Assembly: GCA_949155905.1 (NCBI GenBank)
Contig: CASCWU010000001.1
Coordinates: 1 to 64,000, forward strand
DNA length: 64,000 bases
Reading direction: 5' to 3'
From: an uncultured Lachnospiraceae bacterium
GTDB lineage: Bacteria; Bacillota; Clostridia; Lachnospirales; Lachnospiraceae
Both the position numbers and the translations under genes were made by a program. Positions 1 through 64,000 of the stretch are shown here, in pieces. Within the stretch, counting starts at the first letter, position 1. The number at the start of each line of letters is the position of its first letter. The notes beneath the pieces are model-generated. The model did no database searches, had not been told where the DNA came from, and saw only the letters and a list, made by a program, of their open reading frames with translations.

Positions 1-6
1 TACACC

Positions 7-28
7 AAAGTGCTTCATACGGCACTTT
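7..28 (+). terminator. Terminator of an upstream gene outside the window
   Basis: AAAGTGC (7-13) pairs with GCACTTT (22-28), and the second arm runs into a T tract. It probably ends a plus-strand gene left of the window. A TATAAT box follows at 60-65 and may belong to the promoter of the first gene, but no -35 hexamer sits at a good distance. Confidence 0.55.
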
Positions 29-98
29 TTGTTAAAAACTTGTAAAGTGGTGTTTTAAGTATAATAGTCCGATTAAAGTATATATGAGGAGGATAGAT

Positions 99-662
99 AT
101 GAGGAAAAAATGGATTGTTTTATTGATTGGATGCTTGTTGCTGGGAAGTATTTGTGTCGTAAAAATCAGTTGGAAACCAAATCTGGAGCAAAGTGTGATA
201 ATCATTCGGGAAGCTTATCAAGAATTAGAACTGGATTCTTTGAATAGTACGGTCTATGAGTATCCGATAGTTCCAGGGATGCCAGAATGGGAGGAATTGC
301 ATTCCGGCGAAAAGATGTATGCTGCAACCAATATTCCAAACGAAATTTTGGAAAAGATGAATACAGAGGCATTGATAGAAAGTATATTGACCCACCCACT
401 TCTGTTTACCAGCTTGATATCGTCTGCAGATTCAGAAGGGAAGCAGGGGTTAGAACGGTTTTCACTTTCCTGTACGGCTGTAGAGGAACTATACAAGAGA
501 GAAGATGCCGGGACTATTTTAGCATACAGGCTGGTAGAAACCCCAATCAACCATTATGAAAGCAATGTTTTCAGATTCTTTTTGGAAAAAGGAGAAATTC
601 AGAGATACTTATCCGGGAAGGTTAAAAAAGCGATTCAGGTGTATATGAGAGAGACGAAGTAA
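99..662 (+). CDS. Membrane-anchored or secreted protein of unknown function
   Basis: The ATG at 99 is preferred over the in-frame ATG at 84 because AGGAGG (87-92) is correctly spaced only for the later codon. The 187-residue product begins with two lysine-rich residues and a hydrophobic segment (about residues 6-22) acting as signal peptide or N-terminal anchor. The remainder is a soluble, mostly acidic extracellular domain without a motif I recognise. It heads a three-gene plus-strand set with the membrane protein at 793 and the nuclease-family protein at 1875. Function unknown. Confidence 0.6.
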   Translation: MRKKWIVLLIGCLLLGSICVVKISWKPNLEQSVIIIREAYQELELDSLNSTVYEYPIVPGMPEWEELHSGEKMYAATNIPNEILEKMNTEALIESILTHPLLFTSLISSADSEGKQGLERFSLSCTAVEELYKREDAGTILAYRLVETPINHYESNVFRFFLEKGEIQRYLSGKVKKAIQVYMRETK

Positions 663-792
663 CTAAGAGTGTATACGAATCGTGGATCTGTTTTCCTATT
701 CCTTTGATTCATTTTTTAACTTCCATTTTAAGAGAACTTGCAGAAGGATAGTTGATTTGCTACTATTAGAAAAAAGGAGAAAGGCTTATAGA

Positions 793-1884
793 ATGCTTTG
801 TAAGAAAAGAACTGGAAGAACCATTTCTTTAGTGAGTATTGGGATTTTTATGATAATTGGTTTTATAGCTGTAATAGTTTTTTTCTATCCTAGGGATTCA
901 GAAATCCTGCAGCTATGGAAGGCGATTCGATTGGATTTGCAGCAAAATGGGACAAAGGAGGTGGAGACGCCCAGCTTTAGCCTAAAATTAGAAGAGCCAT
1001 TTTTATACCGAAAGGGAATGGGATTTTTTTATAGGGAAATTCCAGATTGTTTTCAGGTTTGCTTACTTCAAATAAATAATATTTTTGAGAATGGACAATT
1101 ACAATCAGAAATGTTGGAGAATGAATTGTGCAATTCTTTGACAAGAGGATACTGTGAAGAATCTTTATCCACGATAAGATTGTCAGAACAGGAAAACAGG
1201 GAGGGAGTGCAGGCAGTATATGGGGTATTTTCTCAGGCGGCCTATGCAATGTCAGATTTTGGGGAATTGTTTGGACTGGATGGAGAGGAAAAAAATTTTG
1301 GCGAGTTAGTGGCTCACACCATAGAGTATGATCATGTTGTGTTGTTCTATGTGCCAGATGGCAAAACACAATACCTTTTTCTTGCAAATGCTTTCATGAT
1401 ATCCAAAGAAGAGGTTTTGAAACTGGCACAACAGATTTTCTTTAAAGAAGGAAGTTTTTCGGCAGATGCTGCAAAGAAGTATTGGAAAAATCAGGAGGAA
1501 CAGGAAAAAGATTTGGAAGGGGAAGCAAAAAGGATAGCGCATGGGATAGAGGAGAGGAGACGATTTTTTCGGAATTTTAAAAAGAATGGTGATAATACAA
1601 AAGGAGTTTTGGAGATAACCTTGCCCAAAAAAGAAGAGAACCTGATTCCAAACGGCTTATTTGCATTACAGGAAGCAAGGAAGCGTTATGTGCTATGCCT
1701 CCCGGATGGTTGGCCGATAGGATATTTGTATCTGCCGTCTGGTCGGATAGAGTGGTGGCTGGAGAAAAAATATAGAGGCCAGTGCAAACTAATTTTCTTC
1801 CAAAATAGCTGGATTTCTGACAAGGTATATGGTAAAATAAAGTCAGGAAATCAGAGGGGAGGAAACGGAGCGTCATGGAAATAG
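793..1884 (+). CDS. Membrane-anchored protein of unknown function
   Basis: The reading frame is open from a GTG at 682, but the ATG at 793 follows a GGAGAAAGG ribosome site and places a basic stretch directly before one strong transmembrane segment (about residues 14-35). The 363-residue protein then has an extracellular domain of about 320 residues, with an acidic/basic probable helix around residues 230-270. No family was recognised. It overlaps the next gene by 10 bases, so the two are probably translationally coupled. If the GTG start were real there would be about 37 extra residues with no clear role. Confidence 0.55.
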   Translation: MLCKKRTGRTISLVSIGIFMIIGFIAVIVFFYPRDSEILQLWKAIRLDLQQNGTKEVETPSFSLKLEEPFLYRKGMGFFYREIPDCFQVCLLQINNIFENGQLQSEMLENELCNSLTRGYCEESLSTIRLSEQENREGVQAVYGVFSQAAYAMSDFGELFGLDGEEKNFGELVAHTIEYDHVVLFYVPDGKTQYLFLANAFMISKEEVLKLAQQIFFKEGSFSADAAKKYWKNQEEQEKDLEGEAKRIAHGIEERRRFFRNFKKNGDNTKGVLEITLPKKEENLIPNGLFALQEARKRYVLCLPDGWPIGYLYLPSGRIEWWLEKKYRGQCKLIFFQNSWISDKVYGKIKSGNQRGGNGASWK

Positions 1885-2882
1885 AAACCACATTGGCGAA
1901 ATATCTAAGGACAGCAAAGGGGAATGCCGCTTATGATGCCGCCTGTAAACGCTTGTTGGCCAATAAGAGCATTTTAGCCTGGATTATGAAGAGCTGCCTG
2001 GGGGAATACAAGGATTGTGAAGTAAACGAGATTGTAGAAAAATATATTGAGGGAGAGCCGCAGATAACCGAGATAGCGGTGAATCCAGATGAGGAGGCAT
2101 CAGGCAGCGAGCAGATAGAAGGCGCTGGTACAGAGGATAGTACCATCAACGAGGGGACGATTTTTTACGACATTCGTTTTTATGCGGTGGTTCCTCATTC
2201 GGATAAACGGATCCGATTGATTATTAACGTAGAGGCACAAAATAACTTTTATCCCGGATATCCGATTCTCAAGCGCGGAATCTATTATTGCGGGAGGATG
2301 CTTTCTTCCCAATATGGGGTGGAGTTTACCGATGCTCATTATGAGAAGCTGAAAAAGGTTTATTCGATTTGGATTTGTGCTAGGCCGCCAAAATACCGGG
2401 AAAACACCATCACAAGGTATGTGATGAAGGAAGAAAATGTAGTAGGAACAGTAAGAGAGAAAAAGGAATATTATGATTTGCTTACTGTAGTGATGATCTG
2501 CTTGGGGGATTCTGAAAAAGAGAATTGCGGAGGGATACTAAAGCTGTTGGAGGTTTTGCTTTCGGGAGAAAAGAAGGCAGAGGAAAAGAAGAAAATTCTG
2601 CAGGAAGAGTTTGCGATCAAAATGACGAAAGCATTGGAAGGAGAGGTGCAGTCTATGTGTAATTTGAGTATAGGAGTTGAGGAAAAAGGCTTGAGGAAGG
2701 GCTTGGAGGAGGGCTGGAGGAAAGGACAGGAAGAAGGCCGGAGAGAGGGAGCAAAGGAAGGAGTCCTGATTTCCATCCGAAATTTGATGGCTAGTATGAA
2801 CTGGTCGGCGGAACAGGCTATGAAGGCATTACAGATTCCAGAGGCAGAACAGCCTATGTATGCGGCTGACCTGGAGAGATAG
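1875..2882 (+). CDS. PD-(D/E)XK nuclease-family (Rpn/transposase-like) protein
   Basis: The 335-residue protein resembles the large Firmicutes family annotated as PD-(D/E)XK nuclease family transposase or recombination-promoting nuclease. A buried acidic strand YDIRFY (about residue 97) is followed by IINVEAQNN (about 116-124); the D and the E-x-Q are the usual catalytic core. A charged C-terminal region carries a short repeat of the form RKGxEEG (about residues 275-300), also typical of the family. These proteins are often numerous in Lachnospiraceae genomes and their role is uncertain; they are not proof of an active transposon. No terminal repeats were seen around it. It overlaps the previous gene by 10 bases and is followed by a terminator. 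Confidence 0.75.
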   Translation: MEIETTLAKYLRTAKGNAAYDAACKRLLANKSILAWIMKSCLGEYKDCEVNEIVEKYIEGEPQITEIAVNPDEEASGSEQIEGAGTEDSTINEGTIFYDIRFYAVVPHSDKRIRLIINVEAQNNFYPGYPILKRGIYYCGRMLSSQYGVEFTDAHYEKLKKVYSIWICARPPKYRENTITRYVMKEENVVGTVREKKEYYDLLTVVMICLGDSEKENCGGILKLLEVLLSGEKKAEEKKKILQEEFAIKMTKALEGEVQSMCNLSIGVEEKGLRKGLEEGWRKGQEEGRREGAKEGVLISIRNLMASMNWSAEQAMKALQIPEAEQPMYAADLER

Positions 2883-2890
2883 GATATAAG

Positions 2891-2935
2891 AAAGAAGCTA
2901 TTTGAGAGGTAAAAAAACAAATGGCTTCTTTGTTT
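2891..2935 (+). terminator. Rho-independent terminator
   Basis: AAAGAAGC (2891-2898) pairs with GCTTCTTT (2924-2931), the stem continuing inward through TTTG/CAAA with a two-base mismatch. A T-rich tail follows. It ends the first three-gene set. Confidence 0.7.
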
Positions 2936-3028
2936 ATTTATTGATATAGTATTGCATAATTCTTCATTATTTAGAAAAATCAAATCGAAGGTAAATTTTA
3001 CTGAAAAAAATAAAATTTATATAAAGTG

Positions 3029-3068
3029 ACAGAAAAAGATTGTATTGCCGATTTTTCTGTGATAAAAT
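3029..3068 (+). promoter_or_regulatory. Weak promoter with overlapping inverted repeat, before ABC exporter
   Basis: TTGTAT (3040-3045) and TAAAAT (3063-3068) are 17 bases apart. They lie inside and after an inverted repeat, ACAGAAAAA (3029-3037) and TTTTTCTGT (3052-3060). The repeat could be an operator controlling the exporter at 3148. The remaining AT-rich sequence between 2936 and 3147 shows nothing else I can name. Confidence 0.35.
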
Positions 3069-3147
3069 AAAACAAAAGGTAAATTATATCGACAATACAA
3101 GCATTATAAACAGTAGAATTCATATAAATAAAGAAGGGGGCGTACTT

Positions 3148-3879
3148 ATGAGGAATCAGGAAGATGTGGTATTAGAAACGAAGGATCTGACCAAGGTATA
3201 CCGTGGTGTGACAGTATTGCAGCAGGTCTCTGTCCAGTTAAAAAAGGGGCATATCTATGGCTTTGTTGGAAATAACGGAGCGGGGAAAACAACGTTTATG
3301 CGGATGATAGCAGGGCTGGCGCGTCCGACCTCCGGTGCCATATCCCTGTTTGGAAGCCAAAGCCAGAGAGAACTGGAGAGCAATCGGAGCCGGGCAGGCT
3401 TTTTAATCGAGCAGCCGGTTTATTATCCGGATATGTCTGTGCGGGAGAATCTGACAGCACAGGCGAAGCTAATTAAAGAGGCAAATAAGGCGCACATTCA
3501 AGAGCTATTAGAACTGGTAGCGTTACAGGATACCAGGCGGAAGGCGATGCGGAACTTTTCTACTGGGATGAAGCAGCGTTATGGGATTGCATTTGCCTTG
3601 CTTGGTTGGCCGGAGCTGTTAGTCCTTGATGAACCGTTAAACGGGATGGATGTCCACAATATGGATGAGGTGACAAGAATTCTGAAAAGTCTGAATGAGG
3701 AGCGGAATATTACTATTTTTTTGTCCAGTCATTTGCTTGCCAGGCTTTCCGCATTGGCTACCGATTATATTTTTCTGGATAATGGAAAGGTTGTGGAAGA
3801 AATCAGCGCGGCAGAGCTGCGGGAAAAAACAGGAAATGCCGATTTGGAGGAGTATTTTCGGAGACTGGTAAGCCGATAA
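3148..3879 (+). CDS. ABC transporter ATP-binding protein (bacitracin/antimicrobial type)
   Basis: ATPase subunit of an ABC-2 type exporter, 243 residues from the ATG at 3148, which follows AGAAGGGGG. Walker A is GNNGAGKT (about residues 39-46), the signature is FSTGMKQR (about 135), and Walker B is LLVLDEPLNGMD (about 153), followed by the switch histidine in SSH. Length and sequence match the subfamily linked to bacitracin or lantibiotic resistance. The partner is the membrane protein encoded 56 bases downstream. The substrate cannot be inferred; the two anchored proteins that follow may belong to the same system. Confidence 0.9.
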   Translation: MRNQEDVVLETKDLTKVYRGVTVLQQVSVQLKKGHIYGFVGNNGAGKTTFMRMIAGLARPTSGAISLFGSQSQRELESNRSRAGFLIEQPVYYPDMSVRENLTAQAKLIKEANKAHIQELLELVALQDTRRKAMRNFSTGMKQRYGIAFALLGWPELLVLDEPLNGMDVHNMDEVTRILKSLNEERNITIFLSSHLLARLSALATDYIFLDNGKVVEEISAAELREKTGNADLEEYFRRLVSR

Positions 3880-3935
3880 GAAATGAAATAAGACAATTTA
3901 AGACGATTTACAAAAGAAGCAAGGGAGGTTTTATC

Positions 3936-4907
3936 ATGAAGGGTATTATTTCCAGAGAGTGTTATAAAATATGCCATAGTAAAAAGCTATGGGGTTTAAC
4001 CATGCTGATGTTGGTACTGGCATGGCTGATGTTTTCTTATTCGATAGGGTGGAAAAAGGAAATGGTTTATGTCTGGTTAGATGAAACAGAGGAAGAAAAA
4101 GAGGCTATTTTGGCAGTATTTGGTGAGTTAAAGCAGAATGTTGTTGTATTTGTAGGGGAGGGACAGATAGGTCATAATGCCGGAGAGGAGAAATGCCTTT
4201 GGATGACCTCAAAGGCATTTAAACTGTTTCAGGAGGGCGGGCCGCTTTATGAAAAATATGCTTCCTCTGATTTTGCAGATCGGATGGTGCTGCGGCAGAT
4301 GATAGGAGGGGAGCTTGCACTGCCCGAGGAAGAGGATTTTGAGGCAGTCTGGAAATTTCACAAGATGCTGACCGATCCTTCGGCGGCTGGCTATACTGCC
4401 ATAATTTTTCCTGCGTTCTTTTTTGGAATGGATTTCTTGGCGCGCGGTTATCAGGGAGGCTTGTTTGCAGGGGAAAAAAGAAGAAGGCTTTTCTGGGGAA
4501 AATATCTGACTTTTTTCTTTTTCTTTCTTCTGCTGTCTGGTACAGAGCTGTTGCTGACAATAGGGCTGCATATCCCGAGGATTGGACTGCTGCAGGATTC
4601 TTATTTGATAAAAGGACTGGTTATGCGTTGTTTGCGTGATACGGGAAGAGCGCTGCTTTGTGTTCCGCTTGTCTTTTTGGCAAAATCAGAATGGAAAGCG
4701 TTTGGCTTGTCTTTTTTGATGATGACGTTGTTTATGAGCAATCTTTCTGTGATATACCTTGATCCCTATCAGTTTGTTTCAGAGGGGTATTGGAAGGCCT
4801 GCGGTGATGTAGGAACGACATGGCTGATAGGCGCAGTTACCGCCGTGCTTTTTGTGATTTCAGGACTTCTTTCGGCAGAGTTATTTCAAAGGGCAGAGCT
4901 AAAGTAA
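3936..4907 (+). CDS. ABC-2 type transporter permease
   Basis: Integral membrane protein of 323 residues after a good GGGAGG site. A first transmembrane helix lies at about residues 18-38, a soluble extracellular loop covers about 45-145, and about five further hydrophobic helices follow. This is the layout of ABC-2 permeases that pair with a short ATPase, and the ATPase is directly upstream. Sequence conservation is low, as usual for such permeases, so the assignment rests on topology and neighbourhood. Confidence 0.75.
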   Translation: MKGIISRECYKICHSKKLWGLTMLMLVLAWLMFSYSIGWKKEMVYVWLDETEEEKEAILAVFGELKQNVVVFVGEGQIGHNAGEEKCLWMTSKAFKLFQEGGPLYEKYASSDFADRMVLRQMIGGELALPEEEDFEAVWKFHKMLTDPSAAGYTAIIFPAFFFGMDFLARGYQGGLFAGEKRRRLFWGKYLTFFFFFLLLSGTELLLTIGLHIPRIGLLQDSYLIKGLVMRCLRDTGRALLCVPLVFLAKSEWKAFGLSFLMMTLFMSNLSVIYLDPYQFVSEGYWKACGDVGTTWLIGAVTAVLFVISGLLSAELFQRAELK

Positions 4908-4919
4908 GCATATAAGAGT

Positions 4920-4955
4920 AAGCGCCCGGAGGATTGCCAGGCGGGCTTTCAGAAA
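4920..4955 (+). terminator. Weak hairpin, possible terminator or attenuator
   Basis: AAGC(G)CCCG can pair with CGGGCTT across a short loop, with one bulged base, followed by only three T. It would give partial termination between the exporter and the two anchored proteins. Confidence 0.3.
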
Positions 4956-4988
4956 GGAAGTATAGCATTAGAAAAGGAGGGGAGTTCA

Positions 4989-5726
4989 ATGGATAAGCGC
5001 AATATTATAAAAAAGAATGTTAAGTATTATATCAGGGGCGGCGGTATTTTACTGGGAGTGATTCTGCTGGCTGTTCTGGTTCAGATATTACAGAAGGAGT
5101 ATATAAAGCATTCTATACAGATCGTAGACGTTCCGCCGGAGCTTCTTTCAGAAGGGCTTGTAGAATGGGAGGAATCCGGTGCTGCCCTGGGAGCAGATAC
5201 TACCGCTTACCTTCTCGGAAAACAGTGTTTTTGCTATTTCGGACGGACAAAGAACATTTATTATATTCCGACTGTCACCTTTCATTATACCGATATTACA
5301 GAAGGCATTCCGACATGGGCTTGCTGTGTGTATGTAAGAAGGGTGACGATGAAGGATGGAAACATAGTGAAAAACAGCCGTTTGGAGTGGAATCAGATGA
5401 AGCTGGAAATAGAGCTGAACGACGAGGGCGGTTTGGAATTTGACCATGCTTATGGTCAAATTGTAGGAGAGGAGGAGAACCCGTTAGTATTTTATGAGAG
5501 TGATACCCATCAGGTGCGGTACGAGATAGCCTATCCGCTGGCAAAGGCAGATCCAGAGGGCAGCCATCCTTATATTGCAATAAGTGAGCATTTTTTAAAC
5601 AGCCAGTATATCAGGGAAAAGCCGTATCAAGGGACGTTAGAGATAGTATGTTCGATAGGAAAGCAGCGGATAGAAGGAGAATTTTTGTTTGCGTATAGGG
5701 TAAAGGGAAATAAAGACAGCCAGTAA
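4989..5726 (+). CDS. Membrane-anchored protein, copy 1 of a tandem paralogous pair
   Basis: The 245-residue protein starts with a basic leader and one transmembrane helix (about residues 15-35); the remainder is predicted to be outside the cell. It is clearly homologous to the next gene. Shared blocks include VDVPPELL near residue 45, an EWEESGA block, a YYIPTVTFHYTD strand, and PYQGTLEIVCSIG near the C-terminus. The ribosome site AGGAGGGG is strong. I do not recognise the family. Its position behind an ABC-2 exporter suggests a role in the same envelope function, but this is inference. Confidence 0.65.
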   Translation: MDKRNIIKKNVKYYIRGGGILLGVILLAVLVQILQKEYIKHSIQIVDVPPELLSEGLVEWEESGAALGADTTAYLLGKQCFCYFGRTKNIYYIPTVTFHYTDITEGIPTWACCVYVRRVTMKDGNIVKNSRLEWNQMKLEIELNDEGGLEFDHAYGQIVGEEENPLVFYESDTHQVRYEIAYPLAKADPEGSHPYIAISEHFLNSQYIREKPYQGTLEIVCSIGKQRIEGEFLFAYRVKGNKDSQ

Positions 5727-5772
5727 ACCAGAAACAACTGCGGTAAACAGGCTGTAAAAGGAGGGCGGCAGA

Positions 5773-6489
5773 ATGAGGCAGAGGATAAAAAGAAGATGGC
5801 TTTTGGGAATGGTAGCTGTATTGGCGGCAGCAGGGTGTACTATTTTGGCGCTTTTTCTATATACGGAACATACAAAAAGGGCTGTCAGAGTAGTGGATAC
5901 TCCGCCGGAGCTTTTACCGGAGGAATTTATAGAATGGGAAGAGAATGGCGCCGAGATAAGGCCGGGGTCTTATGTTTATTTAATGGGAAAAACCTGTTTT
6001 TTGTATTCTGGTATATCTGGGGATATTTATTATATTCCGGTAGTTAGCTTTCATTTTGTTGATTTGAACCGGGGAAATGCAGAATGGCGTTGTAATGTAT
6101 CTGTTTACAGAATTACAAGGAAGGATGGTAAGACAATAGAGAACAGACGTCTGGAGGGAAACAAGCTCAAGCTGGAGGTTGCGATGGATACGGGAGGCGG
6201 GGCGGATCTTTTGTTGTTTTCCAGCCAGATCGATGGGAATGGAAATCAAATAAGAGAGGTTTATGAGCCTCATACCCATAAAATGCGGTATAGCGTAGAC
6301 TATCCGCTTGAAAAGGCAAAAGCCAGCCGGGAGAATACAGAGTATTACTATTTTGGGTTTAAGCTTTGGAGGATGAAGGAGCATATCAGAGAATTGCCGT
6401 ACGAGGGAACCTTAGAGATGACATGTTCGATAGGAACGCAGCAGATAGAGGAGAAGCTTCCGTTTGAATATGTGGTAGCGGGAGATTGA
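5773..6489 (+). CDS. Membrane-anchored protein, copy 2 of a tandem paralogous pair
   Basis: The 238-residue product repeats the layout of its upstream neighbour: an N-terminal basic leader, one transmembrane helix with a cysteine (GCTI), then the blocks VDTPPELL, EWEENGAE, YYIPVVSFHFVD and PYEGTLEMTCSIG. It lies 46 bases after the first copy with its own AGGAGGG site, so the pair arose by tandem duplication and is probably co-transcribed. It meets the minus-strand McrC gene tail to tail, 36 bases away. Function unknown. Confidence 0.65.
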   Translation: MRQRIKRRWLLGMVAVLAAAGCTILALFLYTEHTKRAVRVVDTPPELLPEEFIEWEENGAEIRPGSYVYLMGKTCFLYSGISGDIYYIPVVSFHFVDLNRGNAEWRCNVSVYRITRKDGKTIENRRLEGNKLKLEVAMDTGGGADLLLFSSQIDGNGNQIREVYEPHTHKMRYSVDYPLEKAKASRENTEYYYFGFKLWRMKEHIRELPYEGTLEMTCSIGTQQIEEKLPFEYVVAGD

Positions 6490-6525
6490 GGGATTGGGGC
6501 CTGGCTTAGAGAAAAGGGAAGCAGC

Positions 6526-7854
6526 TTAAACAATCCCCCGTATAATCTGCTCCAGGGATTCCTTCATATGAAACAAATCCACAAATTCTACCAAAACAAC
6601 CGCCTCTCCCTGTTCTTCCACAGAGCGGAAAACAATCGGCCCAGGGGAGGCTTGCTCTAGCTCTGTGCTGAGAGGATAGAGAAGCCGTACATTTTCTGCC
6701 TGATACTTTTTCTGGTAGGCATACATCTGGTACATATCCTCTGAGGAAATGCCGTATTGCCGCCGCTTTGCGGAAAGCTGTTTCCATTTGGTATCCAGAA
6801 GAAAAACAGCCTGATCACGGTTTCGGATAATGACAATATCCGGTTTTAGGAGAAACTGCCTGCGCGGGATATCGAACAGGTAGTGGGAGGTATCCTGCAG
6901 CAAAACCTGAAAGTCCTGTCCGGCCAGGCGCTGCTTTAGCCTGGCGGCAACGTAACGTTCAAATAAAACCTCCATCGGAAACAAGAGGGCGGCAGCGGTA
7001 TGAGAGCCGGAAAAGGGGGTAAAGCTTTTGCCCTTTAAAAAGATACGGCACCAAAGTAAGGCCGTCTCATAATGCTTCATCGTCCGATCCGGGATACATT
7101 GCGCAAAATCCTCTTGGTAATGGGCAGAGGCCGTAACCTCACGAAATTCATGTAAAAGGGTTTTTATTGTACTCTTGTTTTTGGCAGAGGAGGAGATCTG
7201 ATATAAATGCTGCAGGGCGGCCTTTAGCAGCCGGTTTTCTGCCCGATTGACATGATAAAGCTCATACTCTACAAAAGCCCTCTCCTTATGCGCGTAATTA
7301 TGAGTGATATGCTGTGCAATCTTCCATTTTCCCTTGAATTGTGTTTCATTGCTTTGCACTAATTGATAGCTGCATTTGAGTCCATGCTTGACGATTCGGA
7401 AAACCTCTTCCAGAAATAGCCGGATAAAAATCTCCAATAAAGGCAGTTTGGCAGCTTCTAAGCTTGCAGCCTGCAGGCTTTTAAAGGGAGAGGCTTTTAA
7501 GGTTTGAAGCATTTCTATCAATAAAATCCGGGCTTTGGCATGAGCTTTCCTCTCGTCAGAACGTTCCTCTGGCAACGAGCAGATTTTCGGCAGGATTTCG
7601 ATAGTCGTCCCATCTTTTAAGGAAATGACGCCAACGTAGTTTTTGGCAGTAATGACTTTCCCGACACCCCGTTTTACACGAAGCTCCATCAGGGAAAGGA
7701 CATCAGCGCTGCTTTCGGCGGTTTGGGCGGAAAGAATAAATTCCTCAAGCTGCTCAAAAACCTTCTTTGGCAGGGTAGTACTTCCCGGAAGGGAAAGATC
7801 GGATACAAAGGAATCATATTCGGTTATCGTATAAACAGGTTTCGTGGTTTTCAT
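6526..7854 (-). CDS. mcrC: McrC-type nuclease subunit of a 5-methylcytosine-specific restriction system
   Basis: The 442-residue protein has the McrC plan: an N-terminal domain that meets the McrB ring and a C-terminal PD-(D/E)XK nuclease. The nuclease core is visible as LKPDIVII followed by FLLDTKWKQL (about residues 335-360), giving the D and D-x-K of the catalytic site. In known McrBC systems McrC stimulates the GTPase of McrB and cuts DNA carrying modified cytosine between two recognition sites. It lies 137 bases downstream of McrB on the same strand, a rather long gap for this pair, and ends next to the convergent gene at 6489. Confidence 0.9.
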   Translation of the reverse strand: MKTTKPVYTITEYDSFVSDLSLPGSTTLPKKVFEQLEEFILSAQTAESSADVLSLMELRVKRGVGKVITAKNYVGVISLKDGTTIEILPKICSLPEERSDERKAHAKARILLIEMLQTLKASPFKSLQAASLEAAKLPLLEIFIRLFLEEVFRIVKHGLKCSYQLVQSNETQFKGKWKIAQHITHNYAHKERAFVEYELYHVNRAENRLLKAALQHLYQISSSAKNKSTIKTLLHEFREVTASAHYQEDFAQCIPDRTMKHYETALLWCRIFLKGKSFTPFSGSHTAAALLFPMEVLFERYVAARLKQRLAGQDFQVLLQDTSHYLFDIPRRQFLLKPDIVIIRNRDQAVFLLDTKWKQLSAKRRQYGISSEDMYQMYAYQKKYQAENVRLLYPLSTELEQASPGPIVFRSVEEQGEAVVLVEFVDLFHMKESLEQIIRGIV

Positions 7855-7991
7855 GGCGGTAGTTTGCTCCGACTCCTTCCGTTATATTTTGTTTTTTCGT
7901 TAGCTTTTTATTTGAGGCAGCTGCTTTGCTCTATTCTTCTTTGCTTTACCGCTTTGTTTTACTGCCATTTGGTGGTTTTATTTGGCAATGG

Positions 7992-10901
7992 CTAGATATA
8001 GCGGTAAGCATCTGGCCGGCCGAATGCTTCCTGATTGATTTCGTACAGGCTTGTTTCGTCCAGGTCGTATGCGGTAGTTCCGAACAAGGCTCCGAAATCC
8101 TCTCTGATTTCTACAATAAATTGATCTGCACGGTTTTCCTTTTGATTATCCCCCAATACCAGACGGATTTTTTCATAATCCTCGTAAAAGTATTCCTGTA
8201 ATAACGGAAGAATGCTGCCTGCAAAAATGTCCCCTAAGACTTGAAGAGGCGTTTTTGTTTTTGCAGCTTTCTTTAGCGGCATAAAATAGGAGTGGCCAAT
8301 CGTATGATCTCTGTCGTACAGGATACAGATGCGTTTGTTCATCCGAATGAGCATGTCCGAAATGGAAATCCCTTCTACCTCAATATCGGAAAGCACGCTG
8401 GCATCCGGCTGCATTTCCTGGAACTGAAAACGTCTGCGTAGGGCAGTATCCAACGTGGTGATAGAACGATCTGCCGTATTCATCGTACCGATTAAAAAGA
8501 TGTTATCCGGGACGCCGAACCACTTTTTGGAATAGGGCAGACGGATCTTCATTTCCTCCGGCTGACCGATCCGTTTGGATGGCTCGATTAAAGTAATCAG
8601 CTCGCCGAAGATTTTGGAGATATTGCCGCGGTTGATTTCGTCAATGATAAAAACATGATTCCGTTTATGTAGAGTAGGCGCTGCCACTCCAGACATGGTG
8701 GTTCCAGATGCGATTGCTCCGGATGCTGTTTTTGTGGGTGTCATAAAGTAGCCGGAGTCATCTTTTGATGGAAGCTGGTATTTTTTCACGATGTCCATGA
8801 CGTCGGAAAGGGAAACAGACAGCTTGTAGACGGTGGAGAGCGTCATCGTTCTGCCGCCGTTTAGCTCTGTGATATCCTCCCGGATGCTTTTTACCAGCCA
8901 GTTGACCTTCCGCAGCCGTTTATAGCTGCTGTATTCCTTGTGCCATTCGGCATCGCCTGTGATAACACCGATGGCGTCAATGGTAGTATTGCTGTAACAG
9001 GAAAGCACGAGGTCGCCCTGCTTCATCCGGGAAATAAAGGTGTTTAAAACCTTTTTGCCTCCATCGACAAATTTGGTCGCAGAGCTGATATGCTCTCCAT
9101 AGCCGTCCCATCCGATCCGGATATGACCCTCTCTCATACATTCCTCTCTGGTCGGGTTGTTTCCGGTTCCCTCAAGAGAAACCTTCCAGATAACCGGGTC
9201 ATGATTTAAGGCAAAACCCGTGTCCTTCTTTTGGTCGGGAAGTGCAGTGTGTTCGCAAAAGCTTTGAAATAATCCAGGGGTGATTTCATATTGAATATCG
9301 GTATCGGTGTCGTTTCCTTCCTCCCGTTCATCCTCCATGACAGGGCGGATGCCCTCTATAAATTCCTCATAGCCATAAGCCTGATGGAAGGTGGTAAGCT
9401 CAATAAGGCCATCGGCCTTGTAGCTCTGAAAACGTGCCAGGACAGCCGCATATTCTTCGCTTTTTACATGTTCTAAGGTACGGTTTTCGATGGCGGCGAC
9501 GGCATATAAGACGGTACTGTAGGTTTTTCCTGTGCCAGGAGGTCCGTATAAAATCAGATTTTTTGGGACGTCGGTTTTGGCGGTGCTGTCAGAATCCGGG
9601 TAGACAGGAGAAGTAGCGGTTGAGTTCATGGTTTCGTTTCCTTTCGCGGTAGTAAGTGGGAAAGCGCTTTGATTTTCGCTTTTTGGGAGGATTTGGGATA
9701 AATCCAGTTCCTCTAGTGCCTGCCGTAATTCCTCCCGCAGCTTCCAGGAATAGCGTTTTCTTCCTTTTTCAATGACAGAGCGGCCTACAAACAGAACCGG
9801 AAAGGAACGGGTAGCGCCACCCTCGAGGATATCCGGGCAGGACATCACGGTCTTGATTTTTTTGGCATAGCTGGTGCTGAGGCGGTTATAATAGTTTGGC
9901 TCTCTTCCATAGATTTCCGCCAAATGAGCGCAGGTGCTTTCTCCGCCCAGCTTGAGCAGCATTTTAAAGAGAGCGAGGTGTTCGACAGAGGTAAGAGCCT
10001 CATTTTGCAGGATGCTTTTCCATTGTTCCTTAGAAATACCAGGGTGATATTCTTCCGGGTCTGGCCAGTAGACAGGAGGCGTTCCAATCAAATCCTTGCT
10101 GTCCTCTGCCAGCTTGCTTCCAAAATAGATAAGATCGACAGTCAGTAAATGATGTGCGCTATCCTGGTAGCAGCTTTCCATAGGAAGGCGTGCTGCGCTC
10201 ATAGAAAGCAGCTCTTTTTCAGCTTCTATTTCCTGTAAAACCTGTTCGCATAGCTGGTTGTATTGCTCCATTTTTCGAGCTTCTGTATCCGGGTAGCTTT
10301 TCTTCTGATTTTCGTTGTCCTGTATGGTTTCTCTTGTGGTTTTTGGGGGGATAAACCCAATCAAGTTTTGGAAGCTTTGGTACATTTTATATTTATAAAT
10401 ATAATATTTTTCTGGATATTGGAAAAATAAGTAAATGGAAACGGCGTGTAAATCCTGATAATGATGAAGAGATTTGGTACGTCCGGCTTCCTCTGTCTGT
10501 GAAAGTGCCTTATATTCCTTGGCAAAGGCAGTTCGGAAGCTGTGATAGCGTTCTCCGAAGGAACGACTTTCGTCATAGAGCTGCCGGAACAGGTCTCGGA
10601 CAAATTCCGGCTTTGCCCTGGCAAGCTCGCACAGGGCCTGATAGGGATAATACATATAGGAGGTTAGAAGGTTGCCGGCCTTGTAAAACGCATCTGCGAG
10701 CATTTCTGCAAAATTCGGTGCATCAAGATTCCATTTTGACTGGTAATGAAAAACGGCTTCCCATTTGTAGCGCTCCTCGGCATCCCGATGCGGAAAGTCC
10801 AGCTTATATTCTGCGATAACATTCTGGATTGTAACAGGCATATCCTCTGCGGCAGCAGAAAACAGCTCCGAGTTGGAGGTGATTTTTTCCGGTGAAGACA
10901 T
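7992..10901 (-). CDS. mcrB: McrB-type AAA+ GTPase with an inserted PUA/EVE-like domain
   Basis: Motor and recognition subunit. The ATG at 10901 (969 residues) is chosen because it follows GGGAG; the frame extends to 11024 but would run into the upstream gene. Residues 1-440 form a long N-terminal region with no recognised fold. Walker A GPPGTGKT is at about 455, the conserved FHQAYGYEEFIEG block near 505, Walker B FIIDEINRGN near 748 and the McrB signature MNTADRSI near 805. Between Walker A and Walker B about 150 residues (about 560-710) are inserted, with RIGWDGYG, GDLVLSCYSN and IDAIGVITG. These resemble EVE/PUA-like modified-base-binding domains known in McrB relatives. The operon continues into McrC. 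Confidence 0.88.
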   Translation of the reverse strand: MSSPEKITSNSELFSAAAEDMPVTIQNVIAEYKLDFPHRDAEERYKWEAVFHYQSKWNLDAPNFAEMLADAFYKAGNLLTSYMYYPYQALCELARAKPEFVRDLFRQLYDESRSFGERYHSFRTAFAKEYKALSQTEEAGRTKSLHHYQDLHAVSIYLFFQYPEKYYIYKYKMYQSFQNLIGFIPPKTTRETIQDNENQKKSYPDTEARKMEQYNQLCEQVLQEIEAEKELLSMSAARLPMESCYQDSAHHLLTVDLIYFGSKLAEDSKDLIGTPPVYWPDPEEYHPGISKEQWKSILQNEALTSVEHLALFKMLLKLGGESTCAHLAEIYGREPNYYNRLSTSYAKKIKTVMSCPDILEGGATRSFPVLFVGRSVIEKGRKRYSWKLREELRQALEELDLSQILPKSENQSAFPLTTAKGNETMNSTATSPVYPDSDSTAKTDVPKNLILYGPPGTGKTYSTVLYAVAAIENRTLEHVKSEEYAAVLARFQSYKADGLIELTTFHQAYGYEEFIEGIRPVMEDEREEGNDTDTDIQYEITPGLFQSFCEHTALPDQKKDTGFALNHDPVIWKVSLEGTGNNPTREECMREGHIRIGWDGYGEHISSATKFVDGGKKVLNTFISRMKQGDLVLSCYSNTTIDAIGVITGDAEWHKEYSSYKRLRKVNWLVKSIREDITELNGGRTMTLSTVYKLSVSLSDVMDIVKKYQLPSKDDSGYFMTPTKTASGAIASGTTMSGVAAPTLHKRNHVFIIDEINRGNISKIFGELITLIEPSKRIGQPEEMKIRLPYSKKWFGVPDNIFLIGTMNTADRSITTLDTALRRRFQFQEMQPDASVLSDIEVEGISISDMLIRMNKRICILYDRDHTIGHSYFMPLKKAAKTKTPLQVLGDIFAGSILPLLQEYFYEDYEKIRLVLGDNQKENRADQFIVEIREDFGALFGTTAYDLDETSLYEINQEAFGRPDAYRYI

Positions 10902-10957
10902 AGGCGGTAATTCTCCCTTCTTTTTTCTAAGGTGGTAAATAAATCTGCCCGGACTTT

Positions 10958-12607
10958 TTACCAGCGAAGCACATGCTTTAAGAGGGAATCCAGTTCCGGG
11001 AAAAGCTTGAGTACCAATACCCAATCCTGCTCCCTGGTTAAAAGGCCGACATCCAGAAGGTTCCGGTCAAGGAGCTGCAGAATCTGTTCTGCCGAATAAT
11101 AAAATTCGTCAATCGGCCAGCCGCGCTGATTGATTTCGGCATTTGGATCGAAATGCCAATAGTAATAACGGGAATGGTGATCGGTATCATCCATATGAAT
11201 GTCCTCATAAAGCAGGGACAGTGTGTTACATGCGTCCTGGTCAAGCAGCTTTCCAAGAGTGAAAAAGAAATCTTTTGTTTCACGGACATAAAGCTCTGCC
11301 AGTTCTTCCCTTGAAGCAGTATCTGAAACCGTTCGATTCAGACAGGAAAGAAGCTCTATCAGCTTGGAACGGGTGGATTCCTGTACCAGATCCTTCCACT
11401 CCCGGCTGCTCCAGGCAGTTTCAATGCTTTTTTCGATTGCTTCATATTCCTTTCCATGCAGACTGCCTTGTCCGAAAAAATCCTTTACTGCCTGAATTTT
11501 CTGCTGACGGCTTTGCAATGCCTGCTCCTGAAAGGAAAGCCTTGCAAAAAATGTTTGTGTTTCGGCATCCTCCGGGCTGTTCCTGTCTGTTTCAGACTCC
11601 TTTTCCAGCTCCGCCAGACGTTTCCAACAAGAAGGGATGTCCCGGATGCTTAGCTGAATACCGCATAGATTGCAGAGTTCTGTCACCTGGCTGCGGACAA
11701 GAGCATTTGGCACCAGCAGCTCCCGCGGACGCCCCAGCTCCAGAATCATTTCCGAAAGCCGTTTAGAGGCAGCGCCGGAAGCCTCCTTTGGCAGCACCAG
11801 AGAATGAGTCAGAGGCAATCGTTCCGTACGGTTAGCCAAAAGAAACGCCCATGGACGAACCGGTTTTTCATAGCCCTCCTCTGTCCGCCCTTTTGAAAAG
11901 GGACAGTATTCCATCTCCCAGACTTCACTTGTCTGTTTGGTATTTTGCAGTGTCCAAAGCAGCTTAGAATCTGTTATTTCATAAGAAGGAAGCTGAAAAT
12001 GCTGCTGGGGAAGTGCTTCAAAGTCTCCGTTTCCTTTTTTCTTATCCGGCTTCCCTGCATAATGATAATGGTATAAGGCTTCTGGAGTTTGACAGGTTTT
12101 CGGAGCCTGCTTTGGATATTGGGCGAGGGCTTCTAAAAGTCCGGTCAGGCATTGGATCGCATATTGAACCTCGTCCCGATCCAGGGAATAAGGGGAATAC
12201 CCAGGCTCATATCGCTCAAAGTAGATCCAGCCGTCTGCTTCAAAATGCAGGCCAAGCTCTGCCAGAAGGGCAGCCTGTTTTGGCGGCACACCTTCCTCCT
12301 CAGAAAGAACCAGAGAGATGCTGTTTTGTCCCGCTAACAGATACTTCGGATCGATTTCCAACGATTCGCCCTCCCAAAGCCCGATCAGGCTGTTCAGGCC
12401 AGAGCTTCCCAGATACATAGAAACTCCATAGGAATATCCGTCATTTCCGGAAATAGAAAGATAGGCTGTTTCTGCTTTATTCTGGAGAAAAAAGGAGATT
12501 GCAAGGAGATCCTTTGAGGTAAGCCACTCCCAGGGCTTTTGTTCCTGAAAGCGGACGGCAAGCTCATAGAGCTGTTTCCATTCGTCGCGGGTTGCTTCTG
12601 TACGCAT
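10958..12607 (-). CDS. Uncharacterised protein upstream of McrBC
   Basis: The 549-residue soluble protein has no transmembrane segment. The first about 170 residues form an alpha/beta region with an acidic W-E-W-L-T motif near residue 28 and a segment on predicted substrate or peptide binding that I cannot place. The middle contains WTLQNTKQTSEVWEMEY; the C-terminal half is helical and rich in charged residues. It ends 56 bases before McrB on the same strand, so it is probably the first gene of the restriction operon. It may be a DUF7309/DUF6930-type protein, but I am not certain. Whether it takes part in defence is unknown. Confidence 0.65.
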   Translation of the reverse strand: MRTEATRDEWKQLYELAVRFQEQKPWEWLTSKDLLAISFFLQNKAETAYLSISGNDGYSYGVSMYLGSSGLNSLIGLWEGESLEIDPKYLLAGQNSISLVLSEEEGVPPKQAALLAELGLHFEADGWIYFERYEPGYSPYSLDRDEVQYAIQCLTGLLEALAQYPKQAPKTCQTPEALYHYHYAGKPDKKKGNGDFEALPQQHFQLPSYEITDSKLLWTLQNTKQTSEVWEMEYCPFSKGRTEEGYEKPVRPWAFLLANRTERLPLTHSLVLPKEASGAASKRLSEMILELGRPRELLVPNALVRSQVTELCNLCGIQLSIRDIPSCWKRLAELEKESETDRNSPEDAETQTFFARLSFQEQALQSRQQKIQAVKDFFGQGSLHGKEYEAIEKSIETAWSSREWKDLVQESTRSKLIELLSCLNRTVSDTASREELAELYVRETKDFFFTLGKLLDQDACNTLSLLYEDIHMDDTDHHSRYYYWHFDPNAEINQRGWPIDEFYYSAEQILQLLDRNLLDVGLLTREQDWVLVLKLFPELDSLLKHVLRW

Positions 12608-12677
12608 GTTGCTTCACTTCCTTATACTGATATACAAAGCAGGATATTGTCGGCAGAGATTGTCTTACCGATGTGAA

Positions 12678-13121
12678 TTAGTCTAATAAATAACCTGCCT
12701 GATAAGAACATTCTAAATAACTGGGATTTTGATAGTAAACATCCGTTTGGAAGTTCGATATGGCATCGCTGATAAAAGAAGAAAAAAGGCTGAGCAATTC
12801 ATCGGTTTCTTTTCCGGGTTCTGCACAATCTTCAATCATAATGCTGTATAGTTTTCCAATATCAAGAAAGCTAGGGATAGTATAACTGCAGGCTGTAATA
12901 GTATCAAAACTTCCTTCTGGAATATCGTATTGCTTGATAAGCTCATCGCTTACCTGTTCAAAAGGAAGACAATGATTTACCTCCGCATCATAGAGCTGTT
13001 TTTCAATTCCCTTTTTTCCTAACGTTTTTGCAATAATCCCACGTTTGTTTTTGGTTTGGCGCGCTATATATTCAATGAGAGAGCATACATAAAATAAATT
13101 ATTTTTTTCTTGTTTGGTCAT
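12678..13121 (-). CDS. Small DUF3791-like partner of the ADP-ribosyltransferase-like gene
   Basis: The ATG at 13121 follows GACAGGAG at a normal distance, giving 147 residues; an in-frame ATG at 13142 is less well placed. It overlaps the preceding DUF3990 gene by 23 bases, so the two must be translationally coupled. The N-terminal part (FYVCSLIEYIARQTKNKRG, then GKKGIEKQLYDAEVNHCLP) resembles DUF3791, a small helical protein often found beside DUF3990. The C-terminal half is extra, helical and unrecognised. It could be the antidote or adaptor of the neighbouring enzyme. Confidence 0.6.
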   Translation of the reverse strand: MTKQEKNNLFYVCSLIEYIARQTKNKRGIIAKTLGKKGIEKQLYDAEVNHCLPFEQVSDELIKQYDIPEGSFDTITACSYTIPSFLDIGKLYSIMIEDCAEPGKETDELLSLFSSFISDAISNFQTDVYYQNPSYLECSYQAGYLLD

Positions 13122-13572
13122 AAATGGTTTCACTCCTGTCAAATGTCAAACAATTTAATGCGGATAAGGTATGGAAGCTGATTTGATGGGTTGGATAGCG
13201 AAACTCTGCCAATACCCAAAATTGTTTTCGGCTTATGGTTCCAGAAAGAAAATCATTTACATAATTCCATATTGTATCATCAGCCATAGGTCCCTCTACA
13301 ATATCATATGAGTGTGTTTGGCCATTTCTACAGGCAGCAATAAAATCCAGCCATTCATCTGTCATATGATCAAATTTTAAAATGGACAGGCCAGGGACAG
13401 GCTCAAAAGCGTAATAATTGATAATGAGGATTCCTGTTCCACGGTTAGCCCACCGTATTGCTTGCCTAAGGTTGGCAGTACAATAAAACCCCCACGAAAA
13501 ATCTTTGGTATAGCGGGTTTTCCTTATTTCTGGAAACTCAACGGTTTCTTTACTGGCATGATAAAGAATCAT
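13099..13572 (-). CDS. DUF3990-like, ADP-ribosyltransferase-fold protein (possible toxin)
   Basis: The start at ATG 13572 follows AAAGGAG. The 157-residue protein opens with MILYHAS, then KDFSWGFYCT (about residues 22-31) and a QAIRWANR helix. This is the H, G-F-Y-x-T and helix pattern of the DUF3990 family, which has the fold of ADP-ribosyltransferases. A later QFWVLAEF-type segment supplies the glutamine/glutamate-containing strand. A clean promoter precedes it and the overlapping downstream gene may be the cognate partner. The target is unknown; toxic activity is inferred only from family and gene arrangement. Confidence 0.65.
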   Translation of the reverse strand: MILYHASKETVEFPEIRKTRYTKDFSWGFYCTANLRQAIRWANRGTGILIINYYAFEPVPGLSILKFDHMTDEWLDFIAACRNGQTHSYDIVEGPMADDTIWNYVNDFLSGTISRKQFWVLAEFRYPTHQISFHTLSALNCLTFDRSETIYDQTRKK

Positions 13573-13616
13573 ATAACGTGATTTCTCCTTTCCGAATAAC
13601 AAAGCTGTTGGCATTT

Positions 13617-13645
13617 ATTATAAAAGATTTTCCTGGATATGACAA
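13617..13645 (-). promoter_or_regulatory. Sigma-A type promoter of the DUF3990/DUF3791 pair
   Basis: Read on the minus strand: TTGTCA (13645-13640) and TATAAT (13622-13617) separated by 17 bases. The start codon of the first gene lies about 45 bases further on. Confidence 0.7.
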
Positions 13646-13723
13646 GCAATTCTTTACACCTGCTTTTGTAAGTGAAGCATAATCTATTTGCGGCAAGGTC
13701 AGAATTCAAAAAATACTTAGCCT

Positions 13724-13747
13724 AAAAACCACAAAAAACCACAAAAA
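13724..13747 (+). promoter_or_regulatory. Direct repeats upstream of the BMC promoter, candidate operator
   Basis: AAAAACCAC occurs twice with a 10-base period just upstream of the -35 box of the microcompartment operon. A related ACAAAAACCA sequence recurs at about 13805-13814, beyond the -10 box. DeoR-family repressors commonly bind repeated short A-rich sites, and a DeoR gene closes this operon, so self-contained control is plausible. Confidence 0.35.
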
Positions 13748-13762
13748 TATTGAATGATTATG

Positions 13763-13791
13763 TTGACAAAAGAAAAAACTCATGGTATGAT
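13763..13791 (+). promoter_or_regulatory. Strong sigma-A promoter of the microcompartment operon
   Basis: TTGACA (13763-13768) and TATGAT (13786-13791) are exactly 17 bases apart. The aldolase start codon is 45 bases downstream of the -10 box, after GAGGAGG. Nothing else is coded between 13646 and 13835. Confidence 0.8.
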
Positions 13792-13835
13792 AGCTTCAGA
13801 AACAACAAAAACCAAGAAACCGAGGAGGATTTATC

Positions 13836-14645
13836 ATGCAGAACGAATTTGAATTAAAAAAGCAGATTTGTGAAATCGGCAAGCGGATTTACAACCGGAA
13901 CATGGTAGCGGCAAACGATGGCAATATTTCCGTCAAGTTAAACGACAACGAGTTTTTATGTACCCCGACAGGTGTTTCCAAGGGCTTTATGACACCGGAA
14001 TATATTTGTAAGGTAGACGCAAAGGGGAATGTGATTCAGGCAAACGCAGGTTTTAAGCCGTCTTCTGAGATCAAGATGCACATGAGAGTTTATGAGAAGC
14101 GTCCAGATGTAGGGGCAGTGGTTCATGCACATCCGACCTTTGCGACATCCTTTGCCATCGCAGGGATCCCGCTGACGCAGCCGATTATGCCGGAGGCAGT
14201 GATTGCATTGGGCTGTGTGCCGATTGCAGAGTACGGCACTCCGTCTACGATGGAGATTCCGGATAATGTAGAGAAATATCTTCCTTATTATGATGCTGTT
14301 TTGCTGGAGAGCCACGGCGCTCTGACCTGGAGTACCGATTTGCTGGCTGCTTACCACAAAATGGAATCGGTAGAGTTTTATGCAGAATTGCTTTATAAAT
14401 CAAAAATGTTAGGCGGCCCTAAGGAGTTTGACCGTGCTACAGTAGAAAAGCTGTATGAAATCCGCAGACAGTTCGGGCTGCCGGGCAAGCATCCGGCTGA
14501 TCTGTGCCAGAATAAGGGCGGATTAAACTGCCATAACTGCAGCGGAAGCTGTGTATCCGGTTCTGTTTCCTCGGAGGCAAAGAGTGCAAGTCCAGAACTG
14601 GTGGCTGAGATTACCAAAAAGGTGATGCAGGAGCTTGGGTTATAA
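13836..14645 (+). CDS. fucA: Class II aldolase (L-fuculose/rhamnulose-phosphate type) with C-terminal encapsulation peptide
   Basis: First gene of the BMC operon, 269 residues. The zinc-dependent class II aldolase core shows ANDGNISVK (about residues 26-34), the S-S-E pair at about 77-79, the AVVHAHPTFA zinc histidines (about 95-104) and ESHGALTW (about 156). The reaction expected is cleavage of L-fuculose-1-phosphate or L-rhamnulose-1-phosphate to DHAP and L-lactaldehyde. After residue 220 a cysteine-rich linker (CQNKGGLNCHNCSGSC) leads to a C-terminal amphipathic helix, ELVAEITKKVMQELGL. This matches the BMC targeting peptides on the other enzymes here. The enzyme should therefore act inside the shell and release the aldehyde there. 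Confidence 0.88.
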   Translation: MQNEFELKKQICEIGKRIYNRNMVAANDGNISVKLNDNEFLCTPTGVSKGFMTPEYICKVDAKGNVIQANAGFKPSSEIKMHMRVYEKRPDVGAVVHAHPTFATSFAIAGIPLTQPIMPEAVIALGCVPIAEYGTPSTMEIPDNVEKYLPYYDAVLLESHGALTWSTDLLAAYHKMESVEFYAELLYKSKMLGGPKEFDRATVEKLYEIRRQFGLPGKHPADLCQNKGGLNCHNCSGSCVSGSVSSEAKSASPELVAEITKKVMQELGL

Positions 14646-14669
14646 GCGGCCGGGAACCAGGAGGCCGGA

Positions 14670-15251
14670 ATGAAAAAAGAAGGAAAAGATGAGCTGGTAG
14701 CAGAGGTTGTCCGCAGAGTATTAAAAGAAACAGGGAATGCTTCTGGCAGGGAAGAGAATCCTGGGATATCCCTGCAGCCGCAGATAACCCTGCGTTTGGC
14801 GGTTGCGCTGATAGAGCGGATAGAGAGGCTGGCAGAGGAGTTGGGGATGCGGATTGTAGCAGCCGTTTCGGATGCGGCTGGCAGGCCGGTGGCGATTCAT
14901 TGTATGGACGGCGCCTACATAGGAAGCTTTGACGTAGCGCTCAACAAGGCCTATACGGCGATTGCCTTTCAGATGTCTACGGCGCGGCTGGGAGAGTTGG
15001 CAGCACCAGGACAGCCTTTGTATGGAATCCAGCAGACGAACGAAGGAAGGATTGTAATATTTGGCGGCGGGGAGCCATTGACGAGAATGGATTTGGACGG
15101 GGGGAGCATAGCCGACGACAGTCGTTCGGACGAGGCAGCTTCCAGCCGGATCATCGGAGCAGTCGGCGTCAGCGGGGGAACCGCCGAGCAGGATACGTAT
15201 CTGGCGGCGTATGCCAGGTCGATAGTAAAGGAGGTGGTTTCGTGTCTGTAG
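14670..15251 (+). CDS. GlcG/PduO-C/HbpS-like protein with encapsulation peptide
   Basis: The 193-residue protein begins with a helix of the encapsulation type (DELVAEVVRRVLKETG) and a linker. A GlcG/HbpS-fold domain follows: VSDAAGRPVAIHCMDGA, ALNKAYTA, and the glycine-rich end GAVGVSGGTAEQD. The family binds haem or flavin-like ligands and in Pdu systems occurs as the C-terminal domain of PduO; its role in microcompartments is not settled. Between FGGGEPL and the final GAVGVSGG block there are about 20 more residues than usual (acidic, serine-rich). It overlaps the next gene by 10 bases. Confidence 0.8.
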   Translation: MKKEGKDELVAEVVRRVLKETGNASGREENPGISLQPQITLRLAVALIERIERLAEELGMRIVAAVSDAAGRPVAIHCMDGAYIGSFDVALNKAYTAIAFQMSTARLGELAAPGQPLYGIQQTNEGRIVIFGGGEPLTRMDLDGGSIADDSRSDEAASSRIIGAVGVSGGTAEQDTYLAAYARSIVKEVVSCL

Positions 15252-16645
15252 AAGGAAATGCGTTCGAGGAGAGTGTGATACAGGAGATTATCTCTCAGGT
15301 GATGGCAAAGCTGCAGATTGCAGAGGCGCCGGGCGGAAAGCATGGTATTTTTGCCGATATGAACGAGGCGATTGAAGCGGCGAAAAAGGCGCAAAAGGTC
15401 ATGCGCAGTATGTCCATGGATCAGAGGGAGCAAATCATAGAAAACATCCGCCGGATGACAAAGGAACAGGCAGAAATCATGGCGAGAATGGGAGTTGCGG
15501 AGACAGGCATGGGCAATGTAGGACATAAGATTTTAAAGCATCAGCTCGTAGCCGAAAAAACTCCTGGAACAGAGGACATTACGACAACAGCCTGGTCAGG
15601 CGACCGCGGGCTGACCTTGATAGAGATGGGGCCGTTCGGTGTGATTGGAGCGATTACCCCATGTACGAATCCAAGCGAGACGATTTTATGTAATTCGATA
15701 GGGATGATAGCCGGAGGAAATACCGTCGTATTCAATCCGCATCCGGCAGCGATTAAGACTTCTATTTATGCGATAAACCTGATTAACGAGGCATCGTTGG
15801 CAGCAGGAGGGCCGGACAATGTGGCCTGTACCGTAGAAAAGCCGACGTTAGAGACAAGCAATATCATGATGAAGCACCCGGATATTCCGTTGATTGCCGC
15901 TACCGGCGGGCCAGGCGTGGTGACGGCCGTGCTTTCCTCCGGGAAACGAGGAATCGGCGCGGGAGCCGGAAATCCTCCTGCGGTAGTAGACGAGACGGCA
16001 GATATCCGCAAGGCGGCAGGCGATATTGTAAACGGCTGTACGTTTGACAACAATCTTCCGTGTATTGCGGAAAAAGAGGTAGTAGCAGTAGAAACGATAA
16101 TCGACGAGCTGATGCACTATATGGTGACAGAGCAGGGCTGCTATCTGGCCTCAAAGGAGGAGCAGGATCGGCTCGCGGCTACGGTGCTGACACCAAAGGG
16201 GCTGAACCGGAAGTGTGTCGGGCGTGATGCCAAAACCTTGCTTGGTATGATAGGCGTTACGGTGCCGGACAACATCCGCTGCATTATTTTTGAAGGGGAA
16301 AAGGAGCATCCGCTGATTTCCGAGGAGCTGATGATGCCGATTTTAGGCATTGTACGGGCAAAGGATTTTGACGATGCGGTAGAAAAGGCTGTCTGGCTGG
16401 AGCATGGCAACCGTCATTCCGCCCATATCCATTCTAAAAATATTGACCATATCACAAAGTATGCAAAAGCGATTGACACAGCAATTCTTGTGAAAAACGG
16501 GCCGTCCTATTCGGCGTTAGGCTTTGGCGGCGAAGGCTTTTGTACCTTTACGATAGCCAGCCGCACCGGCGAGGGTCTGACGAGTGCGAGTACCTTTACC
16601 AAGAGAAGGCGCTGCGTTATGAGCGATAGTCTCTGTATCCGTTAA
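15242..16645 (+). CDS. pduP: CoA-acylating aldehyde dehydrogenase, PduP/EutE type
   Basis: The GTG start at 15242 follows AAGGAGGTGG and overlaps the previous stop. The 467-residue enzyme has an N-terminal encapsulation helix (EESVIQEIISQVMAKL, about residues 9-24). The NAD-binding and catalytic domains of the CoA-dependent branch follow: TPCTNPSET, GGNTVVFNPHPA, ATGGPGVV and the catalytic cysteine in FDNNLPCIAEKE (about residue 266). It would convert lactaldehyde or propionaldehyde plus CoA and NAD to the acyl-CoA, which PduL in this operon can turn into the acyl-phosphate. CoA and NAD recycling inside the shell are supplied by PduL and the alcohol dehydrogenase. Confidence 0.92.
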   Translation: MSVEGNAFEESVIQEIISQVMAKLQIAEAPGGKHGIFADMNEAIEAAKKAQKVMRSMSMDQREQIIENIRRMTKEQAEIMARMGVAETGMGNVGHKILKHQLVAEKTPGTEDITTTAWSGDRGLTLIEMGPFGVIGAITPCTNPSETILCNSIGMIAGGNTVVFNPHPAAIKTSIYAINLINEASLAAGGPDNVACTVEKPTLETSNIMMKHPDIPLIAATGGPGVVTAVLSSGKRGIGAGAGNPPAVVDETADIRKAAGDIVNGCTFDNNLPCIAEKEVVAVETIIDELMHYMVTEQGCYLASKEEQDRLAATVLTPKGLNRKCVGRDAKTLLGMIGVTVPDNIRCIIFEGEKEHPLISEELMMPILGIVRAKDFDDAVEKAVWLEHGNRHSAHIHSKNIDHITKYAKAIDTAILVKNGPSYSALGFGGEGFCTFTIASRTGEGLTSASTFTKRRRCVMSDSLCIR

Positions 16646-16733
16646 AATATTCCATAAGGAAACGACGGGAAAATACAGAACAGAAATAGAAAAGGATAAT
16701 CGTGTAGTAAGATAAAGGTAAGAGGTGACAAAG

Positions 16734-17960
16734 ATGGAGACGAACAATATCAATATAGAAGAAATCGTCCGCCAGGTATTGTCCAGTATGGAAGGGCGCA
16801 CGGCGCAGGGAGCAGGTGCTTCCGCCGCAGGAGGCAGCGCAGCCGATTCTCCGGCGATTCCACGGACCGCTCATGTAGCAATGCTGACCAGCCTGGAGCA
16901 TTTCGACGTAAAGGAATTTCCGATGCCGGAGGTTGGGGACGACGATATTTTAGTAAAGGTAGAAGGCTGCGGGGTCTGCGGCACCGATGCTCATGAGTTT
17001 AAAAAAGATCCGTTCAGCTTGATTCCGGTGGCGCTTGGTCATGAGGGAACAGGCGAAATCGTGAAAATGGGCAAAAATGTCAAAAAAGACAGCGCAGGAA
17101 AGGATTTAAAGCTGGGTGATAAGGTTGTCACCTGTATGATTTTTAAGGATAATCCAGATATTACGATGTTTGACTTAAACAAACAGAACGTAGGCGGGGC
17201 GGATGTGTATGGTCTTTTGCCGGATGATGACATTCACTTAAACGGCTGGTTTTCGGATTACATATTGATTCGGAAGGGTTCGACTGTATTTAACGTCAGC
17301 GACCTGGATTTGTATTCCAGAGTGCTGATTGAGCCATGTGCCGTATTAGTTCACGCCGTAGAGAGAGCAAAAAGCACAGGCATCCTGCGGTTTAACAGCC
17401 GGGTAGTGGTACAGGGCTGCGGACCGATTGGCCTGATTTGTATTGCCATTCTGCGTACCATGGGTATCCAGAATATTATTGCCGTAGACGGCGAGCAGGG
17501 GCGGCTGGATTTTGCCAGACAGCTAGGCGCTTCCGGCGCTGTGAACTTCAAGGAGCATAAGGGCATTGAGGCGCTGGCCGGAGCCGTGGAAAATGTGTTT
17601 GGCGGACATTTGGCAGATTTCGCATTTCAGTGTACCGGCTCTCCGGTGGCACATTCCAACATTTATAAGTTTATCCGCAACGGCGGCGGCTTGTGTGAGT
17701 TAGGCTTCTTTATCAACGGCGGCGATGCGACAATCAATCCGCATTTTGATATTTGTTCCAAAGAAATCACGACCGTCGGTTCCTGGGTATATACCCTGCG
17801 GGATTATGCGACCACCTTTGATTTCTTAAAGAGCGCAAAGCAAATCGGACTGCCGATTGAGAAGCTGATTACGCATACGTATCCGTTAGAGCAGATCAAC
17901 GAGGCATTGAACATGAACCTGTCCATGCAGGGATTAAAGATTGCAATTATCAATCAATAG
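16734..17960 (+). CDS. Zinc-dependent alcohol dehydrogenase with encapsulation peptide
   Basis: Medium-chain zinc dehydrogenase, 408 residues from the ATG at 16734 (site AGAGGTG). An N-terminal encapsulation helix NIEEIVRQVLSSM (about residues 7-19) and an alanine/glycine linker precede the enzyme. Catalytic zinc ligands are seen in GCGVCGTDAHE and LGHEGTGEIV. The nucleotide-binding turn is VVQGCGPIGLI. The usual structural-zinc four-cysteine cluster is not evident. It would reduce lactaldehyde to 1,2-propanediol, or propanal to propanol, and regenerate NAD for the aldehyde dehydrogenase. Medium-chain zinc enzymes are found in the Clostridium phytofermentans type of fucose/rhamnose compartment, unlike the iron PduQ of classical Pdu. 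Confidence 0.88.
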   Translation: METNNINIEEIVRQVLSSMEGRTAQGAGASAAGGSAADSPAIPRTAHVAMLTSLEHFDVKEFPMPEVGDDDILVKVEGCGVCGTDAHEFKKDPFSLIPVALGHEGTGEIVKMGKNVKKDSAGKDLKLGDKVVTCMIFKDNPDITMFDLNKQNVGGADVYGLLPDDDIHLNGWFSDYILIRKGSTVFNVSDLDLYSRVLIEPCAVLVHAVERAKSTGILRFNSRVVVQGCGPIGLICIAILRTMGIQNIIAVDGEQGRLDFARQLGASGAVNFKEHKGIEALAGAVENVFGGHLADFAFQCTGSPVAHSNIYKFIRNGGGLCELGFFINGGDATINPHFDICSKEITTVGSWVYTLRDYATTFDFLKSAKQIGLPIEKLITHTYPLEQINEALNMNLSMQGLKIAIINQ

Positions 17961-17980
17961 GATAGAGAGGAGCAGCCATC

Positions 17981-18295
17981 GTGGACAAAGCCGTAGGGAT
18001 TTTAGAGGTATACGGGCTGACCTGTGCATTTATGGCAGCAGACGCCGGCTGCAAGGCAGCAGACGTAACCCTGGAGAATTTTGATAAAAACAAACCGGCA
18101 AATGCCGACGCCCTTCCGGTGCCGCTGCTGGTGACGATTAAGTTCCGGGGCAGCATTTCCGCGGTAGAAGCGGCGATGGAGGCCGGAATGGAAAAGGCAA
18201 AAGAAGTATCCGGGATCGTACAGCACTTTATCATTGCAAACCCGACCGAGGATACCGAAAAAATGCTTAAACTCTCTGCCTTTGATAAATCATAA
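17981..18295 (+). CDS. BMC-H shell protein with an internal insertion
   Basis: Starts with GTG at 17981 after AGAGGAG. One BMC domain of 104 residues: KAVGILEVYGLTCAFMAADAGCKAA begins it and HFIIANPTEDTEKML ends it. Compared with the paralogs downstream it has a longer loop (NKNKPANADALPVP-like, residues about 35-48) between the second and third strands, near the side or pore of the hexamer. Such a variation would change what passes through or docks to the shell. It is 20 bases after the alcohol dehydrogenase and followed by the repeat-rich spacer. Confidence 0.88.
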   Translation: MDKAVGILEVYGLTCAFMAADAGCKAADVTLENFDKNKPANADALPVPLLVTIKFRGSISAVEAAMEAGMEKAKEVSGIVQHFIIANPTEDTEKMLKLSAFDKS

Positions 18296-18511
18296 AGTCA
18301 GAGTGACATCCCGCTGGTGAAGAGAGCAAACCGGACGGAGCCCGGCTCGGGAGAAATTTCTGATGCGTCTCTTTGCAGCAGAAATTTTCTCCCCTAAAAA
18401 GGGGCGTTGTAGTGAAGAGACGGAACTCAAAAAACAGCATCGGAACGGAAGCTCCCCCCAAAAGGGGGTGCTGAAGAGAAGATGCGGAACTCAAAATAGG
18501 AGGAATTTAAA
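18296..18511 (+). repeat. Non-coding spacer with stacked hairpins and a duplicated module
   Basis: This 216-base gap between shell genes contains a 14-base-pair hairpin (GGGAGAAATTTCTG at 18350-18363 against 18380-18394, one bulge). Two CCCC-A-rich-GGGG hairpins follow (18392-18405 and 18450-18472). Each of those is followed by GAAGAGA and then GGAACTCAAAA (18422-18432 and 18486-18496), so the module of about 60 bases is present twice. No T tract follows, so these are more likely mRNA processing or stability elements than full terminators. Confidence 0.6.
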
Positions 18512-18787
18512 ATGGCTAAGGAAGCTTTAGGAATGATTGAAACAAGAGGTTTGACCGCTGCAATCGAAGCAGCAGATGCAATGACCAAAGCAGCAGAGGT
18601 TACGCTGATTGGTACGGAGAAGATTGGTTCTGGTCTGGTGACAGTCATGGTGCGCGGAGATGTGGGAGCGGTAAAGGCTGCCGTAGAGAGCGGCTCGGCT
18701 GCAGCCAGCCGTCTGGGAGAGCTGGTAGCAACCCATGTCATTCCAAGACCGCATGCAGATGTGGAGAAGATTTTACCAACCGTATAA
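18512..18787 (+). CDS. pduA: BMC-H shell protein (PduA/J-like), copy A
   Basis: Canonical hexameric shell protein of 91 residues with a single BMC domain: [21 protein letters not shown], then [22 protein letters not shown] and [14 protein letters not shown]. The pore loop reads KIGSG, the usual PduA-type pore. It is nearly the same sequence as the BMC domain of the fourth shell gene (19549-19833), pointing to a duplication. AGGAGG at perfect spacing and the hairpin-rich leader suggest high expression, as expected for the main facet protein. Confidence 0.93.
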
Positions 18788-18819
18788 ACGGTGAAAATCC
18801 ATAGACAGGAGTAAAAACC

Positions 18820-19128
18820 ATGGGTAAATCATATGGCTTTATTGAGATTTCGGGCGTGGTAGCCGCCGTAGACGCGCTGGATATCATGTGCAAGACCGCC
18901 GAGGTGGAGCTGGTGACATGGGAGCGGAAGCTGGGCGGACGGCTGGTGACAATCGTGGTACAGGGCGACGTTTCCTCTGTCACACAGGCAGTAGAGGCCG
19001 CACGCACAGGCGGTATCAAGAAACCAGTGGCCTATGGTGTGATTGCAAGCCCCCACGAGGAAATCGTCAGGCTGATGAAAATCAGCGCCAGCCGGTTCCG
19101 CAGTAAGGAAGAGGTAGCTGGGCTGTAA
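18820..19128 (+). CDS. BMC-H shell protein, divergent copy
   Basis: Single BMC domain, 102 residues: SYGFIEISGVVAAVDALDIMCKTA at the start and GVIASPHEEIVRLM at the end, with a short basic tail. The pore region (RKLGGRLV) differs from the KIGSG pore of the two PduA-like paralogs. Together with the GTG-initiated protein it gives three distinct BMC-H pore types in this shell. It lies 32 bases after copy A with a GGAG site. Confidence 0.9.
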   Translation: MGKSYGFIEISGVVAAVDALDIMCKTAEVELVTWERKLGGRLVTIVVQGDVSSVTQAVEAARTGGIKKPVAYGVIASPHEEIVRLMKISASRFRSKEEVAGL

Positions 19129-19290
19129 AGCCGTTCGTAAGACAGGACGATATAAAACAGGCAAGCGTACAAGGCAGAATGATACAAAGCAGAACTACAA
19201 AGCCAAAGGCCTGAAATATGTATGGAACACGAAGTCTGGAGGAACGGAGCCTGGAGGAAAGAACGAGAAAAGGTAAAATGGGAGGCTGTC

Positions 19291-19833
19291 ATGCAGGAAA
19301 ACGAAGAGCAGAGCGAAAAGAACGAAACGGAAGAAAAGAAAGAAAAAGAAGAGAAAAAAAGCGCCGGAAAGGCAAAAGCATCCCGGAAGACAGCCGATAA
19401 AGCTGCCAGGGGAAGGGAAGAAGCTAATCCAGGTACGGAAAACCCCGGACAGACGGAGGAAAGGACAGAAGGAACCGGGAGTGTGGAACCGGAGGCTCCT
19501 TCTGTAAATAAGAAAAAGGAAGATTCAACCATAAAGGAGGAAAAAAGAATGGCACAGGAAGCATTAGGAATGGTGGAAACAAGAGGTCTGGTAGCAGCGA
19601 TTGAAGCAGCGGACGCAATGTGCAAATCGGCTAACGTGACATTAGTAGGAACAGAGAAAATCGGTTCCGGGCTGGTGACAGTGATGGTACGCGGGGACGT
19701 AGGAGCCGTAAAGTCCTCTGTAGAGAGCGGATCAGCCGCAGCCAGCCGGTTAGGCGAGCTGGTAGCAACACACGTTATTCCAAGGCCGCACACCGACGTA
19801 GAAATGATTCTGCCTAAGGTGACGACGAACTAA
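19291..19833 (+). CDS. BMC-H shell protein with long charged N-terminal extension and internal start
   Basis: Two starts in one frame are each preceded by a good ribosome site. ATG 19291 follows GGGAGG and gives 180 residues. ATG 19549 follows AAAGGAGG and gives a normal 94-residue BMC-H ([22 protein letters not shown], pore KIGSG, end [14 protein letters not shown]). The first 86 residues are almost only E, K, N, A, T, P and lack hydrophobic residues, so they should be disordered. The frame stays open upstream to 19222 without a further site. PduB is known to be made as a long and a short form from two starts; here a BMC-H would do the same. The long form might tether cargo or other compartments. 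The BMC domain is nearly identical to the gene at 18512. Confidence 0.8.
19533..19551 (+). promoter_or_regulatory. Internal ribosome-binding site and start codon
   Basis: AAAGGAGG (19533-19540) stands eight bases before ATG 19549, inside the longer reading frame. It would let ribosomes begin directly at the BMC domain and set the ratio of short to long shell protein. Confidence 0.7.
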
Positions 19834-19886
19834 GAGGGAGAAACGAAACAAAGCAGCCTGAGGGTAAGACAAGGGTAAGAAAAAAC

Positions 19887-19923
19887 ATGGCGCAGGACAA
19901 AAAGAAGCCAGGGCCTGCGCCAT
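19887..19923 (+). terminator. GC-rich hairpin between shell gene and pduL
   Basis: ATGGCGCAGG (19887-19896) pairs perfectly with CCTGCGCCAT (19914-19923) across a 17-base loop. Only TGTTGT follows, so it is probably a partial terminator or an mRNA end-protection element that lowers expression of pduL and the genes behind it relative to the shell genes. Confidence 0.55.
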
Positions 19924-19977
19924 TGTTGTCTGAACTGTTACGCCGGAAGCCCTCTTATAGAGAAAGGCAGGAATAAC

Positions 19978-20625
19978 ATGGAAGCAAGAGAGATTGAAAC
20001 GATTACGAGAGCAGTAATCGAGGCGATACAGCAAAAGGAAGCCTCCGGTAACGGGTATTTGGTGCCGGTAGGGGTATCGGCCAGGCATATTCATTTGACG
20101 CAGGAGCATGTAGAGGCCTTGTTTGGGCCAGGCTATCAGCTAACGAAGAAAAAGGAGCTGATGGGCGGACAATACGCCTGTAACGAGCAGGTGACAATCG
20201 TCGGGTTAAAGCTGCGGGCGATTGAAAATGTCCGGGTATTGGGGCCGGTGAGAAAGGCCACTCAGGTAGAGATTTCTTCTACCGATGCGATCAAACTTGG
20301 CATCAAGGCTCCGATCCGGGAATCTGGAAATATTGCCGGTTCCGCGCCGATTGCCGTTGTAGGGCCAAGAGGAGTGATTTATCTGGAGGAGGGCTGTATC
20401 ATTGCACAGCGCCATATCCATATGTCACCGGAGGATGCGAGGGCAGCCGGAGTACATGACGGAGAAACCGTGTCCGTTCAGGCTGACAATGAACGGGGAA
20501 CGATATTTAACCATGTGAAAATCCGGGTACACGAAAGCTTTACCCTGGAAATGCACATAGATACAGATGAAGCGAACGCCAGCAAGATTGCGACTGGAGA
20601 TACCGTAAGGATTATTCGGAAATAA
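19978..20625 (+). CDS. pduL: PduL phosphotransacylase with encapsulation peptide
   Basis: Phosphate acyltransferase of the BMC type, 215 residues. It starts with the targeting helix AREIETITRAVIEAIQQ. Two zinc-binding beta-barrel modules follow, marked by ARHIHLTQEHVEALFG (about residues 37-52) and AQRHIHMSPEDA (about 141). It converts acyl-CoA (here lactyl- or propionyl-CoA) plus phosphate to acyl-phosphate, recycling CoA inside the shell and leading to ATP through a kinase outside. No acyl kinase gene is present in the window. Confidence 0.93.
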   Translation: MEAREIETITRAVIEAIQQKEASGNGYLVPVGVSARHIHLTQEHVEALFGPGYQLTKKKELMGGQYACNEQVTIVGLKLRAIENVRVLGPVRKATQVEISSTDAIKLGIKAPIRESGNIAGSAPIAVVGPRGVIYLEEGCIIAQRHIHMSPEDARAAGVHDGETVSVQADNERGTIFNHVKIRVHESFTLEMHIDTDEANASKIATGDTVRIIRK

Positions 20626-20668
20626 GAGCGTGTAACCGAACAGAGACGTTGGTCGGATGGAGGAAGCT

Positions 20669-20935
20669 ATGATAGCAGGAAAGGTAGTTGGAAGCATTGT
20701 ATCCACCAGAAAATGTGAAGGGCTGGTCGGAAATAAGTTTCTGATCGTCGAGCCGGTAGAAAAAATGAAAAATGGAGTCAGCCAGTTGATTGCCATTGAT
20801 TACATAGGCGCCGGAATAGGGGAATATGTCCTGGTGGCACAGGGCAGCGCGGCCAGACTGGGCGGCGATCAGGAGCAGGCTCCGGTCGATGCGGCGGTAG
20901 TCGGAATCGTAGACGATTGCAGCGGATTGGAGTAA
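20669..20935 (+). CDS. eutN: EutN/CcmL-type pentameric vertex protein (BMC-P)
   Basis: ATG 20669 follows GGAGGA; the upstream in-frame ATG at 20657 has no site. The 88-residue protein has the BMC-P pattern: MIAGKVVGSIVSTRKCEGL, KFLIVEP, AIDYIGAGIGEYVLVAQGSAA and the closing DAAVVGIVD. Pentamers of this family cap the vertices of the icosahedral shell. One copy is normally enough, and only one is present. Confidence 0.92.
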   Translation: MIAGKVVGSIVSTRKCEGLVGNKFLIVEPVEKMKNGVSQLIAIDYIGAGIGEYVLVAQGSAARLGGDQEQAPVDAAVVGIVDDCSGLE

Positions 20936-20954
20936 CAGGCAGGAGGGGATACCG

Positions 20955-22436
20955 ATGGATATCGAAGAATTAGGCCGTATCATAAAGGAAAACGGTGTGG
21001 TAGGAGCCGGAGGAGCCGGATTTCCTGCCTATGCAAAGCTGGACGGGCGGACAGATACCATTGTACTCAACTGTGCGGAATGCGAGCCGACGCTCCGCCT
21101 CCATCGCCAGCTTTTAAAGAAATTTGCCAGGGAAATTTTGACGATGCTGACCTTATTGGCCGAGACAGTCGGAGCCGAACAGGTGATCATCGCGATGAAG
21201 GAAGAATATAAAACCACACGGGAAACACTGCTTGCTCATCTGCCTGATTTTCCTAAGGTGCGGATTCATCTGTTAGAGGCGGTCTATCCGGCCGGGGATG
21301 AGTTTGTGTTGATTTATGAAACGACGAAGCGGGTAGTAGCGCCGGGTGCGCTGCCGATTTCCGTAGGGGTTACGGTTTATAATGTAGAGACTGTCTTTAA
21401 TATGTACCGTGCCGTGACAGCCGGAAAGCCAGTGACAGATAAGGCGGTTTCCATTCAGGGCGAGGTAGTCACACCGATGACTGTGAAGGTGCCGTTAGGA
21501 ATGACGGTAGAAGAGGTGACAGCATTGGCAGGCGGGGCAACGATAAACGATCCGGCCTATGTTCTGGGCGGCCCGATGATGGGACGCTTAGGCAGCGGAA
21601 TGGATCGGATCACGAAAACGACGAATGCGATTTTGGTTCTGCCAAAGGATCATTTGGTGGTGCAGAGAAAGCAGCAGAATACGTCGATTGATTTGAAAAG
21701 GGCGGCCTCGGCCTGCTGTCAATGCCAGACCTGTACGGATTTATGTCCCCGGAATTTGTTGGGGCATCCGATAGAGCCGCATCGTTTTATGCGTTCTGCC
21801 GCCAACGAGGATTTTCGAGACACCAATGTCTATTTGAATACGATGTTTTGCAGCTCCTGCGGTCTATGTGAGCTGTATGCCTGTCCGCAGGGACTTTCTC
21901 CCAGGACGTTGCTGACTGCCTATAAAAACGGGCTGCGTCAGGCCGGAGTAAAGCCTCCGAAGAGGGAAACAGAACCGATTCGGACGGGAGCGACCGGCGA
22001 GGAGATCCGGGAATACAGAAAGGTGCCGTCGGCCAGACTGGTGGCCAGACTAGATCTTTCCCGTTATAATAAATCGGCACCGCTGACAGCAGTGGATGTA
22101 ACAGTAGGAAGGGTGCGCCTGCTGCTCTCTCAGCATATCGGAGCGCCTGCAAAGCCAGTTGTAGCAGCAGGAGATTGGGTAGAGAGAGGTCAGAGGATTG
22201 CAGCAGCGGCAGAGGGGCTTAGCGTCCCGGTTCATGCTTCGGTTTGCGGCAGAGTGACAGAGGTGACAGAGCGCTATATTGAGATCCTGTCCAGTCCGCA
22301 GCCAGATGGAGAGAGCCGGAAAACAGAAGCTGTCTTGCAGCCAGACGGAGAGAGCCGGGCAATAGAGACTGTCCGAGAGACAGAGGGGAACGAAGAGGCC
22401 GTAAAAGTCGGCGGAAAGGATGGAGCTAGGCCATGA
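20955..22436 (+). CDS. pduS: PduS-like flavin/iron-sulfur oxidoreductase (RnfC-type)
   Basis: The 493-residue protein has the RnfC/PduS order: a glycine-rich nucleotide-binding motif GAGGAGFPAYAKL (about residues 16-28), an SLBB domain (about 160-215), and two cysteine clusters, CCQCQTCTDLCP (about 255-266) and CSSCGLCELYACP (about 300-312). A C-terminal biotinyl-lipoyl-like barrel is also present. It carries FMN and two 4Fe-4S clusters. In Pdu it is tied to cobalamin reduction, but this operon has no B12 enzyme, so NAD(P)H-to-electron-carrier transfer across the shell is more likely. Its stop overlaps the start of the PduT-like gene (ATGA). Confidence 0.88.
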   Translation: MDIEELGRIIKENGVVGAGGAGFPAYAKLDGRTDTIVLNCAECEPTLRLHRQLLKKFAREILTMLTLLAETVGAEQVIIAMKEEYKTTRETLLAHLPDFPKVRIHLLEAVYPAGDEFVLIYETTKRVVAPGALPISVGVTVYNVETVFNMYRAVTAGKPVTDKAVSIQGEVVTPMTVKVPLGMTVEEVTALAGGATINDPAYVLGGPMMGRLGSGMDRITKTTNAILVLPKDHLVVQRKQQNTSIDLKRAASACCQCQTCTDLCPRNLLGHPIEPHRFMRSAANEDFRDTNVYLNTMFCSSCGLCELYACPQGLSPRTLLTAYKNGLRQAGVKPPKRETEPIRTGATGEEIREYRKVPSARLVARLDLSRYNKSAPLTAVDVTVGRVRLLLSQHIGAPAKPVVAAGDWVERGQRIAAAAEGLSVPVHASVCGRVTEVTERYIEILSSPQPDGESRKTEAVLQPDGESRAIETVRETEGNEEAVKVGGKDGARP

Positions 22437-22981
22437 GTAAAGCCATTGGAATGATTGAATTTAAAACGGTATCCGCCGGAGTAACGGCAGCCGATCAGAT
22501 GGTAAAAGCGGCGGCAGTGGAAATCCTGGAGGCACAGACGGTCTGTCCTGGGAAATACATTGCCTTGATCGCCGGAGATTTAAGTGCGGTGCGGGCAGCG
22601 ATAGATGTGGCAGAGCGTACCTGTGAGGCTCAGTTGATTGATACCTTTGTCCTGGGAAATCCCCACGAAGCTATCTTTCCGGCAATTTACGGGACGACGC
22701 ACATCGATCAGATGGCGGCACTTGGGATTTTGGAAACCTACGATGCTGCTTCGATTATTGTAGCGGCCGATGAAGCGGCCAAAACCGCGATTGTAGATTT
22801 GATTGAGCTTAGGATTGCCAAAGGGATGTGCGGGAAGTCTTATTTGATGTTAACCGGAGAGGTGGCTGCGGTAGAAGCAGCGATTGCCCGCGGCAAGGAG
22901 GCTGTGGCAGAGAAGGGAATGTTCTTAGATTCTACGGTGATTGCCAGTCCAGACCCGCAGATTTGCAAGACGATTTTATAA
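22433..22981 (+). CDS. pduT: PduT-like BMC-T shell protein with Fe-S pore cysteine
   Basis: Two tandem BMC domains (residues 4-90 and 97-182), so a trimeric pseudohexamer. Cysteine 38 sits in VCPGKY, the same residue number and CPGK context as the cysteine that holds a 4Fe-4S cluster at the trimer pore of PduT. The direct overlap with the PduS-like gene supports an electron path from outside through this pore. The second domain carries TAIVDLIELRIAKGMCGKSY. Confidence 0.92.
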   Translation: MSKAIGMIEFKTVSAGVTAADQMVKAAAVEILEAQTVCPGKYIALIAGDLSAVRAAIDVAERTCEAQLIDTFVLGNPHEAIFPAIYGTTHIDQMAALGILETYDAASIIVAADEAAKTAIVDLIELRIAKGMCGKSYLMLTGEVAAVEAAIARGKEAVAEKGMFLDSTVIASPDPQICKTIL

Positions 22982-23045
22982 AACGAAAGGGCGTTCCTCC
23001 TGTTGGAGTTCGGCAGAGAGAGCATCATAAAAGGGGATGAAAAAA

Positions 23046-23813
23046 ATGTTGGCAGCAGAGCGCAGGAATCGGATATTGGAAAGGCTTCAGGAGGAAAAGC
23101 GTGTCGTAGTCAGTGAGCTGAGTCAGGAATATGGCGTGTCTGAGGAAACCATACGGCGGGATCTGGAAAAGCTGGAAAAAGAGGGGCTGGCGGTCAAAAG
23201 CTATGGAGGCGCTACGATCAACGAAAATACCAGTATTGATATGCCATTTAATGTACGGAAAAAGAAAAATACGACCGGAAAGCAACGGATTGCAGAGCTG
23301 ATTGCCGGGCAGGTGCAGAACGGCGACCATATTATTCTGGATGCCAGCACGACAGCCGTTTTTATTGCCAAGGCATTAAAGCAGAAGAAGCGGTTGACCG
23401 TTATTACCAATTCCCTGGAAATCATGATTGAGCTTTCCGATGTCCCGGAGTGGAACATTATTTCCACCGGGGGGAGCCTAAAGGAAGGCTATCTGGCTTT
23501 GTTTGGGCCGCGGGCGGTAGAAGGGTTAAGCGCCTTCCATGTAGAAAAGGCGATTTTCTCCTGCAAGGGCTTTGATACAGAGCAGGGAGTGACAGAGGGC
23601 GACGAGCAATTTTCCCAGACCAAGCAGGTGATGATGAAGTCTGCGGACAAAAGTATTTTGGCGGTAGACAGCACCAAGCTGGGGAAGGTGGCTTTTTCTA
23701 AGGTATGCGGCCTGCAGGAGTTAGACATGGTGGTGACAGATAAAAAGCCAGAGGCACAATGGCTGGCCGTACTGGAGCGGTACGGAATTACGTGTTTGTA
23801 TCCAGAGGAGTGA
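23046..23813 (+). CDS. DeoR-family transcriptional regulator
   Basis: ATG 23046 is preferred (AAGGGG at nine bases; typical MLAAERRNRIL opening); ATG 23037 sits directly on the site. The 255-residue protein has a DeoR winged helix (RVVVSELSQEYGVSEETIRRDLEKL, about residues 19-43) and a DeoRC sugar-phosphate sensing domain (HIILDASTTAVFIAKAL and the late VTEGDEQFSQTK). Fucose/rhamnose compartments in Clostridia are commonly paired with a DeoR repressor whose inducer is a sugar phosphate. As the penultimate gene of the operon it would also control itself. Confidence 0.88.
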   Translation: MLAAERRNRILERLQEEKRVVVSELSQEYGVSEETIRRDLEKLEKEGLAVKSYGGATINENTSIDMPFNVRKKKNTTGKQRIAELIAGQVQNGDHIILDASTTAVFIAKALKQKKRLTVITNSLEIMIELSDVPEWNIISTGGSLKEGYLALFGPRAVEGLSAFHVEKAIFSCKGFDTEQGVTEGDEQFSQTKQVMMKSADKSILAVDSTKLGKVAFSKVCGLQELDMVVTDKKPEAQWLAVLERYGITCLYPEE

Positions 23814-23818
23814 GGAAA

Positions 23819-24301
23819 ATGTTTCGGGAAATGAGAAGAAACCGGCAGGCATTAGGTCAAAAGGAATGTGAGGCCGTATTGGAGCGGGGCAGCTTTGGAG
23901 TGCTGGCAGTTGCAGGAGATGATGGTTATCCGTATGCTGTGCCGTTAAGCTATGTGTATCAGAAGGAGAAGCTCTATTTTCATTGTGCGAAATCCGGGCA
24001 TAAGCTGGACGCACTCGCCAGAAATCCCAAGGCCTCCTTTTGTGTGGTCGATCAGGATGAGGTAGTCCCGGAGAAATATACCACCTATTTCCGAAGCGTG
24101 ATTGTATTTGGGAAGGTTCGGATATTAGAGGAAGAGAAGGAAAAGTGGGAGGCCGCTGAGTGTCTGGCTCTGAAATACTGCCCGGAGGAAGGCGAAGAAG
24201 GGCGGAATACAGAAATAAGGAATTTTTGGGAGAGTCTTTGTATGCTGGAGCTTTCTGTGGAGCATATGAGCGGGAAGGAAGCGAAGGAATTAAAACAGTA
24301 A
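23819..24301 (+). CDS. Pyridoxamine 5'-phosphate oxidase-related FMN-binding protein
   Basis: Begins five bases after the DeoR stop, so it is co-transcribed. The 160-residue split-barrel protein has the family pattern GSFGVLAVAGDDGYPYAVPLSYVY, then LYFHCAKSGHKLDAL and ASFCVVDQDEVVPEKYTTYFRSVIVFGK. The group is often annotated as nitroimidazole resistance (NimA)-like and binds FMN or haem. Its link to the compartment is not known; it may simply be the last gene before the terminator. Confidence 0.82.
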   Translation: MFREMRRNRQALGQKECEAVLERGSFGVLAVAGDDGYPYAVPLSYVYQKEKLYFHCAKSGHKLDALARNPKASFCVVDQDEVVPEKYTTYFRSVIVFGKVRILEEEKEKWEAAECLALKYCPEEGEEGRNTEIRNFWESLCMLELSVEHMSGKEAKELKQ

Positions 24302-24306
24302 CAGGA

Positions 24307-24350
24307 AAGCCGATAAACTTGTAAAATTACAGTTTACCGGCTTATTTTTT
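24307..24350 (+). terminator. Rho-independent terminator of the microcompartment operon
   Basis: AAGCCGaTAAACT (24307-24319) pairs with AGTTTAcCGGCTT (24331-24343) with one mismatch, followed by A and six T. It ends the 10.5-kb transcript and also lies at the 3' end of the convergent esterase. Confidence 0.85.
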
Positions 24351-24357
24351 AGGAAAA

Positions 24358-25917
24358 TTATCCTTCCTGTGACGGCATATCCCACGGCATTTTCGGGGTG
24401 TATTTTTTCGCCTGGAATGCCAGTTCGCGGTCAAAGTTATATTTTACCTCGCAGGTGCGGTCAAAGATCATAGTGGCAATCTGTTCCTGGCTGCAGGCCG
24501 GCCATTCCGGAAGGGAAGGATGGCCGGGATTTCCTGTTTTGGCGAAATTTACAAAGGCGCCGCAATACTGCTCCTCCAGACGGGCAGTAACCCCAGGAAT
24601 CCCGCAATACGGCAGCTTATCTGTGTTGTGGAAGGCAAACGCGATATCGGAGCAATGCCAAGCAAGCTTTCCGCCATTGAATGGGAAGGCGAGGGTAAAC
24701 AGATAGGAATAAATCGGAGCCTTTGAGCCCTTGAGCTTTTCTTCTATATATTCATAGGCAGAAGGGCGGAAGGAAATGTCCAGCTTGGTGACATCGATCT
24801 CGTTTTTCTCCGGGTAAGCCTTTTGAAACAATGCGATTAACTCGTCGGCATGTGCCTCTCCGTAATACCTTACTACCTGTTGTCTGCGCTCCCTGGCAGA
24901 AAGAAGCTGCGGGCTTGGAAGCTCTGGAACAAAGCTGAATTCCGCAATAACACTGCCAATCAGAATCGGGACATGCCTGGAAAATTCGGAAAATTCCGTT
25001 TTCAGCGGATCTCCTGTATACCAGCGGTTTGGACGCGGCCCCCAATAGGTGGCGATGCCCTGCTGCCAAAGCTTTCGTTGTACCTTGCGGAAGGCTTTAT
25101 AAATCTCTTCAAATGGAGCTGTCTCTAACAGGCGGATATCCTTCGCATCTCCGCCCAGTTCTTTTAGCAGAGCTTCTACTACTTCTCGATCATGCCGCGG
25201 CTCTCCATACGGAAAATCCTTTCCGGCGACGCCGCTCATAATAATTCCCTTGTGAAATAACCCGGCAGCATCCGGAATCTGAAGCAGATCGGTAATTTTC
25301 ATGCCGCCGCCAGACTGTCCAAATAGGGTGACATTGTCCGGATCGCCTCCAAAGGCGGCAATGTTTGTCTGAATCCAGCGCAGGGCGGCAACGATATCTG
25401 CATGTCCCAGGTTGGAGGAGTTCCAATACTCGTCTCCCCAGGAGGTTAAATCGACATATCCTAAAATGTTCAGCCTGTGATTTAAGGAAACAACGACAAC
25501 ATCACCGAATTCACTTAAATTTTGACCGTCATAGGCGATTTGCTCGATAGAAGAGCCTCCCATATAGCCGCCGCCATGCAGCCAGACCATAACCGGTTTT
25601 TTAGCGGAGGAATCCAGACTCGGCGACCAGACATTCAAATATTGGCAATCCTCGCTTTTCGGCCAGAAACGGTGCGGCGACATCAGATCGCCCATAGGGG
25701 ATTCCTCCTCTAAAAGAGGGCAGACATGCCCATAATGAAGAGCATCCCGGATGCCCTCCCAAGGCTCCGGCTCCTCCGGCATACGGAAACGCTTGGCCTG
25801 TGCATAGCGGATACCATAAAAGGTATAAGTGCTTCCATAACGGAAGCCGCGCAGCTTCCCCGCCTTTGTTTCGACGACAGGGGAATCTAAATTACAGAAA
25901 AATTCTTTTTCCAGCAT
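24358..25917 (-). CDS. Type B carboxylesterase
   Basis: The 519-residue alpha/beta hydrolase of the carboxylesterase/lipase type B family has no signal peptide and is probably cytoplasmic. VETKAGKLRGF near the N-terminus, the oxyanion segment WLHGGGYMGGSS (about residues 113-124) and the nucleophile elbow LFGQSGGGMKI (serine about 205) are intact. A histidine near FAFHNTDKLPY or WHCSD completes the triad region. It may hydrolyse acetylated or feruloylated carbohydrates or small esters. It is transcribed divergently from the solute-binding lipoprotein, with which it may share a regulator. Confidence 0.9.
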   Translation of the reverse strand: MLEKEFFCNLDSPVVETKAGKLRGFRYGSTYTFYGIRYAQAKRFRMPEEPEPWEGIRDALHYGHVCPLLEEESPMGDLMSPHRFWPKSEDCQYLNVWSPSLDSSAKKPVMVWLHGGGYMGGSSIEQIAYDGQNLSEFGDVVVVSLNHRLNILGYVDLTSWGDEYWNSSNLGHADIVAALRWIQTNIAAFGGDPDNVTLFGQSGGGMKITDLLQIPDAAGLFHKGIIMSGVAGKDFPYGEPRHDREVVEALLKELGGDAKDIRLLETAPFEEIYKAFRKVQRKLWQQGIATYWGPRPNRWYTGDPLKTEFSEFSRHVPILIGSVIAEFSFVPELPSPQLLSARERRQQVVRYYGEAHADELIALFQKAYPEKNEIDVTKLDISFRPSAYEYIEEKLKGSKAPIYSYLFTLAFPFNGGKLAWHCSDIAFAFHNTDKLPYCGIPGVTARLEEQYCGAFVNFAKTGNPGHPSLPEWPACSQEQIATMIFDRTCEVKYNFDRELAFQAKKYTPKMPWDMPSQEG

Positions 25918-26338
25918 AATGTTTTCTTCCTTTCCTTTTTTATAAATAATTTGCTATATTTGCAGCATCTGTGATTTTGTTCTTTTTTTGTTTCATTTGC
26001 TGTTTCATTTGCGGATAGTGGGATAGCCGGATATCTGCGGATAGTGAAACAGCCGAATAGCTGGTTAGGGATGGGGGTAGGAGAGCGATACTCTCCTTAG
26101 TTTAACAGAAGGGCAGGGTTATTTCCATAGAAAAGGGCAAAAAGGAAATAAAGTGGACAAGATATGAAAAAAAGAGCAGAGCAGAGAAGGAAAGAAAAAA
26201 TTGTCTGTTAGAAGGAAACAAATGCAGTGGTATTCCGATAAGAGATTTCGTAAAATGAGGGCGTAGGAGGAATTGGATAAAGGGTAGTTTTTCGGCGATG
26301 CTGCAAGGTGAAACGATATTATGGAAGGAGGAGCTAGG
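25918..26338. promoter_or_regulatory. Divergent control region with short tandem repeats and a palindrome
   Basis: The 421-base gap between the esterase and the lipoprotein gene has no coding. It holds TGTTTCATTTGC twice in direct tandem (25990-26013) and GCGGATAGTG twice (26012-26021, 26038-26047). A perfect palindrome AGGAGAG-CGATA-CTCTCCT lies at 26079-26097. From 26100 to 26320 the plus strand is purine-rich and shows nothing I can name. No clean promoter was found for either gene. Confidence 0.45.
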
Positions 26339-28060
26339 ATGAAGAGGAACAAAAAGGTACAAGGAAAGAGAATGTCTCTGTTATTGGTGGTATGCTTGTT
26401 GATGGTATGTCTGTTGGCTGCCTGCGGGAAAGAGGAAAAGAAAGAAGTAAGCCAGGAGACGCAAGGGGGAAAGGATACCGGAGAACAAACGCAGGATAAG
26501 CCAGAGACAGAAGGAGAGGAAGCCTTAGAGGATACACAGGCGGGGCAACAAGGGGAGGTAGAGGGCTGGAGCTGGCCGCTGGCTGAGCAAAAGGAGCTTT
26601 CTATGTGGATTGCCTGGTCAAACGAGTATGCGATGGATCCTAATGAGCTGCTGGGTATCCAGGCGATTGAACAGGCAACGAACGTCCATGTCAACTGGAT
26701 TACCGTAGCTGATCAGGAGGCAGGAGAGAAGTTCGGTCTGATGATTGCCTCCGGCGATATACCGGACATTATCCGAGGGGCAAACAGCTATTACAGCGGC
26801 GGCCTTTCCAAGATGGTAGAGGAGGGCATTTCGATTGATCTGACGGAGGAGGTTCCGGCTTATATGCCGACCTATCTGGGCTTGATAGAGGGAAATGAAA
26901 GTCTGCAGCGGGATACGGTGACAGATGACGGCAGACGGGTAGCCGTCTATACCATTACCTCGGATTTTGGCAGGGTAGAAGGAGAACGTGCCTGGGGCGG
27001 ACTTTGTGTCCGTCAGGACTGGCTCGATGAGCTGGGGCTGGAAACTCCTGTGACAATTGAGGATTGGCATCAGGTGCTGACTGCCTTTAAGGGGGTGGAG
27101 GGCTGCGAGGCGCCTCTGATGATCGGGAAAAATGGTACGGATACCTATGGAAACTGGGTGTCTGCTTATGGCGTCGGGCCAGCCTTTTATCAGAAGGATG
27201 GAGTAGTAAAGTATGGGCCGGCAGAGCAGGGCTATTGGGAATATTTAAACACCTTCCGCCAGTGGTATGAGGAGGGTCTGATTGATAAGGACTTTATGGC
27301 AAATGATGCAGGCTTTATGGCTGCAGGAGAATACATTGGGACAGGACGTGCCGGAGCTTCGGCCAACATTGTCGGCCTGACGGCAGATGTATGGAAAACG
27401 ATGGGCTATACGGACGACCCGGACTTCTTCCTTTCTGCGGTTCCGTATCCGGTATTAAAGGAAGGAGACACCTCATATGTGCTGTTTAATATGAGAGATT
27501 TGCTCAAGGAGGCAGTGGTAGTGACAGCCTCCTGCCAGGATGTGGAGCTGGCCTGCCGTTATCTGGATTATTGGTATACGAAGGAATGTATGCTGTATGA
27601 TTCTTTGGGGATTGAGGGAGATTCCTACACGGCAGAGGACGACGGGACATACGCGCTGACAGACTCCCTTTTGGAACAGGTAGCTACCTATCAATCCGTT
27701 TTAGGTACATTAGCGGCAAAATATACCCTGCTGACCTCTGATTTTGGTCTTTATAATTGGGCAGGTCTGGATATCAGCTCCCCGCAGAATACGATTGATC
27801 AGTCCTTGATCTGGAGTGAGGCAAGCGGTGCGATGGCTTTGCCGACGTATATGACTATGACGGATGAGGAAGCATTTGAATATGCCTCTCTTTATACCAA
27901 TATTCAGACGCTTTCCCAGGAATATACGGTTAAGGTAATTACAGGCGCTTCCAATTTGGAACAGGATTACGACACCTTTCTTAGTAAACTGGAAGGCTGC
28001 GGACTGGAGCGTTGTCTCGCGATTCAACAGGCAGCGTTGGATCGTTATCTGGCAAGATAG
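26339..28060 (+). CDS. Lipoprotein solute-binding protein of a carbohydrate ABC importer
   Basis: ATG 26339 follows GGAAGGAGGAG. The 573-residue precursor has a lipoprotein signal peptide with lipobox LAAC (cysteine 29), an acidic linker, then a large type-1 solute-binding fold (ELSMWIAWSN, GLMIASGDIPDIIRG, GGLCVRQDWLDELGLETPVTIEDW). These features match the LipO/YtcQ-type proteins of Firmicutes that bind oligosaccharides and work with LplB- and YtcP-type permeases. No complete permease gene is next to it; the only permease here is the broken LplB-like piece at 56257. Its end overlaps the convergent AraC gene by 16 bases. Confidence 0.88.
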   Translation: MKRNKKVQGKRMSLLLVVCLLMVCLLAACGKEEKKEVSQETQGGKDTGEQTQDKPETEGEEALEDTQAGQQGEVEGWSWPLAEQKELSMWIAWSNEYAMDPNELLGIQAIEQATNVHVNWITVADQEAGEKFGLMIASGDIPDIIRGANSYYSGGLSKMVEEGISIDLTEEVPAYMPTYLGLIEGNESLQRDTVTDDGRRVAVYTITSDFGRVEGERAWGGLCVRQDWLDELGLETPVTIEDWHQVLTAFKGVEGCEAPLMIGKNGTDTYGNWVSAYGVGPAFYQKDGVVKYGPAEQGYWEYLNTFRQWYEEGLIDKDFMANDAGFMAAGEYIGTGRAGASANIVGLTADVWKTMGYTDDPDFFLSAVPYPVLKEGDTSYVLFNMRDLLKEAVVVTASCQDVELACRYLDYWYTKECMLYDSLGIEGDSYTAEDDGTYALTDSLLEQVATYQSVLGTLAAKYTLLTSDFGLYNWAGLDISSPQNTIDQSLIWSEASGAMALPTYMTMTDEEAFEYASLYTNIQTLSQEYTVKVITGASNLEQDYDTFLSKLEGCGLERCLAIQQAALDRYLAR

Positions 28061-30237
28061 CCGCCTTCCAGCTCCAGCAGGCAGACCTCATAAGGAAGCA
28101 GCTCATATTCCAGCAGCAGAGTGTTTTCCTTTACTGGGAGGACATGCTTTTGTAAGGTAGGAAGCGGTTCCAGATGTTTTTCCAGTTTATAAGGAAGTAG
28201 GCTGCTGTCAGGAACAGCGGAGGCGCTGGAACAGACTGGATTGTCAAGCTTGTCAGGAGGGGAAAGAGAAAGCCAGCCCTCCAGTCCGGAGTGCTTGTCA
28301 GGGGAAAGGCGCTGTTCGGTCAGCATTGCGTAGGAATAGGAAAATCCCTCCAGCCGGATAGAAAGCTTTCTGGATGGCAGGGAAGAAGAAAGCTCTTTCA
28401 AGGAAGCCGCCAAGGGTAACGTATCAGAAGGCGGAATAGCAGCATGAGGAGCCGGCAGCGAGGCGGAGGCCTGGTATAAGAGGATCTGAATACGATTCTC
28501 TTTCCGGGCGATTAGGATTCCGTCCTCTTGAGAGAGGATTTCCGGGCCAAGCCGGGAGAAAAAGCAAAACGCATAAAAAGAAGGCTTTGCTATACCGCCT
28601 GCTGTAAAAAGCCCAGGCCTTCCAGAGTAGGTCTGCTCTCTGGTCGGAGAGGGAGAAGAGGGTGGATAACACAGATCGGAGGGATCCGTATAGTAGTAGC
28701 AGAAGGAAGGCGATTCCTCAGGCAGAGAACGGGCAGAGGAGCGTTGAATTCCTCGGGCAAGCTGCTCTAATAGGAGGCTTGCAGAAGGATAAGAATCATG
28801 AATCAAAGCAGCCTCTTTAGAAAATGGAGAAATCTGGAAGCGTTGTTTCGCATAATCCTGTATCTCCTGATTCATCACCGTAAGCTTATTTTGATAACGC
28901 TGCTGCAAGGCGGCAATCATATCGGCCTTTGCAATGCCTGGCTTATCCTTCGTCTGCCCGGAAGCCTGGCTTGTCGTTGATGGCCTCGTCTTTGCACCGG
29001 CAGAGGGAGCGGGAGAAGAAAGCAGGAAAACCGTTAGCTGTTCCTGATACAAAAAATCAAAGACAGATAACAAGCCCTCTGACTGTACCGGCAATAACAG
29101 GGCAACCGCTTCCAAGCAGGCCTCCTGTTTCAAACGGCGCAGGCTGTTCTGTACGCTTTCGGTCAGCAAAAGCCTCCAGTCAGAGAATAAGAGTGAAAAG
29201 TGTCTGGTGATAGTCTGGGCGGCGGTAGTTGAGAAGGAAAGGCGGTAGTGGCAGTCAGGCGACTCTGCTGTTAAAGAAGGGGATTTTTGCTGATGGGCAG
29301 AGGTCGTTTTGGGCAATGTAGAATCCAGGTAGGGAAGCAGCTCTTGAAAATAGCCTTCCCCAGTCAGGCGCTTTACGGCCGCTGCTGTTTTTTCAGAGCT
29401 GTCAGCCTGCTTTTTTAGCTGCTTCCGGTATTCGGCAGGGCCGATTCCATTGGCCTTGGAAAAGGCGTCGTGCAGGGAACGGGTATCCGGGAAGCCGGAA
29501 TGGTGGGCGATCTCACTGAGCGAATAATTGGAAAAAATAACCTGGGACATAGCGTCGGAGAGCCGTAGATTTAAAATATAATCGTTAAAATGAAGTCCGG
29601 TTTCCTTTAAAAACAGTTTAGAGAGATAGGAGGTGGAAACATAGTACTGCCTGGCCAGACTGCTCAGGGTAATCCGTTTGGTATAGCTGGTATTGATTTC
29701 CTGAAGGACATTTTTTAAAAATATCTGATGCTTGTTTTGGGAAAAGGGTATGGCTTCCGGCTGCAGGGAGGTTGCAGGCGCCTCCGGCGCGTGGAAGTAT
29801 TTGGATAAAAAGATGGAAATATCACGGAATGCGGTTTTTGTTTCTTCTCGGCCATAAGCCGAGGCAGCAGAGAGCAGCGGAAGAAGCGCAGCCAGGAGCC
29901 GCCGCAGGGTATCGTAATGCGGATTTGGAAACAGGGCAGAATTACAGTAAATATGCGGGTTGGAGCTGGAAAAACGGGATGGGGGAATCACCAGGGTAAG
30001 CGCATGACATTGTTTGCTGGAAAGGATAATTACCTCCTCTACAGGAATGAAAAAGATGTCGTTTGTGGAAAGCAGGTATTTTTTCCCCTGATATAGCAGA
30101 GTAAGAGTTCCGTCTAAAAGATAGAACAGATGATGGGTAAGTGTTTTGACATTTATGGTTCCCTGATAGATGTTAAAAAAGAGCATTTCCATCAGTTCGT
30201 CAGGCTGCCCCAGGAGAATCCCGTCGTTTTTTTTCAT
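28045..30237 (-). CDS. AraC-family regulator with degenerate GH39-like C-terminal domain
   Basis: The 730-residue protein has an N-terminal cupin-like sensor (residues about 1-100; HHLFYLLDGTLTLLYQGKKY) and an AraC HTH pair (about 185-282; LSSLARQYYVSTSYLSKLF and SEIAHHSGFPD). About 440 further residues follow. These begin like a glycoside hydrolase 39 domain (LLTESVQNSLRRLKQE) and near the end show GLFTAGGIAKPSFYAFCF and SRLGPEIL, which match the GH39 block GLLTxxGIPKPSYYAFxFLxRLG. The central part is short, low in complexity and lacks the N-E-P acid/base motif, so the domain is probably a sugar sensor and not an enzyme. It likely controls the neighbouring lipoprotein and esterase. Confidence 0.82.
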   Translation of the reverse strand: MKKNDGILLGQPDELMEMLFFNIYQGTINVKTLTHHLFYLLDGTLTLLYQGKKYLLSTNDIFFIPVEEVIILSSKQCHALTLVIPPSRFSSSNPHIYCNSALFPNPHYDTLRRLLAALLPLLSAASAYGREETKTAFRDISIFLSKYFHAPEAPATSLQPEAIPFSQNKHQIFLKNVLQEINTSYTKRITLSSLARQYYVSTSYLSKLFLKETGLHFNDYILNLRLSDAMSQVIFSNYSLSEIAHHSGFPDTRSLHDAFSKANGIGPAEYRKQLKKQADSSEKTAAAVKRLTGEGYFQELLPYLDSTLPKTTSAHQQKSPSLTAESPDCHYRLSFSTTAAQTITRHFSLLFSDWRLLLTESVQNSLRRLKQEACLEAVALLLPVQSEGLLSVFDFLYQEQLTVFLLSSPAPSAGAKTRPSTTSQASGQTKDKPGIAKADMIAALQQRYQNKLTVMNQEIQDYAKQRFQISPFSKEAALIHDSYPSASLLLEQLARGIQRSSARSLPEESPSFCYYYTDPSDLCYPPSSPSPTREQTYSGRPGLFTAGGIAKPSFYAFCFFSRLGPEILSQEDGILIARKENRIQILLYQASASLPAPHAAIPPSDTLPLAASLKELSSSLPSRKLSIRLEGFSYSYAMLTEQRLSPDKHSGLEGWLSLSPPDKLDNPVCSSASAVPDSSLLPYKLEKHLEPLPTLQKHVLPVKENTLLLEYELLPYEVCLLELEGGYLAR

Positions 30238-30443
30238 ATCGCGTTTTCCTTTCTTTGATATCAGCTACAACGAAAACCAGCCAGAAAGGCATATCAGTCC
30301 GATATGCGTTCCGGCTGGTTTTTCTGCATAGTTTTTACCGCTCACGTTCCCCAAAACGTTTCAAAACCCTTCCGTAAACTCCTCATCCGCGCTCATGACG
30401 AATCCACGTTTTATCGAAACCCTCTCATTGATTCGACTTATTC
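30238..30443 (-). ncRNA. Long leader of the AraC gene with a strong hairpin, possible attenuator
   Basis: The promoter at 30444-30472 leaves about 200 untranslated bases before the AraC start. Within it AAAACCAGCC (30273-30282) pairs with GGCTGGTTTT (30313-30322) and inside it GCATATC (30289-30295) pairs with GATATGC (30301-30307). On the minus strand the second arm ends in GGTTTTCG, a weak T run; on the plus strand the T run is TTTTT. It resembles an attenuator or a bidirectional terminator. I do not recognise a known riboswitch class. Confidence 0.4.
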
Positions 30444-30472
30444 AGCATATCATGAATTGTAAAAAATGTCAA
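30444..30472 (-). promoter_or_regulatory. Sigma-A promoter of the AraC regulator gene
   Basis: Minus strand: TTGACA (30472-30467) and TATGCT (30449-30444), 17 bases apart. Confidence 0.75.
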
Positions 30473-30618
30473 TAGAAAGTGAAATTCTTTTTTGCTTTTA
30501 CATGAATTTTTACAGAAAATAAAAAGAGAGAAGAGGGATATTGTATATTTTGAGTAATCCGATTAGAAAGTGCGCTTCTGGTTTTCGGTTGCGCTTGCGG
30601 GATTATTTTTTTCAAACA

Positions 30619-30647
30619 TTGAAGAATTCTCCTTCTCATGGTACACT
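30619..30647 (+). promoter_or_regulatory. Sigma-A promoter of the fruK-ptsI genes
   Basis: TTGAAG (30619-30624) and TACACT (30642-30647), 17 bases apart. The kinase start codon lies 33 bases downstream of the -10 box after AAAGGA. Between 30473 and 30618 I see no other element. Confidence 0.65.
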
Positions 30648-30679
30648 AAAGATATCAGAGGAGAAAGGACGGATTGGTT

Positions 30680-31655
30680 ATGATTTATACAGTTACGTTG
30701 AATCCATCTTTGGATTATACGATGAAGCTGGAGGGCTTTCAGCCGGGGAGACTGAACCGGGCGCTTTCCGAGCAGCTTTCACCAGGCGGAAAGGGGATAA
30801 ACGTGTCTCTGGTGCTGGCAAATCTGGGCTGTCCGAGTGTGGCGCTTGGCTTTTTGGCGGGCTTTACCGGGAAAGAGATTGAAAAAAGGCTGCAGGAGCA
30901 GGGGATTCGGACCGAGTTCCTTTTCCTAAAGGATGGTATGAGCCGGATCAATGTAAAGCTTTTGGAGCAGGCAGCAGAACCAATCGCAGGACAAATAGAG
31001 GAAGCAGCAGTGACAGGAGGAAAGAAAAGAGGCGCGCGAGAGGAGACGGAGATTAATGGAAACGGGCCGACAGTGGCTTTGTCGGAGGTACAGCAGCTTC
31101 TGACCCGCCTGGATCGGCTGCAGGCGGAGGACTTTTTAGTACTGGCAGGGAGCGTACCGTCCGGGCTGCCGGATACGATGTATCAGGATATTTGCGGGAG
31201 GCTGCAAGGAAGCGGCGTTCGTATTGTAGTAGACGCGGCAGGAGACCTCTTAAAGCGGGTACTGCCGTATCATCCGTTTTTGATAAAGCCCAATCAACAG
31301 GAGCTGGGAGAGCTGTTTGGGGTAAGCCTGCAGACCAGGGAGGAGGTGCTTCCATATGCAAAAAGGCTGCAGGAACTGGGGGCTGTCAACGTACTGGTTT
31401 CCCTTGGAGGAGAAGGTGCTGTTTGGGGAGGGCGGCATTGCCTATGAGGCAGCGGCTCCGACAGGAACCGTCCTTGGCACAGTAGGCGCCGGGGATTCCA
31501 TGGTGGCTGGTTTTTTGGCTGGTCTTTTAAAAGGCGGAGATTATCGGGAGGCTTTTTTAACAGGGCTATGTGCAGGAAGCGCGAGTGCTTTTTCGGATGG
31601 TCTGGCCACGATGGAGGAGGTGGTCAGGCTGCGGCAGGAGGTGGCGGGATGCTGA
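30680..31655 (+). pseudogene. fruK: 1-phosphofructokinase (PfkB family), frameshifted
   Basis: From ATG 30680 the first frame gives the N-terminal 255 residues of a FruK-type sugar kinase: MIYTVTLNPSLDYTM, GGKGINVSLVLANLG, and DAAGDLL and KPNQQEL. It then stops at 31447 after LVSLGGEGAV. The missing end, with the catalytic GAGDSMVAGFLAG motif, lies one base ahead in the next frame up to 31655. The switch falls at about 31416-31427. There is also an insertion of about 25 residues before ETEINGNGP. If real, the lesion removes the catalytic aspartate; a sequencing error must be excluded. The second part overlaps ptsI by seven bases. Confidence 0.8.
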
Positions 31656-33379
31656 TCTTAGAAGGAAAGGCGGTATGCGGCGGAATTGTGGAGGGGCGGC
31701 TGGAGCTTTATGCGGGGAAACCGCTGCAGAGCCGGGAGCGGAGTTATTTAGAGAATCCAGCAGTTGTGGAGGAAACGGGGGCTGTGTTTGACAGCAATGT
31801 TGAACTAGAGCTGTATAAACAGGCCAAAGCAGAGGCGATTCGGCAGCTAGAGGCGCTGTATCAGAAGGCGCTTACGGAGGCGGGAGAAACGGAGGCGGCT
31901 ATTTTTGCGGCGCACCAGCTTTTGGTGGAGGATCCAAATTACGAGGCAGTCGTTTATGATCAAATCACGAAACGGCAGAGGAGAGCTGCAGAGGCGGTTC
32001 AAATTGCCGGGGAAATGATTGCGGAAGCCTTTGCTTCTATGAAGGATGATTATATAAGGGCGAGGGCAGCAGATATACAAGATGTCACAGGGCGTTTGCT
32101 GGGACTTCTTTTAGAGAAAACGGATAACCGGCAGAAAAAAAGGATGTCACAGGCAGAGGGAGGTGTAAAAGGCGAGACGGCAGAGCAGGAAATTTCTCAG
32201 GAAAAGGTGATTTTACTGGCAGAGGATTTTACCCCAAGTGAGACGCTGCAGTTGGATAAGTCCCGGATTGCCGCCTTTGTCACCAGACGGGGAAGTGAAA
32301 ATTCCCATACAGCTATTTTAGCAAGAACTCTGGGAATCCCGGCGGTAGTAGGGCTATGCTGCGGGGAATGCTGTGACGGGCTGGAAAGGTGGGCAGGCTT
32401 TCCTGCTATTGTGGATGGAGGAACAGGGAGGATTTATATAGAGCCGGACGCAAAAACCAAAGCCGCCCTACAGGAACGATTCGCAAAAGAGGTACAAAGG
32501 AAGCAAGGGCTGCAGGCCTTAAAGGGAAAAGAAAACCGGACGCTAAGCGGCCAGACGATTAAGCTGTATGCCAACATCGGAAGTGTAGAGGATGCAGAGG
32601 AGGCATTGGAGCAGGATGCGGGAGGAATCGGTCTGTTTCGCAGTGAATTTTTATATTTGGGTGAGTCGGATCCCGGGGAGGAACGGCAGTTTCAGGCGTA
32701 CCGAACCGTAGTAGAACGATTGGCAGAGGGGAATCGTCCTGTCGTGATACGGACGCTGGATATTGGAGCAGACAAGCAGGCAGACTACTTTGGACTGGAG
32801 CCAGAGGAAAATCCAGCGATGGGCTACCGTGCCATCCGTATTTGTCTGGAGCATCCGGATCTGTTTCATGTCCAGCTTCGGGCTATTTACCGTGCCAGCC
32901 AATATGGAGTGGTAAGGATTTTATTGCCGATGATAACCTCTCTAGAGGAGGTGCAGGAGGCCAAACGGCAGATAGAGACGGTAAAGCGAGAGTTGAGCGA
33001 GGAAGGAATCCCGTATGGCGAGGTGAGGCTGGGGCTTATGATAGAGACGCCTGCTGCTGCCCTAATCAGTGACCGGCTGGCACAGGAGGCAGATTTTTTC
33101 AGTATCGGTACGAATGATTTGATCCAGTATACCTTGGCAGTTGACCGTCAGAATCCCAGACTGGGGCGTTTTTATCAGCCCTATCATGAGGGTGTGCTGC
33201 GCCTTATCCGGCTCGTAATAAAAAATGCGCATGAGGCGGGCCGGCCTGTAGGAATCTGCGGAGAACTGGCGGCAGATTTGAGTCTGACGGAGGAGTGGCT
33301 GCGGCTGGGAGTGGATGAGCTGTCCGTTGCGCCGTCTATGATTTTACCGGTGAGGGAACGGATACGGGAATGCTGGTAA
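31649..33379 (+). CDS. ptsI: PTS enzyme I (phosphoenolpyruvate-protein phosphotransferase)
   Basis: ATG 31649 follows AGGAGG at seven bases and overlaps the kinase end. The 576-residue protein is complete. It has the N-terminal HPr-binding helical region, the phosphohistidine segment GSENSHTAILART with the histidine at about residue 213, and GIGLFRSEFLYL. The PEP-binding barrel shows IRTLDIGADKQ and the active-site cysteine in GICGELAAD (about 539). It passes phosphate from PEP to HPr in the cytoplasm. No HPr or EII gene is nearby; pairing with fruK suggests a fructose-type sugar route. An insert of about 20 residues rich in K/E is seen before the phosphohistidine. Confidence 0.92.
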   Translation: MLILEGKAVCGGIVEGRLELYAGKPLQSRERSYLENPAVVEETGAVFDSNVELELYKQAKAEAIRQLEALYQKALTEAGETEAAIFAAHQLLVEDPNYEAVVYDQITKRQRRAAEAVQIAGEMIAEAFASMKDDYIRARAADIQDVTGRLLGLLLEKTDNRQKKRMSQAEGGVKGETAEQEISQEKVILLAEDFTPSETLQLDKSRIAAFVTRRGSENSHTAILARTLGIPAVVGLCCGECCDGLERWAGFPAIVDGGTGRIYIEPDAKTKAALQERFAKEVQRKQGLQALKGKENRTLSGQTIKLYANIGSVEDAEEALEQDAGGIGLFRSEFLYLGESDPGEERQFQAYRTVVERLAEGNRPVVIRTLDIGADKQADYFGLEPEENPAMGYRAIRICLEHPDLFHVQLRAIYRASQYGVVRILLPMITSLEEVQEAKRQIETVKRELSEEGIPYGEVRLGLMIETPAAALISDRLAQEADFFSIGTNDLIQYTLAVDRQNPRLGRFYQPYHEGVLRLIRLVIKNAHEAGRPVGICGELAADLSLTEEWLRLGVDELSVAPSMILPVRERIRECW

Positions 33380-33383
33380 CGTT

Positions 33384-33403
33384 CATGACAGCCTGTTGTC
33401 ATG
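33384..33403 (+). terminator. Short hairpin after ptsI
   Basis: CATGACA (33384-33390) pairs with TGTCATG (33397-33403) and is followed by TTCCTTTTG. It is a weak terminator candidate. Confidence 0.4.
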
Positions 33404-33448
33404 TTCCTTTTGTTATCCTGGTTTCAAAATCAAAGGGAGGTAGGCAAT

Positions 33449-33721
33449 ATGATAGATTCACGTTGTGGCCTGCACTGCACAGGCTGTTCGTTTAAAGCCA
33501 GCCATGACTGTAAGGGATGTATAGAAACCGAAGGAAAGCCGTTTCATGGGGAATGTCCGGTTGCAATATGCTGCCAGGAGCGAGGCGGTCAGCATTGCGG
33601 GGAATGTGAGGAGTTTCCGTGTGAGCTACTAGAACGTTATTCCTGTGACCCGGAGCATGGGGATACTCCGGTCGGAGCCAGAATAGAGCAATGCCGGATA
33701 TGGAAGGAAAAGGAAATGTGA
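33449..33721 (+). CDS. DUF3795 cysteine-rich protein
   Basis: ATG 33449 follows AAAGGGAGG. The 90-residue protein has ten or more cysteines in pairs: CGLHCTGCSF, CKGCIET, CPVAICCQE, HCGECEEFPC. This is the DUF3795 pattern, probably a zinc-binding protein of unknown role that is widespread in anaerobes. The upstream frame (from 33401) has no ribosome site. Confidence 0.8.
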   Translation: MIDSRCGLHCTGCSFKASHDCKGCIETEGKPFHGECPVAICCQERGGQHCGECEEFPCELLERYSCDPEHGDTPVGARIEQCRIWKEKEM

Positions 33722-33731
33722 TATCCGCATA

Positions 33732-33760
33732 TTGACAATACTGTATTTTTGTGGTATACT
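33732..33760 (+). promoter_or_regulatory. Consensus sigma-A promoter of the MATE gene
   Basis: TTGACA (33732-33737) and TATACT (33755-33760), 17 bases apart. Transcription should begin near 33767, leaving a leader of about 120 bases. Confidence 0.8.
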
Positions 33761-33778
33761 ATTTTTTTCAAAATCTGT

Positions 33779-33850
33779 GCGGAAAGTACGTAAAAGAGGC
33801 AGCCGTCCTATCGGAGTAGAACGGCTGCCTTTCTACACGGAAAGTACGCA
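33779..33850 (+). promoter_or_regulatory. Structured leader: hairpin flanked by direct repeats
   Basis: GGCAGCCGT (33798-33806) pairs perfectly with ACGGCTGCC (33821-33829), followed by TTTCT, a weak terminator. The 11-base sequence CGGAAAGTACG occurs on both sides, at 33780-33790 and 33838-33848. The layout suggests conditional termination or protein binding in front of the MATE pump. I do not recognise a known riboswitch. Confidence 0.5.
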
Positions 33851-33888
33851 TACAGACAAAAAGTATGTGTAAAGGAGCGTGTATCACA

Positions 33889-35247
33889 ATGAGTGAAAAA
33901 GCAAGAAAAAGTTCGATTGACATGACCCAGGGGAGTCCGTTCCGGCTTTTATTGTCGTTTACATTGCCTATGCTGTTAGGAAATATTTTTCAGCAGTTTT
34001 ACAGCATGGTGGATTCCATTGTAGTCGGAAGATTTGTAGGGGTAGATGCGTTTGCAGCAATCGGCGCCACGAGCTCGGTATTGTTTTTGATGATATCGGT
34101 TATTATTGGGTTTACCATAGGAATATCGGTTGTAACAGCACAGTTTTTCGGTGGAAAACAAGAGGAGATGCTAAAAAAGACAGCCGCTACGGCGACAGTG
34201 CTTTCGGTGCTGATGGCAGCGGTTTTAGGGGTGATTGGAATTGCTCTTTCCCGTCCGGTGCTGACTCTGTTACATACCCCGGAAAATATTATGAAGGATG
34301 CTGCTTTGTATCTGACCTTTAATTTTGCTACCTGCTTGGCGCCGATTTCTTATAATATGGCCTCTAATATGCTGCGCTCCTGCGGAGACAGTAAAACGCC
34401 GCTTTATGCGCTGATCATTTCCTCGTTGGTCAATATTGTGTTGGATTTGGCATTTGTCATTGTATTTAAAATGGGTGTTATGGGGGTAGCGCTGGCAACG
34501 GCGGTTGCCCAGGGGCTTTCTACGATATTTTGCATAATACGGATTTATCAGCATTTTCCGTATATGCGCTATTCCCGAAGGGAGCTTAGGATTTATAGAA
34601 CTATTGTAAAAAATGTTTTGAGGATTGGGATTCCTATGTCGATACAAAATATTTTTACTTCTTTTGGAATGATGGCAGTACAGGGGATTATCAATCCATT
34701 CGGTTCTTCTGTGGTAGCAGGCTATGCAGCCGCCAATAAGGTGGATCAGATAGGGATGCAGCCGATGATGGCGATTGGAAATGCGATGTCCACTTATGCC
34801 GGGCAAAATTTCGGCGCCGGGAAAACAGATCGGATTCAGGAGGGAGTAAAGAAAGCCTCTCTGCTTGGTTTTGTAGTGTGTGGTCTGATTGGTCTGCTGC
34901 TCATTGTGGCAGGACGTTTCGTGGTACAGCTAATGGTCTCAGATGCAGAGGCTGAGGTTATCCAGATAGCAAGCGAATATTTGAAAATCGTAGCCGCCTT
35001 TTATATACTGGGCAGTCTGGTTTATATTTATACCAATACGCTGCGTGGGATGGGAATCGTAGCAATCCCGATGGCTGCCAGCTTTTTGGAGCTGGGGGTT
35101 AAGGTTGCCGCTGCTTTTTGCCTGGCTCGTTTTTCAGGTTATCATGCGATCTGGTTTGCCTGGCCAATGGCCTGGGCAGCCTCTGCAGTGCTGCAAATTG
35201 GCTATTATTATGCAGGGGGATGGAAAAAGAAGCTATATACAAAATAA
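33889..35247 (+). CDS. MATE-family multidrug/metabolite efflux transporter
   Basis: ATG 33889 follows AAAGGAG; the frame is open upstream to 33865 without a site. The 452-residue polytopic protein has the twelve-helix MATE layout. Conserved stretches include PFRLLLSFTLPMLLGNIFQQFYSMVDSI-type helix 1 (split across residues about 17-45), RSCGDSKTPLYALI and NTLRGMG in equivalent positions of the two halves, and AYAAANKVDQI. It probably exports drugs or cationic metabolites using Na+ or H+. The substrate is unknown; the structured leader suggests ligand-dependent expression. Confidence 0.9.
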   Translation: MSEKARKSSIDMTQGSPFRLLLSFTLPMLLGNIFQQFYSMVDSIVVGRFVGVDAFAAIGATSSVLFLMISVIIGFTIGISVVTAQFFGGKQEEMLKKTAATATVLSVLMAAVLGVIGIALSRPVLTLLHTPENIMKDAALYLTFNFATCLAPISYNMASNMLRSCGDSKTPLYALIISSLVNIVLDLAFVIVFKMGVMGVALATAVAQGLSTIFCIIRIYQHFPYMRYSRRELRIYRTIVKNVLRIGIPMSIQNIFTSFGMMAVQGIINPFGSSVVAGYAAANKVDQIGMQPMMAIGNAMSTYAGQNFGAGKTDRIQEGVKKASLLGFVVCGLIGLLLIVAGRFVVQLMVSDAEAEVIQIASEYLKIVAAFYILGSLVYIYTNTLRGMGIVAIPMAASFLELGVKVAAAFCLARFSGYHAIWFAWPMAWAASAVLQIGYYYAGGWKKKLYTK

Positions 35248-35315
35248 AATCCGGCAAAGCCGGATTCTCCGCCTGCGGCGGGCTGTGGAAGCAGTGCTTT
35301 TCTGGCCCGCCGCAG
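35248..35315. terminator. Two strong hairpins between convergent genes
   Basis: AATCCGGC-AAA-GCCGGATT (35248-35266) is directly followed by an 11-base-pair stem CTGCGGCGGGC (35273-35283) with GCCCGCCGCAG (35305-35315). They separate the MATE gene from the minus-strand PepSY gene and can stop transcription from both sides. Confidence 0.65.
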
Positions 35316-35359
35316 TGCGATTCTTCAGAGAACCTTTTCTATGGTAAAATAATACTGTC

Positions 35360-36658
35360 TCAGTCGTCTAAGTCCTTTTCAAACTTTAGAATAGAACCAT
35401 CAAAAGCGTCAATTTCGTATTCGTATTCATATTTGCCGGATTCAAACTCTACCTCGTAAAAGGTCTGGCCGTCGTCATGCGCCAGCTCACATTTCAGCTT
35501 CCGGACTTTGCTTTTGGAAACACCAGCATGAGAAAGAGCGGCTGTCGTTGCCTTTGTCTCTCCGATGTAGGCATTGTCCTGTTTGGAAGGAGTTTTTTTG
35601 ATTTTTTCCTTTTCATGCTTGAGGATCGATCCATCTATCGAATCAATCTCATATTCGTATTCATAATTACCGTACGTAAAGTCGATTTCGTACTGAGAAT
35701 AGCCATCGTCATAATCCAGCTTGCAGCGATAGCCGGTAATATTTTTCTCTTTTACACCAGCATGAGAAAGAGCGGCTGCTTTTGCCTTTTCTTCTCCGAT
35801 ATAAGTACCGGCCTGATTGGAAACTGCATCGGTAATCATTTCTTTTTTGGATTTTAACACAGAGCCGTCCAGTGCGTCGATTTCATAATCATATTCGTAG
35901 CCTCTGCAGTCAAAATCAATTTCATAAACAGGATAGCCGTCATCATAATCCAGCTTACAGCGATAGTTCTGAACATTCTTAGCCGTCACACCGGCATGGG
36001 TAAAGGCGGCTGTCTGGGCTTTTTTCTTACCAATACGGGAGGTGTCTGCATCGGCTGAATGGGACGGAGAGACAGCCAGCTTTTCCTTTTTGGATTTTAG
36101 TACGGAACCGTCTAAGGCGTCGATCTCGTATTCATATTCGTAGCCCTTGCTGTCAAAGTCAATCTCATAGACAGCAGCGCCGTCATCATAATCTAATTTA
36201 CAACGGTAATGCTGGATATTTTTGACTTTGACGCCTGCATGATTGAGAGCAGCCGTTTTTGCGGCGGATTTTTTAATATAAGTACTGGATTGGCTGGAGG
36301 AAACCTTGGAGAGCTTTTCCTTTTCGGACTTTATGACAGAGCCGTCCATCGAATCAATCTCGTATTCATATTCGTAGCCCTTGCAGGTAAAGTCGATTTC
36401 ATAATGGGTATAACCATCGTCATAATCCAGCCGGCAGCGGTAATTGGTAACGTTTGCTTCTTTGACACCGGCATGGGAGAGAGCAGCAGCCTTTGCCTTC
36501 GCCTCTCCGATATAGGAAGCCTCTGCTGCCAGAACGTGCTGGCTCTGATAAAAATGTCCGCAGGTCATACTGGCGGCCAAAAGGAAGGCTGCGGCTGCGA
36601 TCCTGGCAGGCTTTCTTTTCCAGTACGGTAGTTGCTGTTTTATGGTTGTCGTCCTCAT
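35360..36658 (-). CDS. Secreted protein with five PepSY-like repeats
   Basis: The start at 36658 is chosen because AAAGGA lies 12 bases upstream; ATGs at 36670 and 36706 are alternatives. The 432-residue precursor has a basic N-terminus and a hydrophobic signal segment ending near VLAAEA. Five repeats of about 75-80 residues follow. Each reads roughly YIGE-x-KA-x-AAALSHAGV, a YRCKLDYDDG strand, YEIDF and finally YEYEIDALDGS. PepSY domains are thought to bind or inhibit peptidases or sense ligands in the envelope. A copy of the sigma-type motif at 36727-36757 precedes it, so it is the probable effector of the sigma/anti-sigma pair next door. Confidence 0.85.
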   Translation of the reverse strand: MRTTTIKQQLPYWKRKPARIAAAAFLLAASMTCGHFYQSQHVLAAEASYIGEAKAKAAALSHAGVKEANVTNYRCRLDYDDGYTHYEIDFTCKGYEYEYEIDSMDGSVIKSEKEKLSKVSSSQSSTYIKKSAAKTAALNHAGVKVKNIQHYRCKLDYDDGAAVYEIDFDSKGYEYEYEIDALDGSVLKSKKEKLAVSPSHSADADTSRIGKKKAQTAAFTHAGVTAKNVQNYRCKLDYDDGYPVYEIDFDCRGYEYDYEIDALDGSVLKSKKEMITDAVSNQAGTYIGEEKAKAAALSHAGVKEKNITGYRCKLDYDDGYSQYEIDFTYGNYEYEYEIDSIDGSILKHEKEKIKKTPSKQDNAYIGETKATTAALSHAGVSKSKVRKLKCELAHDDGQTFYEVEFESGKYEYEYEIDAFDGSILKFEKDLDD

Positions 36659-36726
36659 AAGAGTCACCATTCCTTTCTGTGTTAGATTTAAAAATGTAGA
36701 TTTCATCAGGAAATCTTATTCACTTA

Positions 36727-36757
36727 GTTAATCCAGGAAAACGGGATTTTATTGCAT
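36727..36757 (-). promoter_or_regulatory. Candidate ECF sigma promoter, copy 1 (five-PepSY gene)
   Basis: On the minus strand ATGCAATAAAATCCC is followed after eight bases by GGATTAAC. The identical bipartite sequence stands before the sigma gene (38677-38707). TGCAAT to GGATTA is 16 bases, fitting a -35/-10 pair. It lies about 70 bases upstream of the start codon. Confidence 0.7.
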
Positions 36758-36787
36758 GGATTTTAAAAAAATTTAGGAAAATTTGTT

Positions 36788-38074
36788 TTAGTCATCCCAG
36801 TCCTTTTCATATTTCAAAATAGAGCCATCATAGGCATCAATTTCATATTCATATTCATAGCCGCCGCTTTTAAATTCGATTTCATAATACGTATCACCGT
36901 CATCGTCATCCTGATCCAGCTCCCATTCCAGTTCCCGGATAGTATCTTCGGTTACGCCGGCATGGGAGAAAGCAGTAGCAAGCGCCTGTTCAGTTCCAAT
37001 GTAGCTTGTATTGTCGGAGGCAGAGCTTCCGGCAGGATAACCCTGCTTATCATCTGTATCCTGACGAGGGTCGTGATAGTCCCAGTTATCGTCTGCTTCC
37101 TGACTGAAGCTGATAATAGCTCCTGTCACAGCATCAACATCATAGTCATATTCGTAGCCCTGACAGTCAAACTCAATATCATATACCATAACGCTATGCT
37201 CATATTCGAGTTCTATTGAAAGATCAAGCAGATCGTATTGGCTTAGTCCGGCATGGGCAAGGACTGCCAACAGAGCGTTATTTTCTCCGATATAGGCTTT
37301 GTCGCTGGCCGTTCCGACAGAATTGATGTTGTCCAGGCTTAGCTGGGAGGACTTGGTCAAAAGGTTTAGCTCATTGATAGAAAGCGGAACCAGATCCTCA
37401 AAGCGATATAGGCTGTTGGCGGAGGTGATCTGTTGAATAAGCTGTGCTTTGCCTGCGGTAATACCATAGGTATCCGCCAGAGCCTGCAGTTCTTTGTCGA
37501 GAGAAAAGGTTTGGCTTAAAACAGCGCCGCTAAAAGTCTCTGTCTGCAAGAGCCCATCGATCTCCTTTGTCAGCTTTTCCTGGAGCTTGGCACCTTCTAT
37601 CGGATCGTTGTCGTCTACGCTTACTAGGATAGAGTTGGTAGTTTCATTCAGATAGCTCTTTCGGAGCATGGAGCCAATCAGGGCATTGATCGTAACATCC
37701 AGAGAGTTCCCGGTAAAGTCCATATCGCCGATGACATTTCGCGCCTCCTCATTTCGGGCTGTGACAGATAGCACTTTTTCCTTGGGATTGACCTTGATTT
37801 CGATGCTCGGATTGACGTCCAGCGATATCGTGGCTGCCACGGCCTGTCCGGTCTGAAGCTGCTGCCCAAGGGTAATGCCAAGGACAAACAGGATCAGGGA
37901 GGCTGCTATAAAAGAGAACCGCTTTACCCATCGTCGGTTTGCGGGCTGCTTTTGCGGCAGGAGGATAACCCCGCCCTCCTGCTGGTGGCAATCGGAGAGT
38001 ATGGAATCCAGAACATCTGGGGTGGCGTGAGCAAAGGCTCGCCGTATAGTCTGGTTGATTTCTTTTTCCTTCAT
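36788..38074 (-). CDS. RsgI-like anti-sigma factor with two PepSY domains
   Basis: The 428-residue single-pass membrane protein has a cytoplasmic N-terminus (residues 1-50) that would hold the sigma factor and one transmembrane helix (about 51-70). The RsgI-type extracellular domain follows, starting TISLDVNPSIEIKVN, and then two PepSY repeats (about 265-320 and 355-428). The first reads YIGENNALLAVLAHAG and the second YIGTEQALATAFSHAG. Its start overlaps the end of the sigma gene by four bases (ATGA). RsgI normally controls SigI; here the partner is an ECF-type sigma factor. The PepSY domains probably sense an envelope or extracellular signal. Confidence 0.85.
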   Translation of the reverse strand: MKEKEINQTIRRAFAHATPDVLDSILSDCHQQEGGVILLPQKQPANRRWVKRFSFIAASLILFVLGITLGQQLQTGQAVAATISLDVNPSIEIKVNPKEKVLSVTARNEEARNVIGDMDFTGNSLDVTINALIGSMLRKSYLNETTNSILVSVDDNDPIEGAKLQEKLTKEIDGLLQTETFSGAVLSQTFSLDKELQALADTYGITAGKAQLIQQITSANSLYRFEDLVPLSINELNLLTKSSQLSLDNINSVGTASDKAYIGENNALLAVLAHAGLSQYDLLDLSIELEYEHSVMVYDIEFDCQGYEYDYDVDAVTGAIISFSQEADDNWDYHDPRQDTDDKQGYPAGSSASDNTSYIGTEQALATAFSHAGVTEDTIRELEWELDQDDDDGDTYYEIEFKSGGYEYEYEIDAYDGSILKYEKDWDD

Positions 38075-38652
38075 ACGATACCTTCCTCTCTAAGATAACT
38101 CTGCAGCTTTTTGATAGCACGGTTGTATTTGGAAAGAATGGTAGACAGAGGCAGGGACAAAAAGGAAGCAATTTCCCGGTGCCGGAAGCCGGAAACGGCA
38201 TGTAGGATGACAATCTGTTGCTCCTCGCTGCTTAAACGGGAGAGACAATTCTGAAGTAACAGACGTTCCTCTGTTCCCAGCTGTTCAGGAGCCGGCAGGG
38301 AATACATCCATTCCTCTTCCGGCAGATCGGCAGAATGCTTTTGCTCCCGCAGCTTCTTCCGGCACAGGTTTTTGGCAATCGTTAGAATCCATGCCAAAGG
38401 CTTCCCTAAGGACTGATAAGCATCCGCTGCCAGAAAAATCTGGACATAACAATCATGCAGCACATCCTCGGCATCCTCTGCGTTCTTTAAAATCGAAAGG
38501 GAAAAGCTGTATACAGAGGCCTTTGTCTGACGATAGAGCTCTGCCAGAGCCTCCTGATTGCCGGCGGCGATTTCCGTCAGGTAATGATCCAATAAATCAG
38601 GATCGGGAACGGGAGGTGCTGGCACCGTTGCGGCCAAAAAGAATAGTAACAT
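38071..38652 (-). CDS. ECF-type RNA polymerase sigma factor
   Basis: The 193-residue protein has a sigma-2 region (ALAELYRQTKASVYSFSLSIL and AEDVLHDCYVQIF, about residues 38-72) and a sigma-4 region (LSSEEQQIVILHAVSG and HREIASFLSLPLSTILSKYNRAIKK written here in two parts, about 140-185). AAAGGGG lies 11 bases before the ATG. It is coupled to the anti-sigma gene by a four-base overlap. Its own upstream region carries the bipartite motif also found before the five-PepSY gene, so it very likely drives its own transcription. Confidence 0.9.
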   Translation of the reverse strand: MLLFFLAATVPAPPVPDPDLLDHYLTEIAAGNQEALAELYRQTKASVYSFSLSILKNAEDAEDVLHDCYVQIFLAADAYQSLGKPLAWILTIAKNLCRKKLREQKHSADLPEEEWMYSLPAPEQLGTEERLLLQNCLSRLSSEEQQIVILHAVSGFRHREIASFLSLPLSTILSKYNRAIKKLQSYLREEGIV

Positions 38653-38676
38653 AAATGGTCTGCCCCTTTCTATTCT

Positions 38677-38707
38677 GTTAATCCTCTAAGGGGGGATTTT
38701 ATTGCAT
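38677..38707 (-). promoter_or_regulatory. Candidate ECF sigma promoter, copy 2 (sigma gene)
   Basis: Minus strand: ATGCAATAAAATCCC, eight bases, GGATTAAC, ending 25 bases before the sigma start codon. All 23 fixed positions agree with copy 1, while the eight spacer bases differ, as expected for a true promoter. Confidence 0.72.
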
Positions 38708-38732
38708 AGGAATAAAAAATTTTCTAAATTGG

Positions 38733-39518
38733 TTAAACAATATCCTTTTTACTATATCGGAAAAAGGCCACAAAAATTCCAGTGGCAGCGAGTAAAATAC
38801 CTACTGCCAGATAAGCTCCGTTTAAGGAGCCGTCCGCGATGATATTGGTTCCCTCCGCATAGCCAAAAGGGGTGAGATATTTCAGACAGGCAGCTTCCTC
38901 GGTTAGATTGGCAATCAAATTTAAAATATAAAAGATACCGGCAACGCCTAAGCCAAGTCCCATGCTCCCACGATGCAAAAAGGCCGAGAGGCCAAAGCAA
39001 ATGGCGGCTGTTTCGAGCTGCAGGATAAAATAGGCCAGGAATAAAAGAAGCATCGTAGAGACGTCCGGCGTTTCTCCAATCAGGATGATAGACAGCGCTG
39101 TTATCATAATGACAAAACCATTTAAAAGAAAGAGTTGTGTGCCGATAGCGGCCAATTTTTCAGCTAAAACCCGAAGCCTGCCAACGGGGTGTGTGAGCAA
39201 AAATTCGGCAGTATGCTCCTTTTCTTCCTTTGCCAAAGCGGATATCCCAATCAGAGCAGCGTATAGGGCGCCCCCTAATCCTAATACGTTGCCGCATTCT
39301 ACACCGAAAAATCCGATGAATTCTCCAAAATTGATCTGATCCATACCAAATGCTTGAGAAAAGCTGCCCATCTGAGAAAAGGTATCACTGATTTCTTCCA
39401 TTTGGACGGACATCTCTGGATAAATAAAAATGCAGACAGCCAAAAGAAATGCAATAGCTGCTGTCCAGATAAGAAGGGAGAGCCGTCCGGTCCTCAATTC
39501 ATGCTTCCATATTGTCAT
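38733..39518 (-). CDS. ABC-2 type transporter permease
   Basis: The 261-residue membrane protein has six hydrophobic helices: an N-terminal helix LLIWTAAIAFLLAVCIFIYP, GALYAALIGISALAKEE and four others. The cytoplasmic motif KEEKEHTAEFLLTHPVGR matches ABC-2 permeases of the NatB/YhaP kind. It is encoded 41 bases after its ATPase. The gene ends just before the sigma promoter, and the exporter may be part of the same envelope response. Confidence 0.85.
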   Translation of the reverse strand: MTIWKHELRTGRLSLLIWTAAIAFLLAVCIFIYPEMSVQMEEISDTFSQMGSFSQAFGMDQINFGEFIGFFGVECGNVLGLGGALYAALIGISALAKEEKEHTAEFLLTHPVGRLRVLAEKLAAIGTQLFLLNGFVIMITALSIILIGETPDVSTMLLLFLAYFILQLETAAICFGLSAFLHRGSMGLGLGVAGIFYILNLIANLTEEAACLKYLTPFGYAEGTNIIADGSLNGAYLAVGILLAATGIFVAFFRYSKKDIV

Positions 39519-39559
39519 AGCTGTAACCTCCTAACGAGTGGTGTTTCAGAAAAACAGAT

Positions 39560-40459
39560 CTATTCGTTTCCATAATAATGAAGGAAGATTTCTTCCAGAT
39601 CCGGCTCTGTGATAGTCAAATCAGTAAGCGGCAGAGCAGCCAGGGCAGAGAGCAGAGCCTTTGGATCGCCGCTGTAAAGAAAGCTGACAGAGTTGGCTTC
39701 GGAAGTCTCTTGAACGGGGTATTTTTCAAGCTTTATCCCCTCTAACGCAGGCGCCTTGGAAACACCATAGAGTGTGACACGCCTGGCGTCGGTATGACCA
39801 AGCTGCTCTACGCTGTCTGTTACGAGCAGACGTCCCTCCCGGATAATAGCCGCATGCCTGCAATAACGCTGTACTTCGGACAATACGTGGGAGGAAAGGA
39901 AAACCGTAGCGCCCTCCTGATTTCGTTCTTTTAAAATCGTATAAAATTCCCGCTGCATCAGCGGATCTAGGCCGCTCGTTGGTTCGTCCAGGATATACAG
40001 ACGGGGACGGTGCTGCAGGGCGCAGACAATTCCGGCCTTTTTTCTGTTTCCTAAAGAAAGCTCGTCAATCCGGCGGGAGGGATCAAGCTCTAACCGTTCA
40101 CAAAGCCGCCTGGCCTCATCGCTGCAATCCTGCTTGCGCAGATCCGCGGAAAGGCGCAAAATATCCCGAACCCGGAGCCCGGAATAAAAATTGACCTCCG
40201 AGGGCAGATAGCCGATGTCTGAAAGGATGTCCTGTTTTCGGGAGAGGACGTTTTTCCCGAACAGCTCTGCCAGACCGCCGGAGGGAGCAATGAGTCCTAA
40301 AAGGATTCGGATAGTCGTACTCTTCCCTGCGCCGTTCGGCCCGATAAAGCCGAAGAAATCGCCCTCTGGTACCGTTAGGGTGACGTCCAGGATACCGCGG
40401 CTTTTTTGACGGCGAGAGCCGTAATATTTGGTCAGATTTGTGGTAGAAATCGCATTCAT
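39560..40459 (-). CDS. ABC transporter ATP-binding protein
   Basis: The 299-residue exporter ATPase has Walker A GPNGAGKS (about residues 40-47), the signature LSLGNRKKAGI (about 137), and Walker B LYILDEPTSGLD (about 155-166), then SSHVLSE. A C-terminal domain of about 80 residues follows, as in CcmA/NatA-type exporters. Upstream on the minus strand a TATAAT with TTTCCA at 17 bases gives a weak promoter. The permease is the next gene. Confidence 0.9.
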   Translation of the reverse strand: MNAISTTNLTKYYGSRRQKSRGILDVTLTVPEGDFFGFIGPNGAGKSTTIRILLGLIAPSGGLAELFGKNVLSRKQDILSDIGYLPSEVNFYSGLRVRDILRLSADLRKQDCSDEARRLCERLELDPSRRIDELSLGNRKKAGIVCALQHRPRLYILDEPTSGLDPLMQREFYTILKERNQEGATVFLSSHVLSEVQRYCRHAAIIREGRLLVTDSVEQLGHTDARRVTLYGVSKAPALEGIKLEKYPVQETSEANSVSFLYSGDPKALLSALAALPLTDLTITEPDLEEIFLHYYGNE

Positions 40460-40543
40460 AAAAGATCCTCCCTTCGTTTTGTGGCTTTATTATACTTCGG
40501 TTAGCCGTTTTTGGAAAGAGGGAGATAGGAGAAAAATTAACTA

Positions 40544-40572
40544 TTGTTGCCTTTTTTGATTTATGCTATAAT
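40544..40572 (+). promoter_or_regulatory. Sigma-A promoter of the tldD gene set
   Basis: TTGTTG (40544-40549) and TATAAT (40567-40572), 17 bases apart, 57 bases before the TldD start codon. Confidence 0.65.
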
Positions 40573-40628
40573 ATTGACACAAAAAGATACTATGACAGGC
40601 CGTTTGAACGGCAGAATGCGAGGATAAG

Positions 40629-42059
40629 ATGAAGGTAAAGGCAAGTGAGTATTTAAGAACAATAAAGCCGGTACTGGTACAGCTAAGAGATCGGCTGTTA
40701 GAAAGCTATCCGTATGTGTCGATTTTGGCTTCGGATTCGACAGGAAAAAATTATTCGGTGTCAAAAACCAGCACGTCGGTGAGGATGGACAGTACGCTTT
40801 GCGGACGCGGCTTTGTAGTAAAGGTCTATGACGGAAGCAGCTATGCAGAATATTCGTTTAACGAAATTGGAGAGGACTTATTGGAGGAGATTGAAAAGAA
40901 GATCCAGGAGTCGCTGCGTTCTCTTTCAGAGGAATTGCCGGAAGGAGTAAAAAGGAGCTGCTATGCGATGCTTTCCGAGGAAGAGGTCGTTTTTTCGGAC
41001 AGCACGGAATATGAGCTTGATCCGCAGGAATATGGAGATGAAGCGATTTTAAAGGAATTGACAGAGGCCAGCCTTGAGGCCAGAGCCTTCAGTGAAAAAA
41101 TCATAGACTGCCAGACGTATGCCAGCTTCCAGAAATACAGCAAGCTCTTTTTATCCAAAAACCGTGATATGGAGCAAACGGTTCTCTGGATGACCTGCGG
41201 TATTGCGGCGATGGCCTCGAGAGGAGAGGAAATCAAGGACTGTTACCGGGGCTTTTCCAATCTGGGAGGCGCAGAGGTGCTGACGCGTTTAAAGGCAAAT
41301 GTGGCCGAGGTGGCCGGGGTGGCCATAGAGCTGCTGGAGAGCGAGCCGATAACGCCTGGAGAGTATGATTGTATCTGTACGCCGGAGGTGACGGGAATGA
41401 TTGTGCATGAGGCATTCGGCCATGGTGTGGAAATGGATATGTTTGTAAAGAAGCGCGCACAGGCCGAGCAATTTGTCGGAAAGCAGGTTGCCTCCGAGCT
41501 GGTGACAATGCACGATGGGGCTGCAGCCGGAAAGGAGGTCGCTTCCTATTTCTTTGACGACGAGGGGGTATTGGCAAAGGATACGATTGTGATTGACCAT
41601 GGCATCCTCAAGGCAGGCATCAGCGACGCACAGTCCGCTATGTATCTGGGAACCGTACCAACCGGCAACGGGCGGAGAGAGAGCTACCGGAGAAAGGCAT
41701 ATACGAGAATGACGAATACCTTTTTCGAGGGAGGGAAGGATTCCCTTTCGGACATGATTGCTTCGATTCAGAACGGATTTTTGCTGGAACAGGCAGAGAG
41801 CGGAATGGAAGATCCGAAGAACTGGGGAATCCAGTGTATGGTCGCTATCGCCAGGGAAATCAAGGACGGAAAATTGACCGGAAAGCTTTATTCCCCGATT
41901 GTCCTGACCGGCTATGTACCGGATTTGCTCCAATCGATCAGTATGGTATCCGGGGAGGTCGAGCTTGGCGGCGGAGGCTTCTGCGGAAAGGGCTATAAGG
42001 AATGGGTAAAGGTGTCTGACGGAGGCCCTTATATAAAGGCAAGGATCCGTCTGGGATAA
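40629..42059 (+). CDS. tldD: TldD/PmbA-family metallopeptidase, TldD-like subunit
   Basis: The 476-residue protein carries the metal-binding motif HEAFGH (about residues 260-265), followed by the conserved C-terminal barrel (PTGNGRRESYRRKAYTRMTNT, written here in part, and GGGGFCGKGYKEW). TldD and TldE form a heterodimer that degrades or trims peptides, known from microcin B17 maturation and CcdA removal. The TldE-like subunit is the next gene, 19 bases away. The natural substrate in Clostridia is unknown. Confidence 0.9.
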   Translation: MKVKASEYLRTIKPVLVQLRDRLLESYPYVSILASDSTGKNYSVSKTSTSVRMDSTLCGRGFVVKVYDGSSYAEYSFNEIGEDLLEEIEKKIQESLRSLSEELPEGVKRSCYAMLSEEEVVFSDSTEYELDPQEYGDEAILKELTEASLEARAFSEKIIDCQTYASFQKYSKLFLSKNRDMEQTVLWMTCGIAAMASRGEEIKDCYRGFSNLGGAEVLTRLKANVAEVAGVAIELLESEPITPGEYDCICTPEVTGMIVHEAFGHGVEMDMFVKKRAQAEQFVGKQVASELVTMHDGAAAGKEVASYFFDDEGVLAKDTIVIDHGILKAGISDAQSAMYLGTVPTGNGRRESYRRKAYTRMTNTFFEGGKDSLSDMIASIQNGFLLEQAESGMEDPKNWGIQCMVAIAREIKDGKLTGKLYSPIVLTGYVPDLLQSISMVSGEVELGGGGFCGKGYKEWVKVSDGGPYIKARIRLG

Positions 42060-42078
42060 ACGGATAAAGGAGGAAGCT

Positions 42079-43374
42079 ATGATAGAAAAAATTTTGTCTG
42101 CTTTGGAAAAAAGCGGAGTGAAGCAATATCAGGTGACAGAGACAACAAAGGAATCTGCCGAGCTGTTTTTTATAAAGAGAAATCTGGATATGCAGCGGGC
42201 GGCGAATGTCAGACAGGCAGAGGTAGTGGTATATCAGGAGTTTTGGGAGGGAGAGAGGCACTGCTTTGGCTCCTCTTCCGTAGTGGTGCAGGAAAGCTTT
42301 ACCGAGGAGGAGATGGAAGGGCTGTTTCGGGATGCGTTATACGCCGCCGGCTTTGTAAAAAATGAATATTATGAATTGTATGCAGGGGAAGAGAATTCTG
42401 CGGATACCGGATTGGCAGAGAGGGTCGATGTCGATCTGGCAGAGCTTGCCCATGCGTTTTCGGCAGCGCTGTTTGCAGAGGATGTACGGGAGGATGTTTT
42501 CTTAAACTCTGCAGAGGTTTTTGCCTATCGGGAGGATACGCATATTATAAATTCGAGACAGGTAGATGTCCGTTACCGGAGAAGCTGGGTTTGGGGAGAA
42601 TTTGTAGCACAGTGTATAACAGACCAGGATGTGGAAACCTATCATCATTTCCAATATGAAAATTTACAAAAAGGAAACCTTCCGACAGAGGCTTTGAGGA
42701 AAAAGGTCAGGGATGTGCTGGAAATGACGCGTGCCAGAGCAGAGGCGACGTCTGCAGCACCGGCAGGGGAGTACCGGGTGATTCTTCCGGGCGCTTTTCT
42801 GAAGGAAGTTATGCAGTATTACATCAGCCGTTCCGGCTCTTCGATGATTTATCCAAAATATTCTGCGTTTGAAACAGGCTGTGACGTACAGGGCGGAGAG
42901 GCAAAGAAGGATACGATCAACCTGAAGCTGAAGGCAACCGTACCGTATAGCAGTGAGGGAATTCCTATGACGGATCGGGATTTAATAAAAGACGGAACGC
43001 TGCAGCTCATCCATGGAAACAATCGTTTCGCCTGTTATCTGGGGATCCAGCCGACCGGGAGCTATACCAGCTTCCAAATGCCGGGAGGAAGCGTGACGAT
43101 AGAGGAGATGAAACGGCAGCCGTATTTGGAGGTCGTCAACTTTTCGGACTTTCAGATGGACGCCTTTACCGGGCATTTTGGCGGAGAAATCCGGCTGGCC
43201 TTTCTCTATGACGGAAAGAGCCGGGTTCCGGTGACAGGAGGCTCGATCAACGGGCAGATTCTGGAGGCGCAAAGGAATCTGGTATTTTCTAAGGAAACAC
43301 AGGTAGAGAATGATTTTGAAGGGCCGGCAGCGGTCTGCCTGGAAGGAATCCGTGTGGCCGGAGCAGAGGCATAG
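42079..43374 (+). CDS. pmbA: TldD/PmbA-family protein, TldE-like subunit
   Basis: The 431-residue second subunit lacks the HExxxH metal site but has the same late blocks: PKYSAFETGCDVQGG, GIPMTDRDLIKDG, GNNRFACYLGIQPTGSYTSF and the terminal SRVPVTGGSINGQ. It provides the non-catalytic half of the tunnel-like heterodimer. Good GGAGG site; followed by the phosphatase-like gene 28 bases later. Confidence 0.88.
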   Translation: MIEKILSALEKSGVKQYQVTETTKESAELFFIKRNLDMQRAANVRQAEVVVYQEFWEGERHCFGSSSVVVQESFTEEEMEGLFRDALYAAGFVKNEYYELYAGEENSADTGLAERVDVDLAELAHAFSAALFAEDVREDVFLNSAEVFAYREDTHIINSRQVDVRYRRSWVWGEFVAQCITDQDVETYHHFQYENLQKGNLPTEALRKKVRDVLEMTRARAEATSAAPAGEYRVILPGAFLKEVMQYYISRSGSSMIYPKYSAFETGCDVQGGEAKKDTINLKLKATVPYSSEGIPMTDRDLIKDGTLQLIHGNNRFACYLGIQPTGSYTSFQMPGGSVTIEEMKRQPYLEVVNFSDFQMDAFTGHFGGEIRLAFLYDGKSRVPVTGGSINGQILEAQRNLVFSKETQVENDFEGPAAVCLEGIRVAGAEA

Positions 43375-43402
43375 CAGGGGATTAGAAGAGGGTGCAACAG
43401 AT

Positions 43403-44515
43403 ATGGCAGAGCAAAAAAGAGGAACCGGAAAACGGGCGGTAAGGTGGATTGGGATTGCGTTCGGAGGCCTGGCGCTGCTCGTGGTGCTGGTATTGGGATT
43501 TTTCACACTGACCGAGTATCGTCCAAAGCAGAAAGAAGCGCTTATCTTAGAGGGTAACGAGGATCTGGAGGTCTTGAGCCAGGCACGGGCGGCAGAGGGA
43601 ATCCGTATTATGACCTTTAATATCGGCTACGGCGGATTGGGAGCGGAGCAGGATTTTTTCATGGACGGAGGAAGCATCGTCCGTCCATCCTCCAAGGAGG
43701 TAGTAGAAGGATATTTGCAGGGAATTATTGGGATTATCAGAGAGCAGGAGCCAGACGTGCTGTTTATGCAGGAGGTTGATAGCAAGGCGAAACGAAGCTA
43801 TGGAATCAATGAGCTGGCGTACCTGCCAAGGGTAGGAGATCTGCCGATGGGAATGGTTTCCAAGGCTTATGCCAAAAATTTTGACGCCGTATATGTTCCA
43901 TATCCGTTTCCGGAGACGATTGGCCGGGTAGAGGCCGGGATTGTCACATGGAACCGCTTTCAGGCGGATAGCGCGGAACGGATTTCCCTGCCGACGACGT
44001 ATACCTGGCCGATTCGTACCTGCCAGCTCAAGCGCTGTCTGCTTGTCGAACGGGTGCCAATTGAGGGGAGCAACAGGGAGCTGGTGCTGGTGAATCTTCA
44101 TTTGGAGGCCTATGACGACGGCAGCGGAAAGGCAGCGCAGACAGCAGTATTGATGGACTTGCTGGAGGAGGAATATCAAAAAGGAAATTATTGTATTGCA
44201 GGCGGTGATTTTAATCAGACGTTTGAAACAACGGATACCAGTGCTTATCCGTTAGTGGATACGAGTTATTTTGAGGCAGGAGTGATTTCGGAGGCATCGT
44301 TGGCAGAGGGGTATTCCTTTCAGGCAGATGCTGCCCATCCATCGGCACGGCTGCTGAATCAGCCCTATGATCCGGACAGTCCGCGTACACAATATTATGT
44401 GATAGATGGGTTTTTGGTATCGGATAACGTAGAAGTACAAAAGGTAGAAACACTGGATCAGGGCTTTTTATACAGCGATCATAATCCGGTAATCCTGGAG
44501 GTGCGTCTGAAATAG
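43403..44515 (+). CDS. Membrane-anchored endonuclease/exonuclease/phosphatase-family protein
   Basis: ATG 43403 gives 370 residues with a basic N-terminus and one transmembrane helix (about residues 12-38), so the enzyme faces outward. The EEP fold shows MTFNIGYGG, DVLFMQEVD (metal-binding glutamate), LVNLHLEAYDDG, GGDFNQTF and the closing SDHNPVI. Such proteins may be phosphodiesterases, sphingomyelinase-like enzymes or nucleases. The substrate cannot be read from the sequence. It appears to be co-transcribed with the TldD/TldE genes. Confidence 0.85.
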   Translation: MAEQKRGTGKRAVRWIGIAFGGLALLVVLVLGFFTLTEYRPKQKEALILEGNEDLEVLSQARAAEGIRIMTFNIGYGGLGAEQDFFMDGGSIVRPSSKEVVEGYLQGIIGIIREQEPDVLFMQEVDSKAKRSYGINELAYLPRVGDLPMGMVSKAYAKNFDAVYVPYPFPETIGRVEAGIVTWNRFQADSAERISLPTTYTWPIRTCQLKRCLLVERVPIEGSNRELVLVNLHLEAYDDGSGKAAQTAVLMDLLEEEYQKGNYCIAGGDFNQTFETTDTSAYPLVDTSYFEAGVISEASLAEGYSFQADAAHPSARLLNQPYDPDSPRTQYYVIDGFLVSDNVEVQKVETLDQGFLYSDHNPVILEVRLK

Positions 44516-44572
44516 AGCCTGAAAGGAAAGCGTGCTTTTTGGAGAGATCTGGTGAAAAAAGGAGGTAATCAG

Positions 44573-45457
44573 ATGGAGCAAAAGGAGAGTTTGATGGCGC
44601 CGCCATGGATCGCCTGCCCGGAAATAGAACGGTATTCTATCGGCTGGCGGATGGGCTATGGCGAGGACTATATCTGCCGCTGGGGAGCCTGGTTTGAGGC
44701 TTTGACGGAGGAGGAGCAGCAGACCTATCAGGAGCTGTTTCCAGAGCCGATAACCTGGAAGGGATATTGGAACGAGGAGGACGACGAAGACGAAGAAGAG
44801 GACGGCTGCTATTATGAGCGGGGAGACTACTGGATAGAATTTTGGCAGGAGAAGGGAGTCCCTAAGTACTCTTTAGAGCAAATCAGGGCGGACTATTCGG
44901 AGGGAAAACAGCAGAAGTATTTGTTTTTCTGGAGTGCGCGCTCTTCTTCCAGACAGCAGGTGACAAAAAGCTGTCTGAGCCAATGGTGGAAGTCAGATTT
45001 TTGGTCGGTGGCACATACCTATTGCTGTATGGAGCAGTTTATGATGGCAAACAAAGCAGAATTGTTTGGGGATAAAAAGACACGGGAGCAGATTTTGCAG
45101 TGCAGTGATCCGAAGCAGATAAAAGCACTGGGCAGGAAGGTGAAGCCATTTGAGGAGGCAGCTTGGGAGGAAGTCAAGTATTCCATCGTATTAAATGGCA
45201 ATTATTATAAATTCACACAGGATGCGGCATTAAGGAATTTTCTGTTATCGACCGGGGATGCTGTTTTGGCAGAAGCCAGTCCATATGATCGGATTTGGGG
45301 GATCGGCCTGGGAGAGAAGGAGGAGGCGGTATCCAATCCCTGGAACTGGAAGGGAGAAAATCTGCTGGGCTTTGCTTTGATGGAGGTGCGGGATGAAATC
45401 CGCCGGGTCTGGAAGCACGCCGACCAGGTATTGCCAAATATTTCTAAAAAATCGTAA
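44573..45457 (+). CDS. NADAR-family (YbiA/RibX-like) N-glycosidase with N-terminal extension
   Basis: ATG 44573 follows AAAGGAGGT. Of 294 residues the C-terminal about 160 are a NADAR domain: SDFWSVAHTYCCMEQFMMANKA with the active-site glutamate at about residue 154, ALGRKVKPF, KFTQDAALRNFLLSTGD and EASPYDRIWGIGLG (aspartate about 239). NADAR proteins cut N-glycosidic bonds, acting on riboflavin-pathway intermediates or removing ADP-ribose from guanine. The first about 125 residues, with a strongly acidic DDEDEEED loop and many tryptophans, are an unrecognised extra domain. AGGAGGT spacing is ideal. Confidence 0.85.
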   Translation: MEQKESLMAPPWIACPEIERYSIGWRMGYGEDYICRWGAWFEALTEEEQQTYQELFPEPITWKGYWNEEDDEDEEEDGCYYERGDYWIEFWQEKGVPKYSLEQIRADYSEGKQQKYLFFWSARSSSRQQVTKSCLSQWWKSDFWSVAHTYCCMEQFMMANKAELFGDKKTREQILQCSDPKQIKALGRKVKPFEEAAWEEVKYSIVLNGNYYKFTQDAALRNFLLSTGDAVLAEASPYDRIWGIGLGEKEEAVSNPWNWKGENLLGFALMEVRDEIRRVWKHADQVLPNISKKS

Positions 45458-45554
45458 AAGTCAGAAAAAAGTAAAGACAAATTTCGTAAATTGTGATATG
45501 CTAAAGCTATAGCAGAGGAGAAACAGCAGTTCCAACCGTAAGGAGAGTGACAGA

Positions 45555-46574
45555 ATGGGAAGGAAAGAATGGCAGACAGGGATAGAGCAGTTTACGAAGC
45601 AGATGGCCGGGAAGGGGCTGTTGGCGATATTGCTGGCAGCGGTGCTGACAGGGAGCGGCTGCAGCAGGGCTCGTGAGCAGGAAAAGCCGCAGGAGACCTT
45701 AGATCCGGTAGAGATAGATCAGTCAGAGGATCTGGAAAAGGAGGGAGAGCAGCCAGTTTTGGATCAGGAACTGGAGGATTCCGAGAAGGAACCAGATGGC
45801 TCCTCTCAGAAGGAAAAGGATCCGGACTCGGAATACACTAGGGATGGCGAAGGCCAGGAGGAAGAGGGCGTAGTGATTGAGCGTGTCGGGGAGCCGGTCA
45901 GCTATGAGGCAGAGGACGGCACACAGCTTTTTATCAGCGGCTTGTACTATCCGTTTGTTTCGATACCGGAGAATCCGGCGGCGGCAGAAAAGATCAATCA
46001 GGTGTTTGAGACGCAAAAGAAAGAGGACGAGATACAGATTGCAGAATATAAGGAATGGGCAGAGGAGGCCTATCAGGAGCAGGCCGAGAATACGTTTTTA
46101 AACTATGCCCTGGATCGGGATTATATTGTGACATCCTCCGGAGAGCGCCTTCTTTGCATCAATGAAGTAGAATATTCTTACGCCGGCGGGGCGCATCCAA
46201 ACAGCCGGGTATGGACCTGGAACTTTGATTTGGCAACAGGGGATCTGGTAGGCTGGGAGCAGATGACAGATGATATAGAGGGCTTTCGTAGCTTTTTGGC
46301 AGAGCAAATCCATACCTTTTTGGAGACGGAGCAGATGACGGACGGAATGACCTGGTCGGAGGCGCTGTATCCGAATTATCAGGAGACGCTGCCGTTGCTT
46401 TTGGAGGCTCCGAATTGGTATGTTGAGGAAGGGAATTTAAACATAGTGTTTAATCCATATGACATTGCTCCTTATGCAGCTGGGAGTATTGCGGTGAACA
46501 TTCCGTTGGCGGATTGTGAGGAATATTGGAATGCGTATGGCCAGGAAATTTTGCAGCCAGGAGACAATTATTAA
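45555..46574 (+). CDS. Lipoprotein with DUF4163/DUF3298 (RsiV-like) domain
   Basis: The 339-residue precursor has a signal peptide and the lipobox LTGSGC (cysteine about 36), an acidic linker of about 75 residues, then DUF4163 (TQLFISGLYYPFVSIPEN) and DUF3298 (YSYAGGAHPNSR, FDLATGDLVG, VFNPYDIAPYAAGSIAV). This pair of domains forms the extracellular part of the lysozyme-sensing anti-sigma factor RsiV; here there is no cytoplasmic sigma-binding part and no sigma gene next to it. It is therefore an envelope lipoprotein, not an anti-sigma factor. Confidence 0.85.
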   Translation: MGRKEWQTGIEQFTKQMAGKGLLAILLAAVLTGSGCSRAREQEKPQETLDPVEIDQSEDLEKEGEQPVLDQELEDSEKEPDGSSQKEKDPDSEYTRDGEGQEEEGVVIERVGEPVSYEAEDGTQLFISGLYYPFVSIPENPAAAEKINQVFETQKKEDEIQIAEYKEWAEEAYQEQAENTFLNYALDRDYIVTSSGERLLCINEVEYSYAGGAHPNSRVWTWNFDLATGDLVGWEQMTDDIEGFRSFLAEQIHTFLETEQMTDGMTWSEALYPNYQETLPLLLEAPNWYVEEGNLNIVFNPYDIAPYAAGSIAVNIPLADCEEYWNAYGQEILQPGDNY

Positions 46575-46721
46575 ATCTTTATGAAAAATCAACTTGTTTA
46601 CGTTCTGTTCACAATTTCATGTTATGATAAAAGTAAATCGTAACCAGAGGCTCTTAGAGAATGAGAGGGAGCAAGAAGTAAGGAACAAAGAAGCAAAAAT
46701 AAGAAGTTGTGGAGGATAAAT

Positions 46722-47744
46722 ATGGAATTACCTATGTTTTATAACGAAGTTGAGGAATGGAACAGGGCGCTTCTGCTGTACGATGCCGCCCTCAAGGAGA
46801 TCAATACAAAGTTAGAGATTTTAAACAATGAGTTTAAGCTGGCACATCAGTATAATCCGATTGAGCATATCACATCAAGAGTAAAGTCTCTGCAAAGCAT
46901 TGCAAAAAAGATTCGTCGCAAGAATAAGGAATTGACGGTGGAAAACATCGTGAAATATGTCAACGATGTAGCCGGAGTTCGGATTATTTGCTCCTTTGCA
47001 TCGGATATTTACCGGATAGCGGATTTGATTACCAAGCAAAATGATGTAACGGTACTCAAGGTAAAGGACTATATCGTATCGCCTAAGCCAAACGGCTATA
47101 TGAGCTACCATATGATCATTACAATCCCTATTTTCCTGGCGAATGACGTAGTAGAGACAAAGGTAGAGGTACAGATTCGGACGATTGCCATGGATTTCTG
47201 GGCAAGCTTGGAGCATAAAATTTATTATAAATTTGAAGGGAATGCTCCGGCGCATATCCGGGAGGATTTAAAGGAATGTGCGCAGTTGGTTTCCTATCTG
47301 GATAAAAAAATGCTGATGATCAACGACGAGGTGCGAGCCTTAGAGCAAGGGGATTACGATGAAGAGCAGTATCAGAGGAAATCCCAAACAACCTATTTTG
47401 AGTCTGTAAAGGATTATTATGGGAAGCTAGACGAAGAGGAAGGTACGGAGGTCATCATTGAGCATGAGGAGGTATCGGAAAAGGCAGAATCCGAAGAGGC
47501 GGGTTCGTTGGAGATAATCGAACTGCCAAAAAAGGATACGCCCGGAAAGGCGATACCGGAGGAAGAGAGTTTTGCGGGGGCTTCCGAGCTGATAGAGATG
47601 CCAGAATACATTGGCACTCCAGAGGATATAGGAATCGAAAGATGGGGGAGCCTGGCGGTTTTTCTGGAAAACAGGCGGAGGGCAAAACACAGCAAATGTG
47701 AGATATCCTCTGCCAAACGGGTATGTCCGGCAGGCAGCGAATAA
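46722..47744 (+). CDS. Small alarmone synthetase (RelQ/YjbM-like) with acidic C-terminal tail
   Basis: ATG 46722 follows GTGGAGGA. Residues 1-210 are a RelA/SpoT synthetase domain of the RelQ/YwaC type: RVKSLQSIAKK, DVAGVRIICSF, the substrate loop SPKPNGYMSYH and VEVQIRTIAMDFWASLEHKIYYKF (here split: VEVQIRTIAMD, then FWASLEHK). It makes (p)ppGpp from GTP or GDP and ATP. The HD hydrolase and regulatory domains of long RSH proteins are absent. The tail of about 125 residues is acidic and low in complexity, unusual for RelQ, which is about 210 residues long. The coiled-coil membrane gene follows 17 bases later. Confidence 0.88.
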   Translation: MELPMFYNEVEEWNRALLLYDAALKEINTKLEILNNEFKLAHQYNPIEHITSRVKSLQSIAKKIRRKNKELTVENIVKYVNDVAGVRIICSFASDIYRIADLITKQNDVTVLKVKDYIVSPKPNGYMSYHMIITIPIFLANDVVETKVEVQIRTIAMDFWASLEHKIYYKFEGNAPAHIREDLKECAQLVSYLDKKMLMINDEVRALEQGDYDEEQYQRKSQTTYFESVKDYYGKLDEEEGTEVIIEHEEVSEKAESEEAGSLEIIELPKKDTPGKAIPEEESFAGASELIEMPEYIGTPEDIGIERWGSLAVFLENRRRAKHSKCEISSAKRVCPAGSE

Positions 47745-47761
47745 ATTGAGGGGGAAAAAGG

Positions 47762-48319
47762 ATGCGTTTGTTTTCAAAGGAAGCGTCAACAGAGCGGCTG
47801 CGTCCTGCTGAGCAGGCAGTTTCGCGGCTGACAGAGCAGCGTCATCAGGCGGTGCAGGCGCAGAAGATTGCAAAGGAGAAGCAGGAGGCCGAACGGCAGG
47901 CTCATCAGGCGACAAAGGAACGGCTGAAGGAGGCAGAAAAGCAGACGGCGGAGTGGAAGGCAGCAGCGGCAGATTATAAGGAGTCGTTAGAGCAATATGA
48001 GATTGGATACCGCCAGATCTTTGAGAGCCTGGAACGGCTGAAGGAGCAGCAGGAGGGAATTTCGTTTTTAAAGGAAAAGCAGGAATATATGCTGAAAAAT
48101 TTTCTGACCCTGGAAGGGAATATTGTCGATAAGCTCAAAGGGGCGCAGGCCAACAGCACGCAGGAGCTGCTTCGCCGTTTGGATGAGATGGAGCATGTCC
48201 AAAAATGGAGAAATATTTGGAATAAGGTATTGCTGACCATATCGTTGCTTTGCAGCATGGCAGCATTAGGGGGCGTCGTGGTGGTGCTGCTGTATTTTTC
48301 AGATAGAGTAGCTTTATAA
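47762..48319 (+). CDS. Coiled-coil protein with C-terminal membrane anchor
   Basis: The 185-residue protein consists of a long charged helix (residues about 20-150), rich in Q, E, K and A with heptad spacing, and ends with one transmembrane helix (about 160-180). The orientation places the coil in the cytoplasm. No family recognised. It is co-transcribed with the alarmone synthetase, whose acidic tail might contact the coil; this is only a suggestion from gene order. A terminator follows. Confidence 0.65.
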   Translation: MRLFSKEASTERLRPAEQAVSRLTEQRHQAVQAQKIAKEKQEAERQAHQATKERLKEAEKQTAEWKAAAADYKESLEQYEIGYRQIFESLERLKEQQEGISFLKEKQEYMLKNFLTLEGNIVDKLKGAQANSTQELLRRLDEMEHVQKWRNIWNKVLLTISLLCSMAALGGVVVVLLYFSDRVAL

Positions 48320-48340
48320 CAATTATTATAGAAACATAAT

Positions 48341-48386
48341 AAGGACAGGAAAGAGAAAGAAGCTCACTTTTGACTGTCCTTTTTTA
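48341..48386 (+). terminator. Rho-independent terminator
   Basis: AAGGACAG (48341-48348) pairs with CTGTCCTT (48374-48381), running directly into a tract of six T. Confidence 0.85.
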
Positions 48387-48483
48387 TGCACAGAGCCGCG
48401 TGAGAAATTTTGCCGCCGTTGACGGCACACAGTCCGTGCGGCGAGTAGGGTGCGATTGCTCTTCCCTGCTTGATTCTGAAAAA

Positions 48484-48546
48484 TTTACATGAATTTTACA
48501 TAATGACTTCTCTGATTTTACATACTATAGGTAAACTCTTTTATAA
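48484..48546 (+). promoter_or_regulatory. Pho-box-like operator and promoter of the phosphate unit
   Basis: TTTACAT occurs at 48484-48490, 48495-48501 and 48517-48523, all on an 11-base register. The fourth register position (48506-48512) is degenerate. The last copy can act as -35 (TTTACA 48517-48522) with TTATAA at 48541-48546. Spaced TT-A-CA repeats at 11-base period are the binding pattern of PhoB/PhoP regulators, and the response regulator is encoded in the same operon. The rest of the 324-base gap (48387-48483 and 48547-48646) shows nothing further. Confidence 0.65.
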
Positions 48547-48646
48547 GAACTGCCGTTTCCTTTAAAGGATTCTTAACAGGATAGTTGAAAAGGGAAAGGG
48601 CAGGCTTTGGGAAAGGATACATAGTGGAAAAATAGGGAGGGACATG

Positions 48647-50449
48647 ATGGATATTTTTGGAATTTTTACGATGCTAGGCGGTTTGGCGCTGTTTTTGTAC
48701 GGAATGAATGAGATGGGAAATGGGCTGGCAAAGGTATCCGGCGGAAAGCTGGAGCGGGTGCTGGAGCGTCTGACGGCTAACCGGCTGATGGGTGTATTGT
48801 TGGGAGCGGGAGTGACAGCAGTGATTCAGTCCTCGTCCGCTACTACGGTAATGGTAGTTGGGTTTGTCAATTCCGGTATTATGAAGCTGTCTCAGGCGGT
48901 CGGCGTCATTATGGGAGCGAATATTGGGACGACGATTACCTCCTGGATTCTGAGTCTGGCCGGGATAGAAGGAGGAAATTTCTTTTTAAAGCTGTTGAAG
49001 CCAAGTTCATTTTCTCCGTTGCTGGCAGCAGTCGGAATCGTGTTAATGATGTTTTCCGGCAAGGAGGGGAGCAGACAGGAACGAAGGAAGGATGTCGGAG
49101 CGATTTTGATCGGCTTTGCGATTTTAATGACCGGAATGGAAACCATGAGCGGAGCGGTAAAACCGTTGGCGGACGTGCCGGAATTTACGAACATCCTGAC
49201 GATGTTTTCCAATCCATTGCTCGGACTGCTGGCAGGAGCGTTACTGACAGCAGTGCTGCAAAGCTCCTCTGCCTCTATTGGTATTTTACAGGCCTTGTGT
49301 CTGACCGGATCGATTGGCTACGGTACGGCGCTTCCTATTATTATGGGGCAGAACATCGGAACCTGTGTGACAGCGCTTTTGTCCGGAATTGGAGCAAATC
49401 GGAATGCGAGGCGGGCAGCCCTGATTCATTTGTATTTTAATGTAATAGGGACATTGCTGTTTATGGGGATTTTTTATGGGATCAATACGTTTGCTGATTT
49501 TACATTTTTAGATGCCACGGCGAGTTCCTTAGGGATTGCCGTGATACACAGTGCATTTAATATTTTTGCGACGATTATGCTGTTCCCATTTGGGAATCTT
49601 CTGGAAAAGCTGGCTTGCCTGACTGTAGGAGACAGAGCTGTGGGAACAGAGGCAGAGAATGGGACGGATGTCGGCAAGAAGTTGGAGACGGGGATTCAGA
49701 TGTTGGATGTGCGTTTCTTAGAGACTCCGGCATTTGCCGTGGATCAGTGTAAGGACGCGGCCTTTCGGATGGCAGGGCTTTCAAAGGACGCCTTGCTGGC
49801 TTCTCTCAGCTTGTTAGAGAACTACGAGGAAGAAAGGGCATGTCAGGTATATGAAATAGAAAACAAGGTAGATCGTTATGAGGATATGCTGGGAAGCTAT
49901 CTGGTAAAGCTTTCTAGCAAAAACCTGACTGGGAGGGACAGCGGCGTGTTGTCTATGCTGCTGCATTGCATCGGGGATTGGGAGCGGATTTCCGATCATG
50001 CAGTAAATCTGGTGCAGGCGGCAAAGGAGATTTATGAGAAAAAGGCCATTTTTCCAGAGGAAACAAAGGAAGAGCTGGCAGTGTTTGTCCGGGCAATCCA
50101 GGATATTATCGAACGAACAGAGCGGGTGTTTGTCACAGGCGATTTGGATTTGGCGAGGAAGGTGGAGCCGTTAGAGGAAGTGATTGACGATCTGAACGGA
50201 GAATTGAAAAACCGTCATATCAATCGGCTGCGGAGAGGAGAAACGACGATTGAATTGGGCTTTATTTTTTCTGATATTACAACAAATTGTGAACGGATAG
50301 CCGACCATTGCTCCAATATTGCCGTCTGTCTGATCGAGATTCATGAGAATGAATTTGAGACACATGAGTACCTCGGCAGAGTAAAGCAGGGAGGCGGCGA
50401 ATTCCGCAGGAAATATCAGAAGTATCAGGGAAGATATCAGCTTCCGTAG
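48647..50449 (+). CDS. Na+/phosphate cotransporter with C-terminal PhoU domain
   Basis: ATG 48647 is six bases after GGGAGG; ATG 48644 is too close. The 600-residue protein has two inverted transport repeats marked by VIQSSSATTVMVVGF (about residue 62) and VLQSSSASIGILQAL (about 206). These QSSS motifs bind phosphate and sodium in the NptA/YjbB family. A cytoplasmic PhoU-like helical domain follows (about 350-570; CIGDWERISDHAVNL and DITTNCERIADHCSN). It imports or exports phosphate with sodium. The response regulator starts ten bases after its stop. Confidence 0.92.
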   Translation: MDIFGIFTMLGGLALFLYGMNEMGNGLAKVSGGKLERVLERLTANRLMGVLLGAGVTAVIQSSSATTVMVVGFVNSGIMKLSQAVGVIMGANIGTTITSWILSLAGIEGGNFFLKLLKPSSFSPLLAAVGIVLMMFSGKEGSRQERRKDVGAILIGFAILMTGMETMSGAVKPLADVPEFTNILTMFSNPLLGLLAGALLTAVLQSSSASIGILQALCLTGSIGYGTALPIIMGQNIGTCVTALLSGIGANRNARRAALIHLYFNVIGTLLFMGIFYGINTFADFTFLDATASSLGIAVIHSAFNIFATIMLFPFGNLLEKLACLTVGDRAVGTEAENGTDVGKKLETGIQMLDVRFLETPAFAVDQCKDAAFRMAGLSKDALLASLSLLENYEEERACQVYEIENKVDRYEDMLGSYLVKLSSKNLTGRDSGVLSMLLHCIGDWERISDHAVNLVQAAKEIYEKKAIFPEETKEELAVFVRAIQDIIERTERVFVTGDLDLARKVEPLEEVIDDLNGELKNRHINRLRRGETTIELGFIFSDITTNCERIADHCSNIAVCLIEIHENEFETHEYLGRVKQGGGEFRRKYQKYQGRYQLP

Positions 50450-50459
50450 GGAGGATGCT

Positions 50460-51137
50460 ATGCAGACGATTTATGTAGTAGAGGACGATAAAAATATTCG
50501 GGAAATTGAAAGCTTTGCGTTAAAAAACAGCGGCTATACGATTTTTGATTTTGAGTGTGCAAGGGATTTTTATAAAAAGCTTTCCGAACGGAAGCCGGAT
50601 CTGATTTTATTGGACATTATGCTGCCGGATGAGGATGGGCTGGAAATGGTCAGAAAGCTCCGTTTTATGCCGGAAACGAAAAAAATCCCGATCATTTTGG
50701 TTACGGCGAAGGATTCGGAGATCGATAAGGTAAAGGGACTGGATATCGGTGCAGACGATTATATGACAAAGCCGTTCGGGATTATGGAGCTGATTTCCAG
50801 AGTGAAGGCGCTGCTCCGGCGCAGCCAGACTGCAGAGAAGGAGCGGCGGCTACAGGTAGGAGAACTTGTACTGGACGAAGAGCGGCATAGTGTATCCGTA
50901 GGGGAGGTTCCCTGCGAGCTAACCTATAAGGAGTATGAGCTGCTGAAGTTTTTTATGCTCAACGAGGGGATCGTTCTGCGGCGGGACGTTCTGATGGATC
51001 GGGTGTGGGGAACTGATTTTGAAGGAGAATCCCGTACTCTGGATATGCACGTCAAAACACTTCGCCAAAAGCTCAAAGAGGCAGGGAGCCTGATTAAGAC
51101 GGTACGGAACGTCGGCTATCAGTTGGAGCATTCCTAA
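50460..51137 (+). CDS. OmpR/PhoB-type response regulator
   Basis: The 225-residue protein has a receiver domain with acidic pocket EDDKN, phospho-acceptor in LILLDIMLPDEDG (aspartate about 52), the LVTAKDS threonine and the conserved DDYMTKPF lysine. A winged-helix DNA-binding domain follows (about 130-225; LTYKEYELLKFFMLN and RTLDMHVKTLRQKL). With the kinase that follows and the phosphate transporter before it, it is the likely regulator binding the TTTACAT repeats. Confidence 0.93.
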   Translation: MQTIYVVEDDKNIREIESFALKNSGYTIFDFECARDFYKKLSERKPDLILLDIMLPDEDGLEMVRKLRFMPETKKIPIILVTAKDSEIDKVKGLDIGADDYMTKPFGIMELISRVKALLRRSQTAEKERRLQVGELVLDEERHSVSVGEVPCELTYKEYELLKFFMLNEGIVLRRDVLMDRVWGTDFEGESRTLDMHVKTLRQKLKEAGSLIKTVRNVGYQLEHS

Positions 51138-51163
51138 AGAGCGGTTCGGGAGTATTTTATGTT

Positions 51164-52513
51164 ATGAAGAAAAAAATCAACATCCAATTTTTACTGATAG
51201 CATTTTTGGCGATTGCGGCAACCTGGGTGTTTGCCGCATTTGTCTTTTATGAGGTCGTCTGCCGGGAGATTATGAGCGATTTAAAGGGCTATGCAAGGCT
51301 GTTAGCCACTACCCGCATTCTGGAGCAGATGGAGGAGGGGGAGGCCTCTGTTCAGGCGGAGGGGCTGCGGATCAGCCTGATTGGGGCAGATGGATCGGTG
51401 CTGTTTGACAGCAATGCGGATATCGGGGAGATGGAAAACCATCGGAACCGCCCGGAAGTGGCGAGTGCATTGGAAAAGGGAGCCGGAGAGGTGATCCGCC
51501 AGTCGCCGACTCTCGGGAAAAACACCTTTTATTATGCCGTGCGGACGGGGCAGGGGGATGTACTCAGGCTGGCCAAGGAAAGCAGCAGTATTTTCAGTAT
51601 TTTTACAAGTGCAGTGCCAGTGATCCTTGTCATTGCGGTGCTGTTGTTTGGGCTTTGTATGGTACTGGCGCACTATTTGACACGCTCTTTGGTAGCTCCG
51701 ATTGAACGGATGGCAGATCGGATTGACGACATCCCGCAGGGAGGGCTTTACCGGGAATTGCTTCCGATGATGGAAACCATTCGGCGGCAGCATGAGGAGA
51801 TTTTAAAGAATGCCCGGACAAGGCAGGAGTTTACCGCCAATGTTTCCCATGAATTAAAAACACCGCTTACTGCGATTTCCGGCTACTCGGAGCTAATCGA
51901 GGCCGGAATGACCGATCAGGAGACAACACTTCGTTTTGCCGGGGAAATTCATCATAGCTCCCGCCGTCTGCTGACCCTGATCAACGATATTATCCGTTTG
52001 TCAGAGCTGGATACGGCTGAGGAGGAGCCGATGGAGGAGGTGGATTTGCTGGAGCTGGCACAAAGCTGTGTGGATATGCTTCAGATCAGCGCGAAAAAGC
52101 ATCAGGTGACGTTGGAACTGGCAGGGAAACCAACGCCGATCCGGGCGAATAAGGAAATGATGGAGGAGGTGATTTACAATCTCTGTGACAATGCTATCCG
52201 TTATAACCGGGCAGGCGGACATGTGTGGGTGGAGGCCAGGCCGGGCAGACAGCAGAGCCAGGAGGAGGGTAGCCTTGCTGTTTTAGCGGTACGGGATACC
52301 GGGATAGGGATACCAGCCAAGCATCAGGAACGGATTTTCGAGCGTTTTTACCGGGTGGATAAAAGCCGCTCAAAATCCACAGGAGGAACCGGGCTGGGAC
52401 TGGCGATTGTCAAGCATATCGCGGCGCTGCATGGCGCAGCGTTGGAGTTGGAGAGCGAAGAGGGTGTCGGGACAGAAATCAGGCTTCTTCTGCCACTACC
52501 TGGAGGTCAGTAA
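51164..52513 (+). CDS. PhoR-like sensor histidine kinase
   Basis: The 449-residue kinase has a first transmembrane helix (about residues 7-28), an extracellular loop of about 115 residues, a second helix (about 145-168), a HAMP-like linker, the H-box FTANVSHELKTPLTAISGYSE (histidine about 229; written in part) and the ATPase domain with NAIRYN (N box), DTGIGIP and GGTGLGLAIVKH. The sensor loop is shorter than in PAS-containing PhoR. Its 3' end overlaps the convergent decarboxylase by 35 bases, so the two transcripts are antisense there. Confidence 0.93.
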   Translation: MKKKINIQFLLIAFLAIAATWVFAAFVFYEVVCREIMSDLKGYARLLATTRILEQMEEGEASVQAEGLRISLIGADGSVLFDSNADIGEMENHRNRPEVASALEKGAGEVIRQSPTLGKNTFYYAVRTGQGDVLRLAKESSSIFSIFTSAVPVILVIAVLLFGLCMVLAHYLTRSLVAPIERMADRIDDIPQGGLYRELLPMMETIRRQHEEILKNARTRQEFTANVSHELKTPLTAISGYSELIEAGMTDQETTLRFAGEIHHSSRRLLTLINDIIRLSELDTAEEEPMEEVDLLELAQSCVDMLQISAKKHQVTLELAGKPTPIRANKEMMEEVIYNLCDNAIRYNRAGGHVWVEARPGRQQSQEEGSLAVLAVRDTGIGIPAKHQERIFERFYRVDKSRSKSTGGTGLGLAIVKHIAALHGAALELESEEGVGTEIRLLLPLPGGQ

Positions 52514-53999
52514 TGCTATAATAACGGCAAAGTGCAAGACACTCCTTGGTGATTCGTTCTCCGCTGACTACAATCGGAATAGCTGGCGGACAGGAAACCG
52601 TCGGAGCGGCGCAAATCCGCCCCAGAGCCTGACTGACAGGGACAGCTTCACTGGGCGCAAACAGCGCTTCCCGGATAGAAAGTGCAGCAGGGAGGCTGCA
52701 GGTGGAGGTGGCAGCAGGAAAAAGATCTGGTTTTGGGCATGATAAAGAGACATCCGAATATTTTGGAGGCTTCAGAGATTCCAATCTGTTCCAATCCTCT
52801 TCGCTGTTTTCCGGCGTCACCATCAGTACAACATAATCCTGATCTGCATATTCACATTCTATATGCTGAAGGCGCAGATATTCTGCCAGCATGTGTCCGC
52901 TATAGCCAAGCGCAGAGGCATAAAATACGATACGCAGCGGATCGGCATCTCGGAATAAAAAGCCGCGCCCAAGTAACATCTGACAGACGGCTTCTTTTTT
53001 TGCGATACAGGAAATCAGGCGATCTGGATAGGATGGCGTCAGGTTGATTTGGCCTTGAGGAGATCCTGCCAGGTAGGCATTGCACCAATCCAAGGACTGC
53101 AGCAAAAGGTAGGAGGGGCTGGTGGAGCCGAACAGAGAAAGAGCGGTGCGAGCCTTTTTTTCATAGGGGTAGATCGCAGCCCGGCTGATGTGCAGATAGG
53201 CACAGCCGGTCAGCGCCGGAAGCGTTTTGTGGGCAGAATCGCAACACATATCCGCACCCAAATCCAGAGGATGCCGGGAGGGAGAAAGGAATTTGAGATA
53301 GGCTCCATGAGCATTGTCTACCAAAAGAGGCAGGCCGAAGCGATGGCAGATGGCAGAAAGGGCAGCGATGTCCTGAACCCCTCCCAGATAATCCGGCGAG
53401 GTAAGAAAAACGGCAAGCGGACGTTCCTCTTCTGGCAAGCCAGAAAAATGCTCCAGTGTATGCTGCAGATATTCTGCGGAAACAGGGCAGGAGCAAATGG
53501 AGGCTGTCTGCGTCTCTTTTGAGGAAGCCTCCGGATAAAGCCAGACAACATCTAAATCCAAAAGCGCACAGGTATAAAGGAAGGTTTTGTGGGCGTTCCG
53601 CGCCGCGAGGATTCGTCGGCGAGAGGGAGAAGGACGCAGGGGTGTGCCGGAGGAGGCAGAGGGGATTCTGCGGGAGTCCGGGCAGGCAAAGGTATGGCTG
53701 GACGGAAAGACCCGCGGCGCACAGGATACCGCCAGATAAAGCATGGCGCGGATACAAAGGGAGGAGCCTTCCGTAGAATAAAAGGTATGACGGCTGCCAA
53801 AAAGAGCAGAGGCGTTTTCCTCACTTTTTAAAATAATCCCATCGGCATGATAAAGGTCGTCTGCTCCTTCGATCTCCGTGATATCCCGTGCCAGGAGCGG
53901 AAACCGCTCGTCTGTCCCCTTGTGTCCGGGCATATGAAAGCGGGAAAAATGTTTTTGAATATAAGCTTCTACAAAATCACAAATTGGTGTATCTATCAT
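52479..53999 (-). CDS. Orn/Lys/Arg decarboxylase-family PLP enzyme
   Basis: ATG 53999 has AAAGGAAG upstream; the frame runs to 54047. The 506-residue protein has the short bacterial form without the N-terminal wing domain. FHMPGHKGTDERF is near residue 22, GADDLYHADG near 46, STEGSSLCIRAML near 76, VDNAHGAYLKF near 227 and the PLP lysine in DSAHKTLPALTG (about 253). Substrate is uncertain (lysine, arginine or ornithine). The C-terminal part is Ser/Pro/Ala-rich, with fewer conserved residues than usual. Convergent with the histidine kinase. Confidence 0.88.
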   Translation of the reverse strand: MIDTPICDFVEAYIQKHFSRFHMPGHKGTDERFPLLARDITEIEGADDLYHADGIILKSEENASALFGSRHTFYSTEGSSLCIRAMLYLAVSCAPRVFPSSHTFACPDSRRIPSASSGTPLRPSPSRRRILAARNAHKTFLYTCALLDLDVVWLYPEASSKETQTASICSCPVSAEYLQHTLEHFSGLPEEERPLAVFLTSPDYLGGVQDIAALSAICHRFGLPLLVDNAHGAYLKFLSPSRHPLDLGADMCCDSAHKTLPALTGCAYLHISRAAIYPYEKKARTALSLFGSTSPSYLLLQSLDWCNAYLAGSPQGQINLTPSYPDRLISCIAKKEAVCQMLLGRGFLFRDADPLRIVFYASALGYSGHMLAEYLRLQHIECEYADQDYVVLMVTPENSEEDWNRLESLKPPKYSDVSLSCPKPDLFPAATSTCSLPAALSIREALFAPSEAVPVSQALGRICAAPTVSCPPAIPIVVSGERITKECLALCRYYSITDLQVVAEEA

Positions 54000-54244
54000 A
54001 GTGGCCAGAAGTCTTCCTTTCTTTTTTGTTATTTTGATAGGCAGCATGACAAGATTTTTTGAATGCCATGCTTATTTTAGCATAGGTCTTAAAGAAAGTA
54101 TAGCATCTCACGCTGTTGAGCAGACCGTTTGCGCCAAATTTTTGAGCGAGGACTGGTTCTATTTGACAGAGAGACCGCATACTATTATAATAAAAGCAAA
54201 TTGTGAGCTTCCTAATTACTATTTTAGAAAGGGACGTCGATTGT

Positions 54245-55861
54245 ATGAAATACCAAATGACAAAATTTATAAGCCTTCTGCTGTTAGCGGCCATTCTCCT
54301 GGCCGGGATTCCGGTGACAAAAGCACAGGCTGCCGCAACAAAACCATATTTGATTAAAGTAAACCGTCAGGCATGTACGATTACGATCTATGAAAAGGAC
54401 GCTAAGGGACAGTATACGGTTCCGGTAAAGGCCATGCTGTGTTCGCCAAGTGATTATACGCCTCTCGGAACCTTTCAGACACCAGCAAAATACCGCTGGC
54501 GGCTGTTGATTGGGGACGTGTGGGGACAATACAGCACGAGAATTACAGGAAGTATCCTATTCCATTCTGTCTGGTATTATGAAAAAGATCCTTCTACTCT
54601 TTCCAACAAGCAATTTAACCGGCTGGGAACGAGATGTTCTCTTGGCTGCATTCGCCTGACCGTGGCAGATGCCAAGTGGATTTATGATAATTGTCCTCTG
54701 GGAACGTCAGTTGTTGTGTATGATTCTCCGGATCCGGGGCCTTTAGGGAAGCCGGAGGCAATTAAGGTAAGCGAAAAGACCCTGATGGGCTACGATCCGA
54801 CCGATATCTGGAGCGAGGGGAATCCCTATGTCAAAAAACCGACACTCGAGGGTGTCAAGAATAAAACAGTAAATTATGGAAAATCCGTGAACCTGATGAA
54901 AGGCGTCAAAGCGAAAAGCTTTGATGGAAAGGATCTAACCTCGGACATTCAGGTTACGATTACATATCAGAAAAAAACGGTAAAAAAAGTAAATACGAAA
55001 AAGGCCGGAGAGTATCAGATTACCTATCGTGTTACAGACAGTCAGGGATATTCGGCGGAGAAAAAAGCGGTCTGTACGGTAGTAGATAACATTGCCCCTA
55101 AGCTGTCGGGGGTGAAAAAGCTTTATCTGAATAAAAAGCTGGATCAGAAAAGTGTACTGGCTGATGTGCAGGCAAAGTGGCATGGAAAAAAGATGAAGCA
55201 GAAGGATATTTCTGTAAAATGGAAAAAAACCGGCAGTGAGGACGGCGTCACAAGCTATAAAGTGACATATTCCTATAAAGCGGCGAATGGCAAGACGGTA
55301 AAGGCCACCACAAAAGCATACTACGACAAAAAAGCGCCAGTATTTTCCGGTGTTACAAACGGCGCGGTTCGTTTGGCGGAGGAATTGACCGAGGAGTTTT
55401 TACGCACGAATGTTACGGTGTCGGATAACCTGGATTCTCTGACGATGGAGGATGTTACGGTTACTCTAAAGGAAATAGGAGAAAACTGTTATGAGGCGGT
55501 TTATCAGGTTTCGGACAGAGCAGGAAACCAGGCAGAGGCGAGAGCCTGCTATACCATTGAAGCCGGAATCGTATTCCAGGGAGTAGCGGATCGGAGCATA
55601 ACGCCGGAGCAGATAGTAGATGAAGCCTTTGCCAGAGAAGGGGTCTCTGTCACAGAAAACGGAGTGGATGTGACGGAGCAGATGACGGTAGTGATTACTG
55701 CTTTGGAGGGAGAATATCGGATTCTCTATCAGATCACAGGAGCGGATGGAGAAACACAGACAGCAGAAGCAGTCTTTACAGTAGCAGCCGAGGATGCCTC
55801 GGAAGGGGAAACAGAATCAGAGAATGAGGATGTCTTAGAAGAGGAAAGAATCGGAGAGTAA
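54245..55861 (+). CDS. Secreted L,D-transpeptidase with Ig-like DUF5011 repeats
   Basis: ATG 54245 gives 538 residues with a signal peptide (cleavage near KAQAAA). The YkuD catalytic domain (about residues 35-165) has the LIKVNRQACTITIYEKD start, the histidine in ILFHSVWYY and the cysteine in TRCSLGCIRLT. It forms 3-3 cross-links in peptidoglycan or anchors proteins. Three to four Ig-like DUF5011-type modules follow (GVKNKTVNYGKSV, DNIAPKLSGVKKLYL, KKAPVFSGVTNGAV). The acidic C-terminal tail is encoded by the first two units of a 34-36-base tandem repeat that runs past the stop codon. Confidence 0.9.
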   Translation: MKYQMTKFISLLLLAAILLAGIPVTKAQAAATKPYLIKVNRQACTITIYEKDAKGQYTVPVKAMLCSPSDYTPLGTFQTPAKYRWRLLIGDVWGQYSTRITGSILFHSVWYYEKDPSTLSNKQFNRLGTRCSLGCIRLTVADAKWIYDNCPLGTSVVVYDSPDPGPLGKPEAIKVSEKTLMGYDPTDIWSEGNPYVKKPTLEGVKNKTVNYGKSVNLMKGVKAKSFDGKDLTSDIQVTITYQKKTVKKVNTKKAGEYQITYRVTDSQGYSAEKKAVCTVVDNIAPKLSGVKKLYLNKKLDQKSVLADVQAKWHGKKMKQKDISVKWKKTGSEDGVTSYKVTYSYKAANGKTVKATTKAYYDKKAPVFSGVTNGAVRLAEELTEEFLRTNVTVSDNLDSLTMEDVTVTLKEIGENCYEAVYQVSDRAGNQAEARACYTIEAGIVFQGVADRSITPEQIVDEAFAREGVSVTENGVDVTEQMTVVITALEGEYRILYQITGADGETQTAEAVFTVAAEDASEGETESENEDVLEEERIGE

Positions 55862-55925
55862 GGCTGCCTTAGAAGAGGAAGGAATTAGAGAATAAGGATG
55901 TCTTAGAAGAAGAAATCAGGGGACG
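55791..55925 (+). repeat. Imperfect 34-36-base tandem repeat, about four copies
   Basis: Units of the form GGATGTCTTAGAAGAGGAA...AGAGAATAA begin near 55792, 55828, 55862 and 55896. The first spacing is 36 (in frame) and the next two are 34 (out of frame). The repeat therefore encodes the tail of the L,D-transpeptidase and then places its stop codon inside unit 2. Confidence 0.6.
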
Positions 55926-56256
55926 AGAGTGCCTTGAGAGAGCAGAAATCATTTGGATGGTTATAGTGTGAAGGCTCATCTTTGGATGGGCTTTCACGCC
56001 GTAATAAGGACGCCTTTGGTCTCCGCTCCTGCATATATTAAGAAAATTCTTATAAGAAAGCTCTATCTTGCTTCCAAAACACACGATATGGCTATCCATC
56101 ACAGGAATTGTCCATCGAAAAATTGGGATTTTGCAGTCAACGCAAAGACCAGTTCTTTTTTTCTGCTTTTTTTGCCGTTACACTGGAGCTGCTGGACACA
56201 ACGCAGCAGGATAAGTAAGGAAGGGAAAGTGAACGGAAGAAAGGAAGAGTGAGTGT
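55926..56256. other. Non-coding or decayed stretch
   Basis: Besides the end of the tandem repeat I see no convincing gene. Open frames on both strands here are short, without ribosome sites, and do not resemble known proteins. The final bases (GGAAAGTGAACGGAAGAAAGGAAGAGTGAGTGT) include the ribosome site of the broken permease gene; only the AAAGGAAG part matters. Confidence 0.45.
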
Positions 56257-56610
56257 ATGGAAGGCTCGAAGAAAAAGAGACTGCGTAAATTTACAAGAAG
56301 GGCGATAGCAAGGGATTGGAAACGAAATCGGGTTTTGTATCTGATGTTGTTGCCGATGGTCGTATTTTTTATTGTATTTGCCTATCTGCCGATGCTGCAT
56401 GTGGCCTTTGTGTCGTTTTCAGATGCTGCCTGGGTGATGAATCATTCCGGGATGATTCTTTGGCCGCATGGCTTTACCCTGGAGGGATATAAGCTGGTAT
56501 TTGGTACGAAGCAGCTATTAAGCAGCTATGGCAATACGTTTTTTTATGTGTTTTGTGCGACCGGACTCGGGATGCTGGTGACGGTGATAGCCGCGCCCTT
56601 TACTTGGTAA
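56257..56610 (+). pseudogene. Truncated LplB-type sugar ABC permease
   Basis: The N-terminal about 113 residues of an oligosaccharide ABC permease: a basic cytoplasmic start, first helix RVLYLMLLPMVVFFIVFAYLP, then PMLHVAFVSFSD and LSSYGNTFFYVFCATGLGML. The frame then leaves the family after TVIAA (about 56597) and stops at 56610. About 190 residues with the EAA loop are missing. It is the partner type expected for the lipoprotein at 26339, but lies 28 kb away and is not functional. Confidence 0.8.
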
Positions 56611-57057
56611 TCAGCGTCGATGATCGGCTCTAGGTAAAGCAGCAGATCCTGCGCTGGCTCGGTATTGGTAGAAAGAATCTGATGGGAGCCGCGTTTTTCC
56701 GGCTGGGAAATAAGCTGGCGGAATTCCTCGAGGCTGACATGGATAGACTGGGCATAGGCATCGAGATTTCCACTACGGTAGCGTCTGGTGCCAGTAAGGA
56801 TAGAGTCGCTTTCCTTAAAATAAAAGACAGATTGGCTGCGTGCTTCAGAAAGCTGATTCTGGTTCCGCAGGATTTGCTGCAGGGTCTGGTTGGCATAGAG
56901 ATCCTGTGGAGCGGTATTTTGCGACAGGGTAGAGAGGAATTTGGCCAGAGCCTGCTCGACCAGGAGGGTGCTGGTAGTTTCAATGCTTTTTAAGTGGATG
57001 TCTAATTCTGTTCCGGTATGGCGCAGCAGAATTAAAATAAAAACAAGGAGACGCCAG
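56600..57057 (-). pseudogene. Fragment of a membrane sensor protein, antisense
   Basis: On the minus strand an open stretch of about 145 codons without a start reads LLWRLLVFILILL (a transmembrane segment), then LDIHLKSIETTSTLLVEQ, FYFKESDSILTGTRRYRSG and QDLLLYLEPIIDADYQV. This is the pattern of the N-terminal anchor plus extracellular sensor of membrane AraC regulators or histidine kinases that accompany sugar ABC systems. Both ends are cut: a stop precedes it and the permease fragment abuts it. No HTH or kinase part is present. Confidence 0.6.
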
Positions 57058-57260
57058 AGGAGTTAGAAGAACTGGCTGCACGTGGGCTGGGGCATTTGGA
57101 TCGGCTGATAGAAGGGCTGGAGTTTCAAAAGAAGCTCGATGCGCTGCGGGAGCTGGATGAGTTCCATCAGAAGGAAATCATGCCGCGGTATGGGAAATGG
57201 CTGGTGAGGAACCGTTTGCCGGAGTGGGAAGCGTCCAGACGCTGTTGCATTCTCCGCTGA
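57051..57260 (+). pseudogene. Short coding fragment of unknown family
   Basis: An open stretch of about 70 codons without a start (TPEELEELAARGLGHLDRL and KLDALRELDEFHQKEIMP) looks like protein by composition and helix pattern but I cannot name it. It overlaps the esterase fragment in a different frame. It is probably the remnant of another gene joined here by deletion. Confidence 0.35.
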
Positions 57261-57520
57261 CCAAGGGAGATATTGCCGGGATTATCATTATGAGTTCGGC
57301 GACGATTGACAAGCTGAATGCGATTATGCGTGGGGAGTCATTGGCAGAAAAGGAAAAGCAGGGCGTGGAATTTATGGAGGAAGCGGGCTGCAAGAATATT
57401 GCCGAGCTGCGGGAAAAGAGCTATGAGGAGCTGCGCCAGGTAGGCGGCACGGGCTTTATGGGGAAATACCGGTTTGGCACGGTTTACCGCTGCTGGAGGT
57501 TACGTTGCAGGCGATTTTAG
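57197..57520 (+). pseudogene. Carboxylesterase fragment
   Basis: About 107 codons match the middle of type B carboxylesterases, just after the nucleophile elbow: GSVQTLLHSPLTKGDIAG, IIIMSSATIDKL, then EKQGVEFMEEAGCKNIAEL and YEELRQVGGTGFMG. The start with the oxyanion loop and serine, and the C-terminal half with the histidine, are missing. It belongs to a different subgroup from the intact esterase at 24358. Confidence 0.6.
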
Positions 57521-57573
57521 GGGAAGAATAAACTTTGACAGTCTTTTCTTCTTGGTACTAAAGTGATATAGAG

Positions 57574-57614
57574 AAAGGTTATCATTATTTTCAGCAAAGT
57601 AATGATAACCTTTT
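57574..57614. terminator. Bidirectional terminator
   Basis: AAAGGTTATCATTA (57574-57587) pairs perfectly with TAATGATAACCTTT (57600-57613), flanked by T on one side and A on the other. It marks the right edge of the decayed region. Confidence 0.8.
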
Positions 57615-57679
57615 CTTGTAAAATTGGAGACGTCATTTTTTTAATAAGAGAAGGTGATTTGGAAATGATTTAAAAATTA

Positions 57680-57708
57680 TTGAGAAAGTGATACAGACAT
57701 AGTATAAT
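57680..57708 (+). promoter_or_regulatory. Sigma-A promoter of the AlbA_2-type gene
   Basis: TTGAGA (57680-57685) and TATAAT (57703-57708), 17 bases apart. The following leader of about 115 bases up to the start codon shows no clear structure. Confidence 0.7.
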
Positions 57709-57830
57709 GTTATAATAAGTAAAAACTATGTTAGGATATAAATGAATGGAGTTAAATAGTAAATTGAGAATTAGCTTGAGAAATCAGAGCGAGAAGTAAG
57801 GTAAAAATTCAGGTTAAGAAGGTGAGTCGG

Positions 57831-59111
57831 ATGGTTGAAAAATTATTTTTTGGGGAAGGGAAAAATATTGAATTTAAAAGAGAGATTCCTCCTAAACATG
57901 AGAAATTTTTAAAGGATATTATTGCGTTTTCCAATAGCACTGGTGGGAAGGTAATTTTGGGGATTGAGGATAAGACAAATCTAGTTTACGGGATTGGAGA
58001 GACTAATCCATTTAAGTTGTCGGATGATATTTCTAATATGATTTCCGATGCCTGTACCCCACAGATTATTTCTTATATTACCATTCAGACATTAGAAGAA
58101 AAAACAGTACTGATAATTGACATACCACCGGGAAATTTTCGGCCTTATTATTTGAAATCGCTTGGGAAAGAAGCGTCTGCTTATATTCGGATTAATGGCA
58201 CCAGCCGACCGGCAGATGCAAGGATGCTTCAGGAACTGGAACTGGAGGGGCAGCATATCTATTATGATTCGATGCAGGAAATTGGGATGGAATATCAGGA
58301 AAAACAGGCCTTAGAGCTGTGTGCCATAATGAAGCAGCTTGCATTGGAATCCTGTAAAACAGAGGACGAACGGGCGGAGGTAAAGGATTTGACGATAGAG
58401 AAGCTGGAGGATATGGGATTGCTTTGCAAGGTAGGAAGAGACTATGCGCCGACACACGCCTTTCATTTGATGACAGAGAATAAAGTAAGGTTTGCCAAAA
58501 TTCAGTGTGCCTTGTTTAAAGGAACGGATCGGGATATTTTTATTGACCGTAAGGAGTTTAAAGGGCCGATTTATGAGCAGATCCAGGAGGCATATCAGTT
58601 TGTGCTTCGCCATATCAACAGAGGAGCAGAGTTTGAGGGAGTAGTTCGCCGGGATATTTATGAACTGCCCGTTCTGGCAATCCGGGAGGCGATTGTCAAT
58701 GCAGTTACGCACCGCAGTTATTTAGACGATTCTTGTATCCAGGTTTCTGTTTTTGATGACAGGATGGAAGTGTTATCCCCAGGGAGATTATATGGTGGCC
58801 TGGATATAGAGACAGCATTGTCTGGGAAATCCAAATGTAGAAATGCAGCTATTTCGGAGGCTTTCTATTATATAGGAATCATAGAAGCATGGGGGACAGG
58901 GCTTGGAAGGATTCGGAAAAGCTGTCGGGAATATGGATTGAAGGAGCCTGTAATCGAGGAATTTGGAGATGGGTTCCGAGTTATCTTTTTTAGAAAAATA
59001 GAAAAGGAAACAGGGAAAAAGAAGGAAGTTGCTCCTATAAAAGCCACAAAACCGCCGGAAAATCCTACGAGATGGATGGGAAGGCTTTTAAAGGGATTTG
59101 CAAGGTCTTAA
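57831..59111 (+). CDS. AlbA_2 / Schlafen-type DNA-binding protein with GHKL-like ATPase C-terminus
   Basis: ATG 57831 follows AAGAAGG. The 426-residue protein has an AlbA_2 (Slfn AAA_4) domain at residues 5-130: GEGKNIEFKREIP, FLKDIIAFSNSTGGKVILGIED, SAYIRINGTSRPAD. A C-terminal HATPase_c_4 region shows REAIVNAVTHRSYLDD, DRMEVLSPGRLYGGL and IEAWGTGLGRI. Such proteins are often annotated as RecG-like helicases or transcriptional regulators, and some act in phage defence. Base composition is more AT-rich than in the BMC region. It sits before the restriction-modification genes. Confidence 0.85.
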   Translation: MVEKLFFGEGKNIEFKREIPPKHEKFLKDIIAFSNSTGGKVILGIEDKTNLVYGIGETNPFKLSDDISNMISDACTPQIISYITIQTLEEKTVLIIDIPPGNFRPYYLKSLGKEASAYIRINGTSRPADARMLQELELEGQHIYYDSMQEIGMEYQEKQALELCAIMKQLALESCKTEDERAEVKDLTIEKLEDMGLLCKVGRDYAPTHAFHLMTENKVRFAKIQCALFKGTDRDIFIDRKEFKGPIYEQIQEAYQFVLRHINRGAEFEGVVRRDIYELPVLAIREAIVNAVTHRSYLDDSCIQVSVFDDRMEVLSPGRLYGGLDIETALSGKSKCRNAAISEAFYYIGIIEAWGTGLGRIRKSCREYGLKEPVIEEFGDGFRVIFFRKIEKETGKKKEVAPIKATKPPENPTRWMGRLLKGFARS

Positions 59112-59143
59112 CAACCAAAAAATAAAAGAAAAGAGGACAACAA

Positions 59144-59752
59144 ATGGAACAATACAAATCCTACCGAATGTATTTCTGTCAGGAATACACCGGGCAGCTC
59201 AATAAATTCGGCGGCTTGCCGACTCACCTGCCTTCGGTCTGGCCGAAGGATGAAAACGGGGAAGATGATTTGACATTTTTATGTCAGCTTTATTGTGACG
59301 AAGTGAAGCTTTCACTTGAAAATATATTGTGTATCCAGCTTTATCAATGGGTAGAATGGGACGGGCAGGAAGGGGCGGACGTCATTGTGGTTCCGGTTCC
59401 GATAGGAGCAAAGGAAAATCTGCAGGGCGAGGGAGTGAGCCATCCGTTGCTGAAGGAAGGGGATATTCGTTTTGAAGAGGTACTGGAGGAGGTCGTAGAA
59501 GAGCATGCCAGGGAGACGTTAGAGGATGAAAACGGACTGTATTTATGGGAAAATAAGCTGGGCGGGTGGTTCCATGAGGAGGCTGTAACGCCAGGCAAGG
59601 AGGATGTCACCCCAGAAAATTTTTTAGGAATGATAGGCGATGGGGACGGGTCTGTACCTTATAACAAATATTCTCCTTTTAACTGGGGGTGCGGGTATCA
59701 GTTGGTTTTTTACAGGAACCATTCTGGAAAGGTGGAGTGGGATTTTTACTAA
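59144..59752 (+). CDS. DUF1963 (YwqG)-like protein
   Basis: The 202-residue protein has the DUF1963-like start NKFGGLPTHLPSVWP, followed by DLTFLCQLYCDEVKL and late NWGCGYQLVFYRNHSG. The family is common in Firmicutes and has no established function; it occurs in immunity-like and defence neighbourhoods. AAGAGG lies before the start. It ends about 90 bases before the methylase promoter. Confidence 0.65.
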   Translation: MEQYKSYRMYFCQEYTGQLNKFGGLPTHLPSVWPKDENGEDDLTFLCQLYCDEVKLSLENILCIQLYQWVEWDGQEGADVIVVPVPIGAKENLQGEGVSHPLLKEGDIRFEEVLEEVVEEHARETLEDENGLYLWENKLGGWFHEEAVTPGKEDVTPENFLGMIGDGDGSVPYNKYSPFNWGCGYQLVFYRNHSGKVEWDFY

Positions 59753-59839
59753 AAGAGAAAGGATACTTGACAACCAGGCATATTTAGTATCCAAGAATGT
59801 TTAGCATCCGATTTAAAAATAAATTTACAGAAATAAGGC

Positions 59840-59867
59840 TTGAATATCTCTATATCCATGATATAAT
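59840..59867 (+). promoter_or_regulatory. Promoter of the restriction-modification genes with palindromic operator
   Basis: TTGAAT (59840-59845) and TATAAT (59862-59867) are 16 bases apart. TATATC-CAT-GATATA (59851-59865), a perfect palindrome, covers the spacer and the start of the -10 box. The methylase has an N-terminal HTH and could bind here to repress its own transcription. Confidence 0.6.
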
Positions 59868-59922
59868 AAAGGAAAAGTGTCTAATATCGGATAAAATATG
59901 TTGCATGGACAGGGAGGATATC

Positions 59923-62061
59923 ATGAATTACACGGCAACCCAGATGGCAAAAAAATTAAATATTTCCAGATCCTATTTATATTATTTGAAGGAAAGCAGG
60001 ATTGTAGAGGTAGTAGTGAACGAAAATGGAAAGGCTGTATGGACAGAGGCCGTGTATGAAACATTAAAGGAATATATCAAAAAGAACCGTCCGAAAGAGG
60101 AAGCAGAGGAGAAGCCGCCCTATAAGACAATTACGATAAATAACCGGAGATACCTGGGGAATAAGTATAAGCTGCTTCCCTTTATTACAAAAGTAGTAGA
60201 AGCAGAATGTGAAAATGTGAATACGGTAGCTGATATTTTTGCAGGAACGGGGGCGGTAGCCTCTGCTTTTACCAATAAAAAGCTGATTGTAAACGATAAT
60301 CTGTATAGCAATTATATCTGTCATGTGGCATGGTTTAGCAGCGAGCCATATTGCAGGGAGAAAATAGTAGAACTGGTGCAAATGTATAATAACGAAGCTG
60401 TAACTGCGGACAACTATATGAGTGAAAATTTTGCAGACACCTATTTTTCCTTGGAGGATTGCAGGAAAATCGGATATATCCGGGAGGATATCGAACAGCG
60501 ATATGTCAGAGGAGAACTGAACGAAAGGGAAAGGGCGTTGCTGATTACTTCTCTTTTATATGCGATGGATAAAATTGCGAATACCTGCGGTCATTATGAT
60601 GCGTATCGGCAAGGGATCCAGTTTGAAAAGCATTTGGAATTGGCGGTGCCGCAGCCGGAAGAGCAGTTAAATGAGAATAATATCTGCTACCATTTGGATA
60701 CAAAGGAGCTTACACCGCATATTGAAGCGGATTTGGTTTACATCGATCCACCCTATAATTCCCGTCAGTATTGCGACGCCTATCATTTGCTGGAAAATGT
60801 TGCGGAATGGAAAAAGCCAGAGGTGTTTGGGGTAGCGAAAAAAATGGATCGGAGCAAGCTGAAAAGCGAGTATTGTACCAAAAAGGCAGCAGAAGCCTTT
60901 GAAGGACTGATAGACTCCATTCAGGCGCGCTATATTTTATTGTCTTATAACAATATGGCTCAAAAGGGAGACGAACGCTCCAATGCCAAAATAAGCGATG
61001 AAGATATTTGGCGGATTTTAGGGAAAAAAGGCACAGTAAAGGTATTTGTAGAAAATTATAAGGCTTTTTCAGCGGGAAAGTCTGATATCCAGGAAAATCA
61101 GGAAAGGTTGTTTTTGTGCGTTTGCCAGGAATCGGAAAAGAAGCAGATTCCTTCTGCCCTGAATTATACGGGAGGAAAATATAAGCTGCTTCCTCAGATC
61201 CTGCCGTTTTTTCCAGAGGATGCGGACTGTGTAGTAGATTTGTTTTGCGGCGGCTGCAATGTAGGAATCAATGTAGCTTGCAGCAGGGTTCAGTTTAATG
61301 ATTCTAACGGATATTTGATTGGTCTGCTGAATACCCTGAAGCGTTTGCCAAAGGAGGAAATCTTTCAGTGGCTTTATGCGGCGATCCGGAAATACAATCT
61401 GTCGTTAGTGTGTGAGCATGGTTATGAATATTATGGATGTGAAAGCTCAAAAGGATTAGCCAGCTATAACAAAGAGGGATATGGCAGGCTAAGAAAAGAC
61501 TTTAATAACTGTACGGAAAAAAATGATGATTATTATTTGATGCTTTATTTGCTTTTGGTCTATTCCTTTAATAATCAGATCCGCTTTAACCGAAAGGGAG
61601 AGTTTAATCTGCCGGTTGGAAAAAGAGATTTTAATGGGAACATGCAAAAAAAGCTGGCTGATTTTCTGGATAGAATCAAAAGCGGAGATTATCGCTTCAC
61701 GAAACAGGATTTCAGGGAAATAGCGAGAGAGGATTTTACAGACAGAAGCTTTTTTTATGTAGATCCCCCGTATTTGATTACCTGTGCAACCTATAATGAG
61801 CAGGCAGGTTGGACCGAACAGGACGAGCGGGATTTGTTGGAATATCTGGAACGGCTGGATGAAGAGGGAATTCGATTTGCCTTGTCTAATGTTCTCGAGA
61901 GTAAGGGGAAGAAAAATGATATTTTAGCGGATTGGATAAACAGGAACGAACGGTTTCATATGATCGAGCTGGACTATGATTATTCAAACTCTAATTATCA
62001 TACCAAACGGGATGGGGCTGCAAAAGAAGTGTTGGTAGTAAATTACGAGATAGGAAGATAG
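59923..62061 (+). CDS. Two-domain D12-class DNA adenine methyltransferase with N-terminal HTH
   Basis: ATG 59923 follows AGGGAGG; frame upstream to 59797 is not supported by a site. The 712-residue protein has a MerR-like HTH (residues 1-50; TATQMAKKLNISRSYLYYLK) and a first N6-adenine methylase domain with SAM motif ADIFAGTG (about 105) and catalytic DPPYNS (about 274). A second, Dam-like domain has LNYTGGKYKLLP (about 415), VDLFCGGCNVG (about 440) and DPPYLI (about 614). Two domains in one chain methylate the two strands of an asymmetric site, as in M.FokI and relatives. It protects against the nuclease encoded 37 bases downstream. Confidence 0.9.
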   Translation: MNYTATQMAKKLNISRSYLYYLKESRIVEVVVNENGKAVWTEAVYETLKEYIKKNRPKEEAEEKPPYKTITINNRRYLGNKYKLLPFITKVVEAECENVNTVADIFAGTGAVASAFTNKKLIVNDNLYSNYICHVAWFSSEPYCREKIVELVQMYNNEAVTADNYMSENFADTYFSLEDCRKIGYIREDIEQRYVRGELNERERALLITSLLYAMDKIANTCGHYDAYRQGIQFEKHLELAVPQPEEQLNENNICYHLDTKELTPHIEADLVYIDPPYNSRQYCDAYHLLENVAEWKKPEVFGVAKKMDRSKLKSEYCTKKAAEAFEGLIDSIQARYILLSYNNMAQKGDERSNAKISDEDIWRILGKKGTVKVFVENYKAFSAGKSDIQENQERLFLCVCQESEKKQIPSALNYTGGKYKLLPQILPFFPEDADCVVDLFCGGCNVGINVACSRVQFNDSNGYLIGLLNTLKRLPKEEIFQWLYAAIRKYNLSLVCEHGYEYYGCESSKGLASYNKEGYGRLRKDFNNCTEKNDDYYLMLYLLLVYSFNNQIRFNRKGEFNLPVGKRDFNGNMQKKLADFLDRIKSGDYRFTKQDFREIAREDFTDRSFFYVDPPYLITCATYNEQAGWTEQDERDLLEYLERLDEEGIRFALSNVLESKGKKNDILADWINRNERFHMIELDYDYSNSNYHTKRDGAAKEVLVVNYEIGR

Positions 62062-62098
62062 AAGGATAAGATAAGGCGAAAAGAGGGAGAGATAAGGC

Positions 62099-64000
62099 AT
62101 GGCAGATGGGATAGGGTTCCGAAGCTACTGCTGGTCAATCGGGACGACTAGCTACCGGACTGATAAGTTTAATATGAATATAGAGCTGCAGTTGGCATTA
62201 TTGAAGGAATTCAGGTCGTTGCCGGAAAATCAGGGCAGAACATGGTCAGGAAATAATGAGTTCCAAAAGGAGTATTACGGATTTTTAAAAAGCAGAGGTT
62301 TTGTAAAGGGAGATGCTCCAAGGTCGGATAAGGATGCAAGAGAAAAAACATCGGGATTACGGGACATCGGCTTATTGGATGATGAGCGTATTCTTACGGA
62401 GGCCGGGGAAGCCTTGCTGAAAATTGCGGAAACCGGAGATTTTAAATCAGATAATGAATTGGAAATTCCAAAGGACAGTTATCTGTACTTGAAACAGTTG
62501 TTAAAAACCTCCAATGAAGTGAACGGAAAAGTAGTCAGGCCGTTTGTCATATTTTTATATCTGATAAATCAGGCGGGTTATCTGACATATGAAGAATTTA
62601 CGTATTTACTTCCCCTATGTATAGACAAAGAAACTACCAATACTGTTTTAAAACATATCCTGTTTTCCCGGAAAGAAGGCTTGCAGGTAGAGGCTGCGAT
62701 TTTATCAGTCCTTATGAAAATGGAAAATTATAAACAGGCTTCTATGCTTCTGCAAAAAGAAGAGGTTACAGAAGAGTTGATTTGCAATATCGGAATGAAC
62801 CGGAAAAGTGGAAGGTATGACAAGCCTTATTATAAGTTGTATCAACTCTTGCATGAGATAGTATTCCGAAAGGAAAATCTTGTCCTGGAGTTGTATGATG
62901 CAACGAAAAAACTGACAAACAGTAAGGTAGGAGGAGCCTGGAGAAATTATTTCTTCGCAAGCAGCGCCAGAAGCGTGATCCGTAGAGAAGGCTTGTCTGT
63001 TTTAAAGCCGGTTCCCATTTTGAGTGTGGAGAAAGAAGAACAATTTAAGGAAGAATTTTTTAAAATCATGCACTTGTTCAAAGCGAAGGCAACACTTTCT
63101 GATTATTTTGACTTAAATAGACGATATTTTAAACTAACCGATTTAGTATTGTATGAGGATCAGAAAATCAGATTGGACGTGCTGCCAGGTTGTTATGTAG
63201 AAGATATTTCGGAGGAATTATTATCGTTTGCATTTGAGAAAACAGAATTATTGCAGAAAGATGTTGCATTAGAGGAAATTCATCCATGTCTGGAGATTTC
63301 TATAGAGCGTTTGTACCATAAATTAGGGAAGGTTTTTGGAAAAACTGTGGTGGACAAGGCTTCTGCCCATAAAATTATGGAAGAGGAACGGTATCTCCGT
63401 TTTCACAAGCTGATCGAGGAGAGATTTCCGAACGATACCATAATAGCCTTACTTGGTCATTTTGAGAAAAGAAACGATGAAGAAATCCGAACTCTTGTAA
63501 CAGACAATGCAGATATTCCTACTATTTTTGAATATATTCTTGGAATTGCATGGTATATCATCAGCGAAAAGCAAGGCGATGTCCTGGAATATATGAATTT
63601 GTCTTTAGAAGCGGATTTGTTGCCGAGGACGCATGCAGGAGGAGGGGAAGCAGATATTGTCTGGAATTATGAGAAAACAAGCGAATATCCGAAGCATACC
63701 TTGTTGATAGAGGCCACGTTAGCAGATGGTTCCAACCAACGGAGGATGGAAATGGAGCCTGTGTCCAGGCATTTAGGAGAATATTGTCTGAAAAATCCGG
63801 ATAAAGAGGCATATTGTATTTTTATTACTACCTTTCTGAATATGAATGTCATCTCAGATTTCAGAGCGAGAAAATCTATGATATATTACAGTGCGGATGG
63901 AACCAAGAGCATAAATGGAATGAAAATTATACCCATACAAACGTCGGAATTAAAGACCTTGCTCAGATTTGATGTGAGGTATCCGCAAATCTATAAAATG
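62099..64000 (+). CDS. AlwI-like type IIS restriction endonuclease, cut by the window end
   Basis: ATG 62099 follows GGGAGA; 634 codons are in the window and the stop lies beyond. The start FRSYCWSIGTTSYRTDKFN and IELQLALLKEF match the AlwI family. A PD-(D/E)XK core is visible as GGGEADIVWNYE (aspartate 519) and HTLLIEATL (glutamate 538), followed by RRMEMEPVSRHL. In the E-A-T position the usual lysine is replaced by threonine, as in several type IIS enzymes. AlwI itself recognises GGATC and cuts outside the site; the site of this enzyme cannot be deduced. Pairing with a two-domain methylase fits a type IIS system. Confidence 0.85.
   Translation, partial: MADGIGFRSYCWSIGTTSYRTDKFNMNIELQLALLKEFRSLPENQGRTWSGNNEFQKEYYGFLKSRGFVKGDAPRSDKDAREKTSGLRDIGLLDDERILTEAGEALLKIAETGDFKSDNELEIPKDSYLYLKQLLKTSNEVNGKVVRPFVIFLYLINQAGYLTYEEFTYLLPLCIDKETTNTVLKHILFSRKEGLQVEAAILSVLMKMENYKQASMLLQKEEVTEELICNIGMNRKSGRYDKPYYKLYQLLHEIVFRKENLVLELYDATKKLTNSKVGGAWRNYFFASSARSVIRREGLSVLKPVPILSVEKEEQFKEEFFKIMHLFKAKATLSDYFDLNRRYFKLTDLVLYEDQKIRLDVLPGCYVEDISEELLSFAFEKTELLQKDVALEEIHPCLEISIERLYHKLGKVFGKTVVDKASAHKIMEEERYLRFHKLIEERFPNDTIIALLGHFEKRNDEEIRTLVTDNADIPTIFEYILGIAWYIISEKQGDVLEYMNLSLEADLLPRTHAGGGEADIVWNYEKTSEYPKHTLLIEATLADGSNQRRMEMEPVSRHLGEYCLKNPDKEAYCIFITTFLNMNVISDFRARKSMIYYSADGTKSINGMKIIPIQTSELKTLLRFDVRYPQIYKM

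Follow-up and report, generated by a model that had tools for sequence, protein, structure and literature searches.

Sigma24C is a sigma factor of the ECF type, and the self-cleavage of RsgI cuts at Asn-Pro. In Clostridium thermocellum, sigma24C is paired with Rsi24C, an adjacent membrane anti-sigma factor of the RsgI type (PMC3990059). Self-cleavage of RsgI followed by intramembrane proteolysis releases the sigma factor, according to work cited in PMC12203970. The stretch of 64,000 nucleotides analysed here (the window), from an uncultured Lachnospiraceae bacterium, carries a sigma gene and an anti-sigma gene side by side on the minus strand. The sigma gene (38071..38652) encodes 193 aa with regions 2 and 4 only, the domain content of ECF (group 4) factors, as judged from Pfam (Sigma70_r2 and Sigma70_r4_2), NCBIfam TIGR02937 (sigma70-ECF, matched above the family cut-off) and an alignment of 19 orthologs. 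Region 4 is present and not replaced by SigI-C, which sets the protein outside the SigI family. Two further ECF features are found, namely a cotranscribed gene for a membrane anti-sigma factor, which overlaps the sigma stop codon by 4 bases and whose product is a putative binding partner, and an autoregulated promoter, as indicated by a comparative footprint. The AAC triad, which is typical of many ECF promoters without defining them, is absent from the -35 element, where nearly all sites have TGCAAT.

The anti-sigma factor (36788..38074, minus strand), recognized by gene overlap, Pfam and ortholog comparison, has a short cytoplasmic part, one transmembrane helix, an RsgI_M domain with a DVNP motif and two PepSY domains. 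RsgI_M (PF23750) was found in all 38 of the relatives scanned, as expected of RsgI-like anti-sigma factors, PepSY in 30 of the 38 by Pfam scan, and DVNP, the Asn-Pro site, is invariant among them. The RsgI N-terminal anti-sigma domain is absent from the Pfam matches of all 38 proteins; the cytoplasmic N-terminus has no Pfam match and therefore differs from the RsgI N-terminal domain as Pfam models it. By analogy with RsgI, we infer that the protein may undergo self-cleavage and intramembrane proteolysis.

The motif GTTAATCC-N8-GGGATTTTATTGCAT occurs at 36727-36757 and 38677-38707, the latter set apart from the sigma ATG (38652) by 24 bases. All 23 of the 23 fixed bases agree and the spacers are unlike, as an earlier note on this DNA had described; 100 dinucleotide shuffles of the window gave a chance expectation of 0. 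That note had seen no third copy, and indeed no additional site with up to three mismatches was found in the window. It had also proposed a genome scan allowing mismatches, which we carried out on the whole assembly (3.57 Mb, 175 contigs, 93.8% complete). The pattern TGCAATAAAATCC-N9-GGATTAA with up to three mismatches returned the two window copies and a single further match with three mismatches, which is at chance level because the reversed-pattern control also yielded 1 match, so that only two close copies are present. A looser pattern added one site on contig C87, which ends in TTGTTA and lies more than about 400 bp from any gene start. As candidates for a third site in this genome, the matches on C87 and C136 were dismissed as chance level. 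The sequences flanking the two window copies are dissimilar, and the pair therefore did not arise by recent duplication of a longer segment.

Conservation of the motif was followed in 80 loci of sigma relatives from species genomes together with loci from family genomes. The element recurs in other Clostridia and lies 5' of orthologous sigma genes in 64 of 88 loci. The logo of 59 distinct sites consists of an A-run followed by a T-run about 10-18 bases upstream, TGCAATAAAA, 12 variable bases and tGCATTAA, and then, a few bases on, T plus purine and AAAGGAG. When 12 gap lengths from 11 to 22 were compared, TGCRATAA-N16-RTTD upstream of sigma was found in 57 loci at gap 16 versus 0-10 loci at the other gaps. 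The GGATTAA of the window is a minority variant of the family's -10 sequence GCATTAA and is common to loci L046 and L048. Roughly one sigma locus in four is without the motif (for example L089 from Hungatella, L110 and L112), so autoregulation through this exact motif is not universal. Two loci of the sample deserve separate mention: a nearly palindromic promoter at L063:2826-2853 is recognized as a sigma site whichever strand is scored and may fire both ways, and a record named Corallococcus sp. MAG (L053) has a sigma locus of Firmicutes type and is probably mislabelled or contaminated.

Projected onto the window, the logo and the scans define two predicted promoters on the minus strand. P1 (38677..38707), the candidate promoter of the sigma/anti-sigma operon, has its -35 element TGCAATAAAA at 38706-38697, its -10 element GGATTAA at 38684-38678 and a predicted start at an A (38671). 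This start directly adjoins the ribosome site, and the sigma mRNA would therefore have a leader of about 20 nt, as is likely for the orthologs too. Upstream lies an A/T tract resembling an UP element (38715..38724), whose A-run and T-run are kept at logo positions -18 to -9. P2 (36727..36757), the candidate promoter of a gene for a protein with five PepSY repeats, has its -35 element at 36756-36747, its -10 element at 36734-36728 and a predicted start at a G (36721); the conserved T-purine initiator of the logo is retained in P1 and P2 alike. The five-PepSY gene likely starts at ATG 36658, which is preceded by AGAAAGGA. ATG 36706 was rejected as the start, as it has no ribosome site and the predicted start of transcription would be 15 nt away from it. 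The interval from the anti-sigma gene to the PepSY gene yielded no terminator, which makes read-through into the PepSY gene probable, with P2 as a second, boosting promoter. An intrinsic terminator-like hairpin follows the PepSY gene (35246..35268, minus strand).

The distribution of the motif follows that of the sigma factor. The family sample of 397 genomes includes 50 with an ortholog of the sigma factor (E<=1e-30), 38 with the motif in its strict form and 29 with both. The strict motif was thus present in 29/50 genomes with the sigma factor versus 9/347 without it (Fisher p=7e-23, a value that ignores the kinship of the genomes and so overstates their independence, the direction being clear). 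The other 21 sigma-bearing genomes are without the strict motif, and the nine genomes that have a motif match and no close sigma ortholog include G217, in which locus L214 keeps a PepSY gene and a sigma-type promoter with no close sigma ortholog at E<=1e-30.

In nine relatives a second sigma site precedes an intergenic element in which no reading frame is conserved. It corresponds to a structured RNA of about 200 nt with a sigma promoter and a terminator, found in Lachnospiraceae in varying gene neighbourhoods (L144-L149, L151, L152, L157, L164-L169 and L171-L174). Its core, an internal string of 22 bases, is present in 11 of the 397 genomes; the genome of the window is not among them, and the RNA is therefore part of the relatives' regulon. 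The promoter stands at about equal distance 5' of the RNA in 10 of the 11 genomes, terminator-like hairpins with T-runs follow it in most of the 11, and the sigma factor is present in all ten promoter-bearing genomes (E<=1.2e-44). The remaining genome, G400 (L170), has kept the RNA core, and both the promoter and the sigma factor (at E<=1e-12) are absent; it looks as if they were lost together. Three more likely copies of the RNA are at L213, L219 and L221, and one isolate among the carriers is the Lachnospiraceae strain 1XD21-70, the source of L069. The fold comprises GAACGGA, a long-range stem of 17-30 pairs and a conserved GCATTACACTCCATCACAC, and most sequences have a hairpin formed by ATCAAG/CTTGAT. 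The 5' arms tend to pair better with their own 3' arms than with those of other genomes, and a mean energy as good was reached in 0/20000 permutations, a test whose independence is weakened by sequence kinship. Reading the element as a small-peptide gene was rejected, since the ATG after GAACGG gives unconserved peptides of 8-38 aa. In Eubacterium oxidoreducens, a second sigma site precedes a non-coding, terminator-ended segment (L103:2412-2700), possibly a diverged relative of the RNA.

Our analysis indicates that the two motifs are very probably promoters of the adjacent ECF sigma factor, which would regulate itself through P1 and the five-PepSY gene through P2. The reading is supported because the footprint occurs at one spacing, the presence of the motif tracks that of the sigma factor, and the motif is missing at the RNA gene of the sigma-less G400. 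On the plus strand the motif also contains an imperfect inverted repeat, AATCC-N9-GGATT, and could in principle be the operator of a dimeric repressor or activator. Both window copies have the AATCC and GGATT half-sites, and a few relatives such as L063 are nearly palindromic. The AATCC arm, however, is unconserved in the orthologs, where positions 10-14 carry little information, the right half varies (GCATTAA, GGATTAA or TTATTAA), and what is conserved is a -35 and a -10 element a fixed distance apart, together with an upstream A/T tract and an initiator, so that an operator is extremely improbable. Promoters read mainly by another sigma factor, with which the local one merely cross-reacts, are a somewhat less remote prospect and still very unlikely. 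The genome has about ten further candidates of the sigma-70 family, and promoters are often shared among ECF sigma factors (PMC4711584). Against this stand the co-occurrence of the motif with the local sigma factor over the 397 genomes, the RNA gene of G400, which lacks the motif in a genome lacking the sigma factor, and the result that no sigma-70 or housekeeping-type promoter was found at P1 or P2. The comparative data thus favour promoters of the local sigma factor, and they uphold both the earlier proposal that TGCAAT-N16-GGATTA is its -35/-10 pair and that of autoregulation with one further target. The 23-base motif of the earlier note stands as a -35/-10 pair and not at its full width: it is too wide because the TCCC after the A-tract is unconserved in the orthologs, and the code is the ten-base TGCAATAAAA plus GGATTAA.

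The predicted target of P2 (35360..36658, minus strand) is a secreted or membrane-anchored protein in which a signal or membrane segment is joined to five PepSY repeats. It was recognized by Pfam and by homology to the anti-sigma ectodomain; a Pfam match to Izumo-Ig was regarded as spurious. The protein matches the ectodomain of its own anti-sigma factor at 38% over 193 aa (E=3e-34). In G088 the promoter serves a two-PepSY protein on another contig, which matches that genome's anti-sigma factor at 55% over 113 aa (E=8e-25) and is similar also to its membrane segment. The target is a PepSY protein in L083, a lipoprotein with an RsgI_M-type region in L094, L095, L098-L102, L105 and L107, a protein with a DVNP region in G207, and a PepSY-type protein in G217 and G418. 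Given the recurrence in G088, L083 and the loci of the L094 type, the main non-self target in several genera is a copy of the sensor domain minus the cytoplasmic part. The copied domain, PepSY or RsgI_M, matches that of the own anti-sigma factor, which suggests that the targets arose as duplicates of the sensor gene. Sigma sites also precede genes with a VTC domain (polyphosphate polymerase type) near the sigma operon (L086:7223 and L010:23) and, at L090:420, a lipoprotein with trypsin-like and PDZ domains that could be a site-1 protease for the anti-sigma factor. Surface-type proteins (L216, L218 and L220) and an MBL-like membrane protein (L212) are further targets identified by sequence reading only. 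Matches in G254 (C1) and in G101/G102 were rejected as targets, as they fall inside a decarboxylase-like reading frame and a sensor-kinase-like gene, respectively.

A circuit can be proposed from these components. At rest, the RsgI_M/PepSY anti-sigma factor would tether the sigma factor to the membrane. Once a signal acts on the self-cleaving extracellular domain of the anti-sigma factor, intramembrane proteolysis would follow and set free the sigma factor, which would fire both P1, driving the sigma/anti-sigma operon and hence autoregulation, and P2, driving or boosting the five-PepSY protein. Because the protein made from P2 is a free-standing multimer of the anti-sigma factor's own PepSY domain, we infer that it may compete outside the cell for the ligand or the protease of the anti-sigma factor, and so end or shape the response. 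Such decoy feedback is a tentative proposal, for which we would put the chances a little below even. We hold a similarly guarded view of the five-PepSY protein as an effector, such as an inhibitor of proteases or a scavenger of metals or peptides, whose likeness to the anti-sigma factor would mean no more than that both use PepSY. Secreted PepSY domains are widespread, and the promoter in relatives also serves surface proteins, the trypsin/PDZ-like protease and VTC enzymes; yet independent genera copy the domain of their own anti-sigma factor, be it PepSY or RsgI_M, and the likeness of the G088 target extends even to the membrane segment, as expected from duplication of a sensor gene.

The chances are about even that the system is an undescribed ECF circuit of gut Clostridia that has the sensor itself as its regulon, with the sigma factor, ectodomain decoys and, in many Lachnospiraceae, a sigma-linked family of structured RNAs of about 200 nt. 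A literature search returned no relevant report of the promoter string or of the combination of ECF, RsgI and PepSY. The promoter code, the sensor-copy targets and the RNA are new; ECF/RsgI pairs were already known. Our data provide a promoter code that can be put to the test for a widespread clade of ECF factors, mostly of uncultured gut and rumen Clostridia, and a conserved structured RNA outside Rfam that is tied by promoter and distribution to one sigma factor. Signal-off control of RsgI-type sensors also becomes testable, since the main target consists of several copies of the sensor's own domain.

Compared with known systems, the locus combines features of several. Like known small RNAs, the RNA of the relatives is encoded as a separate unit that has a promoter and a terminator of its own, but no Rfam family matches it at gathering score and the weak matches are unrelated. 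Like the classical ECF factors of Firmicutes, SigW, SigM and SigX, the sigma factor has two domains, an autoregulated promoter and a membrane anti-sigma factor. Their -35 element is an AAC triad followed by a T-tract, whereas that found here is TGCAATAAAA, with CAAT; the -10 element, GCATTAA or GGATTAA, and the anti-sigma architecture differ as well. With the SigI-RsgI systems of Bacillus and C. thermocellum it shares the RsgI-like central domain with an Asn-Pro autoproteolysis site, a membrane anti-sigma factor cotranscribed with the sigma factor, autoregulation and an A-tract at the -35 element (PMC6056542, PMC4711584). SigI, however, is without the normal region 4 that the sigma factor has here, its promoter code is different, and the cytoplasmic part of the anti-sigma factor lacks the Pfam RsgI N-terminal match of the SigI partners. 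For an RsgI-type partner that does not belong to the numbered SigI series, as here, the sigma24C-Rsi24C pair is a precedent (PMC3990059). Compared by description, Rsi24C has a GH5 carbohydrate module, whereas the sensor here has PepSY domains and is copied by its target.

What the first reader, a model, noticed from the sequence alone, without database searches (positions are those of the whole stretch)
59840..64000. AlwI-like type IIS system with HTH-fused double methylase and palindrome over its promoter
The methylase has an N-terminal MerR-like HTH, two catalytic domains with DPPY motifs, and the endonuclease follows in one operon. TATATC-CAT-GATATA overlaps the -10 region. A methylase that represses its own promoter would time protection before cutting without a separate C protein; this is known for some cytosine methylases with HTH extensions.
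Basis: partly seen in the sequence, partly recalled or inferred. Interest (0 to 1): 0.6.

Follow-up and report, generated by a model that had tools for sequence, protein, structure and literature searches.

The report
Self-regulating SfaNI-like restriction-modification operon
This is a bacterial DNA-cutting defence operon whose protective enzyme carries its own gene-regulator domain; the palindrome first noticed over its promoter is probably incidental, but other short DNA elements around the promoter are strikingly conserved and look like its real control sites.

Summary
Observation confirmed, operator assignment not supported. The locus is an operon of a double N6-adenine methyltransferase (59923-62061) and an RE_AlwI-family endonuclease (62099-64102 on the contig). 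Residues 1-58 form a MerR-type winged HTH. The site is most likely GCATC/GATGC (SfaNI-like), inferred from a same-family staphylococcal system with a published methylome, not measured here.

The palindrome TATATC-CAT-GATATA is there, but a 200-bp stretch of this composition gives such a palindrome by chance 36% of the time, and it is whole in register in 2 of 26 related loci (window and L003, identical DNA there).

Conserved instead are: (A) a leader element [GT][AT]TGC[AC]T just upstream of the start codon, in 11 of 14 MerR-HTH clades versus 2 of 33 relatives lacking that HTH (motif chosen post hoc; 3 of 3 later clades fit), in several relatives as 9-bp direct repeats like BldC operators; (B) a TTAGCATCC box about 57 bp upstream of the -10, its GCATC core invariant in 21 of 21 distinct clade sequences. 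B is clade-level only: outside the leader, GCATC is not associated with the HTH (4/14 versus 5/33).

Best reading: the methylase autoregulates through A, with its own methylation site B as second input. No binding or expression data exist.

The parts
59923..62061 (+). HTH-fused double N6-adenine methyltransferase gene (712 aa)
   Evidence: full-length match to PADLOC MTase_II model PDLC03292 (837 bits), which includes the N-terminus
59923..60096 (+). MerR-type winged HTH, residues 1-58, no coiled-coil dimerisation helix predicted
   Evidence: AlphaFold pLDDT 87; HiNmlR Z 9.8; RacA, CadR, CueR, BldC also listed
60148..61119 (+). methyltransferase domain 1 (residues 76-399; DPPY 60745-60756)
61123..62049 (+). 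methyltransferase domain 2, Dam-like (residues 401-709; DPPY 61762-61773)
   Evidence: T4Dam, EcoDam, DpnM
62099..64000 (+). RE_AlwI-family type IIS endonuclease, 667 aa; continues to contig position 64102
59840..59867 (+). sigma-70-type promoter TTGAAT-16-TATAAT (extended -10)
   Evidence: a -35/-10 with 16-bp spacer found in 22 of 22 main-clade loci
   Evidence: whole only in window and L003 of 26 loci
59800..59809 (+). element B: TTTAGCATCC box; GCATC at 59804-59808 is the inferred methylation site
   Evidence: GCATC invariant in 21 of 21 distinct main-clade sequences
59900..59906 (+). element A: GTTGCAT leader element, best HTH operator candidate
   Evidence: 22 of 22 main-clade loci; 11 of 14 HTH clades versus 2 of 33 relatives without MerR-HTH
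59878..59885 (+). TGTCTAAT, conserved leader block (TGTCYA) about 21 bp before element A
   Evidence: TGTCYA 20-22 bp before A (or its TGTGGCA/GGTGCAT variant) in 26 loci (22 main clade, L020, L021, L049, L065); absent there in L055, L023, L029

Best explanation
The locus is an SfaNI-like type IIS restriction-modification operon. The first gene makes a methyltransferase with two N6-adenine domains, one per strand of an asymmetric site that is most likely GCATC/GATGC; the second makes an AlwI-family endonuclease for the same site. The methyltransferase starts with a MerR-type winged HTH that lacks a dimerisation helix. It most likely works like BldC, binding direct-repeat-type leader DNA, here element A ([GT][AT]TGC[AC]T, 59900-59906) between promoter and start codon, and so represses its own operon when enough methylase is present. 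A copy of its own methylation site (B, 59804-59808) about 57 bp upstream of the -10 is held invariant in this clade and probably acts as a second input (methylation state, or docking of a catalytic domain). Shown: gene content, predicted fold, conservation. Inferred: specificity, binding, repression, role of methylation.
For: Domains and fold. Specificity: S. xylosus TMW 2.1324, an AlwI-family REase with a 2127-nt methyltransferase, methylates GCATC and GATGC, reproduced in E. coli (PMC10030836 sections 12 and 14); a Caldicellulosiruptor AlwI-family system also recognises GCATC/GATGC and M.SfaNI is one gene with two domains (passages of PMC9799307). A S. aureus plasmid relative with the same HTH architecture is 56% (domain 1) and 43% (domain 2) identical to the window enzyme. 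Element A: 22/22 main-clade loci; 11/14 HTH clades versus 2/33 others, Fisher 1.4e-6, post hoc motif; the three HTH clades fetched after TTGCAT was noted (L116, L124, L125) all carry it. Two copies exactly 9 bp apart in L036, L038, L124, L125 (8 bp in L106) (partly by eye); BldC binds 9-bp direct repeats (PMC5859096 passages). Element B: GCATC invariant, immediate flanks partly variable; rank 1 of 512 five-mers, 19/19 representatives. Modularity: relatives replace the MerR-HTH by a fused XRE-like domain (L040, L060, L123) or a separate XRE-like gene (L057, L058, L068), i.e. the slot of a C protein.
Against: No binding, expression or methylome data for this enzyme. Element A is missing in L049, L065 (TGTGGCAAG instead) and L055, all HTH-fused, and L066 has tandem A-like sites with no HTH. 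In the window A is a single copy without the TAA end and without a 9-bp partner. Outside the leader, GCATC is not associated with the HTH: 4/14 versus 5/33, Fisher 0.25. My pre-stated out-of-sample test of GCATC in 200 bp was inconclusive: 2 of 3 new HTH clades, 3 of 9 new controls. The endonuclease is only 25-28% identical to the staphylococcal and lactobacillalean ones, so specificity transfer rests mainly on the methyltransferase.
Confidence: 0.5

Rival explanations
1. One reading: the methylase HTH binds the TATATC-CAT-GATATA palindrome over the -10 and represses there.
For: The palindrome is perfect and overlaps the -10; classical MerR proteins and M.SsoII-type methylases bind palindromes.
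Against: Whole in 2 of 26 loci, and these two share identical DNA; chance 0.36 per 200 bp. No coiled-coil dimerisation helix in the model.
Confidence: 0.07
2. Regulation is by methylation of, or catalytic-domain binding to, the upstream GCATC site alone, as in CfrBI, LlaDII or LlaJI; the HTH only helps DNA scanning or does something else.
For: GCATC core invariant in the main clade and at a fixed distance (56-59 bp in 21 of 22 loci, 48 in L018) from the -10; also present in HTH-less L023 and L029; paired inverted sites in L020, L021, L049, L065.
Against: The site lies upstream of the -35, outside the core promoter; it does not explain why element A goes with the HTH.
Confidence: 0.2
3. The leader elements act in the mRNA (translation control or a riboregulator) rather than as DNA operators.
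For: Element A keeps its distance to the start codon within the main clade and overlaps the ribosome-binding region in Lactobacillales.
Against: The companion block TGTCYA overlaps the -10/start region in L020, L021, L049, L065 and so is at most partly in the mRNA there.
Confidence: 0.12
4. Element B is an upstream terminator or the boundary of a mobile cassette, not a regulatory site.
For: 8 of 22 main-clade loci have an inverted GGATGC arm 30-35 bp upstream, often with a T-run after the box; conservation ends just upstream of the box.
Against: 13 of 22 have no second arm but keep GCATC (L007 has a second GCATC in direct orientation); no shared box follows R.
Confidence: 0.15

Closest known systems
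SfaNI and SfaNI-like type IIS systems (E. faecalis SfaNI, S. xylosus TMW 2.1324, Caldicellulosiruptor Cal02329)
   Same: m6A methylation of both strands, AlwI-family endonuclease in S. xylosus and Caldicellulosiruptor; single-gene methylase in SfaNI and S. xylosus
   Different: Window endonuclease is only 25-28% identical to staphylococcal/enterococcal relatives; site not measured; separate M1 and M2 in Caldicellulosiruptor
HTH-fused autoregulatory C5 methylases (M.SsoII, M.Ecl18kI, M.EcoRII, M.MspI, M.ScrFIA)
   Same: HTH-bearing methylase, self-repression (shown there, proposed here)
   Different: Here a MerR-type wHTH on a double m6A enzyme in a co-directional M-R operon; M.SsoII's operator differs from its methylation site
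LlaJI, CfrBI, LlaDII (regulation via own sites in the promoter)
   Same: Own recognition site conserved in the control region
   Different: Here the site lies upstream of the -35 (comparison partly recalled, partly from review passages)
BldC-like MerR wHTH proteins
   Same: MerR wHTH without coiled coil; 9-bp direct repeats in several relatives
   Different: Here fused to a methyltransferase; single-copy element in the window
MhoVII (Mycoplasma hominis, GATG/CATC)
   Same: Fused double methylase with its endonuclease in one operon
   Different: M1 is of the YhdJ class; authors report no own sites in its promoter and no extra regulator gene (abstract and passages of PMC12898733)

Membership tests
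RE_AlwI endonuclease family | Pfam PF09491 above curated cut-off | tested here: met
   258.9 bits versus 23.1
SfaNI-like R-M system | recognition and m6A methylation of GCATC/GATGC | not testable with these tools
   inferred from relatives and from the invariant GCATC box
SfaNI-like R-M system | two m6A methyltransferase domains | tested here: met
   two DPPY domains; strand assignment not testable
AlwI (GGATC) system proper | recognition of GGATC | not testable with these tools
   no assay; nothing here points to GGATC
M.SsoII/M.EcoRII-type regulatory methylases | HTH at the N-terminus of the methylase | tested here: met
M.SsoII/M.EcoRII-type regulatory methylases | C5-cytosine methyltransferase domain | tested here: not met
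   D12-class N6-adenine domains
M.SsoII/M.EcoRII-type regulatory methylases | operator bound by the HTH overlapping the promoter | tested here: inconclusive
   palindrome not conserved; leader element A is a candidate
Classical MerR regulators | MerR winged-HTH fold | tested here: met
   VIA-align Z 9.8, 58 aligned, rmsd 1.5 to HiNmlR
Classical MerR regulators | coiled-coil dimerisation helix after the wHTH | tested here: not met
   no long helix between residue 55 and the MTase domain in the model (linker modelled at low confidence)
BldC-like regulators | head-to-tail binding of 9-bp direct repeats | tested here: inconclusive
   9-bp tandem sites in 4 of 14 HTH clades (L036, L038, L124, L125), not in the window; binding not testable
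LlaJI/CfrBI/LlaDII-type promoter-methylation control | own recognition site conserved in the control region | tested here: inconclusive
   GCATC invariant in 21 of 21 distinct main-clade sequences, but that GCATC is the own site is inferred, and it is not a family-wide rule

The most novel reading that the evidence does not exclude
The HTH operator and the enzyme's own methylation site have merged: in B (GGATGCTAA on the bottom strand) and in A of Lactobacillales and relatives (GATGC[AC]TAA), the HTH core overlaps GATGC, so m6A placed by the catalytic domains would switch binding by the HTH of the same polypeptide, giving a one-protein epigenetic autoregulator that senses its own methylation progress.
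Probability: 0.18. Interest if true: 0.75.

Novelty: new variant of a known kind. Interest (0 to 1): 0.48.

Why it matters
Self-regulating HTH methylases described in the papers read are C5 enzymes. A MerR/BldC-type domain on a double m6A methylase of a common type IIS family, with defined leader and own-site elements, makes autoregulation and methylation sensing directly testable with one reporter plasmid. The family also swaps regulator modules (fused MerR, fused XRE-like, separate XRE-like gene, none), a natural experiment on how restriction-modification systems control dose.

Tried and rejected
Palindrome as operator: rejected on conservation. FokI-type site (GGATG/CATCC): less likely, because the base after GCATC varies in the box (19 of 21 C) and is T in L049/L065 while GCATC does not vary. 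Helical phasing of box B to the -10 (56-59 bp; 47-48 bp in L018, L049, L065; but 70 in L029): too few independent cases, left as a lead; the L065 figure was read by eye. Association of upstream GCATC with the HTH: first looked strong (8/11 versus 4/24; Fisher 0.002) but faded once leader sites were set aside and new loci added (4/14 versus 5/33). L003 was dropped as independent evidence: 100% identical to the window for about 900 bp, then about 70%. L010, L014 and L016 were reduced to one representative. The 14-locus site count includes loci chosen because they had sites (L023, L029, L066) and is not used. An unbiased 6-mer test put AATATG and AAGGAG above TTGCAT (p 0.0016), none corrected for 595 tests. 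Viral-contig scan with the window protein alone found nothing. Internal promoter for R: 10 promoter-like hits against 6.3 expected, no clear candidate. Literature: the listings of searches showed no report of a MerR-fused double m6A methylase or its regulation; the LlaDII paper is not held and the SfaNI paper of Furmanek-Blaszk was seen only as a citation. In the control set the start position used for L060 is off (not a start codon), so its row is approximate.
Full report
What is there. The window ends in a two-gene operon. The first gene (59923-62061) encodes a 712-residue double adenine methyltransferase; the second (62099 to 64102 on the contig) a 667-residue endonuclease with RE_AlwI far above its cut-off. 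AlphaFold models show a small winged HTH at residues 1-58, then domain 1, then a domain 2 whose structure matches T4Dam, EcoDam and DpnM. The HTH modelled alone (pLDDT 87) matches MerR-family structures first (HiNmlR, RacA, MtaN, SoxR), with BldC further down.

Specificity. Relatives of the methylase are spread over Lachnospiraceae and other Bacillota, with more distant ones in other phyla: 32 loci, 15 of 397 family genomes (own genome included), 140 plasmid records. In S. xylosus TMW 2.1324 an AlwI-family REase with a 2127-nt methyltransferase gives m6A at GCATC and GATGC, confirmed by expression in E. coli (PMC10030836, sections 12 and 14 read). I did not have that sequence; the S. aureus plasmid locus L036, of similar gene sizes and with an HTH N-terminus, stands in for it. 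Window versus L036: domain 1 56%, domain 2 43% identity; the endonucleases are only 27% identical. I therefore infer GCATC, with room for error.

The palindrome. It exists and overlaps the -10, but shuffled 200-bp upstream DNA has such an inverted repeat 36% of the time. Among 26 loci aligned on the -10 only the window and L003 have all six pairs, L018 has five, the rest 0-4. L003 shares identical DNA with the window there, and is probably a recombinant or a chimeric assembly, because identity falls from 100% to about 70% inside the methylase gene.

What is conserved instead. Aligning upstream regions shows five islands: a TTAGCATCC box, the -35, the -10, a TGTCYA block and a TTGCAT block. In the 22-locus main clade (21 distinct rows) GCATC is invariant, with one T two bases before it; positions 4-10 bases upstream have majority frequencies of 0.38-0.57. 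GCATC is the top five-mer of 512 in -200..-92, in 19 of 19 representatives. The box starts 56-59 bp before the -10 (48 in L018). Eight of 22 loci carry a second, inverted GATGC 30-35 bp further upstream (L007 instead has a direct one); L020/L021 have the pair with 12 bp between, L049/L065 with 5 bp between.

Leader element A. GTTGCAT (GATGCAT in L013) lies about 24 bp before the start codon in 22 of 22 main-clade loci. With a post hoc motif [GT][AT]TGC[AC]T within 70 bp of the start, 11 of 14 MerR-HTH clades have it against 2 of 33 relatives without that HTH (Fisher 1.4e-6). Misses: L049, L065, L055. Exceptions in the control set: L060 (about 69 bp upstream of an approximate start) and L066 (tandem A-like sites, no HTH). 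TTGCAT had been noted before L116, L124 and L125 were fetched (note), and all three carry the element. In L036, L038, L124 and L125 it occurs twice at 9 bp, in L106 at 8 bp, allowing a degenerate copy. BldC, a MerR-like protein without dimerisation helix, binds 9-bp direct repeats head to tail (PMC5859096, passages). This makes A the best operator candidate, more so than any palindrome.

Limits of the own-site idea. I wrote down beforehand that new HTH clades should carry GCATC within 200 bp more often than chance. Result: 2 of 3 new HTH clades, 3 of 9 new controls, which is inconclusive. Overall 10 of 14 versus 7 of 33 (Fisher 0.0017), but much of this comes from GATGC inside element A; outside the leader it is 4 of 14 versus 5 of 33 (0.25). 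Box B is thus firmly conserved within the main clade and recurs in a few neighbours, but is not a family-wide rule.

Regulator swaps. Relatives without the MerR domain often have another regulator in the same place: XRE-like domains fused in L040, L060 and L123, and separate XRE-like genes upstream in L057, L058 and L068 (identified by eye from sequence, not by profile). That the slot is filled by regulators of the C-protein kind supports a regulatory role for the MerR domain. L010, L014 and L016 lack an AlwI endonuclease in the sequence held yet keep box and leader, so the control region serves the methylase itself.

Mechanism. Most likely the methylase limits its own operon by HTH binding in the leader, downstream of the predicted transcription start (about 59874, by inference), with box B as a further input. 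Because M and R share the promoter, this would set dose, not the M-before-R order; any delay must come from gene order or translation. All regulatory steps are inferred.

Known versus new. HTH-bearing C5 methylases that repress themselves, and methylases that act through own sites in promoters, are established (passages in PMC3978073, PMC3874152, PMC12707154). The AlwI/SfaNI-like system is known. The listings of searches showed no description of a MerR-type domain on a double m6A methylase or of elements A and B. I file it as a new variant of a known kind.

Noticed in passing
L003:1-900 versus window 59700-60600: Identity is 100% up to inside methylase domain 1, then about 70% through the endonuclease, with a different downstream flank: recombination between alleles or a chimeric MAG contig.
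   Followed up: partly
L010, L014, L016 downstream of M: Main-clade methylases with no AlwI endonuclease found; in the three loci an oxidoreductase-like ORF lies downstream on the other strand. Control region retained (L010 is a 3-kb contig).
   Followed up: partly
L025:3050-6013, L026:466-3444, L027:2996-5959: Double methyltransferase fused in frame behind a roughly 320-residue ATPase-like N-terminal part with a P-loop-like motif, with no AlwI endonuclease found nearby.
   Followed up: no
L037:3986-4000: GATGCCTAAATGATG at the Enterococcus methylase start encodes a three-codon mini-ORF (MPK) whose stop overlaps the start codon: possible translational coupling.
   Followed up: no
L029:3825-3874: Leader of an HTH-less relative holds a long inverted repeat (CTAGCAACTTAA...TTAAGTTGCGCTAG) just before the ribosome-binding site.
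   Followed up: no
window 57822-59111: Schlafen AlbA_2 plus HATPase_c_4 protein upstream of the operon, with an unassigned ORF (weak, below-cut-off DUF1963 match) at 59144-59752.
   Followed up: no
L105 (Priestia plasmid): Two AlwI-family endonuclease genes flank one double methylase, on opposite strands.
   Followed up: no
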